From Catenulispora acidiphila DSM 44928 (GTDB lineage: Bacteria; Actinomycetota; Actinomycetes; Streptomycetales; Catenulisporaceae), in NCBI RefSeq assembly GCF_000024025.1, contig NC_013131.1:4154001-4218000 (forward strand): a stretch of 64,000 nt of DNA, given 5' to 3'. Of the stretch, positions 1 to 64,000 are shown piece after piece. The notes beneath the pieces are model-generated. The model had not been told where the DNA came from. It saw only the letters and a program-made list of their open reading frames with translations, and did not search any database. The position numbers and the translations under genes were made by a program. Position 1 is the first letter of the stretch; each line of letters begins with the position of its first letter.

Positions 1-42
1 CTGTGGTCGCCGGCCGGCCAAGCCGGCTAGCCGGTCAGCCGG

Positions 43-1443
43 TCAGCCGGCGTTCGCGAGCAGCGTGTTGACCTGGGTCTCCGCGGTCTTGAGCAGGTTC
101 GGGATGTTGGCGTTCGGGTCGTTCAGGACACTGAGCATCGTGGCGTCCAGCGTCTTGTAGACCGCCTGGGCGTCGGCGGGCTCGCCCATGCCCTTCTCGT
201 GCGCGTCGACGAACGTCTTGAAGTACGCGGTGTTCACCGTCGCGCTGGCCGCCTTCAGCGTCTCGTTCTTCGCCGAGGTGTCGCCGATCCAGTCCAGCGG
301 CTCCGGGAAGCCGACCGGCAGCCCGTCGGCCTTGGTGCGCGCGTAGTTGAACTGGCCCTGGCCCGGCGTCAGCATCGAGAACGCGATCCACTTGATGCCG
401 GCCCGGATCTGCGCCGGGGTGTCGTGCTTGTTGAACATGACGTCGTCGCCGCCGGACAGCGACCCGGCGGGCGTCCCGCTGGTGCTGGGCAGCGGACCGA
501 TGCCGTAGTCGTCGACGTTGCCGCCGTCCTGGGGGACGATGACGTTGTAGATGTCGTCCGGGGAGGCGACGTACATGCCGAGCTTCCCGGCGCCCATCTG
601 CTTCTGCAGGTCGCCCCATTTCAGCTGCTGGGTCGGGCTCATGCTGTTGTCGACGAAGCGCATCTGGTGCAGCGCCTGCAGCACCTCGGTCGCGGGCTGG
701 GCGTTGAACGCCGCCTTCGTCCCGTCGCTGCCGATCATCTGCCCGCCGTTGGCGTCGACCTCGGAGGAGAAGTGCCAGCCGCCGTTGTTGCCGGCGCTGT
801 ACTCGCCATAGCCGTAGATCCCGTTGCCCAGCGCGGTGATCGCCTTGGCGTCCTTCTCCACGTCGGCCCACGTTGTCGGCGGGTGGTCCGGGTCCAGACC
901 GGCCTGCTTGAACAGCTTGCGGTTGATGATCAGGCCCTGGGTGTAGATGCCGGTCGGCAGCCCGTAGAGCGTCTTGCCCGCGGTGACGGCGGCCAACGCG
1001 GACGGCGCGATGTCCTTGAAGCCGGGGAGGGTCGTGTCGTTGACATAGGACGTAATGTCGGCGGCCTGTCCGGAGTCCAGCACCTGGTTCAGGTCGGTGA
1101 AGTAGGTGTGGAACACGTCCGGCTCGGTGCCGGCCCGCATCTGGGCCGTGAACGTCGCGGTGTCCTCGCACGGGTAGGTGTCTATGCCGTTGATCGTGAT
1201 GGTCGGGTTGGCCTTCTCGAACGTGGCGACGTCGGCGAGCCATTCCTTGCGCTGCCCGGCCTGGCTGGTCGGCGGCTCGCAGGGCACGGAGATCGTGACC
1301 GGGCCGTCGCCGCCGGCCGGCGCCGCGGCGCCCTTGGCGCCGCTCTTGCTGCTGGAGCACGCCGCCGCGGACAGGCTCAGGCCCGCGACGAGGACGAGGG
1401 CGGCGGTCCTGCGAACAGTGGGCCGCTGGGCGTAACTCTTCAT
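43..1443 (-). CDS. ABC transporter sugar-binding lipoprotein (family 1 extracellular solute-binding protein)
   Basis: A 466-aa exported protein, predicted to capture an oligosaccharide outside the membrane and deliver it to an ABC importer. The N-terminus is a lipoprotein signal: basic start, hydrophobic core, then LSAAAC with the lipidated Cys at about residue 29, followed by a Ser/Gly/Lys-rich tether. The remainder reads as a maltose/multiple-sugar-binding (MalE/UgpB-like) fold, for example IYTQGLIINRKLFKQAG and a C-terminal WIAFSMLTPGQGQF segment. No permease lies to its right; if it has cognate permeases they would be beyond the left window edge. It is divergent from the LacI gene at 1838, with a palindromic operator-like site between them. 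The neighbouring GH87 and GH13 genes suggest alpha-glucan oligosaccharides as cargo (inference). Confidence 0.9.
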   Translation of the reverse strand: MKSYAQRPTVRRTAALVLVAGLSLSAAACSSSKSGAKGAAAPAGGDGPVTISVPCEPPTSQAGQRKEWLADVATFEKANPTITINGIDTYPCEDTATFTAQMRAGTEPDVFHTYFTDLNQVLDSGQAADITSYVNDTTLPGFKDIAPSALAAVTAGKTLYGLPTGIYTQGLIINRKLFKQAGLDPDHPPTTWADVEKDAKAITALGNGIYGYGEYSAGNNGGWHFSSEVDANGGQMIGSDGTKAAFNAQPATEVLQALHQMRFVDNSMSPTQQLKWGDLQKQMGAGKLGMYVASPDDIYNVIVPQDGGNVDDYGIGPLPSTSGTPAGSLSGGDDVMFNKHDTPAQIRAGIKWIAFSMLTPGQGQFNYARTKADGLPVGFPEPLDWIGDTSAKNETLKAASATVNTAYFKTFVDAHEKGMGEPADAQAVYKTLDATMLSVLNDPNANIPNLLKTAETQVNTLLANAG

Positions 1444-1799
1444 CGAACACCTTCCTGGACGGAACTATGAGGGATGGGAGTGGTGCAAGCGCAGCTCGGG
1501 TGATCGGTGGGAAACCCGCGGCGGGGTGAAAAAGCGCCGTTCCGATGTCGAGTGGGCCTCACCGTAGCTGCGACCAATCGCCTACGCAAGATATCGATGA
1601 ACCTTTGCAAGGACGGGACTTCGCCGCGAATCAGAAGTCGAAATCGGTGGCTACCCGGGCATTCCGCCGAGCCGTGCCAGGTCGAGGAGTCGGCGGCGCA
1701 TCGCTGCATCCCGTTGTCCGGCGCCGAGAAAATCTTCGGATCGGGCTCGCCCGGCGCGCGCCAGGTTTCAGAATCGAGTCCGTCTTCTCACCAGCCTGG

Positions 1800-1813
1800 T
1801 GCAAACCTTTGCA
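1800..1813. promoter_or_regulatory. Candidate LacI-type operator (TGCAAA-CC-TTTGCA)
   Basis: A perfect 14-bp inverted repeat with 6-bp arms and a 2-bp centre lies 24 bp before the first LacI start. Its right part, AACCTTTGCA, recurs exactly at 1600-1609 nearer the divergent binding-protein gene, where the left arm is degenerate. Size and symmetry fit a LacI-family operator. The rest of the divergent gap (1444-1837) holds no gene that I can support. Confidence 0.6.
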
Positions 1814-1837
1814 GGCGATCGTCGTATCGTTGCGGTC

Positions 1838-2899
1838 ATGACTCCCACGCCAGCCCGCCGCCTTTCCGAAGTCGCCCAGAAGGTCGGCGTCAGTGAGGCC
1901 ACCGTGAGCAGGGTCCTCAACAACAAGCCCGGCGTCGCCGAGGGCACCCGCGAAGCCGTGCTCACCGCCCTGGACGTCCTGGGCTATGAGCGCCCGACCC
2001 AACTGCGCGGCGAGCGGGCCCGGCTGATCGGCCTGGTCCTGCCGGAACTGCAGAACCCGATCTTCCCGGCGCTGGCCGAAGTCGTCGGCGGCGCGCTCGC
2101 TCAGCGCGGCTTCACCCCGGTCCTGTGCACCCGTACCGCCGGCGGCCTGTCGGAGTCGGCGTACGTCGACATGCTGCTGGACCAGCACGTCTCCGGCGTG
2201 GTGTTCTGCGGCGGCCACTACGCCGAGGCCGACGCGCCCCACGACCACTACCGGCTGCTCAAGGACCGCGGAGTTCCGGTCGTGCTGTTCAACGCGGCCG
2301 TGGAAGACCTCGGCTTCCCGGCGGTGTCCACCGACGACGAGGTCGCCTGCGAGCAGTCCTACGGACACCTGGAATCGCTCGGCCACGAGCGCGTCGGGCT
2401 GGTCGTCGGACCCGAGGACCACATGCCCTCGCGGCGCCGGGTCGCGGCCTTCCTGGCCGAGGCGGAGCGGGCCGCGAAGCGTGCGCCGGGCTATGGCGCG
2501 CGGCGCTTGTCGGTCGTTGTGGAGCACGCGCAGTTCTCGATGGAGGGCGGCCGGGCGGCGACCGCGCGGGCCCTGGCGCAGGGCGTCACGGCTGTGGTGT
2601 GCGGCAGCGACGTGCTCGCCCTCGGCGCGATCCGGGCGGTGCGCCGCTCCGGTCTGGACGTCCCGCGCGACGTCTCGGTCGTCGGCTTCGACGACTCCAG
2701 CTTCATGAACTGCACCGACCCGGCGCTGACCACGGTGCGCCAGCCGATCGAGGCGATGGGTCGGGCCGCGGTGGCGATGCTGCTCAAGCAGGTCGAAGGC
2801 GGGCGGATGAACACCGAGGAGCTGCTGTTCGAGCCCGAGCTGGTGGTCCGCGGATCGACCGGTCCGGTCCGCGATCCGGGCGCCGGAATCGCCGCCTGA
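1838..2899 (+). CDS. LacI-family transcriptional regulator (alpha-glucan locus, copy 1)
   Basis: A 353-aa sugar-responsive repressor. The N-terminal helix-turn-helix and hinge are clear: LSEVAQKVGVSEATVSRVLN, then a periplasmic-binding-protein-like effector domain with the conserved VVGFDDSSFMNCTDPALTTV and VVRGSTG segments. I chose the ATG at 1838. The in-frame ATG at 1799 would add 13 unlikely residues and place the operator-like repeat at 1800-1813 inside the gene. Divergent from the sugar-binding protein and followed 69 bp later by a second, related LacI gene. The two share long stretches such as ALDVLGxERPxxxR and LQNPIFPA, so they look like tandem paralogs. Confidence 0.92.
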   Translation: MTPTPARRLSEVAQKVGVSEATVSRVLNNKPGVAEGTREAVLTALDVLGYERPTQLRGERARLIGLVLPELQNPIFPALAEVVGGALAQRGFTPVLCTRTAGGLSESAYVDMLLDQHVSGVVFCGGHYAEADAPHDHYRLLKDRGVPVVLFNAAVEDLGFPAVSTDDEVACEQSYGHLESLGHERVGLVVGPEDHMPSRRRVAAFLAEAERAAKRAPGYGARRLSVVVEHAQFSMEGGRAATARALAQGVTAVVCGSDVLALGAIRAVRRSGLDVPRDVSVVGFDDSSFMNCTDPALTTVRQPIEAMGRAAVAMLLKQVEGGRMNTEELLFEPELVVRGSTGPVRDPGAGIAA

Positions 2900-2968
2900 C
2901 CGAGAGCTGCTTGATTCTCGTCACCGAATTGGTCGTTTCTTGCGTAGATCGGTTGTACGCTGACGGCC

Positions 2969-3991
2969 GTGGCTACCAAACTCTCTGACGTCGCCTCCTT
3001 CGCCGGCGTCAGTCTGGCCACTGTCCGCCGGGTCCTGAACGACCAGCCGTTCATAGCCCAGGAGACCCGCGACCGCGTCCTGACCGCCCTGGACGTCCTG
3101 GGCCACGAGCGTCCGGCCAAGTTCCGCCGCGGCCGGGCCGGGCTGGTCGGATTGGTCGTCCCGGACCTGCAGAACCCGATCTTCCCGGCCTTCGTGGAGT
3201 CGGTCTCGGCCGGTCTGGTGAAACAGGGCCTGATGCCGGTGCTGTGCACCCGGACCTCCGACGGGGTCTCCGAGGCGAACTACATCAAACTCCTGATGGA
3301 CCACGACGTCGCCGGCATCGTCTTCATCGGCTCCTCCTACGCCGACGCGGGCCCGGAGTACTCCCGCGAGCTGCGCGAGCGCGGCATCCCGCTGGTCCTG
3401 ATCAACCCGGCCGACACCAACGAGAAAGTCTGCCGGGTCAGCGTCGACGACGCCGCGGCGGTGGACCAGGCCCTGAGCCATTTGGGCTCGCTCGGCCACA
3501 CGCGCGTCGGCATGGTGCTGGGCCCGGTGGGCCACATCCCCTCGGCGCGCAAACTCGGTGCGTTCGTCGCCCACTGCGAACGGACCGGCGCCGAACCGGG
3601 CGCGTGGCGGGATCTGGTCGTCCACACGGGTTTCTCGATCGAGGACGGCCGCGCCGCGACCGCCCGGTTGCTGGCCTCCGATGCGGGCGCCACGAACTGC
3701 ACAGCCCTGATCTGCGCCAGCGACGCTCTGGCTCTGGGCGCCGTCCGCGCGGCCTACCGGCTGGGCATGAGCGTCCCGGGCGACCTGTCGGTCATCGGCT
3801 TCGACGACTCGCCCTACATGATCGCCACCGACCCGCCGCTGACGACGGTCCGGCAGCCGGTCCGCGCGATGGCCGCCGCCGCGGCCGAGGCCCTGAAGGC
3901 GCAGATCAGCGGACACGCCGTGCTCGGCGAGGAGACGCTGTACGAGCCGGAGCTCATCGTGCGCGCCTCGACCGGCATCGCGCGCCACTGA
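2969..3991 (+). CDS. LacI-family transcriptional regulator (alpha-glucan locus, copy 2)
   Basis: A 340-aa LacI-type repressor with a GTG start. The HTH is KLSDVASFAGVSLATVRRVLN, where the usual SxATVSRVLN recognition helix reads TVRRVLN, a Ser-to-Arg change that may shift operator preference. The effector-binding domain follows, ending in VIGFDDSPYMIATDPPLTTV and IVRASTG. It sits between its paralog and the two GH87 genes, and is the closest regulator to the palindrome at 4067-4080. Co-occurrence with copy 1 suggests either two effectors or two operator types in one catabolic locus (inference). Confidence 0.9.
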   Translation: MATKLSDVASFAGVSLATVRRVLNDQPFIAQETRDRVLTALDVLGHERPAKFRRGRAGLVGLVVPDLQNPIFPAFVESVSAGLVKQGLMPVLCTRTSDGVSEANYIKLLMDHDVAGIVFIGSSYADAGPEYSRELRERGIPLVLINPADTNEKVCRVSVDDAAAVDQALSHLGSLGHTRVGMVLGPVGHIPSARKLGAFVAHCERTGAEPGAWRDLVVHTGFSIEDGRAATARLLASDAGATNCTALICASDALALGAVRAAYRLGMSVPGDLSVIGFDDSPYMIATDPPLTTVRQPVRAMAAAAAEALKAQISGHAVLGEETLYEPELIVRASTGIARH

Positions 3992-4066
3992 GCGCCGCAC
4001 CCAGCGCCGTCTTAGCTCATCGCGTCACAGACCTCTGTCCTGTTCGCACCGCTGCGCGTGAGTTCC

Positions 4067-4080
4067 TGCGCTTCAGCGCA
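4067..4080. promoter_or_regulatory. Candidate LacI-type operator upstream of GH87 pair (TGCGCT-TC-AGCGCA)
   Basis: A perfect 14-bp inverted repeat with the same 6-2-6 architecture as the site at 1800-1813, sharing outer TGC...GCA. A separate 10-bp palindrome ATCCATGGAT lies just downstream. Located 170 bp before the first GH87-type gene in the 258-bp gap 3992-4249. Regulatory role is inferred from position and symmetry. Confidence 0.5.
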
Positions 4081-4249
4081 AGAGAATCCATGGATCCTGA
4101 CGGATTTTTGCGTTGGACTCTGGACTTCGGTCTCTCCGAGTCGTACGGTTTCGCTGCACCACACCACCTCGAAACCTTGACGTAACCCCGCCACCAGCGC
4201 GCCGGGTCACGCCTCGGTACCCCCATGCCTGCGTCAGGAGTACGTCACG

Positions 4250-6721
4250 ATGCTCCGCTCCACAGTCTTGGCCGCCATAGCCGCGATCGGCCTCGGCGTC
4301 GCGTTAGCCGGACCCGCGACCGCGCACGTCAGTCCGGCCGCCGCGCACCTGAGCACCACCGCCGCGCTTCCCCTTCCGGCAGGCGCCAGCGTTCCGTTCA
4401 CCGAGTACGACTCCGTGAACGCCGCCGCGACCAACGGAACCCGCACCTTCGCCTCGCGCGCGTTCACCCAGATCGCCGCCGAGGCCACCGGCCGCCGCGC
4501 CGTGCAGCTGGCGGCCGGGCAGTACCTTGAGTTCGTTCTTGCGCAGCCGGCTGACGCGGTCGATATCCGGTACTCCGTCCCGGACGGCAGCGCCGACTCA
4601 TCGCTTCAGCTCACGGTCGGCGGCCGGCCGCAGAACAGCCACGACACCCCGCTCGCCTCGCTGCCCACCACCGCGAAGTACTCGCACTTCTACGGGAACT
4701 ACCCGTTCACCAACAACCCGGCAGACGGCGGCGAGCATCATTACTTCGACGACACCCGCGCACTACTGGGCCGCGTCCTGCCTGCCGGAACCCGCGTGCG
4801 GATCACGGCCTCGGCGCCGACCACCGTCGACGTCGCCGATTTCGAGAACGTCGCGCCCGCCCCGACCCGGGCGCCGGCCGGCTCCCTGAGCGTTCTGGAC
4901 TTCGGCGCGGATCCGACCGGCGCGACCGACTCCGGCCAGGCGATCCAGAACGCCATCGACGCCGGCGCCGCCGCGCACCAGACGGTCTGGATCCCGCAGG
5001 GCACGTACACCGTCACCCGGCACCTCGTCGTCGACGGCGTCACGGTTTCCGGTGCCGGGCCTTGGTATTCGGTCCTGCACGGCGCGGGTGTCGGCATGTT
5101 CGGCAAGCCCGCCCCGACGCCCAGCGCCGCCGTCCACCTCAGCGGCTTCGCCATCTTCGGCGAGACGACCGTGCGCGACGACTCCGTCTCCGACAGCGGT
5201 TTGGGCGGGTCCCTCGGCGGCGGCTCGACGGTCGACGACCTCTGGATCCAGCACACCAAGGTCGGCATGTGGTTCGACGGACCGGCCGACGGCCTGACCG
5301 TCTCCGACACCCGCATCCAGGACACCACCGCCGACGGCGTCAACCTGCACGACGGCGTCAGCCACGTCACGGTGCGGAACACCTTCGTCCGCAACACCGG
5401 CGACGACGGCATGGCCATGTGGTCGGACCAGAACGCCGACCACGACAACGCCTTCGTCCACGACACGGTCGTGCAGCCGCAGCTCGCCAACGCCTTCGCC
5501 GTCTACGGCGGGCACGACAACACCGTCAGCGACGACCTCGCCGCCGACACCGTCACCCAGGGCGGCGGCGTCCACGTCGGCAACCGTTTCGGCTCGGTCG
5601 CCCTGTCCGGGACGACGACCATCGCCGACGACGTCCTGCTGCGCACCGGCGATCTGGTCCCCAACGACCCGACCGAGATCGGGGCGCTGTGGTTCGACGC
5701 CGCCGATTCACCGATGACCGGCGCGATCTCCGTGCACGACGACACGCTGGTGGACAGCTCCTACGCCGGGATCCAGTTCGTCGGGCAGAGCATCACGAAC
5801 GTCTCGGTCGACCGGGTCACGATCGCCGGCGCGGGCACGTTCGCCGTGCAGCTCCAGGCGCCGGGCACCGCGACGTTCTCGAACGTCCTCGCGCTCGGTC
5901 TCGGCGCGGGCAACGGCGCCGGAACCTATGACTGCGCCAGCGGATTCACGATCGCCAAGTCCGGGTCGAACGTCGGCTGGACCAAGAGCGCCTGCGGCTT
6001 CCCGCCGAGCGGAGCGCTGAGCATCGACAAGGCCACCGGCGTCGACTTCGGCTTCCAAGCCCTGTCCACCGCCGCCGCCCAGCCGATCACCATCACCAAT
6101 CCCGGACCGAAGCCGATCACGATCCAGCGCATCGCCGCGCCCGCCGGCTTCACCGCCGACGATCCCTGCACCACCATCGCGGTCGGCGCGTCCTGCACCG
6201 TCCACGTCGCCTTCGACCCGGCCACCTCGGGCAACTTCACCGGGCTGCTCACGATCGACAGCACCTCCCCGGCCGGTCCCTACGTCGTCGGCCTCAAGGG
6301 CGTCGGCTACGACCCGAACGGCGACCTCGCCCTGGGACGGACTGTCACGTCCAGCTCGCAGCAGTGTTCCTGGTGCGGCCCGGACAAGCTCACCGACGGG
6401 GACGCCACCACCTACTTCGAGAGCGCGGACGGGACCTTCCCGCAGACCGCGACCGTCGATCTGGGCCAGAGCGTCTCGGTGGACCGGGTCGTGCTGAAGC
6501 TGCCGCCGAACTGGGGCGCGCGGACGCAGACGATCGCGGTCTCGGGCGACGGCGTGCCGCTGGCAGCTTCCGCCGACTACGTCTTCGACCCGGCCGTCGC
6601 CGGGAACTCGGTGACGATCACGTTCCCCGCCACCACTGTTCGCACCCTGACGCTCACCCTCACCGGCAACACCGGCTGGCCCGCGGCTCAGCTGTCGGAG
6701 TTCGAAGCGTACGCGCACTGA
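4250..6721 (+). CDS. Secreted GH87-like alpha-1,3-glucanase/mycodextranase with C-terminal discoidin domain
   Basis: An 823-aa exported protein with a signal peptide ending near the Ala-rich GPATAHVS region. A beta-sandwich module (about 45-205; PFTEYDSV, ATGRRAVQL) is followed by a right-handed beta-helix domain opening with SVLDFGADPTGATDS (about 213-570), of the pectate-lyase-superfamily/GH87 type. The NTGDDGMAMWSD motif (Asp385-Asp386) matches the catalytic Asp pair region expected for GH87. Next come an ASPM/SPD-2/Hydin-like Ig domain (about 590-690) and an F5/8 type C (discoidin) domain (about 695-823). AGGAG lies 9 nt before the ATG. It overlaps the ribosome-binding site of the next gene, so the two are co-transcribed. 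Polygalacturonase-type or other beta-helix activity is an alternative, but the neighbouring alpha-glucosidase favours alpha-1,3-glucan. Confidence 0.78.
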   Translation: MLRSTVLAAIAAIGLGVALAGPATAHVSPAAAHLSTTAALPLPAGASVPFTEYDSVNAAATNGTRTFASRAFTQIAAEATGRRAVQLAAGQYLEFVLAQPADAVDIRYSVPDGSADSSLQLTVGGRPQNSHDTPLASLPTTAKYSHFYGNYPFTNNPADGGEHHYFDDTRALLGRVLPAGTRVRITASAPTTVDVADFENVAPAPTRAPAGSLSVLDFGADPTGATDSGQAIQNAIDAGAAAHQTVWIPQGTYTVTRHLVVDGVTVSGAGPWYSVLHGAGVGMFGKPAPTPSAAVHLSGFAIFGETTVRDDSVSDSGLGGSLGGGSTVDDLWIQHTKVGMWFDGPADGLTVSDTRIQDTTADGVNLHDGVSHVTVRNTFVRNTGDDGMAMWSDQNADHDNAFVHDTVVQPQLANAFAVYGGHDNTVSDDLAADTVTQGGGVHVGNRFGSVALSGTTTIADDVLLRTGDLVPNDPTEIGALWFDAADSPMTGAISVHDDTLVDSSYAGIQFVGQSITNVSVDRVTIAGAGTFAVQLQAPGTATFSNVLALGLGAGNGAGTYDCASGFTIAKSGSNVGWTKSACGFPPSGALSIDKATGVDFGFQALSTAAAQPITITNPGPKPITIQRIAAPAGFTADDPCTTIAVGASCTVHVAFDPATSGNFTGLLTIDSTSPAGPYVVGLKGVGYDPNGDLALGRTVTSSSQQCSWCGPDKLTDGDATTYFESADGTFPQTATVDLGQSVSVDRVVLKLPPNWGARTQTIAVSGDGVPLAASADYVFDPAVAGNSVTITFPATTVRTLTLTLTGNTGWPAAQLSEFEAYAH

Positions 6722-6732
6722 AAGGAGTGATC

Positions 6733-9700
6733 ATGCCCCCCACACCCACCACCCCACCCGCAGCATCCCCCTCATCGGCGATACCTCGAGGACGCAGACG
6801 CGCCCTGGCGGCGTCGACCGCCGGAGCTGTCACGTTCGCCACCATCGCCGCCTGGTCCATGGCGCACTCGGCATCGGCCGCCGGTACGACCTATGAGGCG
6901 GAGAAGGCGGCGTTGTCCGGCGGTACGGTCGTCGCCAGCGATCACGCGAACTACACCGGGACCGGTTTCGTCGGCGGATACACCGATGCGAATAAGGGCG
7001 CTGCGAACACCACGTTCACCGTGAACGCCTCCGCTGCGGGGAACGAGTCCGTGGCGCTGCGTTATGCGAACGGCACCGGTGCGCAGATGTCGCTGTCGTT
7101 GTACGTCAACGGCACCAAGCTGAAGCAGATCCTGCTTCCGGCGTCGGCCAACTGGGACACCTGGACGACCGAGACCGAGTCGGTCGCGCTGAAGGCCGGG
7201 ACCGACACGATCTCGTACAAGTTCGACTCCGCCGATCTCGGCAACGTCAACGTGGACAACATCACCGTCACTCCGGCGGCACCGCCTCCGGCCGGTCAGT
7301 TCGAGGCGGAGAGCGCGGCGCTTTCCGGCGGTACGGTCGTCGCCAGCGACCATGCGAACTACACCGGCACCGGTTTCGTCGGCGGATACACCGATGCGAA
7401 TAAGGGCGCTGCGAACACCACGTTCACCGTCTCGGAATCCGGTGCCGGATCCACGACGACGACGCTGCGCTACGCGAACGGCACCGGCGCGCAGATGTCG
7501 TTGTCGTTGTACGTCAACGGCACCAAGATCAAGCAGATCCTGCTTCCGGCCACGGCGAACTGGGACACGTGGGGGACCGAGACCGAAAGCGTCAGCCTGA
7601 ACGCGGGCAGCAACGCGGTCTCCTACAAGTTCGACTCCTCCGACCTGGGCAACGTCAACATCGACAACATCGTCGTCGGTGCGATCACCCCGCCGACCAC
7701 GACGCCGTCGACCTCTCCCAGCTCCAGCTCGCCGCCGCCGTCCGGCACGCCCTATGAGGCCGAGACCGCCTTCACCGCCGGCGGCCCGAGCGTCGCGACG
7801 TCTATCAGCGGGTACAGCGGCACCGGCTACCTGACCGGCTTCACCACCCAGGGCGCCGAGACCGTCATCGACACCGACGTCCCGGCTGCGGGTTCGGATG
7901 CCGTGACCCTTCGCTATGCGAACTCCACCGGCTCGGCGCAGACGATCTCGCTGTATGTCAATGGCCTGAAGAACGCACAGCTCTCGCTGCCGGCCGGCAG
8001 CGGCTGGCTGACGTCGTCGCGGACCATCGCGCTGCGCTCCGGGGAGAACCTCATCGGCGTCCAGCACGACAGCGGCGACACCGGCAACGTCGCCATCGAC
8101 GACGTCACCGTCGCCAACGGCACCGCTCTGGCCGCGGTCGGCGCGACGCTCCCGTACACCGAGTACACCGCCACGAGCTCGCAGACGCAGACCAACGGCA
8201 CGGTCCTGGCCGCCAGCACCGCCTACCCGAGCATCCAGGCCGAATCGACCGGCCGCCGGGCCGTCCAGCTGACCGCCACCGGCCAGTACATGCAGGTCAC
8301 GTTGGCGCACCCGACCAACTCGATCGTGGTCCGCTATTCGATCCCTGACAATGGCGACGGTTCCGCGGCGAGCGCCCCGATCGCGTTGTACGCCAACGGG
8401 AACAAGATCCAGGATCTGACCCTCACCACCAAGTACTCCTGGCTCTACGGCGGCGGCTACTACGACACAAACACGCCGAGCAGCGGTCCCGCGCACCACT
8501 TCTATGACGAGACCAGGGCCCTGATAGGCAACTGGCCGGCGGGAACGGTGCTGAAGCTCCAGAAGGACTCCGGCGACACGGCCGCCTCGTACACCTTCGA
8601 CGTCATCGACACCGAACAGGTGGACCCTGCCTTCGCGATACCGGCGAACTTCGTCCCGATCACCAACTACGGCGTCACTCCGAACAACGGGGCGGACGAC
8701 ACCAACGCGATCAACAGCGCGCTGAGTGCTTTGGCCGGAACGGGCAAGGGCTTGTTCTTCCCGTCCGGAACCTACGACATCTCGGGCCGCATCAACATCA
8801 ACGGCGTGCCGGTGCGCGGCGCCGGCGAGTGGTACACGACGATCCAGTCCACGGCCGTGAACGGCAGCGGCGGTCTGTACACCACCGCCGGCGTGAACCA
8901 GATCGCCGACCTGACGATCTCCGGCGATCAGACCTCGCGGAACAACGACTCCGGCGCGGCCGCGATCGAGGGGACCTTCGCGCAGGGCTCGCTGCTGTTC
9001 GACGTGTGGATGGAGCACACGAAGGTCGGGCTGTGGGCGGTTCCGGGCGTCGGGCTCTACGCCTCCGGGCTGCGCGTCCGCGACGTCTTCGCCGACGGTC
9101 TCCACGTCCACGGCGGCAGCAACGGCACCCGGATCGACCAGTCGCAGGTGCGCAACAGCGGCGACGACAACATCGCGCTGGACACCGAGGGCGGCGACGT
9201 CGTCCGCTGCTCGCTGGTGCACAACACCGTTCAGAGTCCGATCCAGGCCAACGGCATCGGTGTCTACGGCGGCAACGGCAACGCCGTCGTCGCCAATCAG
9301 GTCTCTGACACCGTCGCGTTCGGCGCGGGCATCACCGTCAGCACCCGGTTCGGAGGCGGGTTCACCGGCCCGACCACGGTGTCCGGCAACGCGCTGACAC
9401 GCGCCGGATCGTATGAGTACAACTGGGGTTCGAGCCTCGGCGCACTGTGGATCTACGCGAGCCAGTCCGACATCACCCAGCCGGTGACCGTCTCCACCAA
9501 CACGATCACCAGCGCCACCTACGACGCCCTGCTTCTGGGTGACAGCAAGCAGATCGCCAACCTGACGCTCGATCACCTCGCGATCAGCGGCGCGGGCGGA
9601 TACGGCATCAACATCAAGAACCTGACCGGCGGGATGACGGCGAACTATGTGACCGTCACCGGCGCCGCGTCCGGCGGACTGAACAACCCCTCGAACTACC

Positions 9701-9735
9701 CGATCACGCGCGGTCCGGGGGACAGCGGCTGGTAG
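6733..9735 (+). CDS. Secreted multi-CBM GH87-type alpha-1,3-glucanase (mutanase/mycodextranase)
   Basis: A 1000-aa exported enzyme. After an Arg-rich start and signal peptide (to about residue 50) come three CBM6/35-like modules (about 53-182, 190-315, 340-462). The first two are near-duplicates; a Pro/Ser/Thr linker precedes the third. The same beta-sandwich module seen in the upstream gene (LPYTEYTA, STGRRAVQL) follows, then a beta-helix catalytic domain. There VRNSGDDNIALDTE (Asp811-Asp812) aligns with NTGDDGMAMWSD of the upstream paralog. Start: ATG 11 nt after the upstream stop, with AAAGGAG at 6721-6727 overlapping that stop, so translation is coupled. Predicted to bind and cut insoluble alpha-1,3-glucan (for example fungal wall glucan) outside the cell. 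Confidence 0.82.
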   Translation: MPPTPTTPPAASPSSAIPRGRRRALAASTAGAVTFATIAAWSMAHSASAAGTTYEAEKAALSGGTVVASDHANYTGTGFVGGYTDANKGAANTTFTVNASAAGNESVALRYANGTGAQMSLSLYVNGTKLKQILLPASANWDTWTTETESVALKAGTDTISYKFDSADLGNVNVDNITVTPAAPPPAGQFEAESAALSGGTVVASDHANYTGTGFVGGYTDANKGAANTTFTVSESGAGSTTTTLRYANGTGAQMSLSLYVNGTKIKQILLPATANWDTWGTETESVSLNAGSNAVSYKFDSSDLGNVNIDNIVVGAITPPTTTPSTSPSSSSPPPSGTPYEAETAFTAGGPSVATSISGYSGTGYLTGFTTQGAETVIDTDVPAAGSDAVTLRYANSTGSAQTISLYVNGLKNAQLSLPAGSGWLTSSRTIALRSGENLIGVQHDSGDTGNVAIDDVTVANGTALAAVGATLPYTEYTATSSQTQTNGTVLAASTAYPSIQAESTGRRAVQLTATGQYMQVTLAHPTNSIVVRYSIPDNGDGSAASAPIALYANGNKIQDLTLTTKYSWLYGGGYYDTNTPSSGPAHHFYDETRALIGNWPAGTVLKLQKDSGDTAASYTFDVIDTEQVDPAFAIPANFVPITNYGVTPNNGADDTNAINSALSALAGTGKGLFFPSGTYDISGRININGVPVRGAGEWYTTIQSTAVNGSGGLYTTAGVNQIADLTISGDQTSRNNDSGAAAIEGTFAQGSLLFDVWMEHTKVGLWAVPGVGLYASGLRVRDVFADGLHVHGGSNGTRIDQSQVRNSGDDNIALDTEGGDVVRCSLVHNTVQSPIQANGIGVYGGNGNAVVANQVSDTVAFGAGITVSTRFGGGFTGPTTVSGNALTRAGSYEYNWGSSLGALWIYASQSDITQPVTVSTNTITSATYDALLLGDSKQIANLTLDHLAISGAGGYGINIKNLTGGMTANYVTVTGAASGGLNNPSNYPITRGPGDSGW
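6898..7680 (+). repeat. Intragenic tandem duplication of a CBM-coding module
   Basis: Two copies of a module with 408-bp (136-codon) offset. The segment around 6921-7030 is almost base-for-base repeated around 7329-7438, including synonymous positions, and similarity continues through SLSLYVNGTK and NWDTW. The third CBM in the same gene is clearly diverged. This points to a recent in-frame duplication or gene conversion. Confidence 0.85.
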
Positions 9736-9801
9736 GTCGCACCGCACAGCAAAACACAGCACGGCACGGCACAACACAGCACAGCGCTCGCACGATCCGA
9801 T

Positions 9802-9837
9802 CGGCCCGGTGTTGCCCCTGTTCGCAGCACCGGGCCG
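9802..9837 (+). terminator. Hairpin between GH87 and GH13 genes (terminator or attenuator)
   Basis: A 14-bp stem, CGGCCCGGTGTTGC pairing with GCAGCACCGGGCCG through one G-U pair, with an 8-nt loop. It begins 66 bp after the GH87 stop and ends 31 bp before the GH13 start. No U-run follows, as is common in high-GC actinomycetes. It could end the GH87 transcript or lower expression of the downstream gene. Confidence 0.65.
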
Positions 9838-9868
9838 GTCCCACCGAACCACACAGACGGGAATCTCC

Positions 9869-11518
9869 ATGCAAGAAACCACCACCGGCCCGACGACGAC
9901 CGCCTGGTGGCGTACCGCGTCCATCTACCAGATCTACGTGCGCAGCTTCGCCGACGCCGACGGGGACGGGATCGGGGACCTCGCCGGGATCCGTTCCCGG
10001 CTGCCGTACCTGCGCGATCTCGGTGTGGACGCGCTGTGGCTGACGCCGTGGTACGTCTCGCCGATGGCCGACGCGGGGTATGACGTCGCAGACTATTGCG
10101 ACATCGATCCGGTCTTCGGGGATCTGGCGCAGGCCCGAAAGCTGATCGACGCGGTCCACGGTTTCGGAATGCGGATCATCATCGACATCGTCCCCAACCA
10201 CTGCTCGGATCAGCACCCTTGGTTCCAGGCGGCGCTGGCGGCCGGTCCCGGTGCGGCCGAGCGCGAGCGGTTCTGGTTCCGTCCGGGACGCGGTGCGGAC
10301 GGCTCGCTTCCCCCCAACGACTGGCAGTCCTACTTCGGCGGCCCGGCCTGGACACGGATCACCGAACCCGACGGCACGCCGGGACCCTGGTTCCTGCACA
10401 TGTTCACCCCCGAGCAGCCCGACCTGAACTGGGAGGACCCCGGCACGCTCGCCGCGTTCGAGCAGATCCTGCGCTTCTGGCTCGATCGCGGCGTCGACGG
10501 CTTCCGCATCGACGTCGCCCACGGCTTGATGAAGAAGCAAGGACTCCCGGACGTCGGTCCCACCCCGATCCCCCACGACCTCCCCTACCAGGACCGCCCC
10601 GAGGTACACGACGTCTACCGCGCCTGGCGCCGCGTCACCGACTCCTACCCCGGCGAGCGCGTGATGGTCGGCGAGGTCTGGCTCCCGACCCCCGAGCAGT
10701 ACACCCGCTACCTCCGCTCCGACGAACTGCACTCGGCCTTCAACTTCGAATTCCTGTGCAGCGCCTGGGACAGCGAAGCGATCCGCAGGGTCATCGACGA
10801 CACCCTGGCCTCCCACGCCGCCGTCGGAGCACCCCCGACCTGGGTCCTGTCGAACCACGACACGATCCGCCACGTCACCCGCTACGGCCGCGAGAACACC
10901 GCCTTCGACATGGGCGACAAGCGGCACGACGACCCCTCCGACCCCGTCCTCGGCACCCGCCGCGCCCGAGCCGCAGCCCTCCTGACCCTCGCCCTCCCCG
11001 GCGGCGTCTACATCTACCAGGGCGACGAACTCGCCCTCCCCGAGGTCCGGGACGTACCCCCGGACCGCATCCAGGACCCCACCTGGGAACGCTCCGGCCA
11101 CACCGACCGCGGCCGCGACGGCTGCCGCGTCCCCCTGCCCTGGTCCGGCGAAGCACCCCCCTTCGGCTTCTCCGACCCCGAAGCGCACGCAGACCCCTGG
11201 CTCCCGCAACCCGCGTCCTGGAAGGAGACCACGGCAGCGGTCCAGAATCAGGACCCTGACTCAACACTGAACCTCTATCGCGAGGCACTGACCCTGCGCC
11301 GCGAAACGATCTCCAACCTCCCCACCGACGTCACCTGGATCGACGCGGGAGCCGACGTCGTGGCGTTCACCCGCTCGCAGGACTTCACGTGCATCGTGAA
11401 CTTCTCAGCCACCCCCCTCGACCTGCCCCCCGCGCATCGCGTCCTGCTGAGCAGCGACGTGGTGAGCGGCGGAAAGCTCGCCCCGAACGCCGCGGTGTGG
11501 CTTGGAGCCCGGGCCTAG
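9869..11518 (+). CDS. GH13 alpha-glucosidase / oligo-1,6-glucosidase-type
   Basis: A 549-aa enzyme without a signal peptide, hence cytoplasmic. It carries all GH13 regions: DIVPNH (region I), GFRIDVAHG with nucleophile Asp215, MVGEVW with acid/base Glu269, and LSNHD with the transition-state Asp331. The N-terminal WWRTASIYQIYVRSFADADG is typical of alpha-glucosidases acting on short oligosaccharides. I prefer the ATG at 9869 with a weak ACGGGAA upstream. The longer frame from 9809 would translate through the hairpin at 9802-9837. Likely hydrolyses the short alpha-glucosides (for example nigero-oligosaccharides) released by the GH87 enzymes and imported by an ABC system (inference). Confidence 0.9.
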   Translation: MQETTTGPTTTAWWRTASIYQIYVRSFADADGDGIGDLAGIRSRLPYLRDLGVDALWLTPWYVSPMADAGYDVADYCDIDPVFGDLAQARKLIDAVHGFGMRIIIDIVPNHCSDQHPWFQAALAAGPGAAERERFWFRPGRGADGSLPPNDWQSYFGGPAWTRITEPDGTPGPWFLHMFTPEQPDLNWEDPGTLAAFEQILRFWLDRGVDGFRIDVAHGLMKKQGLPDVGPTPIPHDLPYQDRPEVHDVYRAWRRVTDSYPGERVMVGEVWLPTPEQYTRYLRSDELHSAFNFEFLCSAWDSEAIRRVIDDTLASHAAVGAPPTWVLSNHDTIRHVTRYGRENTAFDMGDKRHDDPSDPVLGTRRARAAALLTLALPGGVYIYQGDELALPEVRDVPPDRIQDPTWERSGHTDRGRDGCRVPLPWSGEAPPFGFSDPEAHADPWLPQPASWKETTAAVQNQDPDSTLNLYREALTLRRETISNLPTDVTWIDAGADVVAFTRSQDFTCIVNFSATPLDLPPAHRVLLSSDVVSGGKLAPNAAVWLGARA

Positions 11519-11551
11519 GTCGGATGGGGTGTCCCGCGAAATCGCAACCCG

Positions 11552-13483
11552 TCAGTACGGCATGGAGAGCTGCTGGTAGACGGCATTGATGACGGTCGGG
11601 GCGATGGCAGTGGGACCGCCGAAGACGTCGATCGTGGCGATCGAAGTGCCGTAGGCGCGGAGGTAGTTGGCTGTTGCCGGGCTGAGCACGGCCGGGTCGG
11701 TGAGGAGCAGAGGACCGTTGGCGTGTGCGGTCAGCGCGCCACCGGTCAGGGCGTCGGCGAAGCCGGTACCGGTCGCCAGGCCGATGGTGTACTTGTTCTG
11801 CGTGTTGGTGCCCCAGGCGTTGGCGACGGCGGTCGCGGTTCCGTAGCGGTCGCCGCCGACGATGCCGGTGACGGCTCCGGCGACGTACATCGCGGGCTGT
11901 TGGAGAGCTGTCCAGGCGCCGCCGCCGACCGCGGTGACGGCGCCGGCTGTCCTCTCCTTGCTGCGGATGTAAGCGGCGGTTGCGGGATCGACCGTCGCTT
12001 TCTCGGCCGGGCCCTGGGTCAGGACGATCGCGGCGGGCTTGCCGCTGGCGTCGGTGAGTTTGTCGGCGGCCAGGGGTCCTGCCGTCAGAGCGTCGGCGAA
12101 GTCGTCGCCGCGGGCTGCGACGATGCGGCCGGGGTTGTCGAGCCCGGTCTTGGCGATGATCAGGGCTGTGGCATACCGGTCGGTGCCGGCGTAGCGGACC
12201 ACGCGGTAGTGCAAGGTCTTGGTGATGTAGTCGGCGATACCTTGCGGCAGTGCGGCCGTTCCGCCGAGGAGGTAGACGGTCTTACCCGTGCCCGGTCCCA
12301 GCACGCGCTGGATCTCGGCGGCCACGCGAGGGTCCAGCGTCGCGCCGGGACCGCCAGGGGTGACCAGCAGCGAGGCGTGGCGATAAGAGGCCAGCGGTAT
12401 CCCGGTGAGCGCGTCGGCGAACTGGTCGCCCCGGGCAAGGACCACGGCGCCGGCCGATCCTGCGGCGGGGAAGGCGCGCTGGGAGGCCAGGACGCCGGTC
12501 GCGTAGCGGTCGGCGCCCGCCACAGGCTGGACGGTGGCGGTCACCGCCGGGTCGGTGAGCGTGATGGTACGGGTCGTGGTCGCGGAGGGCCCCACGCCGT
12601 CGCCGATCCAGATGGTGACGGTCTTGGTGCCGGCGGTGGTGTACCAGTGGGTCGGCATGGACTGGTGCAAGCTCGCGGAGGCGAGGTCGTCGTTCTTGAG
12701 GGAAGTGCCGTCGCCCCAGTCGATGGAGAACATCGGGTAGCTGGAGGGGGCGAAATCGACGCTGCAGCCGGCCAGGTCTACCTGCACGGTGTGCGGCGCG
12801 GTGACCGTCACGCTCGCGTGCAACACCGGCTGGGCCGCAGTGACGGTCAGCGTGGGTCCGTCGAGCCAGAAATGTCCGCCGTCGTTGAGCGTGCCCTGCA
12901 CACTGACGAGGACTTTCCCGATGCAGTGGACGGGCTCGGTGACGCTGAGGTCTGAGCCGGCACTGATGCTGTAGGTCGACGTCTGACCAGCGCCGCAATC
13001 GAGATCAACGGAGTAGCCGGTGACGCTCTCGCCGGTCCCGAGCCGGCTGGGCGGCGTGATGGTGACAGTGATCGGCGACCGGTCGACCAGGCTGGTGGCC
13101 GAAGCGGCCACCGCCCCGCCGACGGGGTCGACGGTCACCGGGACGCGTTGCTGATCGTTGTCGTCCGAGGAGGTCACCTTCAAGGTGACGCCGAATCCAC
13201 CGACTCGCGTATAGGTGTGGGTCAGGGGGGTGTCCTTGTCGCTGGTGACACTCTGAACGCCGTCGCCCCAGTCGATAGTGTAGGTCGCACCAGCCGGCGC
13301 CTCGGAGCCGGATATGTCCGCGGTGACGGTCGCAGAACTGATGCTCACCTCACTCGGAACGGACAACCCCGCAGACACCGTCGTATCAGCATGCGACGGC
13401 ACAGCCGCAGACATACCTCCCGCCGTGCAGGCGAGCGTCGCCACAGCGATGGTGGACAGCCGTGAGCGAGATGGCGAAGGCAT
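11552..13483 (-). CDS. Secreted PKD-domain protein with three CWB2 cell-wall-binding repeats
   Basis: A 643-aa exported protein. A signal peptide (about 1-32, ending VPSHADT) is followed by two PKD/Ig-like segments; both contain the diagnostic IDWGDG, with HTYTRVGGFGVTLKV and HWYTTAGTKTVTI strands. The C-terminal half (about 318-643) has three cell-wall-binding-repeat-2 units. Each begins with a GxDRYxTA-like motif (GADRYATGV, GTDRYATAL, GGDRYGTAT) and contains ARGDxFADAL-type segments. CWB2 repeats bind anionic wall polymers in Firmicutes and occur in actinobacterial surface proteins. No catalytic domain is visible, so it is probably an adhesin or wall-anchored scaffold. It is convergent with the GH13 gene (33-bp gap). 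Confidence 0.85.
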   Translation of the reverse strand: MPSPSRSRLSTIAVATLACTAGGMSAAVPSHADTTVSAGLSVPSEVSISSATVTADISGSEAPAGATYTIDWGDGVQSVTSDKDTPLTHTYTRVGGFGVTLKVTSSDDNDQQRVPVTVDPVGGAVAASATSLVDRSPITVTITPPSRLGTGESVTGYSVDLDCGAGQTSTYSISAGSDLSVTEPVHCIGKVLVSVQGTLNDGGHFWLDGPTLTVTAAQPVLHASVTVTAPHTVQVDLAGCSVDFAPSSYPMFSIDWGDGTSLKNDDLASASLHQSMPTHWYTTAGTKTVTIWIGDGVGPSATTTRTITLTDPAVTATVQPVAGADRYATGVLASQRAFPAAGSAGAVVLARGDQFADALTGIPLASYRHASLLVTPGGPGATLDPRVAAEIQRVLGPGTGKTVYLLGGTAALPQGIADYITKTLHYRVVRYAGTDRYATALIIAKTGLDNPGRIVAARGDDFADALTAGPLAADKLTDASGKPAAIVLTQGPAEKATVDPATAAYIRSKERTAGAVTAVGGGAWTALQQPAMYVAGAVTGIVGGDRYGTATAVANAWGTNTQNKYTIGLATGTGFADALTGGALTAHANGPLLLTDPAVLSPATANYLRAYGTSIATIDVFGGPTAIAPTVINAVYQQLSMPY

Positions 13484-13605
13484 TTGGTGTTCTCCTGCGT
13501 GTCGGAGGCTTGATCCCGTCGGTCAGGGTAGTGGAGCCACGGCGTGCGTTGTCGCGAGGGTCGCGCTCGGAATCCGCGGTCGCGCGTCGGCGTTTACAAC
13601 GCGCC

Positions 13606-14445
13606 GTGGCGGACAACAGCGCGCCGGTGACGAAGACATCGCTGAGGGCCGCACGGGCCGCCGTCGTTATCGTCGGCGGCCACGAGGGCGGCGGACGCGT
13701 GGCTGTGGATCCGTTGGTCGAGTATGGGCCGCTGTTGTGCGCGGCGTCTGCGGGTCGGCAGCTGGATGAGTCTTTGTATCAGGCTCTTGACAGCTCCGAC
13801 CTGCCGGTGTGCGTGGTGCCGATGACGCTGGGGCGCGATCCGCAGCTGGTCGCCGGTATCGCCCGCACGCTCACGGTGCTGAGCCGCGGCGCGGCTGCCG
13901 GGCGGGTTGTGCTGGCCGAGTCGTTCGGCACTGCGGCCTTGCTGACCGGCTGGCTCCGGGTCGCGGTCGCCGGCGCTGCGAGACGGCACGGCGGGACGGA
14001 TCTGGCGATGCTCGTGACCGCGAACGCCGCCAACCGGTTCGACGACGCCGAGCTGTTCCGGATCGCCCGCCTCGTCAAGGTCCAAGAAGGCCTTCCGTGG
14101 GTGGAAGTCGCCTTCCGCGGCGGCGATCCCGACCTCGCCGAGGGCATCGACCGCTGCGGGCGGCTGGGCGCGCGCCGGGTTGCCGTGGTCCCCGCGGACT
14201 TCGGAGCCGGGACCGACGCCCCGATGTCCGGCGTCACCGACACCCCGATGCCCAGCGTCATCGACGGCGGACCGCTGCTGTCGCCCTCGGCGATCTCCGG
14301 CATGCTCGCCACGCGTGTCGCCGGGGCCCTGCTCAAGCTCACTCGCGGCGATGACGGGATAGCCGCCGGATTGGACGCCGACCACGGCCACGGTCACGGT
14401 GGCGAACCCTGGCGGGCGAAGAAGAAAATCTGGGGCGTCGGCTGA
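13606..14445 (+). CDS. CbiX-like sirohydrochlorin chelatase family protein
   Basis: About 279 aa with a CbiX/CbiK-type fold. It contains CVVPMTLGRDPQLVAGIARTL, AESFGTAALL and EVAFRGGDPDLAEGIDRC, followed by GARRVAVVPADFGAG. The family inserts Co or Fe into sirohydrochlorin for cobalamin or siroheme synthesis, or may act as a metal chaperone. The C-terminus carries a HGHGHGG metal-binding tail. The GTG at 13606 is my choice: an upstream in-frame GTG at 13462 would overlap the opposite-strand gene and add a low-complexity Arg-rich stretch. No obvious Shine-Dalgarno is present, so translation may be leaderless. No other cobalamin genes are adjacent; the true metal is unknown. Confidence 0.7.
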   Translation: MADNSAPVTKTSLRAARAAVVIVGGHEGGGRVAVDPLVEYGPLLCAASAGRQLDESLYQALDSSDLPVCVVPMTLGRDPQLVAGIARTLTVLSRGAAAGRVVLAESFGTAALLTGWLRVAVAGAARRHGGTDLAMLVTANAANRFDDAELFRIARLVKVQEGLPWVEVAFRGGDPDLAEGIDRCGRLGARRVAVVPADFGAGTDAPMSGVTDTPMPSVIDGGPLLSPSAISGMLATRVAGALLKLTRGDDGIAAGLDADHGHGHGGEPWRAKKKIWGVG

Positions 14446-14778
14446 CCGCTGCCTCGCGAGTACCTTGCGAGCCCTTGTTGCCAGTTGCCAGTCCGGCGAG
14501 TCGTGCCCATGCTGGCCGAAAAGTTCGTCCATGCTGGTCGGATGGTGAATCCGATGCCCGCCGCCGACGCCACCCGCGCAGCGGGTTTGCCGGGCCCGAA
14601 AGGCGGTTGACCCGGTGACGCTCGGCAGCGGCGTGCTCGCCTTCAGCATGATCTGGACGGGGTGGACGATCCACGCGTGGAATTGGCTAGGCTCGATGTC
14701 GCGGTGGGCCGTCGTCGCATGCGTGTCATGGACTCGAACGCCACACACCACCCCATGACCGAAACTCTTTGAGGAGAA
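14446..14778. other. Intergenic stretch, no gene recognised
   Basis: 333 bp between the chelatase-like gene and the trehalose-phosphatase fusion. It shows only short direct repeats (TTGCCAG twice in tandem; CATGCTGG twice about 25 bp apart) and, at its right end, GAGGAG serving the next gene. No convincing hairpin, promoter box or coding frame was found. Confidence 0.5.
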
Positions 14779-17325
14779 GTGTTGACTGCTGAGGCCCTGC
14801 CTGCGGAGCTGCGGCGGGCGATCGTCCAGATCGCCCGGACCCCGCGGCTCCTGGTCGCCTGCGACTACGACGGCACGCTGGCCCCGATCACGCTGAACCC
14901 GGACGAGGCCAGGCCGCTGCCGGAGTCGGTGGGCGCGCTCCGGTCGCTCGCGGGGCTGCACGAGACGACCACGGTGGTCATCTCCGGCCGGGCGCTGCGC
15001 GACCTCGCCACGCTGTCCCGGCTGCCCGCCGAGGTGAACCTGGTCGGCAGCCACGGCTCGGAGTTCGACATCGGCTTCGTCCACGCGCTCGGCGCGGAGG
15101 CCCGGGCGCTGCACCGGCGGCTCGGCGCCGAGCTGGAGCAGCTGGTCATCGACGTGCCGGGGGTGAACCTGGAGGTCAAGCCGGCGAGCATCGCGGTGCA
15201 CGTGCGCCAAGCCGAGTACGACGCCGGGCGCAAGGTGCTCGCCAGCGTGCACGAGGGTCCCGCCACCTGGCCGGGCGTCTCGACGACCGTCGGCAAGGAG
15301 GTCATCGAGCTCTCGGTGGTCGACACCGACAAGGGCCGCGCGCTGGACGTGCTGCGCCACCAGGTCGGCGCCACCGCGGCGATCTTCCTCGGCGACGACG
15401 TCACCGACGAGAAGGCGTTCGCCCGGCTGTCCGGTCCGGACGTCGGCGTGAAGGTCGGCGCCGGGGAGACGCAGGCGGCCTACCGGGTATCGGAGACGGC
15501 GGACGTCCCGGTGGTGCTCGCCTTCCTGCTGGAGGAGCGCCGGAACTGGCTCTACGGCCAGTCCTCCCACCCGATCGAGCGGCACTCCATGCTGGCCAAC
15601 GAGCGCTCGGTCGCCCTGGTGACCCCGGACGCCAGGCTGACCTGGATGTGCCACCCCGGCGCGGACGCGCCCGCGGTCTTCGCCGACCTGCTCGGCGGCG
15701 CCGGCGCCGGCCACTTCGCCATCGCCCCCCGGCACAACGGCCTGCCTCTGGGCCAGCGCTACCTGCCCAGGACCATGACGGTGGAGACCCGGTGGTCGCG
15801 GCTGCTGGTCACCGACTACCTCGAGCTCGACACCCCGCCGCACCGCACGGATCTGGTCCGGGTGGTGGCCGGGGACACCGAGGCCTCGGTGACCTTCGCG
15901 CCGCGTCCGGAGTTCGGCGGCGTCCCGGTGCGCTTGGTGGCCGAGGCTGAGGGCCTTCAGGTGCACGGGACCTCCGAGCCGTTCGTGCTGCGCTCGCCGG
16001 GCGTGCAGTGGACCGTCACCTCCGACGGGCTGCACGAGACGGCGTCCGCGGTGATCCGGCCGTCGGCGGGGAACCCGGTCGTGTTCGAGCTGCGCTGCGG
16101 GACGACCGAACTGGACGAGCACGAGACGCCCGAGCCGGAGCGCCGGGCGCGCGCCGGCCGGTACTGGAGCCAGTGGGCGGCGACGCTGAAGCCGCCCGGC
16201 GTGCTGCCCGAGCTGGTGCTCCGGTCGGCGCTGACGCTGCGCGGGCTGGTCAACGCCGACACCGGCGGCGTCCTGGCGGCGGCGACGACGTCGCTGCCCG
16301 AGGAGATCGGCGGGGTCCGCAACTGGGACTACCGCTACTGCTGGATCCGCGACGCGGCGATGACGGTGCGGGAACTGGTGCATCTGGGCTCGGTCGAGGA
16401 GGCCGAGGGCTACCTCACCTGGCTGCACGGCGTGCTCGGCACGCTCGCCGGTCCGGAGTGGCTGCACCCGCTGTACACCTTGTCCGGCGGGGTGATCGGC
16501 GCCGAAGCCACGATCGAGTCCCTACCCGGCTACGCCGGCTCGCGACCGGTCCGCATCGGCAACCTGGCCAACCACCAGGTCCAGCTGGACGTCTTCGGCC
16601 CGGTGGTCGAGCTGGTCAGGACGGTGGCCGAGGTACGCGGCGAGCTGCGCGACCAGGACTGGCAGATGGTGCAGGCGATGACCGAGGCGGTCTCGCGCCG
16701 CTGGGACGAAGCCGACCACGGGATCTGGGAAGAGCGGCACATGCCCCGCCACCGGGTCTACTCACGCGTGATGTGCTGGGTGACCATGGACCGCGGCGTC
16801 GAACTCGGCCAACGCTACGGCCGCGAGGTACCGCCGGAATGGACCATCCTGCGCGACACGATCCGCGCGGACGTCCTCGAACACGGCTGGAACGACGAGG
16901 TCCAAGCCTTCACCACCGCCTACGACGGCACAGACCTGGACGCCGCCTCCCTGTTCGTGGGCCTGTCCGGCCTGATCGACCCAGCCGACGACCGCTTCCA
17001 AGCCACGGTGACCGCGATAGAAGCCGAACTCCGCAGCGGCTCCACCGTCTACCGCTACCGCCGCGACGACGGCCTCCCCGGCGGCGAAGGCGGCTTCCAC
17101 ATCTGCGCGGCATGGCTGATCGAGGCCTACCTGCTGGCCGGCCGAGGAGACGAGGCCGAGGAGTTGTTCACGCAGATCGTCGACGCGGCCGGTCCCACCG
17201 GCCTCCTGCCAGAGCAGTACGACCCGGTCGCCGAGCGCTCACTGGGCAACCATCCGCAGGCCTACTCGCACATCGGGCTGATCCGCTGCGCGAATCTGCT
17301 GGCGGAGTATCAGGCGGCTGTTTGA
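14779..17325 (+). CDS. Trehalose-6-phosphate phosphatase fused to a GH15 glucoamylase/trehalase domain
   Basis: An 848-aa two-domain cytoplasmic protein. Residues 1 to about 250 form a HAD-type OtsB: CDYDGTLAP (nucleophile Asp29, acid/base Asp31), VVISGR, LEVKPASIAVHVR and FLGDDVTDEKAF. From about 255 a GH15 domain follows: an N-terminal beta-sandwich starting HSMLANERSVALV, then an (alpha/alpha)6 barrel with NWDYRYCWIRDA, HQVQLDVFG and GEGGFHICAAWLIEAYL. Mycobacterial GH15 enzymes of this type are trehalases, so one polypeptide could dephosphorylate trehalose-6-phosphate and also cleave trehalose. Start is uncertain: GTG at 14779 is only 2 nt from GAGGAG (14771-14776), while the adjacent TTG at 14782 has better spacing. 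OtsA is encoded 21 kb away at 38547. Confidence 0.87.
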   Translation: MLTAEALPAELRRAIVQIARTPRLLVACDYDGTLAPITLNPDEARPLPESVGALRSLAGLHETTTVVISGRALRDLATLSRLPAEVNLVGSHGSEFDIGFVHALGAEARALHRRLGAELEQLVIDVPGVNLEVKPASIAVHVRQAEYDAGRKVLASVHEGPATWPGVSTTVGKEVIELSVVDTDKGRALDVLRHQVGATAAIFLGDDVTDEKAFARLSGPDVGVKVGAGETQAAYRVSETADVPVVLAFLLEERRNWLYGQSSHPIERHSMLANERSVALVTPDARLTWMCHPGADAPAVFADLLGGAGAGHFAIAPRHNGLPLGQRYLPRTMTVETRWSRLLVTDYLELDTPPHRTDLVRVVAGDTEASVTFAPRPEFGGVPVRLVAEAEGLQVHGTSEPFVLRSPGVQWTVTSDGLHETASAVIRPSAGNPVVFELRCGTTELDEHETPEPERRARAGRYWSQWAATLKPPGVLPELVLRSALTLRGLVNADTGGVLAAATTSLPEEIGGVRNWDYRYCWIRDAAMTVRELVHLGSVEEAEGYLTWLHGVLGTLAGPEWLHPLYTLSGGVIGAEATIESLPGYAGSRPVRIGNLANHQVQLDVFGPVVELVRTVAEVRGELRDQDWQMVQAMTEAVSRRWDEADHGIWEERHMPRHRVYSRVMCWVTMDRGVELGQRYGREVPPEWTILRDTIRADVLEHGWNDEVQAFTTAYDGTDLDAASLFVGLSGLIDPADDRFQATVTAIEAELRSGSTVYRYRRDDGLPGGEGGFHICAAWLIEAYLLAGRGDEAEELFTQIVDAAGPTGLLPEQYDPVAERSLGNHPQAYSHIGLIRCANLLAEYQAAV

Positions 17326-17398
17326 GTTCGGGGGTGCTGGCCCGCGGGTGGCCAGCGCCGGCACGCAGATAGCCGGCGTTGGCACATGGGTGGTCGAC

Positions 17399-17665
17399 GC
17401 TGGTGCTGGTGCTGGTGCTGGTGCTGGTGCGCGGGTGGTGCGTCGCGCTGCTGTGACCCGGCTGCGGATGCGGGCTGCGAGGCGGGTGCCCCTGTCGGGC
17501 GCGCGAGCTGCCAGCTCTGGCATGTCGGTGATGGCGCCTGCCGCTGCCGCTGCCGCTGCCGCTGCCGACGCTGGCGCGCGGGCGGTGCGTCGCGTTGCTG
17601 TGACCCGGCTGCGGATGCGGGCGCCGGTGTCGAGTGCGCGGGTTGCCAGCGCTGGCATGTCGGTG
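17399..17665. repeat. Composite intergenic repeat with hexanucleotide microsatellites
   Basis: Two diverged units in tandem. Each contains five exact copies of a hexamer (GCTGGT at 17399-17428; CTGCCG at 17538-17567). Close behind each array is an almost identical 46-bp block (17429-17474 and 17576-17621, 147-bp offset) and then a palindromic block TGCCAGC-x-CTGGCATGTCGGTG (17509-17530; 17644-17665). No gene fits: open frames here are repetitive and lack homology signals. It occupies most of the 453-bp convergent gap 17326-17778. Confidence 0.8.
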
Positions 17666-17722
17666 CCATGAGTGTGGACACAAGAGCAGGTCCGGCGCCG
17701 ACGGGCGACCGGACCACTCTTT

Positions 17723-17760
17723 TTGCGATCCCCGATCCATCTCTGGACCGGGGATCGCAA
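17723..17760. terminator. Bidirectional terminator between OtsB-GH15 and GH35 genes
   Basis: A perfect 12-bp stem, TTGCGATCCCCG pairing with CGGGGATCGCAA, around a 14-nt loop, placed 18 bp after the GH35 stop (minus strand) in a convergent gap. A T-run precedes it on the plus strand. Confidence 0.8.
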
Positions 17761-17778
17761 CTCGGACCCTCCCTGCCC

Positions 17779-20700
17779 TCAGGAGCAAGTGATCTGCGCG
17801 CCTCCCCAGTCCCCGTGGTCGTGCGCGTTGCCGTCGCCGCCGTCGCCGACCACCAGGTCGAGCATCTGGGCGCCGGTGAGGTCGGCTGACAGCTGCGTGG
17901 CTGCCTGGTGGCCGCCGATGACGGGGGTGGTGGTCAGTGTTCTGCCGTCGGCGAGGACGCTGAAGGTGACGGTGCCGGCGCCGTTGGTCTCGTCGTCCAC
18001 GCCCACCGAGGCGGTGAAGGTGGTGCAGTGGCCGCCGAGGTAGATCCGTACGTCGCTGGTCGCGTTCGTGCCGAGGCCCTTGGCGGAGGTCGCACCGTTG
18101 ATGGTGATGGTGTGTCCGTCGCCGGCGGCCTGCTCGCCGTTGCTCATGTCGCGTTCGACCGGTCCCCAGCCGTTGGTCGCGGCGGTGAATGCCAGGTCGC
18201 TGATGTTGTCCTGACCCGCTGCGGGCGGCACGTAGTAGCCGACGACGCGCTCGTCCTTCGCCGTGCCGGGTTTGTCGTGCTGTGTGTAGCCGATCGTCGC
18301 GGTGAGCGCGGCGGCTGAAGGTTGGGCGCCGGCTGATGGCTGCACGCTCCAGGTGAACGTCGCCGACTGTCCGTCCTTCACAGAGCTGATAGTTGCCGGG
18401 CTCGGGGCGCTGGCGGTCCAGCCGGGCGGAAGGCTCAGCGAGGGCGTGAGTCCGCTCGCGCGTCCCCGACCGGCCGGGACCGACACGGTCGCGGTGGCGG
18501 TGAAGGCGGTCCCGGCTTGCGCGGTGTCAGGGACCTGAAGGTTCACGTTCACGCCCGGCGCCGCGGGCATCGCGTACGTGGCCTTGTTGTACCGGGGACT
18601 GTCGACCGTATCCACCTTGAGCGAGGACGCGTAGCTGCCGTAGTCGGTGAGCGAGACCGTGCCGAGGCCGCCGGTGCTGCCGTCCAGGTTCCACACCGCG
18701 ATCGCGATCGTGTTGCTCCCGTCGGTCTTCAGGATCCCGTTGGGGATCGGGAAGCTGTGCTGCGGGCCGAGGTAGTTGACGTAGTTGCCGACCATCCAGC
18801 CGTTGACGTACAGCTCCGCGCGATACTTCTTCGACGGATCGTCGGTGATGGTGAGACCGAGCGAGGTGTCCTGACCCTTCGGCAGGTTCAGGTTCGCGGT
18901 CGTGCGGTACCAGGCGACGCCCGGGGTCGTGTCGTGGGCCGGAAGGCTCACCGGCTTCCACGCCGAGTCGTCGAAGCCGGGCAGCGGCCAGCCGGCGCGC
19001 TCGCCGTACAGACCGCCGGTCGACAGCGGACCGCGCACCGGGTCGATCTCCTGCTCGCCGCCGCGGACGCCCTGCAACCGCCAGGTCACCGACGTCAGCG
19101 GAGCTCCGACGAGCGAGGCACTGGTGAGCCCACGCGCAGAGGTGCTGTTGTTGGTGGAGTTGTAGTCCTCTTCGTGACCCATGTTCACGGTGAGCACCGA
19201 GACGATGTTGTCCCCGCTCTGCTTCAGCGATCCGGCCGGGAAGGTGAAGTCGCCGCTGCCGTTGGTGGAGCTGCCCAGGAATGTCCCGTTCAGCCAGACC
19301 GAGAAGGCCTGCGCGCCTCCGCCCGAATCAGAGACCAGGTGGATGCCGGTGGCCGTGGGGGAGGAGCGGAACCTGCCGCGGTACCAGGTGCTGCCGGTGT
19401 GGAAGCCGTAGTCGTCGGCGTAGAGAACCGGTAGCGAACCGACACCGGTGACGCTGTTGGTGCTCGTCTTGTCCGCGACCGTCCAGGTCGAGTCGTCGAA
19501 GCCTGACTGTGCCTCCGGCGACTCAGCCTGGTACTTCCAGTCGGTGAGCGCGGGCAGAGTGATCGCCGCCGCGGTGGATACCGTGCCGACGAGGCTTCCG
19601 GTGGCGGAGCCCTTGGCGTGCACCGCATGGCCGTTCCAGGTCACCGACGTGGCGGAGGTGAAGACCTCGATACCGGGGTCGGTGCCGTTGTCGCCGGTCA
19701 GATTCAGGACCCTGCCACCGTCAGCACTCGCGGCGGTCCGCAACAGATGGGTACCGCGCACGAGAACCGGACCCGTGGCAGTGTTCTGCGTCCAGAACGT
19801 CTCGGCGGTCGGCTTGTCGGCGAGCAGGAGCAGCAGCGGACGCGAGCCGCTGCCGGTGATGGTCACCCGGGTCAGGCCGGAGTGCTGGTAGTTCAGCCGC
19901 AGGTCGCCGCTGGCGGCGTCCCAGGTCACCTTGACGGCGCCGTCGGTGCTCTGGACGGTCGGCCGGCTCGCGTACCGCAGGACCGTTTCGCCGTCGGTGC
20001 CCTTGTCGCCGTAGAACACTGCGACGTCACGGCTACCGATCGTCTGCGAGGTCATCAGCTGCGAGGTCGAGTACTGCAACCGCGAGTCGCCGATCTTGGT
20101 GTCCGCGACCAGCAGGTCCGATTCGCGCCCGTTGAGGGTGATCGCGGTGCCCGGTTCCTGGGGGACGCTCGGATACGTCGGGCCGGCTCCGCTTCCGGCG
20201 GGCGGCAGGTCGACGGCGTCCACGGACACGAAGTTGTCGGTCGAGCCGGAGGCGTGGGTGCCGTCCACGACGATCTTGAGGGTGTGCGGTCCGGCGGTCA
20301 GGCCGCTCGCCTGGTAGAGCACCGCCTGGCTCTGGCTGCCGGAGCAGTCGACGGTGGTCTGCTTGACGCCGTCGAGGTAGACGTCGGCATAGCCGTGGTT
20401 GTTGGTCTTCGAGCCGATCCACCGGATCGCGGTGCCGGTGAACGGAACCGTCAGTGAGTCGTTGGCGGTGTTGGAGAACGACTCAGTGTTCTTGAAGTCG
20501 CTGCCGGTGTAGCTCTGGTTGGCGACGTGCGACCAGGCGCCGGTGTACTGCAGGACCGGATCGACGTCGTCGTAGGTGTAGTTCCCGGCCGGAAGCGCGT
20601 TGAAATCAACGGCGATGTGGGTGTTGTCCACCGCGGTCGAGGTCGAGTCCGAGTGCCGCAGTACATGGAACTGCGCGCCGGTGTCGGGGTTGCGCCGCGC

Positions 20701-21957
20701 GGTGTCGACGATCGCGGCGTCGTCCGGCGCGGTGGTCTGGATCGGGTCGGTCTTGGTCAGGTCCGGCATCGAGGCCAGCGCGTCGCCGATCAGTTTGTCC
20801 TCGGAGTACTTCGGATCGAGCTGCCGGGTCTCCCGGATCGCCGCGCCGTAGTCGTAGGAGGTGTAGTTCTCGGGCTCGCCGAGCCAGCCCCAGTTGGTGC
20901 CGCCGTAGGTCATGTAGAAGCTCTGCGCGGTCGCGCCGACGGCGATGTTGTTTTTGTAGAAGACATCAGCGAACTGATCGTTGATCAGCTGGGCGCACTT
21001 GTCGTAGCCCGGGCCGCCCCAGGGGTCGAAGGCGCCGCCCTGGAACTCCGGGGTGTACAGCGGCTTGCCGGCCGGGTGGTCGTAGCTGATGTCGGGAACA
21101 CCGTTCCACGCGCTCGGATTCGAGCAGTTGAAGCCCTGCGGGTAGGAGTCGGGACCGTCGACGTCCAGCGCACCGGTCCCGCTGCCGAACGTCCCGTTGT
21201 TGTTGCCGGTCAGCGGCACGGTGATGCCGTCGGCGCGAGCCTTGTCCTCAAGGTGCTGCATGTAGGCGCGGCCGGTCGCCGAACCGTTGTAGTACTCGTT
21301 CTCGACCTGATATGCGATCACGCTACCGGTGCCATTGGTGAGCTGATGCCGCGCGAGGATCGCGTCGATCTGGGTGAGCCACTGATCGGCGTAGGACAGG
21401 AAAGCCGGGTCGTCGGTCCGGTTCTTCACGTCCTTCGTACCGAGCCAAGCCGGCAGCCCGCCACCGTCCACCTCGGCGTTGATGTACGGCGCGGGCCGCG
21501 CGATCACATACAGGCCCGCCTGCTGCGCCATGTCCAGCAACTCATCGACATCCCGCACGCCGGTGAAGTCGTACACCCCGGGCGCCGGCGAGTGGTAGCC
21601 CCAGTCGAAGTACAGCGACGTGGCATTGAACCCAGCCGCCTTCATCTTCTGGAAGATGTCCAGCCACAAACTCGGACTCGGCAGCCGGAAGTAGTGGAAC
21701 TCACCAGACCACAGGTAGGTGCGACTGCCGTCAACGAGGAACGAGTACCCGTCATACGTGACCGTATGAGCAGTCCCCACAGAAGCCGGCGCCGTTGCGG
21801 CCGCGACATCCCTGCTCTGCGCGACATCTCTGCCCTGCACCGGGCTCGCGTGCGCCCCAGCGACGGACCCGAATATCAGAGCCATGACAGCGGTCGCCGC
21901 CGCCACCACCCGGCCGCCGTGCCGAAGCCGCGTCACACTGTGCACCCGAAGTCTCAT
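17779..21957 (-). CDS. Secreted multidomain GH35 beta-galactosidase with NEW3 and NPCBM-like modules
   Basis: A 1392-aa exported enzyme with an N-terminal signal peptide (to about residue 38, AGAHAS). The GH35 TIM barrel begins near residue 64 (LWSGEFHYFRLP). Acid/base Glu221 lies in QVENEYYNG, nucleophile Glu304 in YTPEFQGGAF, and NWGWLGEP follows. Further beta-galactosidase jelly-roll and beta-sandwich domains come next, then a NEW3-type Ig domain (PAGRGRASGLTPSLSLPPGW) and a C-terminal NPCBM-like galactose-binding module (GPVERDMSNG ... DVRIYLGGHC ... FTASVGVDDE). Predicted to release terminal beta-galactose from plant galactans or arabinogalactan outside the cell. It is monocistronic, with 217 bp to the next minus-strand gene. 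Confidence 0.93.
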   Translation of the reverse strand: MRLRVHSVTRLRHGGRVVAAATAVMALIFGSVAGAHASPVQGRDVAQSRDVAAATAPASVGTAHTVTYDGYSFLVDGSRTYLWSGEFHYFRLPSPSLWLDIFQKMKAAGFNATSLYFDWGYHSPAPGVYDFTGVRDVDELLDMAQQAGLYVIARPAPYINAEVDGGGLPAWLGTKDVKNRTDDPAFLSYADQWLTQIDAILARHQLTNGTGSVIAYQVENEYYNGSATGRAYMQHLEDKARADGITVPLTGNNNGTFGSGTGALDVDGPDSYPQGFNCSNPSAWNGVPDISYDHPAGKPLYTPEFQGGAFDPWGGPGYDKCAQLINDQFADVFYKNNIAVGATAQSFYMTYGGTNWGWLGEPENYTSYDYGAAIRETRQLDPKYSEDKLIGDALASMPDLTKTDPIQTTAPDDAAIVDTARRNPDTGAQFHVLRHSDSTSTAVDNTHIAVDFNALPAGNYTYDDVDPVLQYTGAWSHVANQSYTGSDFKNTESFSNTANDSLTVPFTGTAIRWIGSKTNNHGYADVYLDGVKQTTVDCSGSQSQAVLYQASGLTAGPHTLKIVVDGTHASGSTDNFVSVDAVDLPPAGSGAGPTYPSVPQEPGTAITLNGRESDLLVADTKIGDSRLQYSTSQLMTSQTIGSRDVAVFYGDKGTDGETVLRYASRPTVQSTDGAVKVTWDAASGDLRLNYQHSGLTRVTITGSGSRPLLLLLADKPTAETFWTQNTATGPVLVRGTHLLRTAASADGGRVLNLTGDNGTDPGIEVFTSATSVTWNGHAVHAKGSATGSLVGTVSTAAAITLPALTDWKYQAESPEAQSGFDDSTWTVADKTSTNSVTGVGSLPVLYADDYGFHTGSTWYRGRFRSSPTATGIHLVSDSGGGAQAFSVWLNGTFLGSSTNGSGDFTFPAGSLKQSGDNIVSVLTVNMGHEEDYNSTNNSTSARGLTSASLVGAPLTSVTWRLQGVRGGEQEIDPVRGPLSTGGLYGERAGWPLPGFDDSAWKPVSLPAHDTTPGVAWYRTTANLNLPKGQDTSLGLTITDDPSKKYRAELYVNGWMVGNYVNYLGPQHSFPIPNGILKTDGSNTIAIAVWNLDGSTGGLGTVSLTDYGSYASSLKVDTVDSPRYNKATYAMPAAPGVNVNLQVPDTAQAGTAFTATATVSVPAGRGRASGLTPSLSLPPGWTASAPSPATISSVKDGQSATFTWSVQPSAGAQPSAAALTATIGYTQHDKPGTAKDERVVGYYVPPAAGQDNISDLAFTAATNGWGPVERDMSNGEQAAGDGHTITINGATSAKGLGTNATSDVRIYLGGHCTTFTASVGVDDETNGAGTVTFSVLADGRTLTTTPVIGGHQAATQLSADLTGAQMLDLVVGDGGDGNAHDHGDWGGAQITCS

Positions 21958-22174
21958 GCGTCATACCCGCCCAAGAAGCTTGGTTCTGAAGAAAGTTGAT
22001 GAGTTATGTGATCGCACGTTCCCTTGTGTTGGGTATGTATAGTGCGCCACGAACCCGGTGTCCAGAGCCCGAGGCAGGCGTTTCAGCACGCTGAACTGGA
22101 TAATTCGGGCACATGCCAACTGATCGCGCAGGCTCTTGACGCATCTGTCGAGCCCTGTCAGCGCGGGTGGGAAC

Positions 22175-22516
22175 CTAGGCGTCCCTGAGGGCCATGCCGG
22201 TGAGGTGTTCAGCAGTCTCGCGAAGCGACTGCTCCAGCAGGTGCAAACCTTCGGCCAGGCGCCACTCGCGGCCACGCTCCTGGCACATACGCCAGACCTC
22301 GCAGTACCGGTCCTCAAGCTCCAGTGCGCGCTCGATGGCGTCGATGTCGATCGCAGGCCTCTTCGGAGAAGCGCCGCCTGCCTTTTGGTGCAGGGCCTGC
22401 GTATTCACTCGCTCGTGGGCGATGAGGATCTCCCCGACCCGCTGCAGGTGGATCCCGCCGACGGTGTCGCTGCTGATGATCTCGGCGAGGACGCGGTTCC
22501 GTTCGTCGCCGCTCAA
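22175..22516 (-). CDS. Small hypothetical helical protein
   Basis: A 113-aa protein with no family that I recognise. The start is inferred at TTG 22516, preceded by GGAGGAG with about 5-nt spacing on the minus strand; a longer frame up to 22681 exists but reads as non-coding. Composition is charged and helical (RVLAEIISSDTVGGIHLQRV, IDIDAIERALELEDRYCEVW), with a C-terminal amphipathic helix containing HLLEQSLRETAEHLTGM. No signal peptide or membrane segment. It lies alone between GH35 and GH30 genes, 217 bp upstream of the GH35 gene on the same strand, so it is probably a separate unit. The function is unknown. Confidence 0.5.
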   Translation of the reverse strand: MSGDERNRVLAEIISSDTVGGIHLQRVGEILIAHERVNTQALHQKAGGASPKRPAIDIDAIERALELEDRYCEVWRMCQERGREWRLAEGLHLLEQSLRETAEHLTGMALRDA

Positions 22517-22728
22517 TCGCTCTCCTCCATCATCCACGCCGCCCTGGCTGATGATGCTAGCGCCACGGCAGAAGCAGCGACCCTCGGCCTGCTCCGCGCA
22601 GCGCGCGCCGGTGAGTCCGCGGTCACCGATCCGGGCCTGGCGACATTGTCGGGCCCACTGACTCACAAACCAACCGACCAACCATCCCGGCGCGTGCTGT
22701 GCTCAGCGAAAACCTTCAGAACTCAGCT

Positions 22729-22749
22729 GTCTGATCCTTCTGATCAGAC
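22729..22749 (-). terminator. Hairpin terminator of the GH30 (discoidin) gene
   Basis: A perfect 8-bp stem, GTCTGATC-N5-GATCAGAC, begins 2 bp beyond the GH30 stop codon on the minus strand and is followed by a moderately T-containing stretch. The rest of the 235-bp gap 22517-22751 shows nothing coding. Confidence 0.65.
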
Positions 22750-22751
22750 CC

Positions 22752-24752
22752 CTATTTGTCGCCCGACCACCCTCCGCCGGTGTACGCGCGCACATCGGCG
22801 ACGCTCCACCAGCTTCCGTTAGCCGCAGTAAGCGTTAGACGGACGTACCGGATCGGCGCGCCGGTCAGATCCACCGTCGTGAACTGGCCGCTGCCAACCC
22901 CCGACACGGTAGCCGTCGTCCATGAGACGCCGTCCCTGCTGGTGCTCACGCTGTAGCCGCGCGGGTAGTCGCCGGTGGAGGCGCCGGTGTCGAATACGAC
23001 GCGGCGTGCGGTGACGGCCTTGCCGAAGTTGACCTGCAGGTACTGGCCTGCTGCCTGGGCTGTGCCTGAGGAGTAGCGGGTGCTGGCGTCGGCGTCTGTG
23101 GCGTTGGCCGCTACGTCGGCGGAGCAGCAGGGGTCGGTCGGGCCTGGGGGGTTCGCGGAGGCGTGCCAGCCGGTGGGGTCGAGTTGGCGCAGGGTGGTGC
23201 TGCCGGGGAGGTGTGCGTTCCAGGTGAAGGTGGCCAGGGCGCCGCCGGGCAGGGTGTAGGTGAAGTTCTGGTCGCCCTCCTGGACTGCGAAGGTCTGGGG
23301 GTTGTCGTTCTCGTTGTGGGCGACGAGTGCGGTGCTGCCGTCCGGGTTCTGGAATGCGACGTCCATGATCTGGCCGTTCCAGCCGGTCGTGCCGAAGGAT
23401 GTGCTGGCGATGCGCAGCGCTCCCGGCTTCACGAAGCGTGCCAGGTGTCCGAGGGTGTAGTACTCCGCATTGTCCGTGACGGTGCCGTCCGGGTTGACGG
23501 TGACGACGCCGGTGCAGGTGCCGCAGCCTCCGACGTGCGGGCCGCCGCTGGGGTCCAGTGCCAGGTTCCAGTTGACTACTGTCTCGGCCCAGTTGCGGGT
23601 GGCGCCGATCGTCAGGTTCCTGGCGTGCCATTTCAGTGTGTCGGAGAAGGTGTTCGCGGGGTCGCTCGACTGGTTGCCGGAGCACTCGGTGAAGTAGATC
23701 GCCTTGTCCGGGAACTGGTTGTGGAACGCGGTCATCGCGCTGGGATCGCCGCTGTAGCAGTGGAACGCGACGCCGGAGACCCACCTGGCGGCCGGGGAGT
23801 TCAGCACGTTCTGCGGGTAGGCGTCGATGTCCGCGGTCTCGTCCGGCGGGGTGGCGGCGACGTCGTTCGGGTGCTCGGTCCAGTTGTGGTCGTAGGCGAG
23901 GATCTGCGTGTGCAGGTGCGCCTGGCGCAGCATCGGGCCGAGGTCCTCGATGACCTTCTCCTCCTGCCAGGAGGGCATGTCAGTGCCCGGATAGCCCGAC
24001 GGAGTCCGGTTCTGCGGCTCGTTCTGCACCGTGATGGTGTCGACCGGGACGCCGGCGGCCTGGTAGGCCTCGACGAACTTCAGCAGGTACAGCGCGTAGG
24101 CCTGATAGACGCGCGGATCGTCGATGAGCCGGCCGCCGGTCAGCGAGCCGCCGGTCTTCATCCACGCCGGCGGGCTCCACGGCGTGGCGACGATCTGCAG
24201 GCGGGGGTTGATCGCCTTGGCCTGCCGCAGCAGCGGGATGATCTGCGCCTTGTCGTGCGCGATGGAGAAGTCGCGCTGCGCGTAGTCCGTCTGTCCGGCG
24301 GGCACGTCGTCGTAGGTGTAGGCGGCGCTCGCGACGAAGTCCGAGCCGCCGATCGGCTGGCGCAGGTAGTCCAGGCCGTCGCCGGTCACCGGGTCGAACA
24401 GCGAGCGCATGGTGGCGGTGCGCGTCGCGGGGGAGAGGTTCGAGAGCACCGCCGCGGAGGAATCGGTGATCGCCGCGCCGAAGCCCTGCATCCGCTGGTA
24501 GGTCAGAGTCGGATCGACCACGACGGTCGGGACGGTGGCCGGCACGGTCCCGAAGGCGACCGTGCCGGCGTCGGCGAGCCGGTTCGCGCCGTCGGGGGTG
24601 GTGAGCCAGACGTGCGCGGCGACAGGCTTCGGCCCGCGCCCGGTGTCGTGCCCGGCGCCCTGGCCGGTGGCGGCGGACGCGACCGGGACGATAGCGCCGG
24701 CCGCGACGAGGAGTCCGCCGATCAGAGTCAGTGCTGAGAGTCTTCGAGGCAT
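22752..24752 (-). CDS. Secreted GH30 glycosidase with C-terminal discoidin (F5/8C) domain
   Basis: A 666/667-aa exported enzyme. The signal peptide (MPRRLSALTLIGGLLVAAGA, cleaved near PVASA) supports the ATG at 24752, with GAGAGG upstream, rather than a longer frame that begins beyond the divergent LacI start. The GH30 barrel shows MQGFGAAITDSSA, LRQPIGGSDF, TPWSPPAWMK, acid/base Glu245 in TVQNEP and nucleophile Glu356 in YFTECSG. This is the glucosylceramidase/endo-beta-1,6-glucanase type rather than the xylanase type. Residues from about 530 form an F5/8 type C carbohydrate-binding domain. Divergent from a LacI gene; operator-like GTAAC/GAAAC motifs lie between. Exact substrate (beta-1,6-glucan versus other beta-glucoside) cannot be set from sequence alone. 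Confidence 0.92.
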   Translation of the reverse strand: MPRRLSALTLIGGLLVAAGAIVPVASAATGQGAGHDTGRGPKPVAAHVWLTTPDGANRLADAGTVAFGTVPATVPTVVVDPTLTYQRMQGFGAAITDSSAAVLSNLSPATRTATMRSLFDPVTGDGLDYLRQPIGGSDFVASAAYTYDDVPAGQTDYAQRDFSIAHDKAQIIPLLRQAKAINPRLQIVATPWSPPAWMKTGGSLTGGRLIDDPRVYQAYALYLLKFVEAYQAAGVPVDTITVQNEPQNRTPSGYPGTDMPSWQEEKVIEDLGPMLRQAHLHTQILAYDHNWTEHPNDVAATPPDETADIDAYPQNVLNSPAARWVSGVAFHCYSGDPSAMTAFHNQFPDKAIYFTECSGNQSSDPANTFSDTLKWHARNLTIGATRNWAETVVNWNLALDPSGGPHVGGCGTCTGVVTVNPDGTVTDNAEYYTLGHLARFVKPGALRIASTSFGTTGWNGQIMDVAFQNPDGSTALVAHNENDNPQTFAVQEGDQNFTYTLPGGALATFTWNAHLPGSTTLRQLDPTGWHASANPPGPTDPCCSADVAANATDADASTRYSSGTAQAAGQYLQVNFGKAVTARRVVFDTGASTGDYPRGYSVSTSRDGVSWTTATVSGVGSGQFTTVDLTGAPIRYVRLTLTAANGSWWSVADVRAYTGGGWSGDK

Positions 24753-24773
24753 GGGGTGTGTCCTCTCGCCGGA

Positions 24774-24800
24774 TGTAACAAAATGTAACGACTGTGAAAC
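24774..24800. promoter_or_regulatory. Operator-like repeats upstream of GH30 gene (TGTAAC ... TGAAAC)
   Basis: Contains TGTAACA, ATGTAACG and TGTGAAAC half-sites in 27 bp, just upstream of the GH30 (minus) start. The reverse complement reads GTTTCA ... GTTACAT ... GTTACAT, matching motifs before the LacI gene (24880-24895) and the second GH30 gene. Confidence 0.65.
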
Positions 24801-24879
24801 AACGCTCCGAGCGAACCAACCCGCTGCCACCCTGTCAAGGGATGCCGCGGCGCTGCGGGAAATGGGTATGCTGCGCGAG

Positions 24880-24895
24880 TGAAACGGGATGTAAC
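24880..24895. promoter_or_regulatory. Operator-like site at the LacI start (TGAAACGGGATGTAAC)
   Basis: TGAAAC and GTAAC half-sites end 2 bp before the LacI ATG at 24898 and occupy the place of a Shine-Dalgarno. This implies autoregulation and possibly a leaderless or very short leader transcript. Confidence 0.6.
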
Positions 24896-24897
24896 GC

Positions 24898-25923
24898 ATG
24901 GCTGAGGCGGTGCCGGTCCGGCGGGCGACCGTCCGGGACATCGCCGCGGCCACGGGGGTGTCGATCGCGACCGTGTCCCGGGTGCTCAACGATCACGCGA
25001 ACGTCGCCCCGGCGACCCGGGAACTGGTGCAGCGCACGGTCGAACGGTTCGGCGCGCGGACGCCCAGCGCACCCGACCCCGAGGCGCCGGGCGCGATCTA
25101 CCTGCGCTGTCCCTACACGCTGACCGACTACTTCGGCCTGATCGTCTCCTCGATCGCCGAGAGCCTGGAGTCCTTTCACCGCACGCTGATCCTCGACGCC
25201 GGCGAGAACTCGCAGGCGGCCACCGTGCTGCCGACGCTCGCCGGCCGCAGCGGGGTCGCCGGCGCCATTATGATCCTGCCGCCCGAGCCCGACGAGCAGC
25301 TGGTAGCCCTGCGGGCCCAGGGCTTCCCCTTCGTCGTCGTCGACCCGCGCGGCGAGGTGCCCCGCGACGTCGCCGCGGTCTCGGCCGCGCACCTGACCGG
25401 TGCCCGCAGCGCCACCCACCACCTGCTCGCCGCCGGACACCGGCGGATCGGCGTGATCGCGGGTCCCGAGGAGTGGCTGGCCGCCCGCGACCGGCTGGCC
25501 GGGCACACCTCGGCGCTCGCCGACGCCGGCATCCTGCCGGACCGGACGCTGATCCGCGCCGTCGAGCCGACCGTCGGCCTCGGGCACTGGGCCGCCGGAG
25601 AGCTGCTCGACCTGCCCGACCCGCCGACGGCAGTGGTCTGCTTCAACGACAAGACCGCGATCGGGGCGATGGCGGCCGCCGCCGATCGCCGGCTGCGGGT
25701 CCCGCGGGACCTGTCGGTCACCGGATTCGACGACATCGACCTGGCCCAGGCCGCCAGCCCGATGCTCACGACCGTCCGCCAGCCGCTGGCGGAGATGGGG
25801 CGGATGGCCGTCAGCCTGCTGATCCGGCTGATCGACCGGCAGCCGGTGGACGCTTTGCACGTGGAGCTGGCCACGGAGCTGGTGGTGCGGGGATCCACGG
25901 GCGCGGTGCGCTCGGGGCGGTAG
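24898..25923 (+). CDS. LacI-family regulator of the GH30 pair
   Basis: A 341-aa repressor. The HTH and hinge are RATVRDIAAATGVSIATVSRVLNDH. The effector domain carries VVVDPRGE, SATHHLLAAGHRRIGVIAGP, VTGFDDIDLAQAASPMLTTV and VVRGSTGAV. It sits between two secreted GH30 genes, one divergent (24752) and one downstream on the same strand (26134). Their promoters share the GTTACAT/GTTTCA motif also found at its own start. A three-gene regulon induced by a beta-glucan oligosaccharide is the simplest reading (inference). Confidence 0.93.
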   Translation: MAEAVPVRRATVRDIAAATGVSIATVSRVLNDHANVAPATRELVQRTVERFGARTPSAPDPEAPGAIYLRCPYTLTDYFGLIVSSIAESLESFHRTLILDAGENSQAATVLPTLAGRSGVAGAIMILPPEPDEQLVALRAQGFPFVVVDPRGEVPRDVAAVSAAHLTGARSATHHLLAAGHRRIGVIAGPEEWLAARDRLAGHTSALADAGILPDRTLIRAVEPTVGLGHWAAGELLDLPDPPTAVVCFNDKTAIGAMAAAADRRLRVPRDLSVTGFDDIDLAQAASPMLTTVRQPLAEMGRMAVSLLIRLIDRQPVDALHVELATELVVRGSTGAVRSGR

Positions 25924-25974
25924 GCGCAGGTCGGCCCGCCGAACAGCCCGGCGCCCGCCGCGCGGCGACGCGCA

Positions 25975-26104
25975 TGTAACACCTCTGTTTCATCATTCAC
26001 CGGGCGCACTCTTGTTGCGGAACCGGCTCCGGGCATTGACGCGGCGTCAGGTCCCTGCTTTCCTCCTTGGCAACGGCTGTTACATAGCTGTTTCATTTGT
26101 TACA
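25975..26104 (+). promoter_or_regulatory. Two operator-like elements upstream of second GH30 gene
   Basis: Element 1 at 25975-25993 reads TGTAAC-N6-TGTTTCAT. Element 2 at 26078-26104 reads TGTTACAT-N3-CTGTTTCAT followed by TTGTTACAG. A weak promoter-like TTGACG-N17-TTTCCT at 26036-26064 lies between them. Placement on both sides of the probable promoter suggests looping or road-block repression by the adjacent LacI. Confidence 0.65.
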
Positions 26105-26133
26105 GCACGGGGGTGAAGGAGGAACAGACGGAG

Positions 26134-28080
26134 ATGTTCAGCAGCAGGCACAGCAGACCCCTGGCAGCTTCCTTGGGAGCCGTCGCTCTTGTCGCCGGCG
26201 CGGCCGGCGCCCTCGTCGCGCCGCGGCCCGCCGCCGCCGCGACGGCCGCAACAGCGGTGTCGGTCTGGGAGACCACCGCGGACCGGAGCCAGTTGCTCAG
26301 TCCCCAGGCCGGCACGGCGTTCAACGCCGGGGGCGGCTCGGCGAGCCAGACCATCACGGTCAACCCCGGGACCGCCTACCAGAGCATGACCGGCTTCGGC
26401 GCGTCGTTCACCGACTCCTCGGCGTGGCTGGTGGCGAACTCGCCGCAGCGCTCGGCGATCATGACGAAGCTGTTCGACCCGAACCAAGGCATCGGACTGA
26501 GCTTCCTGCGCCAGCCCATCGGGGCGTCCGACTTCTCGCTGTCGCAGTACAGCTACGACGACATGCCTTCGGGCCAGACCGACCCGACGCTCGCGCACTT
26601 CTCGATCAGCCACGACAACGCCTACATCATCCCGGTGCTGAAGCAAGCGTTGCAGCTCAATCCCGCGCTGACCGTCATGGGCACGCCGTGGAGTCCGCCG
26701 GGCTGGATGAAGTCCAGCGGCTCGATGGTCGGCGGCTCGCTGAACGCCTCGAACTACCAGGTCTACGCCAACTACCTCATCAAATTCGCCCAGGCCTACC
26801 AGGCAGCCGGCGTCCCGGTCGCGCTGTTGACCCCGCAGAACGAGCCGGAATACTCCCCGTCGAACTACCCCGGCTCGACCTTCACCAGCGCCCAGGAGAC
26901 CAGCCTCATCGGCAGCAATCTGGGTCCGGCGCTGGCGCCCTCGGGGTTGAGCACGAAGATCATCGGCTACGACCACAACTGGAACGACCCCTCGTTCCCC
27001 GAGACGATCCTTGGCAACTCCACGGCGTCGCAGTACACGGCCGGCACCGCATGGCACTGCTACTCCGGCGACCCCAGCGCCCAGAGCACGGTCCACAACG
27101 CCTACCCGGGCAAGGACACGTACTTCACCGAGTGCTCCGGCTCGCAGTCCTCGAACCCCGCGAACACCTTCGCCGACAGCCTGGACTGGCAGACCGAGAA
27201 CCTGATCATCGGCGCCACCCGGAACTGGGCCAAGACGGTCGCGACCTGGAACGTCGCCCTGAACCCGAGCGGCGGCCCGAGCATGAACTGCACCACGTGC
27301 ACCGCGGCGGTGACCGTCGACAACAACGCCGGGACCGCCTCCTACAACGCCGAGTACTACGTGCTCGGCCAGGCGAGCAAGTTCGTGAAGCCCGGCGCCG
27401 TCCGGATCGACTCGAACACCTTCGGCTCGGGGAACCTCGAGGACGTCGCCTTCCGCAACCCCGACGGCTCCAACGCCCTGGTTGTGCTCAACGCGGACAC
27501 CGGCAACTCACACACCTTCAACGTCTCGGAGAACGGCCAGTCGTTCACCTACACGCTGCCCGCTCGGGCGGTCGCGACGTTCACCTGGCCGCAGCTGACC
27601 TCCGGCGGTGGCGGCGGGACCGGCAGCATCGACCCGACGAAGTGGTACGAGGTCGTGAACAGCAACAGCGGCCTGTGCCTCGACGCCGCCGGTTGGGGGA
27701 CCGCGGACGGCACGGCCGTGCAGCAGTGGGCCTGCGGCAGCGGCGGCCAGGCCAACCAGGAATGGCAGTTCCACGCGACGAGTAACGGCTACTACCAGGT
27801 GGTCAACCGCAACGCGCCCAACGAGTCCTGGGACGTGACCGGCGGCCAGGGCGCGACCGCCGACGGCACGCCGATCGAGCTGTGGACCAACGGCAGCGGG
27901 ACGAATCAGCAATGGCTGCCCACGCAATCCGGCAGCGCGTACACGTTCACGGCACGGAACAGCGGCACGGAGTGCCTGGACGTGACCAACCGCGGCACGG
28001 CGAACGGCACACGGATCCAGCAGTGGACGTGCACGGCGGGAGACACCGCCCAGTCGTTCACCTTGGTGCCGATGGCCTGA
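26134..28080 (+). CDS. Secreted GH30 glycosidase with C-terminal ricin-B-type lectin domain
   Basis: A 648-aa exported enzyme with a signal peptide ending near RPAAAAT. The ATG at 26134 is chosen because AAGGAGG (26116-26122) precedes it; an in-frame GTG at 26113 lies before that ribosome-binding site. The GH30 barrel is closely similar to the divergent gene at 22752 (MTGFGASFTDSSA, LRQPIGASDF, TPWSPPGWMK, HCYSGDPSAQ). Acid/base is Glu237 in TPQNEPEY and nucleophile Glu333 in YFTECSG. The binding module differs: after a Gly-rich linker (about 500-510) comes a ricin B beta-trefoil with repeated QQW motifs (about 515-648). Paralogous catalytic domains with different binding modules suggest attack on the same linkage in different matrices. 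Confidence 0.93.
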   Translation: MFSSRHSRPLAASLGAVALVAGAAGALVAPRPAAAATAATAVSVWETTADRSQLLSPQAGTAFNAGGGSASQTITVNPGTAYQSMTGFGASFTDSSAWLVANSPQRSAIMTKLFDPNQGIGLSFLRQPIGASDFSLSQYSYDDMPSGQTDPTLAHFSISHDNAYIIPVLKQALQLNPALTVMGTPWSPPGWMKSSGSMVGGSLNASNYQVYANYLIKFAQAYQAAGVPVALLTPQNEPEYSPSNYPGSTFTSAQETSLIGSNLGPALAPSGLSTKIIGYDHNWNDPSFPETILGNSTASQYTAGTAWHCYSGDPSAQSTVHNAYPGKDTYFTECSGSQSSNPANTFADSLDWQTENLIIGATRNWAKTVATWNVALNPSGGPSMNCTTCTAAVTVDNNAGTASYNAEYYVLGQASKFVKPGAVRIDSNTFGSGNLEDVAFRNPDGSNALVVLNADTGNSHTFNVSENGQSFTYTLPARAVATFTWPQLTSGGGGGTGSIDPTKWYEVVNSNSGLCLDAAGWGTADGTAVQQWACGSGGQANQEWQFHATSNGYYQVVNRNAPNESWDVTGGQGATADGTPIELWTNGSGTNQQWLPTQSGSAYTFTARNSGTECLDVTNRGTANGTRIQQWTCTAGDTAQSFTLVPMA

Positions 28081-28121
28081 CAGGGCTGACGGAGCCCGAC
28101 GGGGCGGAGGGGAACAGGACG

Positions 28122-28161
28122 GCCGAGCTCGCGCCCGGTGGCGACGTGGCGCGAGCTCGGC
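28122..28161 (+). terminator. Strong hairpin terminator after GH30-lectin gene
   Basis: A perfect 14-bp stem, GCCGAGCTCGCGCC with GGCGCGAGCTCGGC, around a 12-nt loop, 41 bp after the stop codon, followed by AGCTTTCCC. Confidence 0.88.
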
Positions 28162-28253
28162 AGCTTTCCCTGCGCGGCGCTGGTTGGGATGCGCCAGTAG
28201 TAAGAACCCTGATTCATTATTCTGCGCACGACGTCGAACCGGCCCACTCACAC

Positions 28254-28287
28254 TGGTCTGAACCAATCTTGTGAATGGTCTTGACCA
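28254..28287 (+). promoter_or_regulatory. Pair of DasR-type elements (dre) / chitinase direct repeats
   Basis: TGGTCTGAACCA (28254-28265) and TGGTCTTGACCA (28276-28287), starts 22 bp apart (two helical turns). They match the 12-bp TGGTCTAGACCA direct repeats of Streptomyces chitinase promoters, the binding site of the GntR regulator DasR. Each is an interrupted palindrome. DasR itself is not in the window. Confidence 0.82.
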
Positions 28288-28309
28288 ATCTTCTCCCCGC
28301 ACGTACAAA
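28281..28309 (+). promoter_or_regulatory. Chitinase promoter (TTGACC-N17-TACAAA)
   Basis: The -35-like TTGACC (28281-28286) and -10-like TACAAA (28304-28309) are separated by 17 bp. The second dre overlaps the -35 box, as in known chitinase promoters, which would give direct repression. Confidence 0.7.
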
Positions 28310-28382
28310 GTGGACACCGGGCCACCCCACGGTTCGGCGAGATGCGCAATCCCCCAGCACCTCTCCCCACTTTGGAGGGCTC

Positions 28383-29693
28383 ATGCGGATCGGAAAACGG
28401 AACCTTCGCGCAGCACTGACAGCCGGCTCGGCGTTCGCGCTGGCAGCCGGCGCGGCCGTCCTCGCGGTGGCTGCGGCTCCCAGTGCACAGGCCGCCACGT
28501 GCGCCGCGCCGTGGAGTGCCGCCACGGTCTACACCGGCGGCCAGCAGGCCAGCGAGAACGGGACCAACTACACCGCCAACTGGTGGACGCAGGGCAACGA
28601 CCCGGCGACCAACAACGGCGGATCCGGCACCGGACAACCGTGGACGTCCAACGGCGCGTGCACCGGCGGTACCGGCGGCGGCACAGGCGGCACAGGCGGT
28701 GGCACCGGCGGCGGAACCGGCGGCACCGGTGGCGGAACGGGCGGGGTGAGCGGCCTGCTGCTCAGCCCGTACAAGGACGTCACCGTCAACATGAACTGGA
28801 ACACCTACCAGATGCAGTCGGCGGTGACCGGGTCCGTCATACCGGTAGTCGGTTCCGGAAGCCTGGTGTCGCAGTACGTTCCGAAGCTGCCCGCGATCAC
28901 CCTGGCGTTCGCCACCGGCTCCTGCGGCAGCGAGACCTGGGGCGGCGTCCCGGCTGCCAACTTCGCCTCGGAGAACGTGGCCCAACTGCACGCCGCCAAC
29001 CTGAACTACGTCGTGTCGACCGGCGGCGCCGCCGGCAGTTTCACCTGCGCCTCGGCGTCCGGCATGAAGTCCTTCATCGCCCGCTACGCCAGCTCGAACC
29101 TGGTCGGCATCGACTTCGACATCGAAGGCGGCCAGAGCGCGTCGGACATCCAGAACCTCGTCGCCTCCGCGGTCGGAGCCCAGTCGCAGTACCCGAACCT
29201 GCAGTTCTCCTTCACCCTGGCCACCCTCGGGGCCTCCGACGGCAGCTACGGCGGAGTGAACTCCCTCGGCAACACGGTCGTGCAGGCCGTCCGCGGCTCC
29301 AGCCTGAACCACTACGTCATCAACCTGATGACCATGGACTACGGCAGCGCCTCCAGCAGCGTGTGCGTCGTCTCCGGCGGCACCTGCCAGATGGCCCAGT
29401 CGGCGATCCAGGCGGTGAAGAACCTCGAGCACACCTACGCAATCCCGGCCAGCAAGATCGCCGTCACCCCGATGATCGGCATGAACGACGCCACCAGCGA
29501 GATCTTCACCGTCGCCGACGTCAACACCCTGTCGTCCTACGCCGTCAGCAACGGCCTGGCCGGCCTTCACTACTGGTCACTGGACCGAGACACCCCCTGC
29601 TCAAGCTCCTACGCGTCCCCCACCTGCAACTCCGTCCCCAGCACGACCCCGCTGCAATACACCAAGCAGTTCATGAGCGACACCGGGCACTGA
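28383..29693 (+). CDS. Secreted GH18 chitinase with N-terminal CBM5/12
   Basis: A 436-aa exported protein. The signal peptide ends near PSAQAAT. A CBM5/12 chitin-binding domain (about 39-93; WSAATVYTGGQQASENG, YTANWWTQGNDP) is followed by a Gly/Thr linker (about 94-122). The GH18 catalytic domain has the DxDxE signature in LVGIDFDIEGG (Asp244, Asp246, Glu248), plus VSTGGAAGSF and LHYWSLDRD. This is the compact bacterial chitinase type that often lacks the alpha+beta insertion. ATG at 28383 is preceded by GGAGGG; a longer frame from 28275 would read through the promoter. Induced by chitin breakdown products through DasR if the upstream dre pair is functional. Confidence 0.94.
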   Translation: MRIGKRNLRAALTAGSAFALAAGAAVLAVAAAPSAQAATCAAPWSAATVYTGGQQASENGTNYTANWWTQGNDPATNNGGSGTGQPWTSNGACTGGTGGGTGGTGGGTGGGTGGTGGGTGGVSGLLLSPYKDVTVNMNWNTYQMQSAVTGSVIPVVGSGSLVSQYVPKLPAITLAFATGSCGSETWGGVPAANFASENVAQLHAANLNYVVSTGGAAGSFTCASASGMKSFIARYASSNLVGIDFDIEGGQSASDIQNLVASAVGAQSQYPNLQFSFTLATLGASDGSYGGVNSLGNTVVQAVRGSSLNHYVINLMTMDYGSASSSVCVVSGGTCQMAQSAIQAVKNLEHTYAIPASKIAVTPMIGMNDATSEIFTVADVNTLSSYAVSNGLAGLHYWSLDRDTPCSSSYASPTCNSVPSTTPLQYTKQFMSDTGH

Positions 29694-29703
29694 CCAAGCC
29701 CAC

Positions 29704-29737
29704 GAGCGGACCGCGCGAGTTCCCGCGCGGTCCGCTC
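29704..29737 (+). terminator. Strong hairpin terminator after chitinase
   Basis: A perfect 14-bp stem, GAGCGGACCGCGCG with CGCGCGGTCCGCTC, with a 6-nt loop, 10 bp after the stop codon. An outer AGCCCA/TGGGCT pairing can extend it. Confidence 0.9.
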
Positions 29738-29816
29738 AATCATTGGGCTAGACAGCGGGCAAAGCCTTATGCGCTTAACTCCCGCATCCACGTCCGATCC
29801 GACGACGACCCCTGAG

Positions 29817-29837
29817 CTTAAAGGTTAAGTGCTTAAG
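29817..29837 (+). promoter_or_regulatory. CTTAA-type operator cluster upstream of GH5 gene
   Basis: Three overlapping half-sites: CTTAA-AGG-TTAAG (29817-29829) and TTAAG-TG-CTTAA (29825-29836). A weaker CTTATGCGCTTAA lies at 29766-29778. The same CTTAA...TTAAG palindromes recur before the ABC/GH2/LacI operon (31661-31674; 31793-31806), suggesting that one LacI controls both units. Confidence 0.65.
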
Positions 29838-29932
29838 GGGATCCGAGCCTTGATTCCCTGGAACTTTCACCGCCTCCGGACCGCCACTTCAGTCCGGACC
29901 AGTGCGTTCCCGACGGGCCTGGCTACGTGCCC

Positions 29933-29961
29933 TTGTTGCCCGTTGGCACGGTGTCTACGTT
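29933..29961 (+). promoter_or_regulatory. Candidate GH5 promoter (TTGTTG-N17-TACGTT)
   Basis: -35-like TTGTTG and -10-like TACGTT, 17 bp apart, ending 37 bp before the ATG at 29999. The -10 is identical to that of the ABC operon promoter at 31725-31754. Confidence 0.45.
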
Positions 29962-29998
29962 TCGCCGCGACATCCATCCTCATTGTCAGGAGCGGCGT

Positions 29999-31576
29999 AT
30001 GCGACATCCGTTCTCCCTCTTCAGATCTGCCCGCAGCCGGGCGGTTTCGGCCGTGGCCGCGGTCGCGGTGATCACTATCGCGGGCGCCGGGGCTGTGGTG
30101 GCGCTTCCGCGAGCCGCGCAGGCGGCCGGGGCGACGCAGTGTCAGGTTTTGTACTCGGTGGCCAATGACTGGGGCAGTGGCTTCAGCACGAACGTCAGCA
30201 TCACGAACCTCGGTGCGCCGTGGACGAGCTGGACTCTCGGCTACTCCTACGCCGGGAACCAGACGCTGTCCTCGGGCTGGAACGGGTCCTGGACCCAGTC
30301 CGGCAAGGCCGTGACGGTCACGAGCATGTCGTGGAACGGCGCCGTGGCCACCAACGGCACCGTCACCCCGGCGGCGAACTTCACCTACAGCGGTGCGAAC
30401 GCCGCCCCGACGGCGTTCACCGTCAACGGAGTCCTGTGCGGCGGGCCCGGCTCGCCGCCTCCGACGTCCACCCCCAGCACCTCGCCCTCAACCTCGCCGA
30501 GCAGCACGCCGAGCACGCCGCCGAGCAGCCCGCCGCCGGGGACGCCCGCCCCGCAGCTTCACGTCTCCGGAAACCACCTGGTCACCTCGGCCGGCGCGAC
30601 CTACCGTCTCCTGGGCGTCAACCGCTCCAGCGGCGAGTTCGCCTGCGTCCAGGGCAAGGGCATGTGGGACGGGCCGGCGGACCAGGCCACGATCGATGCG
30701 ATGAAGACCTGGAACATCCACGTTGTGCGCATCCCGCTGAACGAGGAGTGCTGGCTGGGCAACAGCGACGTCCCCGCGGGCGGTACCGTCGGCGCCGCGT
30801 ATCAGAAGGCGGTCAAGGACTACACCGATCTGTTGGTGGCCAACGGCATCAACGTGATCCTGGACCTGCACTGGACCTACGGCCAGTACACCGGCCCGAG
30901 CTCGGCGTGCGCCGACGCGCTGGCCGCGTGCCAGAAGCCGATGCCGGACGCGCAGTACACCCCGACGTTCTGGAAGCAGGTCGCCACCGCGTTCAAGGGT
31001 GACAACGCAGTGCTCTTCGACCTGTTCAACGAGCCCTATCCGGACGCCGCGAACAACTTCTCCAACGCCACCGAGGCCTGGACGTGCCTGCGCGACGGCG
31101 GAACCTGCACCGGCATCACCTACCCGGTCGCCGGCATGCAATCGCTGGTCGACGCGGTCCGCGCCACCGGTGCCACCAACGTCGTCATGACCGGCGGCCT
31201 GACCTGGACCAACGACCTGAGCCAGTGGCTGGCCTACGAGCCGAAGGATCCCACCGGCAACCTGGTCGCCTCCTGGCACTCCTACAACTTCAACGGCTGC
31301 ATCACCACCTCCTGCTGGAACTCCACTATCGGCGCCGTGGCCGCGAAGGTGCCGGTCCAGGCCGGCGAGATCGGCCAGAACAACTGCAACCACGACTACA
31401 TCGACCAGGTGATGGCCTGGGCGGACGCCAACGGCGTCGGCTACTCGGCGTGGACGTGGAACCCCTGGGGCGTCTGCAACAGCAACGGCAACGACCTGAT
31501 CACCGACTGGAGCGGCACACCCACCGCCACCTACGGCCAGGGATACCAAGCGCATCTGCTCACCCAAAAGCCCTGA
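29999..31576 (+). CDS. Secreted GH5 endoglucanase/mannanase with N-terminal CBM2
   Basis: A 525-aa exported enzyme. The signal peptide ends near ALPRAAQA; ATG at 29999 has AGGAG upstream. CBM2 (about 45-148) begins QCQVLYSVANDWGSGF and contains WTLGYSYAGNQ and SSGWNGSWTQSG. A Pro/Ser/Thr linker (about 150-184) leads to a GH5 barrel with RLLGVNRSS, HVVRIPLNEECW, DLHWTYG, acid/base Glu345 in DLFNEPY, and nucleophile Glu457 in VQAGEIGQ. Family GH5 covers cellulases and mannanases. The downstream beta-mannosidase and shared CTTAA operators favour mannan or glucomannan, but CBM2 mostly binds crystalline cellulose, so beta-1,4-glucanase activity is equally possible. Confidence 0.92.
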   Translation: MRHPFSLFRSARSRAVSAVAAVAVITIAGAGAVVALPRAAQAAGATQCQVLYSVANDWGSGFSTNVSITNLGAPWTSWTLGYSYAGNQTLSSGWNGSWTQSGKAVTVTSMSWNGAVATNGTVTPAANFTYSGANAAPTAFTVNGVLCGGPGSPPPTSTPSTSPSTSPSSTPSTPPSSPPPGTPAPQLHVSGNHLVTSAGATYRLLGVNRSSGEFACVQGKGMWDGPADQATIDAMKTWNIHVVRIPLNEECWLGNSDVPAGGTVGAAYQKAVKDYTDLLVANGINVILDLHWTYGQYTGPSSACADALAACQKPMPDAQYTPTFWKQVATAFKGDNAVLFDLFNEPYPDAANNFSNATEAWTCLRDGGTCTGITYPVAGMQSLVDAVRATGATNVVMTGGLTWTNDLSQWLAYEPKDPTGNLVASWHSYNFNGCITTSCWNSTIGAVAAKVPVQAGEIGQNNCNHDYIDQVMAWADANGVGYSAWTWNPWGVCNSNGNDLITDWSGTPTATYGQGYQAHLLTQKP

Positions 31577-31610
31577 TTCCCGACCCCTACCGAGCCACAA
31601 ACGGCGTCGG

Positions 31611-31641
31611 CGCTGGAGCGTTCCCTCGGAGCGCTCCAGCG
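31611..31641 (+). terminator. Hairpin terminator after GH5 gene
   Basis: A 10-bp perfect stem, CGCTGGAGCG with CGCTCCAGCG, around an 11-nt loop, 34 bp after the stop; an outer ACGGC/GCCGT pair may extend it. The CTTAA operator at 31661 follows closely. Confidence 0.75.
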
Positions 31642-31660
31642 TTCGGCGGCCGTCAAAACG

Positions 31661-31674
31661 CTTAAACACTTAAG
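31661..31674. promoter_or_regulatory. Candidate LacI operator (CTTAA-ACAC-TTAAG)
   Basis: A perfect 14-bp inverted repeat with 5-bp arms, about 50 bp upstream of the probable ABC operon promoter. The best-preserved copy of the CTTAA motif family. Confidence 0.7.
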
Positions 31675-31724
31675 CTCATCAGGACCCGTAGGTAACGAAA
31701 AGGTTTCGGTGACCTCTGAGGTTC

Positions 31725-31754
31725 TTGACGCTCTGCGCAGCTGACGCCTACGTT
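31725..31754 (+). promoter_or_regulatory. Candidate promoter of ABC/GH2/LacI operon (TTGACG-N18-TACGTT)
   Basis: A near-consensus -35 TTGACG and -10 TACGTT, 18 bp apart, about 100 bp upstream of the binding-protein start. Confidence 0.55.
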
Positions 31755-31792
31755 CCTCGCCATCGGAGTCGACCGCTGCTTCGTCTCTGAAC

Positions 31793-31806
31793 CTTAAACG
31801 TATAAG
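31793..31806. promoter_or_regulatory. Candidate LacI operator downstream of the promoter (CTTAAACGTATAAG)
   Basis: Matches the 31661 site at 11 of 14 positions and keeps CTTA...TAAG symmetry. It lies downstream of the probable -10, in road-block position, 48 bp before the operon's first ATG. With the 31661 site it could form a repression loop of about 130 bp. Confidence 0.65.
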
Positions 31807-31854
31807 AGACGGCGGTCACAACCCCTCAACGATCAATGATTCCGGAGATGGCAC

Positions 31855-33180
31855 ATGAGGAAGCGAACAACGGTCCTGGCCGCCGTGATCACGGCCTGCG
31901 CCCTGGCTCTGGCCGCCTGCTCCGGCGGCGCCCACGGCACCGGCGGCAGCGCCGCCGCCACCGCCACCGACCCGGCCGGCGTGAGCGGCGACATCACGGT
32001 CCTGACTCACAAGACCGACCTCGCCGCCGACGGCACCCTGGCCCGCTACGCCGCGGAGTTCAACAAGATCTATCCGAACGTGCACGTCAAGTTCGAACCC
32101 GTCGTCGACTACGAAGGCGACGTGAAGATCCGCCTCAACAGCAGCGACTACGGCGATGTGCTGATGATCCCGGCCTCGGTCCCGGTCGCGGACTACCCCA
32201 AGTTCTTCGCCCCGCTCGGCACCCCCGCCGACCTGGACCAGAAGTACCGCTTCATCGACCACGGCACGTACAGCGGCCAGGTGTACGGCATAGCCATCAA
32301 CGGCAACGCCACCGGCATGGTCTACAACAAGACGGTGTGGCAGCAGGCCGGCGTCACCAGCTGGCCCACCACGCCCGACCAGTTCCTCGCCGACCTGCAG
32401 GCGATCAAGACCAAGACCCAGGCCACCCCGCTCTACACGGTCTACCACGAGGGCTGGCCGATGACCGCCTGGCAGTCCTACCTCGGCGAGCTCAGCTGCG
32501 ATCCCAAGGCCTCCGACGACCTCGCCACCGACGCCGCGCCCTGGGGTCCGGGCAAGGAGCTCAACCAGATCGACACGATGCTCTACAACGTCGTCCACAA
32601 TCAGCTCACTGAGAAGGACCCGACGACGACGGCCTGGGACGCCGCCAAGAGCGGCATGGGCTCGGGCAAGATCGGCACGCTGGCGCTGGCCTCCTGGGCG
32701 GTCTCCCAGATGCAGCTGGCCGCCAAGACCGCCGGCGCCGACCCCGCCAGCATCGGCTTCATGCCCTACCCGACGCAGGTCGGCGGACACTTCTGCTCCG
32801 TGGTCTCGCCGGACTACATGGAGGCCGTGAGCATCCACTCCCAGCACAAGGCCGCGGCGCGCGCCTGGGTCGACTGGTTTGTCGACAAGTGCACCTACGC
32901 TCAGGACCAGGGTCTGCTCCCGACGTTGAAGACCGGGGCGATGCCGCCGGAGCTGGCCGCGTACCAGAGTGCCGGCGTGCAGTTCATCGAGCTCGCGCAG
33001 AACGCCAACACGCAGATCTCCACCATCGACAACGATTCCGAGATCGGTCTGCAGAAGCCGGACTACCGGCAGCACATCGTGGACTTGGCGCGCGGCGCCG
33101 CCGGCGGGAGTCTGGACGGTTATTTCGCCGACCTGGACAAGAAATGGGCGGCAGCCGTGAAGACCGCCGCCGGGTCCTGA
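31855..33180 (+). CDS. ABC transporter sugar-binding lipoprotein (mannan/glucan set)
   Basis: A 441-aa lipoprotein. The lipobox ALAAC places the acylated Cys at 22, followed by a Gly/Ala/Thr-rich spacer. It reads as a family 1 solute-binding protein: TDLAADGTLARYAAEFNKIYPNV, YGIAINGNATGMVYNKTVW and WAVSQMQLAAKTA. First gene of an operon with two permeases directly downstream (6-bp gap, then 4-bp overlaps). Captures oligosaccharides made by secreted glycosidases; beta-mannosides are likely given the operon's GH2 enzyme (inference). As in other actinobacterial sugar ABC systems, no ATPase gene is present and a shared MsiK-type ATPase encoded elsewhere may serve it. Confidence 0.93.
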   Translation: MRKRTTVLAAVITACALALAACSGGAHGTGGSAAATATDPAGVSGDITVLTHKTDLAADGTLARYAAEFNKIYPNVHVKFEPVVDYEGDVKIRLNSSDYGDVLMIPASVPVADYPKFFAPLGTPADLDQKYRFIDHGTYSGQVYGIAINGNATGMVYNKTVWQQAGVTSWPTTPDQFLADLQAIKTKTQATPLYTVYHEGWPMTAWQSYLGELSCDPKASDDLATDAAPWGPGKELNQIDTMLYNVVHNQLTEKDPTTTAWDAAKSGMGSGKIGTLALASWAVSQMQLAAKTAGADPASIGFMPYPTQVGGHFCSVVSPDYMEAVSIHSQHKAAARAWVDWFVDKCTYAQDQGLLPTLKTGAMPPELAAYQSAGVQFIELAQNANTQISTIDNDSEIGLQKPDYRQHIVDLARGAAGGSLDGYFADLDKKWAAAVKTAAGS

Positions 33181-33186
33181 TCTGAG

Positions 33187-34152
33187 ATGACCGACCGACA
33201 CGACGTCGTCGAGGCTCCGGCGGGCCTCGACGACCGGATCCCCTTGCCGGCGGCGGGCCGGCCGCGAAACGCGCGCCGGCCTCGGCGCGGACTGCTCACG
33301 CGCGCGACGCCGTGGCTGTTCCTGGCTGTCCCGCTCGTTTTGCTGGCGACGTTCACCTACACGCCGATCGCGAACATGCTCTACTACAGCTTCACCGACT
33401 GGGACGGCTTCAGCCCCGACCGGCACCTGGTGGGCTCGGCGAACTACACCGAGCTGTTCACCCGGCCCGACCTGTTCCGGGTGTTCTTCGTGAGCCTGTT
33501 CTACCTGGCCTCCGGCGCCGTGCAGATGGTGCTGGCGCTGTACTTCGCGACGGTGCTCAGCTTCAACGTCCGGTTCAAGAACTTCTTCAAGGGCGTGCTG
33601 TTCTTCCCCTACCTGATCAACGGCGTCGCGATCGGCTTTGTGTTCCTGTACTTCTTCCAGCCCGGCGGAACTCTGGACTCGGTACTGCGCCTGGCCGGGG
33701 TGCACAGCCAGCACCTGTGGCTGGGCGACCCGAAACTGGCCAACTGGTCGCTGGCCGGGGTGTCGCTGTGGCGCTACCTCGGACTGAACTTCGTGCTCTT
33801 CCTCGGCGCGATCCAGTCCATCCCCGGCGACATCTACGAGGCCGCCGACCTGGACGGCGCCAACCGCTGGCACCAGGTCCGGTACCTGATCCTGCCGGGC
33901 ATCCGGCCGGTCGTCAGCCTCGCGGCGATCCTGGTGGTGTCCGGCTCGCTGTCCGTCTTCGAGATCCCGTACATCATGACCGGCGGCGCCGGAGGCACCA
34001 CGACCTTCGTCATCCAGACCGTGAAACTGGCCTTCCAGTTCAACAAGGTCGGCCTGGCCTCCGCCGCGGCGGTGGTGCTGCTGGGCATCGTGCTGGTCGT
34101 CACCTGGGTCCAGCGGCTGCTGGTGCCCGACGAGGGGGTCGATCTCACATGA
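33187..34152 (+). CDS. ABC sugar transporter permease (MalF/UgpA-like)
   Basis: A 321-aa membrane protein with a cytoplasmic basic N-terminus and six predicted transmembrane segments, the first about 37-57 (WLFLAVPLVLLATF). It contains the permease coupling motif EAADLDGANRWHQVRYLILPG, which contacts the ATPase. ATG at 33187 lies 6 bp after the binding-protein stop; its own stop overlaps the next start by ATGA. Confidence 0.95.
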   Translation: MTDRHDVVEAPAGLDDRIPLPAAGRPRNARRPRRGLLTRATPWLFLAVPLVLLATFTYTPIANMLYYSFTDWDGFSPDRHLVGSANYTELFTRPDLFRVFFVSLFYLASGAVQMVLALYFATVLSFNVRFKNFFKGVLFFPYLINGVAIGFVFLYFFQPGGTLDSVLRLAGVHSQHLWLGDPKLANWSLAGVSLWRYLGLNFVLFLGAIQSIPGDIYEAADLDGANRWHQVRYLILPGIRPVVSLAAILVVSGSLSVFEIPYIMTGGAGGTTTFVIQTVKLAFQFNKVGLASAAAVVLLGIVLVVTWVQRLLVPDEGVDLT

Positions 34153-34979
34153 GCGCGGGCGCGCGCGCCGCGGTCACCGGCAAGTACGCGTCGTTGGTCG
34201 CCGCCTCCGTCGTGACGCTGTTGCCGCTGGTGGTCGTGTTCATGGCGGCGTTCAAGACCGAGGCCGAGTCCCAGAACGGCGGACCGCTGAAGCCGCCGCA
34301 CGACTGGTTCAACCTGCACAACTTCCAGATCGCCTTCACCCAGGGGCACATGCTCCGGGCGTTCGGGAACACCGCGTTCATCCTGGTGTTCGCCGTCAGC
34401 GGCACGGTCCTGATCGGGTCGATGACGGCCTACGCGATCGACCGCTACCGCTTCCGGCTGCGGCGGCTGACCATCGGGCTGTTCCTGCTCGCCGCGCTGG
34501 TGCCCGGCGTCACCACGCAGGTCGCGACGTTCCAGATCATCAACTCCTTCGGCATCTTCGACACCCGCTGGGCGCCGATCGCGCTCTACACGGGCACCGA
34601 CATCGTCTCGATCATGATCTTCCTGCAGTTCATGCGGTCCATCCCGATCTCGCTGGACGAGGCCGCGCGTATCGACGGCGCCTCGCCGGTGCGGATCTAC
34701 TTCCAGGTGATCCTGCCGCTGCTGAAACCGGCGATCGCCACGGTGGTGATCGTCAAGGGCGTGGTCATCTACAACGACTTCTACACGCCGTTCCTGTACA
34801 TGCCCTCGCCCGACCTCGGGGTCATCTCCACCTCGCTGTACTACTTCAAGGGTCCCTACGGCGCGCACTGGGAGATCATCTGCGCCGGGGCCGTTCTCGT
34901 GATCATTCCTACCCTGGTGGTGTTCTTGTTCTTGCAGCGCTTCATCTACAACGGTTTCACCCGCGGGGCGATGAAATGA
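34149..34979 (+). CDS. ABC sugar transporter permease (MalG/UgpE-like)
   Basis: A 276-aa partner permease with the coupling motif DEAARIDGASPVRIYFQVI and six membrane spans (TLLPLVVVFMAAF; LFLLAALVPGVTTQV; VLVIIPTLVVFLFLQRF). The start is the ATG in the ATGA overlap with the upstream permease. Its stop overlaps the GH2 start in the same way, so the transporter and the beta-mannosidase are translationally coupled. Confidence 0.95.
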   Translation: MSAGARAAVTGKYASLVAASVVTLLPLVVVFMAAFKTEAESQNGGPLKPPHDWFNLHNFQIAFTQGHMLRAFGNTAFILVFAVSGTVLIGSMTAYAIDRYRFRLRRLTIGLFLLAALVPGVTTQVATFQIINSFGIFDTRWAPIALYTGTDIVSIMIFLQFMRSIPISLDEAARIDGASPVRIYFQVILPLLKPAIATVVIVKGVVIYNDFYTPFLYMPSPDLGVISTSLYYFKGPYGAHWEIICAGAVLVIIPTLVVFLFLQRFIYNGFTRGAMK

Positions 34980-37465
34980 CCCCGACCCTCACGAGCCGCA
35001 CCGAGCTCACCGCCGGCTGGACGCTGCGTGCGGTCGGCGGCGACGTGCCGCCGGAACTGGCCGGGGTGTCCGTGCCGGCGACCGTCCCGGGGTGCGTGCA
35101 CCTGGACCTGCTTGCCGCCGGGCTCATCCCCGATCCGTACCTGGACGAGAACGAGAAGCTGTTGGGCTGGATCGGGCGCGTGGACTGGCGGTACGAGACG
35201 ACGTTCGGCTGGGACGGCCCCAACGATTCCACGGATCTGGTCGCGCTCGGGCTCGACACCGTGGCGGTCGTCGAGCTCAACGGAGCCGTCGTCGCCGAGA
35301 CCCGCAACATGCACCGGAGCTACCGCATCCCCGTCTCGGACCTGCTTCATCAGGGTACGAACACGCTCGCCGTGACGTTCACCGGCGCCTTGACCGCCGC
35401 CGAACAGGCCGAGAAGGAACTCGGCGCGCGGCCGCACGTCAACCGGCACCCCTACAACGCGATTCGCAAGATGGCCAGCGACTACGGATGGGACTGGGGA
35501 CCGGAGATCATGACCGCCGGGATCTGGCGGCCGCTGTATCTGGAGTCCTGGCGGCAGGCCGGAATCGATGCCGTGCGGCCGTTGGTCGCGCTCGATGGCG
35601 ACACCGGGGTCGTGTCAGTGTTCGTAGATCTGCGGTGGGCGCCCGAGTCGGCGGAACCGCTGCGGATGGAGGTGTCGGTCGGGGACGTGCTGAGTTCTGT
35701 GGATGTTCCCGCCGGGCTGCGTTCGGCGTTCGCCGAGGTTCGGGTGCCCCTGGCGAAGAAGTGGTGGCCGCACGGGTACGGCGAACAGCCTCTGTATGAC
35801 ATCGGGGTTCGGTTGCTCGGCGATGACGTCGTCCTCGATGCGTGGCACGGCCGGATCGGATTCCGCACGGTCGAACTCGACACCACGCCGGATGAGCACG
35901 GAACGCCCTTCACCTTGGTGGTCAACGGCCAGCCGGTCTTCGCACGCGGTGTCAACTGGGTGCCAGGGGACTGTTTCCCCTCCCGTGTCGGACCAGAGCT
36001 TTACGAGCAACGCCTCATCCAGGCGCGCGAGGCCAACGTCAACCTGATCCGCGTCTGGGGCGGGGGCATCTACGAAAGCGACGCCTTCTACGACCTCTGC
36101 GACGAACTCGGTCTGCTGGTCTGGCAGGACTTCCTCCTTGCGTGCGCCGCCTACTCCGAAGAAGAGCCACTGCGCAGCGAGATCATCGCAGAAGCCTGCG
36201 AAGCCGTGACCCGGCTGAGCCCGCATCCGTCGCTGGCGTTGTGGAACGGCGGCAACGAGAACGTCTGGGGCTACCACGACTGGGGCTGGCAGGAAGAACT
36301 GGACGGCCGCAGCTGGGGATGGCAGTACTACAGCCAGATCCTCCCCGACATCGTTCGCGAGCTCGATCCGACCCGACCCTACGTCCCCGGATCGCCCTAC
36401 TCTCCGGATCCCGCGCTCCACCCCAACGATCCCGACCACGGCACGATGCACATGTGGGACGTCTGGAACGAGCTCGACTACACCCGCTACCGCGACCACA
36501 CCCCGCGCTTCGCCTCAGAATTCGGCTTCCAGGGCCCGCCGACCCTCAGTACCCTGACACGAGCCGTCCACGACCGGCCGCTGCGTGTCGGCTCGGCCGC
36601 CATGCTCGTCCACCAGAAGGCCGACGACGGCGACGGCAAACTCGCCCGCGGCCTGGCCGGGCACCTGCCGGCGCCGGCCACGTTCGAGGACTGGCACTGG
36701 GCCGCGTCGCTGAACCAGGCGCGCGCCGTGGCGTTCGGCGTGGAGCATCTGCGCTCGCTGACCCCGCGCTGCATGGGCGCCGTGGTGTGGCAGCTCAACG
36801 ACGTGTGGCCGGTCGTCTCCTGGTCCGCCGTGGACGGCGACGGACGCCGCAAACCGCTGTGGTTCGCGCTGCGGCGCGCGTTCCGGGACCGGTTGCTGAC
36901 GATCCAGCCGCGACCGGACGGCCTGACGCTCGTCGCGGTCAACGACAGCGGCGAGCCGTGGCGCGCCGAGGTGCCGGTGACGCGGTTCGACATCGACGGG
37001 ACGGCGCTGGCCAGCCAGATGGTGAGCGTCGAGGTGGCGGCGCGCGGCGTGGCGGCGTGGGTGTTGCCGCCGCGGATCACCGAACCCGACGATCCGGCGC
37101 GCGAGCTCATCGCCGCCGGGCTCGGCGCGGACCGGACGCTCAGCCCGTTCCGGGAGGACGTGGACGCCGCGCTGCCCGAGGCGCGGCTGCGCACCCGGGT
37201 GGAGCGCGTCGCGACCGGATACCGTGTCACGGTGATTGCCGAGACCTATGTCCGCGACCTGGCTTTGCTGGCCGATCAGGTCGCCGCCGACGCGCAGGTG
37301 GACGACGCCCTGGTGACGTTGCTGCCCGGCGAGCAGGCGGTGTTCGACGTGCGCACGTCGGCGCTCGTGGACCCTGACGCGTTCGACGATCCCGCGGTCC
37401 TGCGCTCGGCGAACCAGCTGGTCACCGGCGACGGCGTGGCCGACGTCCGCGGCGGCGGCCGGTGA
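34976..37465 (+). CDS. GH2 beta-mannosidase
   Basis: An 829-aa cytoplasmic enzyme without signal peptide. N-terminal sugar-binding beta-sandwich (WTLRAVGGDVPPELAG, AATVPGCVHLDLL-type start, WRYETTF), Ig-like domain, then TIM barrel. The RHPYNAIRKMASDYGWDWGP segment is characteristic of GH2 beta-mannosidases. Acid/base Glu429 is in WNGGNENVWG and nucleophile Glu515 in FASEFGFQG. It removes mannose from the non-reducing ends of imported beta-1,4-manno-oligosaccharides. ATGA overlap with the upstream permease and GTGA overlap with the downstream LacI place it in one operon. Confidence 0.95.
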   Translation: MTPTLTSRTELTAGWTLRAVGGDVPPELAGVSVPATVPGCVHLDLLAAGLIPDPYLDENEKLLGWIGRVDWRYETTFGWDGPNDSTDLVALGLDTVAVVELNGAVVAETRNMHRSYRIPVSDLLHQGTNTLAVTFTGALTAAEQAEKELGARPHVNRHPYNAIRKMASDYGWDWGPEIMTAGIWRPLYLESWRQAGIDAVRPLVALDGDTGVVSVFVDLRWAPESAEPLRMEVSVGDVLSSVDVPAGLRSAFAEVRVPLAKKWWPHGYGEQPLYDIGVRLLGDDVVLDAWHGRIGFRTVELDTTPDEHGTPFTLVVNGQPVFARGVNWVPGDCFPSRVGPELYEQRLIQAREANVNLIRVWGGGIYESDAFYDLCDELGLLVWQDFLLACAAYSEEEPLRSEIIAEACEAVTRLSPHPSLALWNGGNENVWGYHDWGWQEELDGRSWGWQYYSQILPDIVRELDPTRPYVPGSPYSPDPALHPNDPDHGTMHMWDVWNELDYTRYRDHTPRFASEFGFQGPPTLSTLTRAVHDRPLRVGSAAMLVHQKADDGDGKLARGLAGHLPAPATFEDWHWAASLNQARAVAFGVEHLRSLTPRCMGAVVWQLNDVWPVVSWSAVDGDGRRKPLWFALRRAFRDRLLTIQPRPDGLTLVAVNDSGEPWRAEVPVTRFDIDGTALASQMVSVEVAARGVAAWVLPPRITEPDDPARELIAAGLGADRTLSPFREDVDAALPEARLRTRVERVATGYRVTVIAETYVRDLALLADQVAADAQVDDALVTLLPGEQAVFDVRTSALVDPDAFDDPAVLRSANQLVTGDGVADVRGGGR

Positions 37466-38502
37466 ACCGACCGGCGAAGCGGGCGACGATCGCCGAGATC
37501 GCGGCGCGCGCGGGCGTGTCGATCGGCGCCGTGTCCTACGCGCTCAACGGCCGCCCCGGCGTGTCCGAGCAGACGCGCAAACGCATCCTGGAGATCGCCG
37601 ACGAGTTGGGCTGGCGGCCGAGCCTGGCCGCCAGATCGCTGTCAGGCGCCCGGGCACACAGCGTCGGCCTGATCATCGCCCGCACCGCCGACACCCTCGG
37701 CGTCGAACCGTTCTACATGCGCTTCATCGCAGGTCTGGAGCGCGAACTGTCCGAACAACGCGTCGCCCTGCTCCTGCAAGTGGTCGAGGACCACGACGCC
37801 GCCATCGAGGCGATGCGCCTGGCCTGGGCCGAGCGCCGCATCGACGGCATCGTGGTCACCGACCTGTGGACCGAGGACACCCGCATCCCGGTCCTGACCG
37901 AACTGCGCATCCCCGCCGTCCTCGCCAGCCAGCCCCGCCCCGACGCCCCCACCACCCGCCTCGGCACCGTCTGGAAGGACGAAGCAGCCGCAGTCGACGC
38001 ATCAGTCGACTACCTGGTAGCCCTAGGCCACCGCACCATAGCCCGCGTCGCAGGCCTTCCGACCTTGGAACACACCCAGCTCCGCATCGTGGCCTTCCGC
38101 GAAGCCATGGCCCGCCAAGGCCTCCCCGAACCACCCATCATCGAAACCGACTACAGCGCCGAAGAAGGAGCCCAAGCAACCCGCACCCTCCTGTCCCGCC
38201 GCGACCGCCCCACCGCCATCCTCTACGACAACGACGTCATGGCGGTGGCCGCCCTCAACGTGGCCCAGGAGATGGGCATCTCAGTACCCGGAGACCTCTC
38301 GATAGCCGCCGGCGACGACTCCCAACTGTGCGTCCTGGTACGCCCCGGACTCACAGCCCTGTCCTGGGACATCCAGGCCTACGGCAGGAACACCGCCCGC
38401 GTCCTGCTGGAGATGATCGAAGGCGGCCCACCGCGCTCCTTCCAGCAGAGCACGGCCCGGCTGCTCGTCCGCGCGAGCACCGGTCCGCCGCCGCGAGGGT
38501 GA
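37462..38502 (+). CDS. LacI-family regulator of the mannan/glucan operon
   Basis: A 346-aa repressor with GTG start in a GTGA overlap with the GH2 gene. The HTH is KRATIAEIAARAGVSIGAVSYALNGRPGVSE, and the effector domain includes VEPFYMRFIAGLEREL, ALLLQVVEDHDAAIEAM and LSIAAGDDSQLCVLVRPGLTAL. The recognition helix GAVSYALN differs from the ATVSRVLN of the other three LacI proteins. This agrees with the different operator family (CTTAA palindromes) seen at this locus. Being last in the operon, it would be autoregulated. Confidence 0.93.
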   Translation: MNRPAKRATIAEIAARAGVSIGAVSYALNGRPGVSEQTRKRILEIADELGWRPSLAARSLSGARAHSVGLIIARTADTLGVEPFYMRFIAGLERELSEQRVALLLQVVEDHDAAIEAMRLAWAERRIDGIVVTDLWTEDTRIPVLTELRIPAVLASQPRPDAPTTRLGTVWKDEAAAVDASVDYLVALGHRTIARVAGLPTLEHTQLRIVAFREAMARQGLPEPPIIETDYSAEEGAQATRTLLSRRDRPTAILYDNDVMAVAALNVAQEMGISVPGDLSIAAGDDSQLCVLVRPGLTALSWDIQAYGRNTARVLLEMIEGGPPRSFQQSTARLLVRASTGPPPRG

Positions 38503-38514
38503 GGGACGGGCTAT

Positions 38515-38544
38515 CGCCGCCGGCACTGAGATATTCCGGCGGCG
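38515..38544. terminator. Bidirectional terminator between LacI and otsA
   Basis: A perfect 9-bp stem, CGCCGCCGG with CCGGCGGCG, with a 12-nt A/T-containing loop fills the 44-bp convergent gap. Confidence 0.82.
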
Positions 38545-38546
38545 TC

Positions 38547-40070
38547 CTACTGTGGCGTCGCCGCTGCGGTCAAGGGCGTCGGCCTGATCAACGTCGTCAC
38601 GTCGAGCGCTGGTGTCGTCGTGTTCGTCGACGGCATCGGAGTGGGCTCTAGGAAGTCGAGGAAGGATTGCGCCCACCGGCTCACGTCGTGCGTCATCACC
38701 TGGCGGTGCATGGCCCGCATCCGTGACCGCTCCTCGGTTGGGTCCATGGTCAGCGCTCGTTCCAGGGCGTGTGCGACGCTGTTCAGGTCGTGCGGGTTCA
38801 CCAGGAAGGCGTCGGTCAGCTCGGCCGCCGCTCCCGCGAACTCGGACAACACCAATGCTCCGTCGAGGTCGTGCCGGGTGGCGACGTACTCCTTGCACAC
38901 CAGGTTCATCCCGTCTCGCAGGGGTGTGACCACCATGACGTCGGCCGCGCAATACAGCGCGACAAGCTCCTCGCGGTCCACCGGCTGGTGCAGGTAATGG
39001 ACGATCGGGCGGCCGACCCGGCCGAACTCGCCGTTGAGTCGCCCCACCTGCTCCTCGATGCTGCGCCGCATCGCCTTGTACTGATCGACGCGCTCCCGGC
39101 TCGGAGTCGCCAGCTGGACCATGGCCACCGACTCCGGGTCCACCTGGCGCGTGACCAGCAGCTCGCGCAAGGCCCGCAGCCGTACGTCGATGCCCTTGGT
39201 GTAATCGAGCCGGTCCACTCCCAACAACAATCGGCGCGGATTCCCCAAGTCCGTACGGATCTGCTGGGCACGCTCGACAGTGCGGGACTGCCGGGAGAGT
39301 TCGTCGAAGGCCGCGGTATCGATGGAGATCGGGAAGGCTCCGACCTTGACCTGCCGGCCGTCGTACGGGACGGACCCGGGGTGGCTCCGGACATGCACCG
39401 CCGCCTTCGACGGTTCCAGGCCCAGTAGTTTGCGGGTCAGCCACAGGAAGTTCTGCGCCCCGCCTGGCATCTGGAAGCCGACCACGTCGGCGCCCAGCAG
39501 TCCCCGGACGATCTCGCTGCGCCATGGCAGCTGCATGAACAGCTCGACCGGCGGAAACGGGATGTGCAGGAAGAACCCGATCCGTAGATCAGGACGCTGC
39601 TCCCGCAACATGGCCGGAACCAGTTGGAGCTGGTAGTCCTGCACCCATACCGTCGCCCCCGGCGCCGCCGCGGCGGCAGCGGCATCGGCGAAACGCCGGT
39701 TCACCGCGACATGGCTGTCCCACCAAGCCCGCTCGAACACCGGCCGCACCACGACATCGTGATACAGCGGCCAGAGCGTGGCGTTGGAGAAACCCTCGTA
39801 GTGGTCCCGCACCTCGGCAGCGGACAGGCGCACCGGATGCATCACCAAGCCGTCGTCGTCGAAGGATGCCACATCCAGATCGGCCTGACCGGACCATCCG
39901 ACCCAGGCGCCCTTACGGTCGCGCAGAAACGGCTCCAACGCACTGACCAGACCACCAGGACTCGAACGCCACCGTTGAGTCCCGTCCTCAAGTTGTTCCA
40001 CATCAACCGGCAGCCGATTCGCGACCACCAGAAAGTCCGCGGCACGCCCTGTCGTCATCCCCACAGCCAA
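38547..40070 (-). CDS. otsA: Trehalose-6-phosphate synthase OtsA
   Basis: A 507-aa GT20 enzyme making trehalose-6-phosphate from a nucleotide-activated glucose and glucose-6-phosphate. Family features are all present: [87 protein letters not shown] and [10 protein letters not shown]. The start may be ATG 40070 or the ATG four codons later (MTTGRAADF). The phosphatase partner is likely the OtsB-GH15 fusion 21 kb away. Divergent from the nitrogen operon, with which it shares no obvious role. The C-terminus carries a Thr/Pro-rich tail. Confidence 0.95.
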
Positions 40071-40461
40071 ACGCCTCTCATCTCATCGACACGATCGCGA
40101 TCGCGCTGCGACCGATCGGCGGTTCGGCCGTTCCACGACGGTGGGAAACGGCGCACTTCGACCCGAAAGGTTCGTAAGTAGTTATAGCTATACGGGATTG
40201 CGCGGATGTTTCGCCGGTGCTTCTGAGGATGGAACAGTCGGCGTTCCGCCCCGAGGATCTTCGTGGCCTGATCGTCGCTGTGCCCGGCTCAGACCATGGA
40301 CAAGCCCAGTTCTTGGCGAGCCTGCCGGTGGATGCGCAGGACTTAACACACGCGCCATTGACGTGACACAGGACCGTGACGGCCCGACCGCACCGTATCG
40401 ATACCTGTCAATCGACAGAAAAGCGGGGACGCCCGTCCCGTCCGAGTTGCCGAGGTCAGCC
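40071..40461. promoter_or_regulatory. Divergent promoter region of otsA and the urea/guanidine operon, with two palindromes
   Basis: 391 bp with no supported gene; the reading frame that extends the permease upstream to 40141 lacks coding character. Near the operon end lie the perfect 10-bp palindrome GTATCGATAC (40395-40404) and, directly adjacent, CTGTC-AATC-GACAG (40405-40418), a plausible site for the operon's TetR protein. No guanidine-I (ykkC) riboswitch signature was recognised by eye. Confidence 0.5.
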
Positions 40462-42111
40462 ATGAAGCAGCAGCTGAACGTGCCCCCTCCCGCACAGCGC
40501 ACCGACGCCACCGGCACCACCCACGCCGACGCCACCGGCGCCACCCACACCGACCGCACCGGTCCCGCCACTGATTCCACCGCCGAGGAGGTGGGCGCCC
40601 TGGCCGTCCTGGGCTACCGCCAGGAGCTGCGCCGGGGTGTCGGGACCTTCTCGTCTTTCGCCGCCGGTTTCTCCTTCGTCTCGATACTGACGACCGTCTT
40701 CCAGTTGTTCGGGCTCGGCTTCGGGTTCGGGGGCGCGGCGTTCTTCTGGACCTGGCCGCTGGTCTTCGCCGGGCAGATGCTCGTCGCGCTGAACTTCGCG
40801 CAGCTGGCCGGGTGGTGGCCGGTGTCCGGAGCCGTGTTCCAGTGGTCGAGCCGGCTGGCCGGGAAGTCCTTCGGCTGGCTCACCGGATGGACGATGATCA
40901 TCGGGCAGATCCTCACCGTCGCCGTGGCCGCCGTCGCGGTGCAGGCGGTGCTGCCGAGCATCTGGGCCGGCTTCCAAATAGTCGGGGGCTCGCACGCCGA
41001 CCCGACGCCCACGTCCGGCACCGGTGCTGAGAACGCCGTGGTGCTGGGCTGCGCGATGCTGGCCGTCACGACGGCGGTGACGGTCCTACGCGTGCGCGTC
41101 ATGGCGATCGTCACCAGCGTCGGGGTCGGTGTGGAGATCGTCGGGGTCACGGCGTTGGTGGCGCTGCTGTTCTTCCTGCCGAAGCGGTCCGCGACCGTGG
41201 TGTTCCACCACACCGGCGCGACCTTCTCCGGGTCCTACGCGTTCGCCTGGCTCGCCTCGGCCCTCATGGCCGCCTACGTGCTGGTGGGCTTCGACGCCGC
41301 CGGCGAGCTGTCCGAGGAGACGCACGCGCCGCGCCGCACCACGCCCCGCACGATCGTGCGCGCGGTGCTCGTCTCGGGCCTCGGCGGAGGTCTGCTGATT
41401 CTCGCCGGGCTGATCGCCGCGCCGAGCCTGACCGACGGCCACCTCGCCTCGCAGGGCCTGGCCTGGGTGGTCGAGCAGCGGTTCGGTGCGGTGGTGGGCC
41501 GGCTGCTGCTGTGCACGGTCGCCGTCGCGGTGTTCGCCTGCACGCTCGCCTGCCAGACCGCCGGGTCGCGCATGGTGTACTCGATGGCGCGCGAAGAGGC
41601 GCTGCCCGGCTCGAAAATCCTGGCGCGCGTGTCGCCCAGGACCGGGACGCCGGTCGTGGCCGGCCTGGTCGTCGGCCTCGGCGCCGTCGCCGCGCTGCTG
41701 GTCAACATCGGCCAGACCGCGCTGTTCACGGCGTTGTCCAGCCTGTGCATCGCCATGCTCTACCTCGCCTACCTCGGCGTCACCGGACCGCTGCTGTACC
41801 GGCGTCTGTCCGGCTGGACCGCCGCGCGGTCCGGGGACCTGGACGAGGACGGCCAGCCGGTCTTCACCCTCGGGCGGTGGGGCGTCGTGCTCAACGCGGT
41901 GGCGGTCCTCTATCAGGCCGCGATGGTCGTGAACCTGTTGTGGCCCAGGACCGCGGTCTACGACACCACCGGGCACACCTGGTGGCTGCGCTGGTCCGCG
42001 GTCCTGTTCATCGCCGCGACCACGGCGGTCGGAGCCTGCTACTACGCCTTCACCCACCGCGGGCACCGCGGGTTCGCCGAGGTCCGGCTGGCCGCCGCCG
42101 AAGCAGCCTGA
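40462..42111 (+). CDS. APC-superfamily permease, likely urea/guanidine or amine importer
   Basis: A 549-aa integral membrane protein with about 12 hydrophobic spans and APC signatures: RRGVGTFSSFAAGFSFVSI, FAQLAGWWPVSGAVFQWSSRL, GFDAAGELSEETHAPRRTTPRTI and SMAREEALPGSKILARV. I take the ATG at 40462, where the typical N-terminus begins; it is Thr/Asp/His-rich and carries a short repeat (DATGTTHADATGATHTD). It is followed after 28 bp by the DUF1989/carboxylase operon, so it probably brings in the operon's nitrogen substrate. The family also moves amino acids and polyamines, so specificity rests on context. Confidence 0.85.
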   Translation: MKQQLNVPPPAQRTDATGTTHADATGATHTDRTGPATDSTAEEVGALAVLGYRQELRRGVGTFSSFAAGFSFVSILTTVFQLFGLGFGFGGAAFFWTWPLVFAGQMLVALNFAQLAGWWPVSGAVFQWSSRLAGKSFGWLTGWTMIIGQILTVAVAAVAVQAVLPSIWAGFQIVGGSHADPTPTSGTGAENAVVLGCAMLAVTTAVTVLRVRVMAIVTSVGVGVEIVGVTALVALLFFLPKRSATVVFHHTGATFSGSYAFAWLASALMAAYVLVGFDAAGELSEETHAPRRTTPRTIVRAVLVSGLGGGLLILAGLIAAPSLTDGHLASQGLAWVVEQRFGAVVGRLLLCTVAVAVFACTLACQTAGSRMVYSMAREEALPGSKILARVSPRTGTPVVAGLVVGLGAVAALLVNIGQTALFTALSSLCIAMLYLAYLGVTGPLLYRRLSGWTAARSGDLDEDGQPVFTLGRWGVVLNAVAVLYQAAMVVNLLWPRTAVYDTTGHTWWLRWSAVLFIAATTAVGACYYAFTHRGHRGFAEVRLAAAEAA

Positions 42112-42139
42112 GACACCCGCCCGGAGAAAGGAGACAACC

Positions 42140-42985
42140 GTGGCGACGATCGCCGAACACCAGCAGATGGACACCGTCTTCGCAGCCCGGCAGGATGCCC
42201 GCGCCCAAGACGGCGGGATCGCCGAGGCGATGCCCTACCTCCCCGCCGCCAGCTCGCCCTTCGTGCCCGACGGCGTTCCGGCCGAGGCGTTGACGTGGGC
42301 TGAGGCGGTCGCGCCCGGCGGCTACACCCACCGTGTGGTGGCTCGCGGCACGCGGATCCGCCTGGACGATCCCACCGGCGAGGCCTGCGCCCACCTGTTC
42401 CTGCTGCGCGCGGACGCACCCCATGAGCGGCTCAACGTCGCCGACACGGTGAAGATCCCCTGGCAGGCGTACCTCGGAGCCGGCCATCCCCTGCTCTCCG
42501 GGGACGGCCGGGTCCTGGCGACCATCGCGGTGGACACCTCGACGCGCCACGACGCCTTCTGCGGGACCTCCTCAGACGCCTGGAACACCGCCAAGTACGG
42601 TGACGCGCGGGCCGAGAGCCCGACGCCGTCGGGACAGAGCCTGCTCACGCTCGCGGCGGCGAAGCACGGCCTGACCTGGCGCGACCTGGGCCCTGGCATC
42701 TCGCTCTTCCAGGGCGTCCAGGTCGAAGCCGACGGTGCCGTGAGCTGGCGGGGCTCCGCCGGCGCCGGCGCCGCCGTCGAACTCGTCGCCGAGCTGCCGC
42801 TGATCGTGCTGATCGCCGACGTCCCCCATCCCCTGGATCCGCGCGCGCAGTACGTCGTCGGACCGCTGCGTGTCCACGCCTGGCGGTCCACTCCCACCGG
42901 ACCCGGCGATCCGGCGTTCACTTCGAGCCCGGAACGGACTCGCGCATATCTGAACACCATCGACGATGTGGAGGCCCGCGGATGA
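42140..42985 (+). CDS. DUF1989 protein (urea-carboxylase-associated / carboxyguanidine deiminase subunit-like), copy 1
   Basis: A 281-aa cytoplasmic protein of the DUF1989 family. GTG start with AAAGGAGA upstream. Recognisable segments are HRVVARGTRIRLDDPTGEACAHLFL, LNVADTVKIPWQAYLGAGHPLLSGDGRVL and DAFCGTSSDAWNTAKYG. The usual C-terminal Cys-rich CPxxxNPCN motif is replaced by ADVPHPLDPR, so metal ligands may be partly lost. In guanidine-degrading bacteria two DUF1989 proteins form carboxyguanidine deiminase (CgdAB). The pairing with an intact copy directly downstream suggests a hetero-oligomer. Its stop overlaps the next start (ATGA). Confidence 0.85.
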   Translation: MATIAEHQQMDTVFAARQDARAQDGGIAEAMPYLPAASSPFVPDGVPAEALTWAEAVAPGGYTHRVVARGTRIRLDDPTGEACAHLFLLRADAPHERLNVADTVKIPWQAYLGAGHPLLSGDGRVLATIAVDTSTRHDAFCGTSSDAWNTAKYGDARAESPTPSGQSLLTLAAAKHGLTWRDLGPGISLFQGVQVEADGAVSWRGSAGAGAAVELVAELPLIVLIADVPHPLDPRAQYVVGPLRVHAWRSTPTGPGDPAFTSSPERTRAYLNTIDDVEARG

Positions 42986-43698
42986 TGACGACCGACTCAG
43001 TGCTCGATTGGTCCAGCCCTTTGGCCGACGGCGAGATCGTCCGCGACGACCGCGTCGCCCCCCGCGCCTCCTGGTCGGCCGTGGTCCCGGCCGGCCACGT
43101 GCTGACGATCGTCGACGTGGGCGGCAACCAGTCGGCGGACTGCCTCATCTTCGATGCCGCTGACCCGGCCGAGCGCTACAGCGTTCCGGACACCATCACC
43201 TGGCAAGGGAACGTCTACGTGCGCACAGGCACAGTCCTGCGCTCCAATCTCGGCTCCCCGCTCATGACGGTCGTCGGCAACGAGATCGACCGGCAGGACA
43301 CCATCGGCGGAGCCTGCTCGAAGGAGTCGAACACCCTGCGCTACGGCCACCACACCGCGTTCCACCACGCCTGCCGCGAGAACTTCCTGCTGGAAGGCGC
43401 CAAGCACGGTCTCGGCGCGCGCGACCTGGTCTCCAACCTGAACTGGTTCATGAACGTCCCGGTCGAGGCCGACGGCTCGCTGGGGATCGTCGACGGCATG
43501 AGCGCCCCGGGCAAGCGGGTCGCGCTGCGGGCCGAGCGCGAGGTGTTGGTCGTGGTCTCGAACTGTCCTCAGATGAACAATCCTTGCAACGCCTTCGACT
43601 GCACCCCGCTGCGGATGATCGTCACGGCGCCGTCCGCGCGGACCGTGGAAGCCGCGCAGACCGCGGAAGCCGTGGAAGCTGTGGAGGCGACCGCGTGA
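42982..43698 (+). CDS. DUF1989 protein (urea-carboxylase-associated / carboxyguanidine deiminase subunit-like), copy 2
   Basis: A 238-aa DUF1989 protein retaining the family's Cys motif NCPQMNNPCNAFDCTPLR, and also DTIGGACSKESNTLRYG, HHACRENFLLEGAKHG and NWFMNVPVEADG. ATG at 42982 in an ATGA overlap with copy 1; stop overlaps the carboxylase GTG. The C-terminal tail (VEAAQTAEAVEAVEATA) is low-complexity. In characterised guanidine pathways such a protein pair converts carboxyguanidine to allophanate and ammonia; in older annotation they are urea amidolyase-associated proteins. Confidence 0.88.
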   Translation: MMTTDSVLDWSSPLADGEIVRDDRVAPRASWSAVVPAGHVLTIVDVGGNQSADCLIFDAADPAERYSVPDTITWQGNVYVRTGTVLRSNLGSPLMTVVGNEIDRQDTIGGACSKESNTLRYGHHTAFHHACRENFLLEGAKHGLGARDLVSNLNWFMNVPVEADGSLGIVDGMSAPGKRVALRAEREVLVVVSNCPQMNNPCNAFDCTPLRMIVTAPSARTVEAAQTAEAVEAVEATA

Positions 43699-46600
43699 GC
43701 GCCCGCTTCGACAGTGTCCTGATAGCCAACCGCGGCGAGATCGCCCGGCGGGTCATCCGCAGCGCCCGGGCCCTGGGCCTGCGCACCGTCGCGGTGTACT
43801 CCGACGCCGACCGCGCCGCACCGCACGTCAGGGAGGCCGACGAGGCAGTACGGCTCGGCCCGGCGCCCGCGCGGGAGAGCTACCTGCGGGCCGACGCCGT
43901 CGTGGAGGCGGCGCTCAGGTTCGGCGCGGCCGTCCACCCCGGTTACGGGTTCCTGTCCGAGAACGCCGGGTTCGCCCGCGCCGTCGAGGCCGCCGGCCTG
44001 GTCTTCGTGGGACCGACCCCCGACCAGATCGAGGCGTTCGGTGCCAAGCACACCGCGCGCGCTCTGGCCGCCGAGGCGGGGGTGCCGATGCTCGCCGGGA
44101 CCGGCTTGCTCACCGGCGAGCAGGAGGCGGTCGCCGAGGCGCTCCGGATCGGCCTGCCGGTGATGCTGAAGGCGACCGGCGGCGGCGGCGGGATCGGGAT
44201 GGCCGCGTGCACGAGCACCGAGGAGGTCCGGCAGGAGTTCGCGCGGGTCGCGCGGCTGGCCGAGTCGAACTTCGGCGCGGGCGGTGTTTTCCTGGAACGG
44301 CTGGTCCATCCGGCGCGGCACGTCGAGGTACAGCTGTTCGGCGACGGCGCCGGCCGGGTCGCGGTCTTCGGGGACCGCGACTGCTCGCTGCAGCGGCGCA
44401 ATCAGAAGGTCATCGAGGAGGCTCCGGCTCCGAACCTGCCCGATCACGTGCGCAAGCTGCTGCACGAGTCCGCGCGCACGCTCGCCGAGCAGGTTCGCTA
44501 CCGGTCGGCGGGCACGGTGGAGTTCGTCTACGACCCGGTGCGCGAACAGGCGTCGTTCCTGGAGGTCAACACCCGGCTCCAGGTCGAGCACCCGGTGACC
44601 GAGGAGGTCTTCGGCATCGATCTGGTCGCCCTGATGCTGCGCCTGGCCCGTGACGGCGCCGCGGGCCTGGACGAGGAGATGTTCGGCGTGCGGCAGCCGG
44701 CCGGCCACTGCGTCGAGGCCCGGGTCTACGCCGAGGATCCCGGCAAGGGCGGAGCGCCCAGCTCGGGGCTGGTCACCTCGGCCGTCTTCCCGGGGCAGGG
44801 CACCGGGCCGCTGGCCGGGATCCGGGTCGACGGCTGGGTGGAGACGGGATCGGAAGTCTCGCCGTACTACGACCCGATGCTCGCCAAGGTGATCGCCGCC
44901 GGGCCCAGCCGGGACGACGCGCTGGACGTGCTGCGGGAGGGTCTGGACGCCAGCGGGGTCGACGGCGTGGTCACGAACCTGGGGTTGCTCAGGGCCCTGA
45001 CAGACGACCCGGCGCTGCGCGCGGCGACCCACTCGACCTCGACACTGCAGTCCCTCACCGATCCCGAACCGCGGATCGACGTGGTCGTCCCGGGCTTGCA
45101 GACCACTGTCCAGGACCTGCCGGGCCGCACCGGGCTGTGGTCGGTCGGCGTGCCGCCGAGCGGGCCGTTCGACGCCGTCTCGCACCAGGAGGCGAACCTC
45201 GCCGTCGGCAACCCGGCCGGCGCCCCGGCGCTGGAGGCCACCGCCGCCGGTCCCACGCTGCGGTTCTCGGCGGACACCGTCGTCGCCGTGACCGGGGCGC
45301 CGGTTCAGGTCACCGTGGACGGCGAGCCGGTGCCGATGTGGGAGCCGGTCCAGATCGCCCCCGGCTCGACGCTCGCCGTCGGCACGGTGACCGGTCCCGG
45401 GCTGCGGGTCTACGTGGCCGTGCGGGGCGGGATCGACGTCCCGCGCTATCTGGGCAGCGCCTCGACCTTCACCCTGGGCGGATTCGGCGGCCACGGCGGC
45501 CGGGCGCTGCTGGCCGGCGACGTGCTCCGGCCCGGATCGCCGGATTCCGCCGGGCGCCACCGGGCCTTCCCGGCCGGCGAGCACCTCACGCGCGTCGGCC
45601 CGCCGACCCCGCGGCACCGCCGGCCTGCCATGACCGGTACCTGGGAGATCGCCGTCACCGAGGGACCGCACGCCGCGCCGGAGTTCTTCACCCGCGCGGA
45701 CATCGACACGCTGTATCAGAGCACGTATACGGTCCACCACAACTCGGCGCGCACCGGAGTGCGGCTGATCGGTCCGCGCCCGCAGTGGGCCCGCGGCGAC
45801 GGCGGCGAGGCGGGTCTGCACCCCTCGAACATCCACGACACCCCGTACGCGGTCGGAGCCCTGGACTTCACCGGCGACACGCCGATCATTCTCGGCCCGG
45901 ACGGCCCGAGCCTGGGCGGCTTCGTGTGTCCGGCGGTGGTGGCCAGTGGCGATCTGTGGAAGCTCGGACAGCTCCGACCCGGCGACGGCGTCCGGTTCGT
46001 CCCCGTCCGGGAGAGCGACGCCGCCGCGCTGATCGACGATCGCGCCTCGACCGTCGTCCTGCTGCGCGGCGGCGACGGCGACGACGGCGTCCTGGGCCGG
46101 ATCGAAGCCGCCGACGGCCGCCCGGGCGTGACCTACCGCCGCGACGGGAATGACAACGTGCTGGTCGAGTACGGTCCCATGACGCTCGACATCGGGCTGC
46201 GGATGCGGGTCCACGCGCTGCGGCAGCGCCTGGCCGAGCACGGGCCGAGGACCGGGATCCTCGATGTCACACCGGGCATCAGGTCCCTGCAGGTCCACAC
46301 CGACGCCGGTGTGTTGGGCGCCTCGCAGACGGCGGCGCTGCTGCGCGAGTTGGAGGAGACGATCCCGCCGACGCACGAGCTGGTCGTGCCGTCCCGGACG
46401 GTGCGACTGCCGCTGTCCTGGGACGATCCGGCGACCCGGCTGGCGATCGAGCGGTACATGGCCGGCGTCCGGGACGACGCGCCGTGGACGCCGTGGAACA
46501 TCGAGTTCATCCGGCGTATCAATGGTCTGTCGGACGTCGAAGACGTGCGGCGCATCGTCTATGACGCCTCCTACCTGGTCCTGGGACTCGGTGACGTCTA

Positions 46601-47357
46601 CCTCGGCGCACCGGTCGCCACCCCGCTGGACCCCAGGCACCGCCTGGTGACGACGAAGTACAACCCGGCGCGCACCTGGACGGCCGAGAACTCCGTCGGC
46701 ATCGGGGGCGCGTACATGTGCATCTACGGCATGGAGGGCCCCGGCGGTTACCAATTCGTCGGACGCACCGTCCAGGTGTGGAACCGCTTCCGGCGCGGCG
46801 GGCTGTTCCGGGAGCACCCCTGGGCGCTGCGGTTCTTCGACCAGATCCAGTGGTACCCGGTCTCCGCCGAGGAGTTGCTGGAGCTGCGGGCCGAGACCGA
46901 CGCCGGGCGGGGAGACTTCGAGACCGTCGAGGGCGAGTTCTCGATCGCCGACTACGAGCGGTTCTTGACACGCGAGGCGAGCTCGATCGCCGAGTTCCGC
47001 GCGACACAGGCCCGCGCGTTCGACGAGGAGAAGGAGCGGTGGCGCGCGTCCGGGGAGTTCGACCGGCAGGGCGGCGAGCCGGAGATCGCCGGCGCGGGCG
47101 TCGGAATGTCCGATACCCCGGCGGTGCCGGAGGGCGCGACCGTGGTGTCGGCGCCGTTCCTGTCGACGGTGTGGCAGGTGCTGGTGGAACCGGGCGCGAC
47201 GGTCGCCACGGGGGAGAAGGTCTTGGCCGTGGAGGCGATGAAGATGGAGTCGGCGGTGCTCGCTCCGTGCTCGGGGCTGGTGCTCGGGGTCTATGCCAAG
47301 CCGGGCGACCAAGTGTCGGCCGGGCAGACGCTGCTGATGATCGCCGGCGCCCGGTGA
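43695..47357 (+). CDS. Urea carboxylase-type biotin-dependent carboxylase (possibly guanidine carboxylase)
   Basis: A 1220-aa single-chain enzyme that uses ATP and bicarbonate to carboxylate urea (to allophanate) or guanidine. Domains: biotin carboxylase (1 to about 450; VLIANRGEIARRVIRSARALG, MLKATGGGGGIGM, VNTRLQVEHPVTEEV), carboxyltransferase halves of the KipA type (about 465-790; GLQTTVQDLPGRTGLW) and KipI type (about 820-1030), and a C-terminal biotinyl domain with AVEAMKMES (biotinyl Lys1183). Start GTG 43695 overlaps the upstream stop as GTGA and gives the canonical N-terminus; longer frames begin inside the DUF1989 gene. Its stop overlaps the allophanate hydrolase GTG. Confidence 0.94.
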   Translation: MSARFDSVLIANRGEIARRVIRSARALGLRTVAVYSDADRAAPHVREADEAVRLGPAPARESYLRADAVVEAALRFGAAVHPGYGFLSENAGFARAVEAAGLVFVGPTPDQIEAFGAKHTARALAAEAGVPMLAGTGLLTGEQEAVAEALRIGLPVMLKATGGGGGIGMAACTSTEEVRQEFARVARLAESNFGAGGVFLERLVHPARHVEVQLFGDGAGRVAVFGDRDCSLQRRNQKVIEEAPAPNLPDHVRKLLHESARTLAEQVRYRSAGTVEFVYDPVREQASFLEVNTRLQVEHPVTEEVFGIDLVALMLRLARDGAAGLDEEMFGVRQPAGHCVEARVYAEDPGKGGAPSSGLVTSAVFPGQGTGPLAGIRVDGWVETGSEVSPYYDPMLAKVIAAGPSRDDALDVLREGLDASGVDGVVTNLGLLRALTDDPALRAATHSTSTLQSLTDPEPRIDVVVPGLQTTVQDLPGRTGLWSVGVPPSGPFDAVSHQEANLAVGNPAGAPALEATAAGPTLRFSADTVVAVTGAPVQVTVDGEPVPMWEPVQIAPGSTLAVGTVTGPGLRVYVAVRGGIDVPRYLGSASTFTLGGFGGHGGRALLAGDVLRPGSPDSAGRHRAFPAGEHLTRVGPPTPRHRRPAMTGTWEIAVTEGPHAAPEFFTRADIDTLYQSTYTVHHNSARTGVRLIGPRPQWARGDGGEAGLHPSNIHDTPYAVGALDFTGDTPIILGPDGPSLGGFVCPAVVASGDLWKLGQLRPGDGVRFVPVRESDAAALIDDRASTVVLLRGGDGDDGVLGRIEAADGRPGVTYRRDGNDNVLVEYGPMTLDIGLRMRVHALRQRLAEHGPRTGILDVTPGIRSLQVHTDAGVLGASQTAALLRELEETIPPTHELVVPSRTVRLPLSWDDPATRLAIERYMAGVRDDAPWTPWNIEFIRRINGLSDVEDVRRIVYDASYLVLGLGDVYLGAPVATPLDPRHRLVTTKYNPARTWTAENSVGIGGAYMCIYGMEGPGGYQFVGRTVQVWNRFRRGGLFREHPWALRFFDQIQWYPVSAEELLELRAETDAGRGDFETVEGEFSIADYERFLTREASSIAEFRATQARAFDEEKERWRASGEFDRQGGEPEIAGAGVGMSDTPAVPEGATVVSAPFLSTVWQVLVEPGATVATGEKVLAVEAMKMESAVLAPCSGLVLGVYAKPGDQVSAGQTLLMIAGAR

Positions 47358-49072
47358 GCGCCGTGGAGCGGGTCCGGTCGGCGTACGAGACGCTGCGCCG
47401 GGTGGACCGGCCGGAGGTGTGGATCAGCCTGCGTGCCGAGGCGGACGTCCTTTCCGAGGCCGCGGCGATCGACGCGCGCGTGGCGGCCGGCGCACGCCTG
47501 CCGCTGGCCGGGCTCGCCGCCGCGGTCAAGGACAACATCGACGTCGCCGGGCTCGCCACGACAGCCGGCACGGCGGCCTTCGCCTACAGTCCGGAGGCTG
47601 ACGCCGTCGCGGTGGCCAGACTCCGGGCCGCCGGAGCGGTCGTCCTGGGCAAGACGAACCTCGACCAGTTCGCGACCGGGCTCGTGGGAACCAGGAGCCC
47701 GTTCGGCGCCGTGCGCAACGCCTGGGACCCGGCGCGGATCTCGGGGGGATCGAGCTCGGGGTCCGCGGTGGCGGTCGCGCTGGGCGTCGTCGACATCGCG
47801 CTCGGGACGGACACCGCCGGCTCCGGCCGGGTGCCGGCGGCGCTGAACGGCGTCGTGGGCGTGAAGCCCACGCGGGCCCTGGTGCCGACGACCGGTGTCG
47901 TGCCTGCCTGCCGGTCGCTGGACTGCGTCACCGTCTTCGCCCGCGATCTGGCGCTGGCCCGGCTCGCCGCGGGGATCATGGCGCAGGACGACGATCGGGA
48001 CCGGGCCGTACTTCCGGCGGTGCCGAAGGTGGCGATCCCGGCTCCCGAGCACCTCGCCGGACTGGCCGAGGGCTGGGCCGAGGCTTTCGCGGCCGCCGTC
48101 GGACGTGTGCGGGACACCGGCGCGGAGATCGTCGAGGTGGATATCACGCCTCTGTTGGAAGCGGCGAACCTGTTGTACGGCGGCGCGTTCGTCGCCGAGC
48201 GTTACGCCGCGGTCGGCGGCTTCATCCAGGACAACCGCGCGCTGATCGGCGGCGACCTTGATCCGACCGTCGCCTCGATCATCCTGGCCGGAGCGTCGTG
48301 GAGTGCCGCCGAGCTGTTCGGCGACCGGGAACGCCTGGAAGCGCTGGCCGCAGCGGGTCTGGCGGCGCTCGCCGGCTGCGACGCCCTGCTGACGCCCACG
48401 ACGACGGCGCATCCGACGCTCGCGGAGGTCGCCGCCGAACCGGTCGCGGTCAACGCCCGGCTGGGCCGGTTCACCAACTTCGCGAATCTGCTGGACCTGG
48501 CAGCTTTGGCCGTCCCGGCCGGCGAGGTCCACGGCCTGCCCTTCGGCGTGATGTTCACCGGCCGGGCCTTCAGCGACCGGGCGCTGGCCGAGCTTGCCGG
48601 GCGTCTGCTCTCCCCGCGCGTGGAGTTGGCGGTGTTCGGCGCGCACCTTCGCGGCCAGCCCCTCAACGCGCAGTTGGTCGCGGCGGGCGGGACGTTCGTC
48701 GCGGACATCCGGACCGCTGCGGAGTATCGGTTTTACGCGTTGGCCACCGATCCGCCGAAGCCGGGGCTGGTCCGGGTCGCCGGGGTGGCGCCGGGGGTTG
48801 CGCCAGCGGTGGTGCCGGAGGGCGCTTCCATCAGCGGCGAGCTCTGGTCGTTGCCCGCGGCGGGCTTCGCGACATTCGTCGCCTCGTTGCCGCAGCCGAT
48901 GACGATCGGCAGAGTGTCCCTGAGCGACGGCGGCACGGCGCCCGGATTCCTGTGCGAGCCCTCGGCCGTCGTCGGCGCCGCGGACATCACCGCCTCCGGG
49001 GGCTGGCGCGCGCACCTGCGCGATAAGACGGCGGCGGAGCGGATGCCGGTCCAGGAGGCGCACGCGGGATGA
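47354..49072 (+). CDS. atzF: Allophanate hydrolase
   Basis: A 572-aa amidase-signature enzyme splitting allophanate into ammonia and CO2. The Ser-cisSer-Lys triad is visible as AAVKDNIDVAG, ARISGGSSSGSAVAVALG and GTDTAGSGRVPAALNG. A C-terminal domain typical of AtzF (about 460-572; AHLRGQPLNAQL, YALATDPPKPGLVRV) follows. GTG start in a GTGA overlap with the carboxylase. As the pathway's last step it serves either urea or guanidine catabolism. Confidence 0.94.
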   Translation: MSAVERVRSAYETLRRVDRPEVWISLRAEADVLSEAAAIDARVAAGARLPLAGLAAAVKDNIDVAGLATTAGTAAFAYSPEADAVAVARLRAAGAVVLGKTNLDQFATGLVGTRSPFGAVRNAWDPARISGGSSSGSAVAVALGVVDIALGTDTAGSGRVPAALNGVVGVKPTRALVPTTGVVPACRSLDCVTVFARDLALARLAAGIMAQDDDRDRAVLPAVPKVAIPAPEHLAGLAEGWAEAFAAAVGRVRDTGAEIVEVDITPLLEAANLLYGGAFVAERYAAVGGFIQDNRALIGGDLDPTVASIILAGASWSAAELFGDRERLEALAAAGLAALAGCDALLTPTTTAHPTLAEVAAEPVAVNARLGRFTNFANLLDLAALAVPAGEVHGLPFGVMFTGRAFSDRALAELAGRLLSPRVELAVFGAHLRGQPLNAQLVAAGGTFVADIRTAAEYRFYALATDPPKPGLVRVAGVAPGVAPAVVPEGASISGELWSLPAAGFATFVASLPQPMTIGRVSLSDGGTAPGFLCEPSAVVGAADITASGGWRAHLRDKTAAERMPVQEAHAG

Positions 49073-49782
49073 TGGACATCGTGAGTAAGACCATTGCGAA
49101 CAGCCGTCCCGGCCGCCCGCGCGCCGTCCCGGACCTCGCGCCGGAACTGGCTCCCCGGGAGCAGATCCTGCTGGCCGCCGCGGCTCTGTTCGTGGAACAG
49201 GGCTTCGCCGGCACGTCGACGCGCGCGATCGCCGAAGCCGTGGGCATCCGCCAGGCGTCGCTGTACTACCACTTCGCGGGCAAGGACGACATCCTCGCCG
49301 AGTTGCTGGACCGCTCGGTCCGCCCCAGCACCGACATCGCCGGCCGCTTGGAGCGCGCGGCCGGCGCCGACCCCTCGGCCGCCGCCGCAGCCCTGTACGC
49401 CCTGGCCGAAGCCGACGTCAGGCTGCTGACCGAAACCCCCCACAACATCGGCAGCCTCTACCTCATGCCCGAGGTCCGCGACCCCCGCTTCGACAGCTTC
49501 CGCACCGCCCGCGACGAACTCCAAGCCACCTACGGCCGCCTCGCCCTGCTCGCCCAAGCCGCCGCCAACCGCCCCGACCAAGAGCCCCCGCTCTCGCCGA
49601 CAACCCTGGGCGCCCTGCTCATCCAGGTGGTGGAGGTCGTCATACCGCTGCGCCGCCGCGAGGACGCGGCGCCCGAACCGGACCCGGCGGCGATCGCAGC
49701 AGCGGTGCTGCGCCTGGTCGGTCTGGACCACGAGGAGATCCGCGCGGCGCGCCGCGGCGCAGGGGAGTTCGCCGGTACGTGA
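49069..49782 (+). CDS. TetR-family regulator of the urea/guanidine operon
   Basis: A 237-aa one-component regulator. The HTH is QILLAAAALFVEQGFAGTSTRAIAEAVGIRQASLYYHF, and a helical ligand domain follows. ATGA overlap with the allophanate hydrolase stop makes it the terminal gene of the operon, so it is probably an autoregulated local repressor. A likely target is the palindrome pair at 40395-40418 in front of the permease gene (inference). Confidence 0.9.
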   Translation: MMDIVSKTIANSRPGRPRAVPDLAPELAPREQILLAAAALFVEQGFAGTSTRAIAEAVGIRQASLYYHFAGKDDILAELLDRSVRPSTDIAGRLERAAGADPSAAAAALYALAEADVRLLTETPHNIGSLYLMPEVRDPRFDSFRTARDELQATYGRLALLAQAAANRPDQEPPLSPTTLGALLIQVVEVVIPLRRREDAAPEPDPAAIAAAVLRLVGLDHEEIRAARRGAGEFAGT

Positions 49783-49852
49783 GGGCGGCGATGTGGTGAG
49801 CCTGGAATTGAGGGCCGTCCACCGAGCCGTGACGTCCTCGGCAGCCGTGCCT

Positions 49853-49863
49853 ACTATGACGCT
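49853..49863 (+). promoter_or_regulatory. Possible leaderless -10 box for lanM
   Basis: TACTAT at 49853-49858 lies 5 bp before the chosen GTG, and no Shine-Dalgarno is present. This fits a leaderless transcript as is common in actinomycetes. The 81-bp gap after the TetR gene otherwise has no feature. Confidence 0.35.
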
Positions 49864-52800
49864 GTGTCCGTGGCAGAAACCTGGCGATATCCACAGAACC
49901 CTGCTCACTTGGAGTGGGCGGCGTTTGCCGCGCGGGTTCTGGCGGGCGCCGCCGGGGACGGCGCTGAGCCGGGCGACGATCGGGCCGGGGTCAGGGGTCT
50001 GATTCCGGTGGTCGAGCCGTTCGCGCGGGCGGCGGCGGAGGTGGCGCGCTGGGAGATTGGGCGGGAGGTCGGCCACAGCATCGAACCAGGGTCCGGCGGT
50101 GGATCGGAGCTGGACGTCGACGCGGTGGCGGCTGGGTTCCGGGAGGCGCTGGCCGTGCGGCTGGCGCGGTTGGCGGCGCGCACGCTGGTGCTGGAGTTGA
50201 ACACGGCGCGGGTGTCCGGGCGGCTGGGCGCTGCTGATGCCGAGCGGCGGTTCGCCGAGTTCGTCCGGGCGGCGTCGGGGCGTGCCGGGCTGGCCATGCT
50301 TCAGCGGCGGTATCCGGTGCTGATACGGCTGCTGGCTCAGACCTGTCTGGGGCGGGCGGCGGCGCTGGCGGAGCTGGTGCGGCGGTTCCGGGCTGATCGG
50401 CCGGAGCTGGTCAGGGTGTTGTTGCACGGTGTCGATCCGGGTCCGCTGCTGGCCGTGGACGGCTTCGCCGGCGACGGGCACCGAGGCGGACGGGCTGTGG
50501 CCGTGCTGCGGTTCGCCGACGCGGCGCTGGTGTACAAGCCGCGGCCGGTGGGGGTGCACCGGGTGTTCAACGAGGTGGCACAGTGGTGCAACTCGCGGCT
50601 GGCGCCGTGGGATCTGCGCACGCTCGGCGTGGTGGAGCGGGCCGGCTACGGCTGGACCGAGTTTGTCGCGCCGGAGGGTACCGACCCGGACGGCCTGGAC
50701 CGCTTCTACCACCGGCACGGCGTGCTGCTGGCACTGCTGTACGTGCTCGACGGCACTGACATCCACTTCGAGAACGTCATCGCGCATCGGGATCACCCTG
50801 TGCTGGTGGACGTGGAGACGTTGTTCCATCCGCGGTTCGGCCGCAGCCCGGATCCGGCCGCGGCGGCGCTCGCCGAGTCGGTGTACCGCACGATGCTGCT
50901 GCCGCGCATGGTGGTCGGCGACGATTCCGTGCTCGACATCTCGGGGCTGGGCGGGGAGCGCGCCGGCCGGTGGCCGCTGGCGGCGCCGGACTGGGCCGGC
51001 GCCGGGACCGACCGGATGCGGCTGGTGCGGCGGCCGCCGGGGTTCGCGGGAGCGGCGAACCGGCCGAGTTTGGCCGGGACGAAGGCGGACGCGACGAAGA
51101 CTGAGGCGGAGCCGGGCCGGTACGCCGAGGCGGTGGTTGAGGGGTTCGGCGCGGCCTATGACCTGATCCAGGGTTCGCAGAGCGCGTGGATCGGGCCGGG
51201 CGGACTGCTAGGCCGGTTCGCAGAGCACGAAGTCAGGGTACTGATTCGGGACACGGCGGCGTACGCTGTGCTGCTGGACGAATCCACCCACCCGGACCTG
51301 ATGCGCGAGGAGGAACGGTACCACCGGACGTTCCGCGAGCTGCGGGAGCAACTGGGGCTGACCGTTGCCCTCGGTGAGCCGGCTGACGACGATCTAGCTG
51401 ACGACGAGCTGGCCGAGCTGCTGGCCGGCGACATCCCGGTGTTCACGGCCCGGCCGGGGAGCGCAGACCTGTGGAGCGGGCCGGGTCGGCGGCGGCCTGA
51501 CGCCCTCGCCGAGACCGGGCTGGCCGCGGCGGAGCGCCGGGTGCGAGCCCTGAGCCGGGCCGACCGGGACCGGCAGGAGTGGATCATCCGGTCCGCGCTG
51601 GCCGCCCGCTCGCCTGACCCGCCGCACCGGTTCCGGGCCGGGCCGCCCGCCGCCCCGCCGTCCGCGGCCGGACCCAAGCACCTGCTCACAGCCGCGCGAG
51701 ACATCGGAGACCGGCTCCTCGCGCAGGCCTGCCGGGCTGCCGCTGATGAACGTGCCGCGTCCGAGGAGCGGATCAACTGGCTCGGGCTGGAACTGCTGGC
51801 CGACCGGTTCCCGCACTTCGGCCCACTCGGCGCGAGCCTGGGCACCGGCTACTGCGGCGTGGCCCTGTTCCTGGCGCAGCTGGCGGCCGTCACCGGGGAC
51901 GCCGACTACGCACGGGCCGCGCGGCAGGCGGTGCGGCCACTGCCCGGCCTGCTGGCCCGGCTGGCAGACCGGCCCGACCGGCTCGCCGCGATCGGCTCCG
52001 GAGCCTGGGCCGGGCTGGGCGGGATCAGCTACGGCCTGGCGCATATCGGTGCTCTGATATCAGAGCTCGAATTCGCCGAGGCGGCCATCCTCGCCACCGA
52101 TCTCGCCGCCCGCGCGGCAGCGGACGAAACCGAGCACGGCGTCCACGGCGGCACAGCCGGCGGCCTCGCCGCGCTACTTGCCGTGCATCAGACCACTGGC
52201 TCGGCGCAGGCATGGGACGCGGCAACGGCTTGTGCCGACCGGCTCGTCACCAGCCAGGTCATGGCGGACCAAGCTGGCGCTGGAGCTGACCACATCGCAC
52301 CCGACCACCCCGACCCCGCCGCAGCCGCCTCCGCACACGCCACCCGGCACCAACCCCACCACCATCCCGAACCCTCGGACCCGACCCCGCCGACAGGCTT
52401 CAGCCACGGCCCGGCCGGCATCGGCTGGGCCCTGACCCGCTTCGCGGACGCGGGCGGCGGGAGCCGCTACGCCGAGGCGGGCCTGACCGCGCTGCGCCGC
52501 GCAGTGGCTCAGCACACCGATGCGCCCGGCACCGACCCATCCTGGTGCCGCGGCCTGGCCGGGGTGGCGCTGGCGGTCGCCGACTGTCCGCGCGCGCAGA
52601 CCGATCCGGACCTGTCCGGGTTCCTCGCCGCGGCGGTCCACCGGGTCCGGGAGCTGCCCGCTCCGGCCGACCCCGGTCTGTGCCATGGCGGGTCCGGCGT
52701 CCTGGAACTGCTTGCGGCCATGGGCGAGTCCGTGGACGGATACGCTGGTCGGCTGCTCGCCGCCGCCGAGGCGTCCGACGGCGCGCCGGCCGCCAGTCCC

Positions 52801-52902
52801 GGACTGCTGTCCGGGCTGTCCGGGCTCGGGCACGGCCTGCTGCGCGCTGGTTTCGGAAAACTGGTGGCTCCGGTCTTGCTTCTTCGGCTTCCTGGTGGAT
52901 GA
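49864..52902 (+). CDS. Class II lanthipeptide synthetase (LanM)
   Basis: A 1012-aa bifunctional enzyme that dehydrates Ser/Thr in a precursor peptide and cyclises them with Cys. The N-terminal dehydratase domain (DUF4135; about 130-560) shows AVLRFADAALVYKPRPVGVHRVFNEV, YVLDGTDIHFENVIAHRDHPVLVDVETLFHP and SQSAWIGPGGLL. The C-terminal LanC-like cyclase (about 640-1005) has LGTGYCGVALFL, SHGPAGIGWAL and the zinc ligands in WCRGLAG (Cys895) and CHGG (Cys940, His941), so it looks catalytically intact. A His/Pro/Asp-rich insertion (about 805-840) interrupts the cyclase. GTG at 49864; possible leaderless start. The 66-aa gene 64 bp downstream is the nearest precursor candidate, followed by a LAL regulator. 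Confidence 0.93.
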   Translation: MSVAETWRYPQNPAHLEWAAFAARVLAGAAGDGAEPGDDRAGVRGLIPVVEPFARAAAEVARWEIGREVGHSIEPGSGGGSELDVDAVAAGFREALAVRLARLAARTLVLELNTARVSGRLGAADAERRFAEFVRAASGRAGLAMLQRRYPVLIRLLAQTCLGRAAALAELVRRFRADRPELVRVLLHGVDPGPLLAVDGFAGDGHRGGRAVAVLRFADAALVYKPRPVGVHRVFNEVAQWCNSRLAPWDLRTLGVVERAGYGWTEFVAPEGTDPDGLDRFYHRHGVLLALLYVLDGTDIHFENVIAHRDHPVLVDVETLFHPRFGRSPDPAAAALAESVYRTMLLPRMVVGDDSVLDISGLGGERAGRWPLAAPDWAGAGTDRMRLVRRPPGFAGAANRPSLAGTKADATKTEAEPGRYAEAVVEGFGAAYDLIQGSQSAWIGPGGLLGRFAEHEVRVLIRDTAAYAVLLDESTHPDLMREEERYHRTFRELREQLGLTVALGEPADDDLADDELAELLAGDIPVFTARPGSADLWSGPGRRRPDALAETGLAAAERRVRALSRADRDRQEWIIRSALAARSPDPPHRFRAGPPAAPPSAAGPKHLLTAARDIGDRLLAQACRAAADERAASEERINWLGLELLADRFPHFGPLGASLGTGYCGVALFLAQLAAVTGDADYARAARQAVRPLPGLLARLADRPDRLAAIGSGAWAGLGGISYGLAHIGALISELEFAEAAILATDLAARAAADETEHGVHGGTAGGLAALLAVHQTTGSAQAWDAATACADRLVTSQVMADQAGAGADHIAPDHPDPAAAASAHATRHQPHHHPEPSDPTPPTGFSHGPAGIGWALTRFADAGGGSRYAEAGLTALRRAVAQHTDAPGTDPSWCRGLAGVALAVADCPRAQTDPDLSGFLAAAVHRVRELPAPADPGLCHGGSGVLELLAAMGESVDGYAGRLLAAAEASDGAPAASPGLLSGLSGLGHGLLRAGFGKLVAPVLLLRLPGG

Positions 52903-52966
52903 ATCACTAACGGAACGTGTATCAGAGGTCTGAATCATGTAGGACCACGCAGGCGAGGAGCACGGT

Positions 52967-53167
52967 ATGGAAGTCTGGGACCACGAGAACCTGCTGGGCG
53001 GAGACGATCCGATCGGCGACATCCGGCTCGGCGAGGTGTCCGCGGTGTGGCTGCGGGCCAGCTTGCTCGCCGGTGACGCGGACGGGCTCGCGCCCTCGAG
53101 TCTGTTGGACTCCGGCACGGCCACCATCTCCCCCCTCACCTTGGCCATCGGTCCTTCCGGCGGCTGA
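52967..53167 (+). CDS. Candidate RiPP precursor next to LanM, lacking cysteine
   Basis: A 66-aa peptide with an excellent GAGGAG 6 nt before the ATG, between lanM and the LAL regulator. The N-terminal half is acidic and leader-like (MEVWDHENLLGGDDPIGDI). The C-terminal part is rich in Ser, Thr, Leu and Gly (LLDSGTATISPLTLAIGPSGG) and ends in Gly-Gly. There is no Cys, so it cannot form lanthionine by itself; LanM could only dehydrate it, or Cys would have to come from another peptide. I do not recognise a named precursor family. It may instead be a small protein with a different role in the cluster. Confidence 0.6.
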   Translation: MEVWDHENLLGGDDPIGDIRLGEVSAVWLRASLLAGDADGLAPSSLLDSGTATISPLTLAIGPSGG

Positions 53168-53190
53168 CCGGCTCGCGGTCCGTCGCCGTC

Positions 53191-56100
53191 ATGCGGTCGT
53201 ACTGCCCTGTCCTGATCGGCCGTGCCGAGGAACTGCGGGTGCTCACGAGCGCGCTGTCCGCGGTGCGGGAGGGCACCGGCGGCTCGGTGTTCCTGCTCGG
53301 CGAGCCGGGCATCGGCAAGTCGCGGCTCGCCGAGGAGTGCGTCGACGCGGCGCGCGCCGCCGGCCTGCGGATCCTGCGCGGTCACTGCGGGCCGCTGGGG
53401 GCGGCCACGCCGTTCCGGCCGCTGGTGGAGGCGGTGTCCTCGCAGCTGCGCACCGGCCACGTGCCGCGCAGCCCTGGCCTGCACCCGTACCGGGCCACGC
53501 TGGGCCGGCTGTTTCCAGAGCTGCGGGTGCCGGGCACTCCCGCGCCGGCCGACCTGGTCGAAGTCTGCGAGGCGCTGCTGCGGTTGCTGGCCGCGTTCGG
53601 CGAGGAGAGCGAGGGCTCAGAGACCGGCGATGCGGGCGCCGGGACCAGCAAAGCCGACGGCGCGCTGCTGGTCCTGGAGGATCTGCACGACGCCGACCGG
53701 GAGACCCTGGCCGTCGTGGAGTACCTGGTCAACCACCTCCACGGCGTCAGGGTCCTGCTGGTCGCCACCCTGCGCTCCGAGCCCGGGGCGGCCGCCGACC
53801 TGGTGGGCCGGGTCACCCGCCGCCGAGCCGGGACCGTGCTCGAACTCGATCCGCTGGGGTCCGCCGAAGTCGCCGACATCGCGGCGCGCTGCCTGGCCGC
53901 GGCCGGGCCCGGCGGCGTCCCCGCCGCGGTGGCCGAGTACGTCGAACGCTACGGCGCGGGCAACCCGTACCTGGTCGAGGAGCTACTGAGCGACTTGCTC
54001 GACGCCGGTCTGCTGCGGGCTACCTCGCAGGGCTGGCGGACGGCGGGCAAGCCCCAGGTCACCGTGCCCCGGAGCATCGTCGAGGCACACGCGCGGCGGC
54101 TGGACCGGCTCGACTCCGGCTCCCGGGACCTGCTGCGGACCGCGGCGCTGCTGGGCCACCGGTTCAGCCTGCCGGCCCTGCAGACCGTTACCGGCCTGGC
54201 CGATCCGGACCTGTTCGGGCGGGTGCACGTCGCGATCGACGCCGGGTTCGTGCTGCCGGACTCCGCGGCTCCGGACTGGTACTCCTTCCGGCACGCGCTG
54301 ACCGCCGAGGCGGTCCGGGCCACCCTGCTGCCCGGCGAGCAGGCGGCACTGGCCCGGCGGGCGGTGGGCGCGCTGGAGGCGGCCGACCCGGCGCTCCCCG
54401 ACGAGCGCTGCCACCTGGCCGCGGCCCTGAGCCGGATCGCCGGCAACCCGCGCGCCGCCGCCCGGTACTACGCCGAGGCCGGCCGCCGGGCCCTGGCCGA
54501 CGGCGCCACCGAGACCGCCGTGGCGCTGCTGGAGCACGCCCACGACAACGTGCCGCCGGCCGAGCGCGCGGCCGTGGACGCCGCGCTGATCGAGGCCCTG
54601 ATCGAGGCCGATCACCTCGACAGGGCCCTGACACTCATGGACACCGCGGAGTACTCGGCCGGGATCGCGACCGGCCGCCGGATCGCGTTGCACAGCCAGA
54701 TCGCGTGGATCTCGGCGATGGCCGGGCGGCGGCCTGAGGCGGCGGCACAGCTGGCGACGGCTCGCAGGCTGTGGGCCGGCAGCGGGGATGCCGACGGCGA
54801 GGGCGACGGCAACGGCGACAGCGACGGCGACAGTGGCAGTGAACTGACACCGCCGCCGGAGCTGCTGCTCGCTGAGGCGTACTGCGTGTTCCTCCAAGGC
54901 GACGGCGACGCCGCCCAGCGCCGCACCGAGGCGGAACGATTCGCCCGGCTGGCCGCCGCCGAGGCCGAGCGCCGGTCCAGTCCGGTGATGGTGTGCCTGG
55001 CCTCGCAGCTGTCGGCGCTGCTGGCGCGGGAGCAGGGGTTCGACGTCGCCAACCGGATCCTGGAGCGGATCCTGGCCGTGGCCGAGGCGAACGACCTGCC
55101 GCTGTGGCGGGCTGAGGCCATGGTCTGCATCGCCGGCAACGATTTCATGAGCACCGGGTCCGGGCATCTGCTGGAGCAGGCTCGCGACATCTCGTTCCAG
55201 ACCGGCAGCGTCTCTCGCGGCTTGGTGATGGAGAACGGCTTGGCGCTGCACGCCGTCCTCGCCGCCGACCACGAACGGGCCGGAGAGATCCTGGCGCGGT
55301 GCCGGGCCGGCACCATTCAGGTCCGGGGGTTGGGGGACGAGCGGTACCCGGTCCTGGTGGCGGCCATGTCAGCGGCTCACCGCGGCCTGCGCGCCGCCAT
55401 GGATCGGGAACTGGCGGTGTTCGCAGAGCACGACGACCCCTCGCCGCTGGTGCCGCTGAAACTGGGGCTGTGCCGGGCGTTCTGCGCGCTGCTGGAGGAG
55501 GACCGCAGTCTGGCGCTGGCCGAATTGGACGCCTTGGACACCTGGCTGGACGCCAATCCGAGCCCGTTCTATCTGGCCGGCCGGCATGGATTACGGCCGC
55601 TGCTGATGACGCTGGAAGGACGCTGGACCCGAGACCGTTACGAGCAAGCCGCCTCCGGGCCGGGCGCGCGGCTGCGCTGGAACGCGCAGTTCCTGCATCT
55701 GGCTGACGCGGTGTTGCTGGGTCGGGAGGGGCGCGCCGAGGCTGCCGCTGCGGCGGTCGATACCGCCGTGGCCGCCGCGGCTCCGTTTCCGATGGCCAGG
55801 GCTCTTGGTCTGCGGCTGGTCGGTGAGGCTGCGGTGGCTGACGGGTGGGGCGAACCCGATCGGTGGTTGCGCACCGCCGAGGAGTACTTCCACGCACGGG
55901 ACGTGCATCCGGTTGCCGGCCGGTGTCGGGCTCTGCTTCGGCAAGCGGGAGTGCGGGTGGCGCAGCGGCGCGACAGCTCGGAGCAGATTCCGGCGGTTCT
56001 GCGGGAGCGCGGCGTGACAGTACGCGAATATCAGGTCTTTGCTTTGCTGCCCGGGCGCCCGACGAACAAGGACATCGCGCGGTGGCTGGTCATCTCCCCG

Positions 56101-56214
56101 CGGACCGTCGAGAAGCATGTCGCCAGCCTGATCATCAAGGCTGGGCAGGCGGATCGGACCAATCTGTGCGCTTACGCGGCGGAGCTGGCACGAGGTGGCG
56201 CTCGCCAGGGCTGA
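53191..56214 (+). CDS. Large LuxR-family (LAL-type) ATPase transcriptional regulator
   Basis: A 1007-aa regulator. N-terminal AAA/STAND ATPase: Walker A GEPGIGKSR (37-45) and Walker B LLVLEDLHDADRE (about 155-167). A long helical TPR-like middle follows, then a C-terminal LuxR helix-turn-helix (about 945-1000; VTVREYQVFALLPGRPTNKDIARWL, ISPRTVEKHVASLI). Residues around 530-550 are a low-complexity acidic insert of Gly-Asp repeats. LAL proteins typically activate antibiotic and RiPP clusters, and position 23 bp after the 66-aa gene suggests it controls the lanM unit and perhaps the adjacent peptide system. The stop codon lies inside the first unit of the 11-bp repeat array. Confidence 0.9.
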   Translation: MRSYCPVLIGRAEELRVLTSALSAVREGTGGSVFLLGEPGIGKSRLAEECVDAARAAGLRILRGHCGPLGAATPFRPLVEAVSSQLRTGHVPRSPGLHPYRATLGRLFPELRVPGTPAPADLVEVCEALLRLLAAFGEESEGSETGDAGAGTSKADGALLVLEDLHDADRETLAVVEYLVNHLHGVRVLLVATLRSEPGAAADLVGRVTRRRAGTVLELDPLGSAEVADIAARCLAAAGPGGVPAAVAEYVERYGAGNPYLVEELLSDLLDAGLLRATSQGWRTAGKPQVTVPRSIVEAHARRLDRLDSGSRDLLRTAALLGHRFSLPALQTVTGLADPDLFGRVHVAIDAGFVLPDSAAPDWYSFRHALTAEAVRATLLPGEQAALARRAVGALEAADPALPDERCHLAAALSRIAGNPRAAARYYAEAGRRALADGATETAVALLEHAHDNVPPAERAAVDAALIEALIEADHLDRALTLMDTAEYSAGIATGRRIALHSQIAWISAMAGRRPEAAAQLATARRLWAGSGDADGEGDGNGDSDGDSGSELTPPPELLLAEAYCVFLQGDGDAAQRRTEAERFARLAAAEAERRSSPVMVCLASQLSALLAREQGFDVANRILERILAVAEANDLPLWRAEAMVCIAGNDFMSTGSGHLLEQARDISFQTGSVSRGLVMENGLALHAVLAADHERAGEILARCRAGTIQVRGLGDERYPVLVAAMSAAHRGLRAAMDRELAVFAEHDDPSPLVPLKLGLCRAFCALLEEDRSLALAELDALDTWLDANPSPFYLAGRHGLRPLLMTLEGRWTRDRYEQAASGPGARLRWNAQFLHLADAVLLGREGRAEAAAAAVDTAVAAAAPFPMARALGLRLVGEAAVADGWGEPDRWLRTAEEYFHARDVHPVAGRCRALLRQAGVRVAQRRDSSEQIPAVLRERGVTVREYQVFALLPGRPTNKDIARWLVISPRTVEKHVASLIIKAGQADRTNLCAYAAELARGGARQG
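54785..54840 (+). repeat. In-frame GGCGAC-like microsatellite within the LAL gene
   Basis: Imperfect hexanucleotide repeats (GGCGAC, GGCGAG, GGCAAC) encode the acidic linker DADGEGDGNGDSDGDSG. The linker separates helical segments and is likely variable in length between strains. Confidence 0.65.
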
Positions 56215-56296
56215 CTGGTCGCTGACTGGTTACCGCCCGGCCGCTGATTGGTCGCTGATTGGTCGCTGACTGAGCGCTGACTGAGCGCCGACAGCC
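56210..56296. repeat. 11-bp tandem repeat array between LAL gene and short peptide gene
   Basis: Consecutive 11-bp units start at 56210, 56221, 56232 (degenerate), 56243, 56254, 56265, 56276 and 56287 (degenerate). Unit consensus is GCTGAYTGRKC; pairs of adjacent units are identical (GCTGATTGGTC twice, GCTGACTGAGC twice). The exact helical phase resembles arrays bound by dimeric or oligomeric activators. The remainder of the 410-bp gap to 56624 shows no gene, only GAAGGAGGG at its end. Confidence 0.8.
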
Positions 56297-56624
56297 GGCT
56301 TCCCCGTACCCGCTGGCCAATGCCGGGTCAGCGGGCTGCCGCAGTGTCACGCGCCGACTCCCACATTTCCGGACACCGACATGTTCGGCTACCCAATAGT
56401 GCGCCGACCCGGCGCAATTCATGGGGGTCGACCCCCCGCACCGCGGCGGCAATGTGGGTACGCGCTACCGATTCCGCGCGGCCGGCATCCCAGGAGACTG
56501 ACGAAGGCGGCCGGGGGGCGGTCGACGGTCCGGCGCCGGACCGCAGGCCACCGACGGATCCGCTCATGTGCCGGCCGATCGTTCGGTGCATGTCATCCCA
56601 GACAACCGTGGAAGGAGGGTCGCG

Positions 56625-56714
56625 ATGAAGACCATCGCCATCCGCAAGCCGGGCTCCGTTCGCCTGACCAGCGCCGCGCTGTGCCCGTACACCTGCGTTT
56701 GCTCGGCGGCCTAG
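56625..56714 (+). CDS. Ultra-short Cys-rich RiPP precursor candidate
   Basis: A 29-codon gene with a strong ribosome-binding site (GAAGGAGGG at 56610-56618, 6 nt before ATG). The N-terminal part is short and basic (two Lys, two Arg, one Lys-Pro-Gly turn). The C-terminal part, LTSAALCPYTCVCSAA, has three Cys, two Thr and two Ser in 16 residues. Architecture and size fit a ribosomally made, modified peptide. A hairpin followed by a pyrimidine tract lies just downstream, then a gene encoding an RRE-like domain plus membrane metalloprotease, so leader recognition and cleavage by that neighbour are plausible. It contains the Ser/Thr and Cys a LanM could use, and LanM is 3.7 kb upstream. Function is inferred from context only. 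Confidence 0.72.
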   Translation: MKTIAIRKPGSVRLTSAALCPYTCVCSAA

Positions 56715-56733
56715 TCAGCTGCTGAACCAGACG

Positions 56734-56763
56734 GTCGGCGGCTGGATCCGTTCGGTCGCCGAC
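56734..56763 (+). terminator. Hairpin plus T-rich tract after the short peptide gene (attenuator)
   Basis: A 7-bp perfect stem, GTCGGCG with CGCCGAC, with a 16-nt loop, starts 20 bp after the peptide stop. A pyrimidine-rich run with several T-tracts (56764-56800) follows. It would let the peptide mRNA be made in excess over the downstream processing genes. Confidence 0.6.
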
Positions 56764-56824
56764 TGTCCTCAAGCCTTTCTCCCTTTTCTCCTCTTTCTGT
56801 CCCGCAGCCGATCCGGAGGCGATA

Positions 56825-58072
56825 GTGACCGAGATTCAGCTCCCCGATCAGGCCGCGGACACCCCCCGGCCGCTCGATCTGAGCCGCCCAGTCGTCCTGC
56901 ACACGCTGACCTTCCTCGAGGAGGGCGAGGACGTGACGGTCGGCCGGCAGGACATCAACTCCTTCTGTGTGCTGCCCGCCGACGGCGCGGCGCTGCTGAA
57001 GGAGCTCGGTGCGGGGCGCACGCCCGAGGAGGTGGCCAGCTGGTACGCGCAGACGTACGACCAGGAAGTCAACATGCAGGACTTCCTGGAGGCCATGGAG
57101 GAGCTCGGGTTCCTCGCCGCCGATGCCGCCGAGGTGCGGCAGGTGGCGCCGGTCCGGTGGCAGCGGCTGGGACGGGCGGTGTTCTCCCCGCCGGCGATGG
57201 CCGGCTACTGCGCGCTGATCGCGGCCGCCGCCTTCGAGATGGCCCGGGACCACCGGCTGCTGCCGCAGTACCACAACCTGTTCTTCTCGCCGTACGTCAT
57301 GGTCATCTCGTTGACCATCTACCTTCTGCAGGTCCCGCTGGTGGCGCTGCACGAGGGCTTCCACGCCCTGGCCGGCCGCCGGCTGGGCCTGAACACCTCG
57401 TTCGGGTTCGGCCGCCGGCTGTGGTTCATCGTGGTGGAGACCTCGATGGACGGGCTGGTGACGGTGCCGCGGCGCAAGCGCTACTGGCCGATCCTGTGCG
57501 GCATGTTCGCCGACCTGCTGTCCATCGCCGTGCTGACCCTGATCGGAGCCGCCGCGCGGCGGCCGGACGGATCCGAGCCGCTGGCCGCGGCGATCTGCCT
57601 GACCCTGGCGTTCGCCACCCTTATCAGGTTCCTGTGGCAGTTCTACTTCTACCTGCGGACCGACATGTACTTCGTGGCGGTGACGGTGCTGGGCTGCGTG
57701 GACCTGCACGAGGCGGCGCGCCGCATCAACAGCAACCGGATGTGGCGGCTGCTGCGCCGCACCGACAAGCTGGCCGACGAGGAGGAGCTGCACCCCACCG
57801 ACCGCCGGGTCGGGCGCTGGTACTCCTGGCTGCTGATTCTGGGCTACGGCTTCTCGCTGGGCACCGCGCTGGCGTTCGGTCTGCCGGCCGCGCTCAAGGT
57901 GGTGCAGCTGATGTGGGACCACGTCGCGCACTCCACCGGCGCCGGCGGCGTCCTCGACACCGTGGTCTTCGTCCTGGTGAACCTGGCTCAGGGCGCGTTC
58001 CTCGGTTTCCTCTTCCTGCGCGAGCGCCGCCGGCGCCGCACCGCCGTGAAACTCCAGCACGTCATCGCCTGA
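56825..58072 (+). CDS. Membrane HExxH (M50-like) metalloprotease with N-terminal PqqD/RRE-like domain
   Basis: A 415-aa protein. GTG start with GGAGG 5 nt upstream. Residues about 20-100 resemble a PqqD-type RiPP recognition element (VVLHTLTFLEEGEDVTVGR, DINSFCVLPADGAALLKEL, TPEEVASWY, FLEAMEELGFL). The remainder has about six membrane spans. HEGFH (176-180) sits at the end of a hydrophobic helix and RTDMYFV supplies a likely third zinc ligand (Asp280), as in putative peptide zinc metalloproteases of RiPP clusters. The tail is Arg-rich. Lies 110 bp after the short peptide gene and 24 bp before the TPR gene. Likely binds the peptide leader and cleaves or exports it (inference). Confidence 0.82.
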   Translation: MTEIQLPDQAADTPRPLDLSRPVVLHTLTFLEEGEDVTVGRQDINSFCVLPADGAALLKELGAGRTPEEVASWYAQTYDQEVNMQDFLEAMEELGFLAADAAEVRQVAPVRWQRLGRAVFSPPAMAGYCALIAAAAFEMARDHRLLPQYHNLFFSPYVMVISLTIYLLQVPLVALHEGFHALAGRRLGLNTSFGFGRRLWFIVVETSMDGLVTVPRRKRYWPILCGMFADLLSIAVLTLIGAAARRPDGSEPLAAAICLTLAFATLIRFLWQFYFYLRTDMYFVAVTVLGCVDLHEAARRINSNRMWRLLRRTDKLADEEELHPTDRRVGRWYSWLLILGYGFSLGTALAFGLPAALKVVQLMWDHVAHSTGAGGVLDTVVFVLVNLAQGAFLGFLFLRERRRRRTAVKLQHVIA

Positions 58073-58096
58073 TCCGCCCCGTCTCGGAGGAAACCC

Positions 58097-60220
58097 ATGA
58101 ACGCGACACCACACCTCTGGCTGTGCGGCGGCCTGCGCCGCGACCGGGAGCGGCGGCTCGACGAGCAGAAGCCGGCTCCGATGCTCGGGCCGGTCCTGGA
58201 CGCGCACCGCAGGCTTCGCGGCCCTTACACGGCCGCCGGCACCCTACTGCGAGCCATCGTGCCCGACGCGCTGCGCGAGCAGCCGGACCTGGTGGCCCGG
58301 CAGGACCTGGAGATCCTGGCCATGGCCCAGGAGCTGCGCGGCATCGTGCCGGCCACCCGCGAGACGCTGACCTCGCTGGCCGCCCCGGAGGAGCGCACCC
58401 GCTACTACTCCAAGCTTCGGACCACCCGGATCTCGCACGGGACCGCGGAGTTCCTGCGCGACTACGCCGCGACGCTGGGCCGTCCGGACTCCGGTCCGCA
58501 GACCCTGGTCGTGGAGAACGCCGAGCACGCCGACCCGACCGACGCCGAGTTCCTGGCGATCCTGCTGCGCCGGATCGACCCGGCGGTGCTGCGCGTGGTG
58601 GTCTGCTCCGGCGACGGGGAGTTGCCGCCCGGGCCGCTGCACGACGCGCTGGAGCAGTACGCGACGCGGGTCGATGTCGCCGCTGGCGCGCCGACGGCTG
58701 CGGGGCTGGACCTGGCTGCTGACCCGCACGAACTGGCCGCGGCGTACGTCCGTGGCGACTGCACCTCGGACGAGCCGCTGCTGCTGGCGGCGTATCAGGA
58801 CATGGACCCACACGAGCGCCGCCGGCTGCACGACGACCGCGCGGCCGAGCTGGAGTCCCGCGGCGAGCCGTCGCTGGGCTACGGCGCCATCCCCTTCCAC
58901 CGCGAGCACGGCGCGGACCCGGAGGGCGCGGGGGTGCAGGCGTTGCAGAAGGCGATCGACGATCTCAGCCTGCTGGGGTACTACCACGCCACCATCGAGC
59001 TGGCGATCCGGCTGCGGCAGTACGTCGGCTGGGAGGGCGGGCGGCGGCGCTACTTCGCCACCACCTCGCGGCTGTCGACGGCGTACGCGGTGCTCGAGGA
59101 GCCGGACAAGTGCGAGGAGCTGTACGACGAGGCGCGGCGCAACAGCACCGACCCCGAGGTCCACATGGGCGCGGCGTACGCGACCGCGATGCTCTACACC
59201 CGGCATTACGAGAAGAGCAAGATCGACCACGACCGCGGCCGGGCCCTGGTCAACCAGGCCATCGCCATCGCCTCACTGCTCCCGGACCCCAAGTACCGGG
59301 CCATCCACTCGGTGTTCATGAACAACGGCCTGGCGCTGGTCGAGATGCACCAGGGCAGCCCGGAAGAGGCACTGCGGCTGGTCTCCGACTGCATCGCGCA
59401 GCTGGACCGCGAGATGGAGCCGGGTGAGTACCGCCTGCACCGCTCGGTACTGCACCACAACCGCGCGAACGTCTATCGCGCCCTCGGCCGGTTCGAGGAG
59501 GCCGCCGCGGAGTTCAGCACGGTCATCGGGCTCGACCCGAACTATCCGGAGTACTACTTCGACCGCGGCAACCTCTACCGGCTGATGGACCGCGAGGACG
59601 AGGCCTACGCCGACTACGAGACCGCCATCCGCCTGTCCCCGCCGTTCCACGAGGCCTTCTACAACCGCGGCGACATCCGAGCCGCCCGCGGCGACGTCGA
59701 CGGGGCGCTGGCCGACTTCGACTACGTCCTCGACATCGACCCGGAGTTCGTGGACGCCCGCGTCAACCGCGCCGCCCTGCTCCTGGAACTCGGCGAGGAC
59801 GCCGCCGCCGAGCAGGACGCCCGAGCCGGCCTGGCCGTCGACCCCGACAACGCCCACCTGCACACCGCCCTCGGCCAGATCAACGCCCTGCGAGGCGACA
59901 CCGAGCAGTCCTTGGCCGCCTTCAGCCGCGCCCTCGACACCGACCCCGAGCACGTCCCAGCCCTGGCCGGCCGCGCCGTCGTCCGCTTCGACGCCGCCGA
60001 CCACACCGCAGCGCGCGCCGACCTCGACGAGGCCATCCGCCTCCAACCAGAGGACCCAGCCCTGCTGTTCAACCGAGCGATGGTCTTCAAGGCCCTGCAC
60101 CACTGGCCCGACGCCATCGCGGACCTCCTCGCAGCGGCGCACCTGGCCCCCGGCGACGAGGACGTGGACCAGGCACTACAGGAGTGCCGCGACCTGGCGA
60201 TGGCCTCGGCCTACCAGTAA
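58097..60220 (+). CDS. TPR-repeat protein with degenerate ATPase-like N-terminus, partner of the peptide/protease unit
   Basis: A 707-aa soluble protein. ATG with GGAGG upstream, 24 bp after the protease stop, so co-transcribed. The N-terminal 250 residues recall the helical and Walker-B-like part of LAL/STAND proteins (TLVVENAEHADPTDAEFLAIL) but no Walker A is visible. From about 430 to 700 there are tandem TPR units (ALGRFEEAAAEFSTVIGLDP, YADYETAIRLSP, GALADFDYVLDIDP, SLAAFSRALDTDP, ARADLDEAIRLQP). Likely a scaffold or peptide-binding partner; no enzymatic motif is evident. This gene and the two before it form a compact unit that I cannot match to a described RiPP class. Confidence 0.8.
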   Translation: MNATPHLWLCGGLRRDRERRLDEQKPAPMLGPVLDAHRRLRGPYTAAGTLLRAIVPDALREQPDLVARQDLEILAMAQELRGIVPATRETLTSLAAPEERTRYYSKLRTTRISHGTAEFLRDYAATLGRPDSGPQTLVVENAEHADPTDAEFLAILLRRIDPAVLRVVVCSGDGELPPGPLHDALEQYATRVDVAAGAPTAAGLDLAADPHELAAAYVRGDCTSDEPLLLAAYQDMDPHERRRLHDDRAAELESRGEPSLGYGAIPFHREHGADPEGAGVQALQKAIDDLSLLGYYHATIELAIRLRQYVGWEGGRRRYFATTSRLSTAYAVLEEPDKCEELYDEARRNSTDPEVHMGAAYATAMLYTRHYEKSKIDHDRGRALVNQAIAIASLLPDPKYRAIHSVFMNNGLALVEMHQGSPEEALRLVSDCIAQLDREMEPGEYRLHRSVLHHNRANVYRALGRFEEAAAEFSTVIGLDPNYPEYYFDRGNLYRLMDREDEAYADYETAIRLSPPFHEAFYNRGDIRAARGDVDGALADFDYVLDIDPEFVDARVNRAALLLELGEDAAAEQDARAGLAVDPDNAHLHTALGQINALRGDTEQSLAAFSRALDTDPEHVPALAGRAVVRFDAADHTAARADLDEAIRLQPEDPALLFNRAMVFKALHHWPDAIADLLAAAHLAPGDEDVDQALQECRDLAMASAYQ

Positions 60221-60309
60221 CACCCGAGGGCCGAGGCACACAGCCTGCCGCCATCACGACCCGGCCGCAGTTAGCCCGCACCTAGCGCGGCCGTCGGGGG
60301 GCGAGGGGA

Positions 60310-60425
60310 CGGCCCGGAACCGCCCCGTCGGCAGCCCCGGATCGGCAACGAGCGGAACACAGAACGGTTCGACGCGAACCGCTTCCACTCACCGATCCGG
60401 GCAGCCGACGGGCGGTCCCGGGCCG
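60310..60425. repeat. Long imperfect inverted repeat (about 35-bp arms) with inner hairpin
   Basis: Left arm 60310-60345 pairs with right arm 60392-60425 with few mismatches or indels; within it CCGTCGGC and CCGGATCGG match GCCGACGG and CCGATCCGG. The 46-bp interior has its own perfect hairpin CGGTTCG-ACG-CGAACCG (60365-60381). It lies between convergent genes, so could act as a terminator. The size and nested structure also suit a mobile palindromic (REP/MITE-like) unit or a structured RNA. The rest of the 385-bp gap 60221-60605 holds only the microsatellite below. Confidence 0.75.
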
Positions 60426-60474
60426 ATTCGCCGTGCGGTGAGGGGCGATCCCGGACCGCCGGATCTGCTGTGGC

Positions 60475-60498
60475 TGCCACTGCCACTGCCACTGCCAC
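60475..60498. repeat. Hexanucleotide microsatellite (TGCCAC, four copies)
   Basis: Four exact TGCCAC units in the gap downstream of the TetR gene, non-coding as far as I can see. Confidence 0.8.
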
Positions 60499-60605
60499 GC
60501 GAACCTTGTGCCCCGATGGCGCCGACCTATCGCCGCAGCCGCCCACGCACGGATCCAGTAGCGCTCTCCATCTGTGTTCGGTGGACGTCGTTGCCTCGGT
60601 CGATT

Positions 60606-61238
60606 TCAAGCGTTACTTGCTTCGGCTACCTCTGTCGCCTGGAAAGCCTGGATCGCGAACATGGCGAAGCGGCGGGAGGCCTTGGCGTTCGCGGCGGGGG
60701 AGTTCGCGTGGATGCCGTTGTGGGCCATGAGCATGAGGATGACGTCGTCGATGACGAAGTCGGGGCGCAGGCGTCCGGCGGCTTTGGCGCGTTCGGCGAG
60801 TTCTGCCATTGCTGAGATGGCGTATTCGGTTTCGGCGGCGAGATCGATTGCTCGCGGGTAGGTCGAGGTGAACCTTGCTGCGAAGCCGCGGTTCTGGGCG
60901 TGCACCTCGCAGAGGTTCTCGAAGGCGTGGCGGAAGCCGTCCCAGGGGTCCGGCTCGGCGAGGCCTTGGTCGACGATGGCGCGGCAGGCGCGCATCTGGT
61001 CGGCGAAGGCTTCGGTGGCGAGGATCTCCTTGGTCGCGAAGTGGCGGTAGAGGGTGGCGGGACCGACGTCGGCGCGGCGGGCGATCTCGCGCATCGGGAC
61101 GTCCAGGCCTTCGTCGGCGAACACCTCGCGGGCGGCTTCGAGGATGCGGTCGCGGTTGTCCGAGGCGTCGGAGCGCAGCGCATGGGCGGAGTCGGGGGAG
61201 TGGGCGGAGTGTGCGGAGTGGGACAGACGGTCGGTCAT
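60606..61238 (-). CDS. TetR-family regulator divergent from oxidoreductase genes
   Basis: A 210-aa repressor. HTH: NRDRILEAAREVFADEGLDVPMREIARRADVGPATLYRHF. The ATG at 61238 is chosen; a longer frame to 61460 would run antisense through the neighbouring gene's start. The N-terminus carries a short Ser/His/Ala repeat (SHSAHSAHSPDSAHAL). The perfect palindrome at 61256-61275, immediately upstream, is its likely operator and would control both directions. Confidence 0.9.
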   Translation of the reverse strand: MTDRLSHSAHSAHSPDSAHALRSDASDNRDRILEAAREVFADEGLDVPMREIARRADVGPATLYRHFATKEILATEAFADQMRACRAIVDQGLAEPDPWDGFRHAFENLCEVHAQNRGFAARFTSTYPRAIDLAAETEYAISAMAELAERAKAAGRLRPDFVIDDVILMLMAHNGIHANSPAANAKASRRFAMFAIQAFQATEVAEASNA

Positions 61239-61255
61239 GTCTCTCACTTTAGCTA

Positions 61256-61275
61256 AACGGACGCCCCCGTCCGTT
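61256..61275. promoter_or_regulatory. Palindromic TetR operator (AACGGACG-CCCC-CGTCCGTT)
   Basis: A perfect 20-bp element with 8-bp arms in the 82-bp divergent gap. Flanking CTA and TAG extend the symmetry imperfectly. Confidence 0.8.
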
Positions 61276-61320
61276 AGCGTCGGCCGAAGTGCGGGAAACC
61301 CGCTCTGCGATGAGGAGACA

Positions 61321-62316
61321 ATGGTGAAAGCGGTAGCGATCCAGTCTTTCGGAGATCCCGAAGGGCTGCGCGTCATCGAGGTGCCCGTCCCGGTTCCGGG
61401 CAGCGGGCAGGTGCTCGTCACGCCGACGGCGATCGGGGTGGGCGGAGTGGACGTCGTCATCAGGCGCGGCGGCCTGAAGGCTTACGGCTTCGGCGAAGGC
61501 CACATCCCCGGCAGCGAGGTGGCGGGGACCGTGACGGCGGTCGGCGAGGGCGTCGACGCCTCGTGGGTCGGCCGTCGGGTGTGGGCGTACACCGGTTTCG
61601 GCGGCGGCTACGCCGAGCAGGTGGCCGTCGGGGTCGAGGACGTCGTGCCGCTGCCCGCGGATCTGTCCGACACCGACGCGGTGACGCTGGGGAACTCCGG
61701 AGTGGTGGCTCACTTCAGCCTGGCCCACGCCCACTTCACGCCCGGTGAGTCGGTGCTGGTGCGCGGTGCCGCCGGGAGTATCGGAGTCACGGCCGTCCAG
61801 CTCGCGGCACGCGGCGGCGCCGGCGCCGTGGCGGTCACGACCGCCTCGCCCGAACGCCGCGAACGCCTCCGCGCCTTGGGCGCCAGCCACGTCCTCGACC
61901 GCCGCGGCGAGGCAGCGGCACGCGACACAGCGGCACGCGAGACAGGCAGCGACGCCCCCGCAGGCTTCGACGTCATCATCGACGTCGTAGCAGGCGCGGA
62001 CCTCCCGTCATTCGTGCGCAAACTCAACCCGAACGGCCGCATGGTGATCGTGGGAGTGGTCGGCGGGCAGCCGCCGTCGGACTTCGGCACGACGATGATG
62101 GACACCTTTCAGAAGTCGCCGTCCATCGCCGCCTTCAGCGCCGCAAGCATCCCCGCATCCGAACGCCATGCCGTACGCGCCGAGCAGTTCGCCGAGGCTG
62201 CGCGCGGCGAACTGCGGACCGTCGTCCACGAGGTGTTGCCGCTGGAAAAGGCTGTGCTCGCCCACCAGAAGATGGAGGCGGGCGAGGTCTTCGGCCGCAT
62301 CGTGTTGACCCCCTAG
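61321..62316 (+). CDS. Zinc-type alcohol dehydrogenase superfamily protein, NADPH:quinone oxidoreductase-like
   Basis: A 331-aa medium-chain reductase. N-terminal GroES-like domain (VKAVAIQSFGDPEGLRVIEVPVPVPGSGQVL, HIPGSEVAGTVTAVGEGV) and a Rossmann domain with VRGAAGSIGVTAVQLAARGGA. The structural-zinc Cys cluster is absent, as in the quinone-reductase branch. GAGGAG precedes ATG 61321 closely; GTG at 61324 is an alternative. Divergent from TetR and 32 bp upstream of the next reductase, so probably a TetR-controlled detoxification pair. Confidence 0.88.
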   Translation: MVKAVAIQSFGDPEGLRVIEVPVPVPGSGQVLVTPTAIGVGGVDVVIRRGGLKAYGFGEGHIPGSEVAGTVTAVGEGVDASWVGRRVWAYTGFGGGYAEQVAVGVEDVVPLPADLSDTDAVTLGNSGVVAHFSLAHAHFTPGESVLVRGAAGSIGVTAVQLAARGGAGAVAVTTASPERRERLRALGASHVLDRRGEAAARDTAARETGSDAPAGFDVIIDVVAGADLPSFVRKLNPNGRMVIVGVVGGQPPSDFGTTMMDTFQKSPSIAAFSAASIPASERHAVRAEQFAEAARGELRTVVHEVLPLEKAVLAHQKMEAGEVFGRIVLTP

Positions 62317-62348
62317 CGACAACTGCACACCAACGAAGAGAGCACCTT

Positions 62349-62987
62349 ATGAGCACCATCAGCACTAGCAGCACCATCAGCATCATCGGCGCCGGGAACA
62401 TGGCCCGCACCCTCGGCACGCTGGCCGTGGCAGGCGGCAACACCGTCGAGATCATCGGCCGCGATCAGTCCAAGGCCGCCGCCGTGGCCAAGGCCCTCGG
62501 CAGCGGTGCCACCACCGGTGAGTGGGGCGCCGTACCGGCCGGGGACATCGTCATCGTGGCCTTGTTGGCCGACGCTGTCGCTCCGACCGTCGCCCAGTAC
62601 GGCGACGCCCTCGCGGGCAAGGTGATCGTCGACATCAGCAACCCCTTCAATGCCGCGGCCGACGGGCTCGCCTACCGCGGGGAGACCTCGATCGCGCAGG
62701 AAGCCGCGAAGGTCGCCCCGGCCGGCGCCAGCGTGGTGAAGGCGTTCAACACCATCTTCGGCCATGTCCTGGACAAGGGAGGACGGCCCGACGTCTTCTT
62801 CGCCGGCGACGATGCGCAGGCCAAGGCGGACGTGGAGGTGTTCATCAAGAGTCTCGGGCTGCGCCCGCTGGACGTCGGCGGCCTGCACATGGCGCACTGG
62901 TTGGAGGGAGCCGGCTTGGTCGTGATGGGCCTCGCCCGCAACGGCGTCGGGCACTGGGACCTCGGCCTCGGCGTCGCCGAATTCTAG
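62349..62987 (+). CDS. F420/NADP-dependent oxidoreductase-like Rossmann protein
   Basis: A 212-aa protein of the NADPH:F420 reductase (FNO)-like family. TISIIGAGNMARTLGTLAVAGG gives the dinucleotide-binding loop. VEIIGRDQSKAAAVA, VVALLADAV, VIVDISNPFN, VVKAFNTIFG and DVFFAGDDAQAKADV are also typical. Length is near that of known FNO enzymes. The N-terminus has a Ser/Thr run. Same strand as the quinone oxidoreductase; substrate unknown. Confidence 0.88.
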   Translation: MSTISTSSTISIIGAGNMARTLGTLAVAGGNTVEIIGRDQSKAAAVAKALGSGATTGEWGAVPAGDIVIVALLADAVAPTVAQYGDALAGKVIVDISNPFNAAADGLAYRGETSIAQEAAKVAPAGASVVKAFNTIFGHVLDKGGRPDVFFAGDDAQAKADVEVFIKSLGLRPLDVGGLHMAHWLEGAGLVVMGLARNGVGHWDLGLGVAEF

Positions 62988-63017
62988 CTGCGAGCAGGCC
63001 AGGATCCGGTGTGCGAG

Positions 63018-64000
63018 TCAGGACGCTGGCAGGAAGCAGGACTTCACCACCCCATGGGCCGGATCGGGGAAAACCGTGTTGTCGCATGGCGTCCCGCCAG
63101 TGATGACCTTGCTCGTCCAGCTTGATCCGGCGCCGTACTCGACGGTCTTGGTCCCGCTGAACGCACACAGACCGTTCTCGGGCGCGCAGTAGCCGGTCCC
63201 AGTCGGCCCAGCCGTGACAGGGCCCGTATAACAGGACTTTGCCGCACCGTAGTCCGGGTCGCCGAGCGAGGTCACGGTGCACGGCGTGGAGGACGAGCTC
63301 GTGGTGTAGCCGTAGATTCCGTTGGCGCCGAACGCGACCGACTGGGTCCCGTTGACGGAGCACGTCCCACCCTCGTCGGCACACTTCGTATACCCGCTCG
63401 GCACGCCGTAGCCGCCGGGGTTGGCGGCGATCGCATAGCTCCCGGGCTGGACGCCGGTCAGGTAGACGTAGCTGGCGTCCGCCGAGGCGCCGGTGATCCC
63501 GGCGGCGCGGTCACCTCCATGCTGAACTGGCGAACCCCGTTCTCCCCAGCCCAATCGACGCCGATCGCACCGTGCGGCGTCGGAACGCTGCCCTGCGCGT
63601 AAGCGAGGTCCCCGGGATGCGGCTTCACGCTCCAGGTGGCGAAACCGGCGCTCGCGGGCTGCACACCCAGGACGTACCCGGACAGCGCGGAGACCGGAGC
63701 CGTCGACCAGCCGTGCGACAAGTTGGTGCGGCTGCCGAGCCCGGGCAGCCCGTCGTTGCCGGACACGTTCTCCCAGGTGGTCCCCGTCTGCTCCGGACCC
63801 GAGGCGGCCATGTGCCCCCACACCGTGGTGAGCAGCGCCTCGGCGTCAGCCGTGTCGTTGGCGGCGAAGCTGGCCTCGAGCTCGTAGCCGCTGATGAAAG
63901 GGCTGATGACGTCCGCGTACGTGCTGCCGGTGAACGGCTTGGGACCGTAGGGGGTGGTCCACAGATCGGTCTTCAGAGCGGACAGAACCGTCGAGACGTC
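63018..64000 (-). pseudogene. GH78 alpha-L-rhamnosidase C-terminal part, frameshifted and truncated by the window edge
   Basis: Reading from the window's right end, an open frame gives the end of the GH78 barrel and its C-terminal beta-sandwich (ISPFISGYELEASFAAND, GTTWENVSGND, SHGWSTAPVSALSGYVLG, FATWSVKPHPGDL) down to EVTAPPG near 63500. The natural continuation (ASYVYLTGVQPGSYAI) is in the next frame, so one base appears missing in the GC-rich run around 63495-63510. After this come two copies of a Cys-containing module of about 55 aa (YTKCADEGGTCSVNGTQSV ...; YCAPENGLCAFSGTKTVEY ... GGTPCDN) ending at 63018. It may be a true pseudogene or a sequencing error. Confidence 0.8.

Follow-up and report, generated by a model that had tools for sequence, protein, structure and literature searches.

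A conserved trio of short-peptide, RRE-protease and TPR genes in Catenulispora acidiphila, a probable minimal representative of an undescribed peptide family of RiPP type

The window, that is, the whole stretch of 64,000 nucleotides of Catenulispora acidiphila DSM 44928 DNA that was analysed, contains a trio of genes for a tiny peptide, a membrane metalloprotease with an RRE-like N-terminus and a TPR protein (Table 1), which is conserved, with its order kept, in the homologous loci that were compared. The features that an earlier note had read at this locus – the tiny gene with its ribosome-binding sequence, a hairpin followed by a tract, a protease with HEGFH and a TPR gene starting 24 bp past it – were all confirmed, together with their coordinates. 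The peptide ORF (MKTIAIRKPGSVRLTSAALCPYTCVCSAA), with GGAAGGAGGG immediately 5' of it, and the TPR gene start with ATG, the protease ORF (415 aa) with GTG. Trios occur in ten bacterial families, drawn from Actinomycetota and Chloroflexota, and are present in many soil bacteria. The counts below refer either to 80 loci, the closest and best-scoring named homologues, or to 94 close loci, and complete counts (80/80 and 94/94) are therefore valid for the close family only.

Table 1. Positions in the window of the trio, its associated elements and the gene just upstream
Feature	Position	Strand	Evidence or remark
Purine-rich ribosome-binding sequence GGAAGGAGGG of the peptide gene	56610..56619	+	Seen in sequence
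Peptide gene, 29 codons	56625..56714	+	Sequence, family-wide conservation; leader MKTIAIRKPGSVRLT, tail SAALCPYTCVCSAA
Hairpin, 17 bp, between peptide and protease genes	56730..56767	+	Folding; recurrent in relatives
RRE-like domain fused to site-2-type membrane metalloprotease (predicted folds)	56825..58072	+	Profile, fold, motif
TPR protein gene	58097..60220	+	Sequence, fold; homologue in 94/94 close loci
LAL-type LuxR regulator (AAA_16 + GerE)	53191..56214	+	Family scan; just upstream of the trio

A short peptide with a similar basic leader (consensus MKKIxVRKxGxVRLT) lies upstream of the protease in all 80 named loci (75 detected by a first regular expression and five more by inspection, a second pattern finding all 80), an association whose absence the earlier note had named as a refutation. 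Its placement exceeds what chance would give: across the 1.27 Mb of these loci the leader pattern has 94 matches, of which 89 lie upstream of the protease at a distance of up to 1 kb and the other five are extra tandem copies in two loci. This upstream presence is partly circular because the pattern was built from the family itself; in the host genome (10.47 Mb searched) the leader DNA pattern is unique. Peptide copies number eight in L101, six in L115 and two each in L064 and L086. Among 91 distinct peptides, Arg(-9) and Thr(-1) are invariant and every tail contains one or more Tyr and one or more Cys, residues found in none of the leaders, versus 4.1 of 91 tails expected to have both from composition (the sequences are not independent). 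Both residues are likewise in all 82 distinct tails (94 copies in the 80 loci), at a varying spacing. The pair is nevertheless not absolute, since a divergent plasmid copy in Streptomyces sp. NBC_01450 (L143) encodes a leader-like peptide with a tail lacking both.

The order of these residues follows the protease: on the protease tree, Cys-before-Tyr order needs two changes versus 24.8 in shuffles, and the three Cys/Tyr order types together need 12 versus 37.2, a fit that is inflated by near-copies. Codon changes in close pairs are 176 synonymous versus 130 non-synonymous (43 non-independent pairs). The [LA]CxYxCxC core that had been suggested as a family trait belongs to the window peptide only (1/91), its closest relative (L063) sharing LCPY. 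As for the remark that such a gene is easily missed, it agrees with a Pfam/NCBIfam scan of peptide P0001 and ten sampled relatives, in which no model scored over its cut-off. What characterises a RiPP locus – a short precursor with a conserved leader and a variable core, beside putative maturation genes – is found here.

Past the stem of the window hairpin, a pyrimidine-rich tract extends to about 56802. The whole window spacer has a z of -1.87 against dinucleotide shuffles (7/200 fold equally well). In the family, 72 spacers from 81 loci were measured (excluding those outside 30-400 bp or with a peptide missed by the first regular expression): in 70 the stem runs for 9 bp or more without a break, versus 14.5% of simple block shuffles, which preserve 2-base blocks rather than exact dinucleotide counts, and 60 have z < -2. 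Judging from sequence, the hairpin is probably a transcript attenuation or stabilisation element. Its recurrence between peptide and protease would also suit a cis-acting leader ORF, the translation of which controls the hairpin and hence protease expression, the peptide otherwise having no role. However, this is extremely unlikely considering that the leader is conserved at the amino-acid level across two phyla, that multiple paralogues have diversified tails with Tyr and Cys in 91/91, that tail type tracks the protease tree and that the downstream protein bears an RRE.

Modelling supports an RRE fold for the N-terminal domain of the protease, three strands followed by three helices (residues 29-93; model pLDDT 92.1) in a domain spanning model residues about 21-101. 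This PqqD/RRE-like character, which had been proposed from the sequence, passes sequence, profile and fold tests. Pfam PqqD matches 11/81 homologues at E <= 0.1 (best 7.7e-4) and the NCBIfam lasso PqqD model 10/81 (best 0.0018), the window protease alone having no PqqD match in the Pfam scan. Among PDB sequences, the profile matches at E <= 1 only TbiB1 (0.23) and TfuB1 (0.38), both of which are RREs and which also score Z 9.9 and 9.8 in fold comparison, followed by PqqD (Z 8.2); two methyltransferases match the region as well (Z 7.8 and 7.1), and Foldseek gives RREs E >= 0.1.

The C-terminal part is supported, again by modelling, as a site-2-type membrane protease fold, as had been claimed. 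HExxH is present in 80/80 homologous proteases, and the HEGFH of the window protein (residues 176-180) sits on model helix 158-186, in hydrophobic segment 152-178 and just past its end. Pfam M50 (PF02163) is matched by 22/81 homologues at E <= 0.1 (best 4.3e-5) and by the window protein alone with 12.9 bits, the curated cut-off being 27.2. Fold comparison finds RseP (Z 8.1) and S2P (Z 7.3), where a Z near 8 may reflect a common arrangement, and Foldseek finds S2P with E 0.18 (prob 0.91, rmsd 14).

Near the window trio there is no modifying enzyme of the types searched. The nearest radical SAM (PF04055), P450 and YcaO (PF02624) genes of the host are about 0.43 Mb, 0.26 Mb and 65 kb away, MNIO/DUF692 (PF05114) has zero matches in the whole genome, and a lasso cyclase (asparagine-synthetase-like) is absent from the seven scanned window genes (53191 to 62987). 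The earlier note was right that radical SAM, YcaO and DUF692 genes are not adjacent, and its conclusion that no known class fits is valid for the window, though not for two relatives: in L052 the TPR gene is directly followed by that of a TIGR03975 RiPP radical SAM methylase (619 bits, cut-off 282), and L050 has a 90% identical homologue directly past the trio. A flavin reductase is found directly downstream in 29/94 loci by tblastn and in three further loci (L088, L115 and L139) by ORF clustering, with PF01613 confirmed for those of L139 and L104, and an old-yellow-enzyme (OYE) homologue in 6/94. Since the window has no nearby modifying enzyme and about two-thirds of the loci lack a directly downstream flavin reductase, the peptide of such loci may be unmodified.

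The TPR partner pointed out in the earlier note is constant, a homologue being found downstream in every close locus, although the frames taken were short in three (581 aa in L086, 305 aa in L107 and 272 aa in L131). Its TPR superhelix begins at about residue 270. The preceding part looks, from the sequences of relatives, like a degenerate AAA_16/STAND domain without P-loop: AAA_16 is matched in 47/67 relatives at E <= 0.1 (the window protein itself is not among them), and the P-loop GxxxxGK[ST] in 0/80 TPR proteins (residues 1-150 of the frames used). No DNA-binding domain or HTH family was found in the window protein by Pfam scan. Structural matches include the Rap-peptide complex 8rte (Z 19.6), with many TPR folds scoring equally high. 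Regulators are found nearby too, SARP/AfsR genes being at most 6 kb away in 37/94 loci and divergent within 1 kb in 13/94; the LAL-type protein, a possible cluster regulator, is not conserved in relatives (matches in 7/94 loci, window counted).

These genes could be seen as a pheromone system, in which the RRE-protease frees an unmodified or lightly modified tail, its sensor being the TPR superhelix or else a SARP/AfsR/LAL regulator encoded nearby. TPR folds do bind short peptides, as in 8rte, the STAND remnant of the relatives is typical of regulators, SARP/AfsR genes are close in the loci just counted, and the window has no nearby modifying gene of the types searched. Nevertheless, we find this rather unlikely: the window TPR protein has no detected DNA-binding domain, the SARP/AfsR/LAL regulators are inconstant partners (the SARP/AfsR counts being uncorrected for background), and both the Tyr and Cys in 91/91 tails and the radical SAM methylase or flavin enzymes in some loci point to chemistry.

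We consider it probable instead that the locus belongs, as a minimal representative, to an undescribed peptide family of RiPP type, in which (i) the small gene would encode a precursor made up of a basic N-terminal leader, closed by R-L-T, and a short, variable Tyr/Cys tail, (ii) the leader would be bound by the RRE of the membrane protease, to which it adds a beta strand, (iii) the bound peptide would be positioned in the intramembrane HExxH site, (iv) a cut near or just past the conserved R-L-T would free the tail, possibly outward, and (v) the TPR protein (STAND-type, ATP site lost) may serve in the same step as a peptide-handling scaffold or regulator. The near-obligatory Tyr and Cys suggest a chemical use of the mature tail, such as a Tyr-Cys link or metal binding, with lineage-specific tailoring where flavin enzymes or the radical SAM methylase occur. 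It is rather unlikely that this is a new RiPP class with a joined Tyr-Cys pair, made by operons without known modifying enzyme; the pair would be linked by a thioether or a bond of that kind, or would be a metal/redox centre, and the bond would arise unaided or under the guidance of the RRE-protease and the P-loop-less STAND-TPR protein.

The trio looks like an undescribed route to small Tyr/Cys-containing natural products. Its precursor, found across ten bacterial families, is recognised by none of the curated models tested; the near-obligatory Tyr and Cys in an otherwise variable tail are a concrete chemistry prediction that mass spectrometry can check; the TPR partner, constant as it is, would add a new type of component to peptide maturation; and the leader motif is a simple handle for genome mining. 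In the literature, we found no description of the trio leader, Tyr/Cys tail pattern and TPR partner, or of a P-loop-less STAND-TPR protein with a role in peptide maturation. RRNPP receptors have an N-terminal HTH or phosphatase-type domain before their TPRs. With these and with STAND/LAL regulators, the trio has the TPR superhelix in common, and an AAA_16 remnant in relatives, but its TPR proteins lack a P-loop (80/80) and that of the window a detected DNA-binding domain.

Fusion of an RRE to a site-2-type protease, which the earlier note presented as suggestive, is supported as far as the domain folds go but is not new in itself, since daptide MpaP/DapP is an intramembrane site-2 protease that carries an N-terminal RRE (PMC10036551). 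Daptides also have short precursors (MpaA), at times several per locus, beside this protease, but with the leader ELExMEAP rather than the basic RKxGxVRLT (PMC10036551). The daptide leader motif is found in 0/91 trio peptides and the invariant C-terminal Thr, as there described, in 1/91. Model NF041824 (daptide_HExxH) has no match at the trio locus in its own genome (E <= 1e-3) and is absent from the families reached by the 81 protease homologues (E <= 0.1); no daptide DUF-RRE, oxidative decarboxylase, aminotransferase or methyltransferase appeared among the seven scanned window genes; and the TPR partner of all 94 close loci is a further difference. Epipeptides (YydF/EpeX with YydH/EpeP; PMC10885120) pair an M50 membrane protease with a tiny precursor gene, and the YydH/LiaK model matches 3/81 homologues (best 4.8e-4), but the window trio has no radical SAM nearby, an RRE fused to its protease, another precursor and an added TPR protein. 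The shared fusion and these YydH/LiaK matches could indicate a daptide-like or epipeptide-like pathway with modifying enzymes encoded elsewhere in the genome, which is very unlikely given the unmatched NF041824, the missing daptide peptide features and the nearest radical SAM lying more than 0.4 Mb off.

Pearlin M50 proteases TglG/TmoG release their product from a scaffold peptide (PMC10885120), whereas the trio precursor has a leader-tail layout, its tail being about 14 residues long. As for lasso peptides, their leaders have an important Thr near the end (PMC10368454), as do trio leaders, and their RREs TbiB1 and TfuB1 are, by profile and fold, the closest solved relatives of the trio RRE, which differs in being joined to a membrane metalloprotease.

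The precursor peptide that the earlier note suspected upstream of homologous proteases was found in every named locus: in 80/80 of these loci, the highest-scoring 80 among at least 118 relatives, the protease gene is preceded by a short ORF whose N-terminal leader is of the same kind. Re-checking the sequence confirmed the positions first proposed for the hairpin and for the peptide, protease and TPR genes. Across 1.27 Mb (80 loci, both strands), the leader pattern occurs 94 times, 89 of them in the 1 kb preceding the protease gene, the remaining five being extra tandem copies further upstream. Since family members themselves supplied this pattern, its occurrence upstream is to some extent built in, which does not apply to its absence elsewhere. 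In the host genome (10,467,782 bp in a single contig), the DNA pattern of the leader occurs once. Several loci carry multiple copies, that is, eight in Phytomonospora endophytica (L101), six in a Stackebrandtia MAG (L115) and two each in the homologous loci L064 and L086. Codon changes between close pairs, 176 synonymous versus 130 non-synonymous over 43 non-independent comparisons, fit a coding sequence with a rapidly changing tail.

Searching genome contigs with a single window protein returned no relative, and the 80 named loci were retrieved with an alignment of 17 close proteases (A1). They come from at most 78 assemblies (L069 and L136 share one, as do L077 and L123). Gene counts refer to 94 loci (the window, the 80 named and 13 others), from which we excluded L044, L045, L055 and L058, which lie on the same contigs as L095, L132, L100 and L129, respectively, and which all have a TPR homologue, as well as the distant L060-L062. 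With the own genome and distant homologues counted, whole-genome searches found protease homologues in 12 of 60 relatives' genomes and in 18 of 394 from the class, and a scan of the phylum gave matches in 6 of 296 (own included). More distant homologues, which scored some 20 to 133 bits, were left out of the counts because most have no such peptide and the three examined, L060-L062, have no match to the TPR partner. They look like a related yet separate set, partly beside ThiF genes. A ThiF-family gene adjoins the homologue on a Streptomyces plasmid (L144, with a BTAD regulator near), that in L060 and, judged by neighbour similarity, that in L062, and the arrangement is also chromosomal, suggesting a further unnamed pathway built on an RRE-protease. 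Two other distant homologues (L011 and L035) have a second type of short peptide upstream, MKKLxVRxLExxKTSAxxxC, with Cys but no Tyr, which recurs from L035 in L152 and is perhaps a sister precursor family. In L148, a mid-range homologue, the stretch examined holds no leader-like ORF.

Coordinates of the features discussed (window positions unless another sequence is named)
Feature	Sequence	Position	Strand	Remark
LAL regulator gene	window	53191-56214		LuxR-type
Imperfect tandem repeat	window	56210-56292		11-bp unit GCTGACTGGTC, across the LAL regulator gene's end and just beyond
Peptide gene	window	56625-56714		29 codons
Hairpin	window	56730-56767		17-bp stem, in the spacer
Protease gene	window	56825-58072		RRE-site-2-type
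TPR gene	window	58097-60220		
Match to daptide protease model	G000:C1 (host genome, outside the window)	4140890-4141990		sub-cutoff, near a YcaO gene group
Match to daptide protease model	G000:C1 (host genome, outside the window)	4761443-4762453		sub-cutoff, near a YcaO gene group
ThiF-adjacent distant homologue	L144	4820-7197		Streptomyces plasmid
Plasmid trio with flanking transposase genes	L143	1-10945		Streptomyces sp. NBC_01450

The anatomy of the peptides is that of a fixed leader followed by a variable tail. It was described on 91 distinct peptides from 94 entries (L013/L132, L022/L100 and L025/L129 are each one contig with two ids), L003, L005, L019 and L021 being omitted as identical to peptides already included. 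The leader has a mean net charge of +5, with Arg at -9 and Thr at -1 invariant; position -2 is Leu in 90 of the peptides and position -3 is Arg in 86. Tails average 14 residues (range 10-25), and all 91 have one or more Tyr and one or more Cys residues, both of which are absent from every leader; background composition would give about 33 tails with Tyr, 11 with Cys and 4 with both. Six more copies in L101 and L115, outside this set, all have Tyr and Cys as well. Counting against the pattern is a divergent plasmid copy, also outside the set (L143, Streptomyces sp. NBC_01450), in which a leader-like peptide has a tail with neither residue. With transposase genes on either side, this plasmid trio may be a mobile operon. 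Of the 85 distinct tails, 62 have their first Tyr seven positions past the Thr, and 45 have exactly one Tyr and one Cys, the latter lying at -3 (18 tails), +4 (11) or +5 (9) from the Tyr, or scattered from +2 to +16 in the other seven. Since no one spacing holds, we do no more than infer a link between Tyr and Cys. The order of the two tracks the protease tree: Cys-before-Tyr requires 2 changes versus 24.8 with shuffled labels, Tyr-before-Cys 12 versus 25.0, and the mixed type 10 versus 17.2.

The proposal that the protease joins an RRE-like domain to a site-2-type membrane protease was borne out as a fold. Residues 29-93 are modelled by AlphaFold2 as three strands followed by three helices (pLDDT 92.1), and a profile of 81 protease homologues run against the PDB (E up to 1) matched only TbiB1 (0.23) and TfuB1 (0.38), both of which are lasso RREs. 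At E up to 0.1, Pfam PqqD was matched by 11/81 homologues and the NCBIfam lasso PqqD model by 10/81, the window protease itself matching neither. Structural comparison with VIA-align placed the RRE part closest to TbiB1 (Z 9.9 over 78 residues, 2.3 A), TfuB1 (9.8) and PqqD (8.2), and the membrane part closest to RseP (Z 8.1) and a Methanocaldococcus site-2 protease (7.3). HExxH is present in 80/80 named homologues (the 80 top-scoring among at least 118). Two methyltransferases also align to the RRE region (Z 7.8 and 7.1), so that fold alone would not decide its identity, which is fairly well indicated by the sequence profile and predicted fold combined. A fusion of the two domains is thus well supported at the level of predicted fold.

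The third gene is constant too, a TPR homologue lying downstream on the same strand in 94/94 close loci (the reading frame obtainable is short in three named ones). Its superhelix forms the C-terminal two thirds of the protein, the N-terminal part being barely covered in the structural comparison. In an alignment of the window's TPR protein with 66 from the 80 named loci (A3), 47/67 matched AAA_16 (E up to 0.1, best 1.5e-5), the window's own not among them, and a P-loop within the first 150 residues was found in none of 80. Judged from these sequence matches, the N-terminal part resembles what is left of a STAND domain, and as no P-loop was found, a role as scaffold or sensor is more likely for the protein than ATPase activity.

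Between the peptide and protease genes, the window spacer folds into a hairpin, and a stem of 9 bp or more without interruption occurs in 70/72 measured spacers versus 14.5% of simple block shuffles. By analogy with the usual purpose of such elements in precursor operons, it would provide transcript excess, favouring peptide over enzymes. Rfam gave no match at the gathering threshold, and scanning found no sigma-70 promoter and a single terminator-like site, on the minus strand, which is the number expected.

Taken together, the trio is quite probably a RiPP-type maturation system in which (i) the RRE would bind the leader, (ii) intramembrane cleavage would release the tail, (iii) the TPR protein may assist maturation and (iv) the tail would bear Tyr/Cys chemistry. 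The main rival, that the peptide is a pheromone, is rather unlikely, and both could be true at once, as modified peptides can serve as signals.

Around this putative maturation system, accessory genes vary. Directly 3' of the trio, tblastn found a flavin reductase in 29/94 loci (28/86 where at least 4.3 kb follows the protease start), ORF clustering adding three more, with PF01613 confirmed on two. An old-yellow-enzyme homologue is directly downstream in 6/94 loci, and two loci have a TIGR03975 RiPP radical SAM methylase there. A divergently oriented SARP/AfsR gene lies within 1 kb in 13/94; none of the four gene types accompanies the window trio. The homologous locus L119 has a weak match to the radical SAM methylase 1.9 kb upstream (94 bits). 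In the two loci with the TIGR03975-type radical SAM C-methyltransferase (L050 and L052, from genomes G009 and G007), where its gene immediately follows that of the TPR protein, the peptides have the tail SVAAxMYGDPxSCPIxIA. The LAL regulator was rejected as a core component, since its upstream position in the window is not conserved among relatives (94 loci).

How does the trio compare with known systems? For the window's peptide (P0001) and those of ten relatives, neither Pfam nor NCBIfam gave a match above cut-off (one chance Pfam hit, E 0.29), in keeping with the earlier view that it is easily left unannotated. In the literature searched, there was no description of leader or trio, which may sit unnamed in supplementary lists of RRE mining papers. 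Matches to radical SAM, YcaO, MNIO, P450 and flavin reductase are absent from the window, which extends the earlier statement that no radical SAM, YcaO or DUF692 (MNIO) gene is adjacent, and epipeptide, YcaO, MNIO and P450 pathways were rejected accordingly for the window itself. A daptide pathway was rejected for it too: unlike in daptides, the protease does not match the daptide protease model, and daptide precursor features are absent from the 91 peptides save for one C-terminal Thr. The two sub-cutoff matches to that model elsewhere in the host genome are apparently separate protease loci. Nevertheless, the same RRE-site-2-type protease fusion is described for daptides (PMC10036551), so the fusion itself has a precedent and the system is not classed as categorically new.
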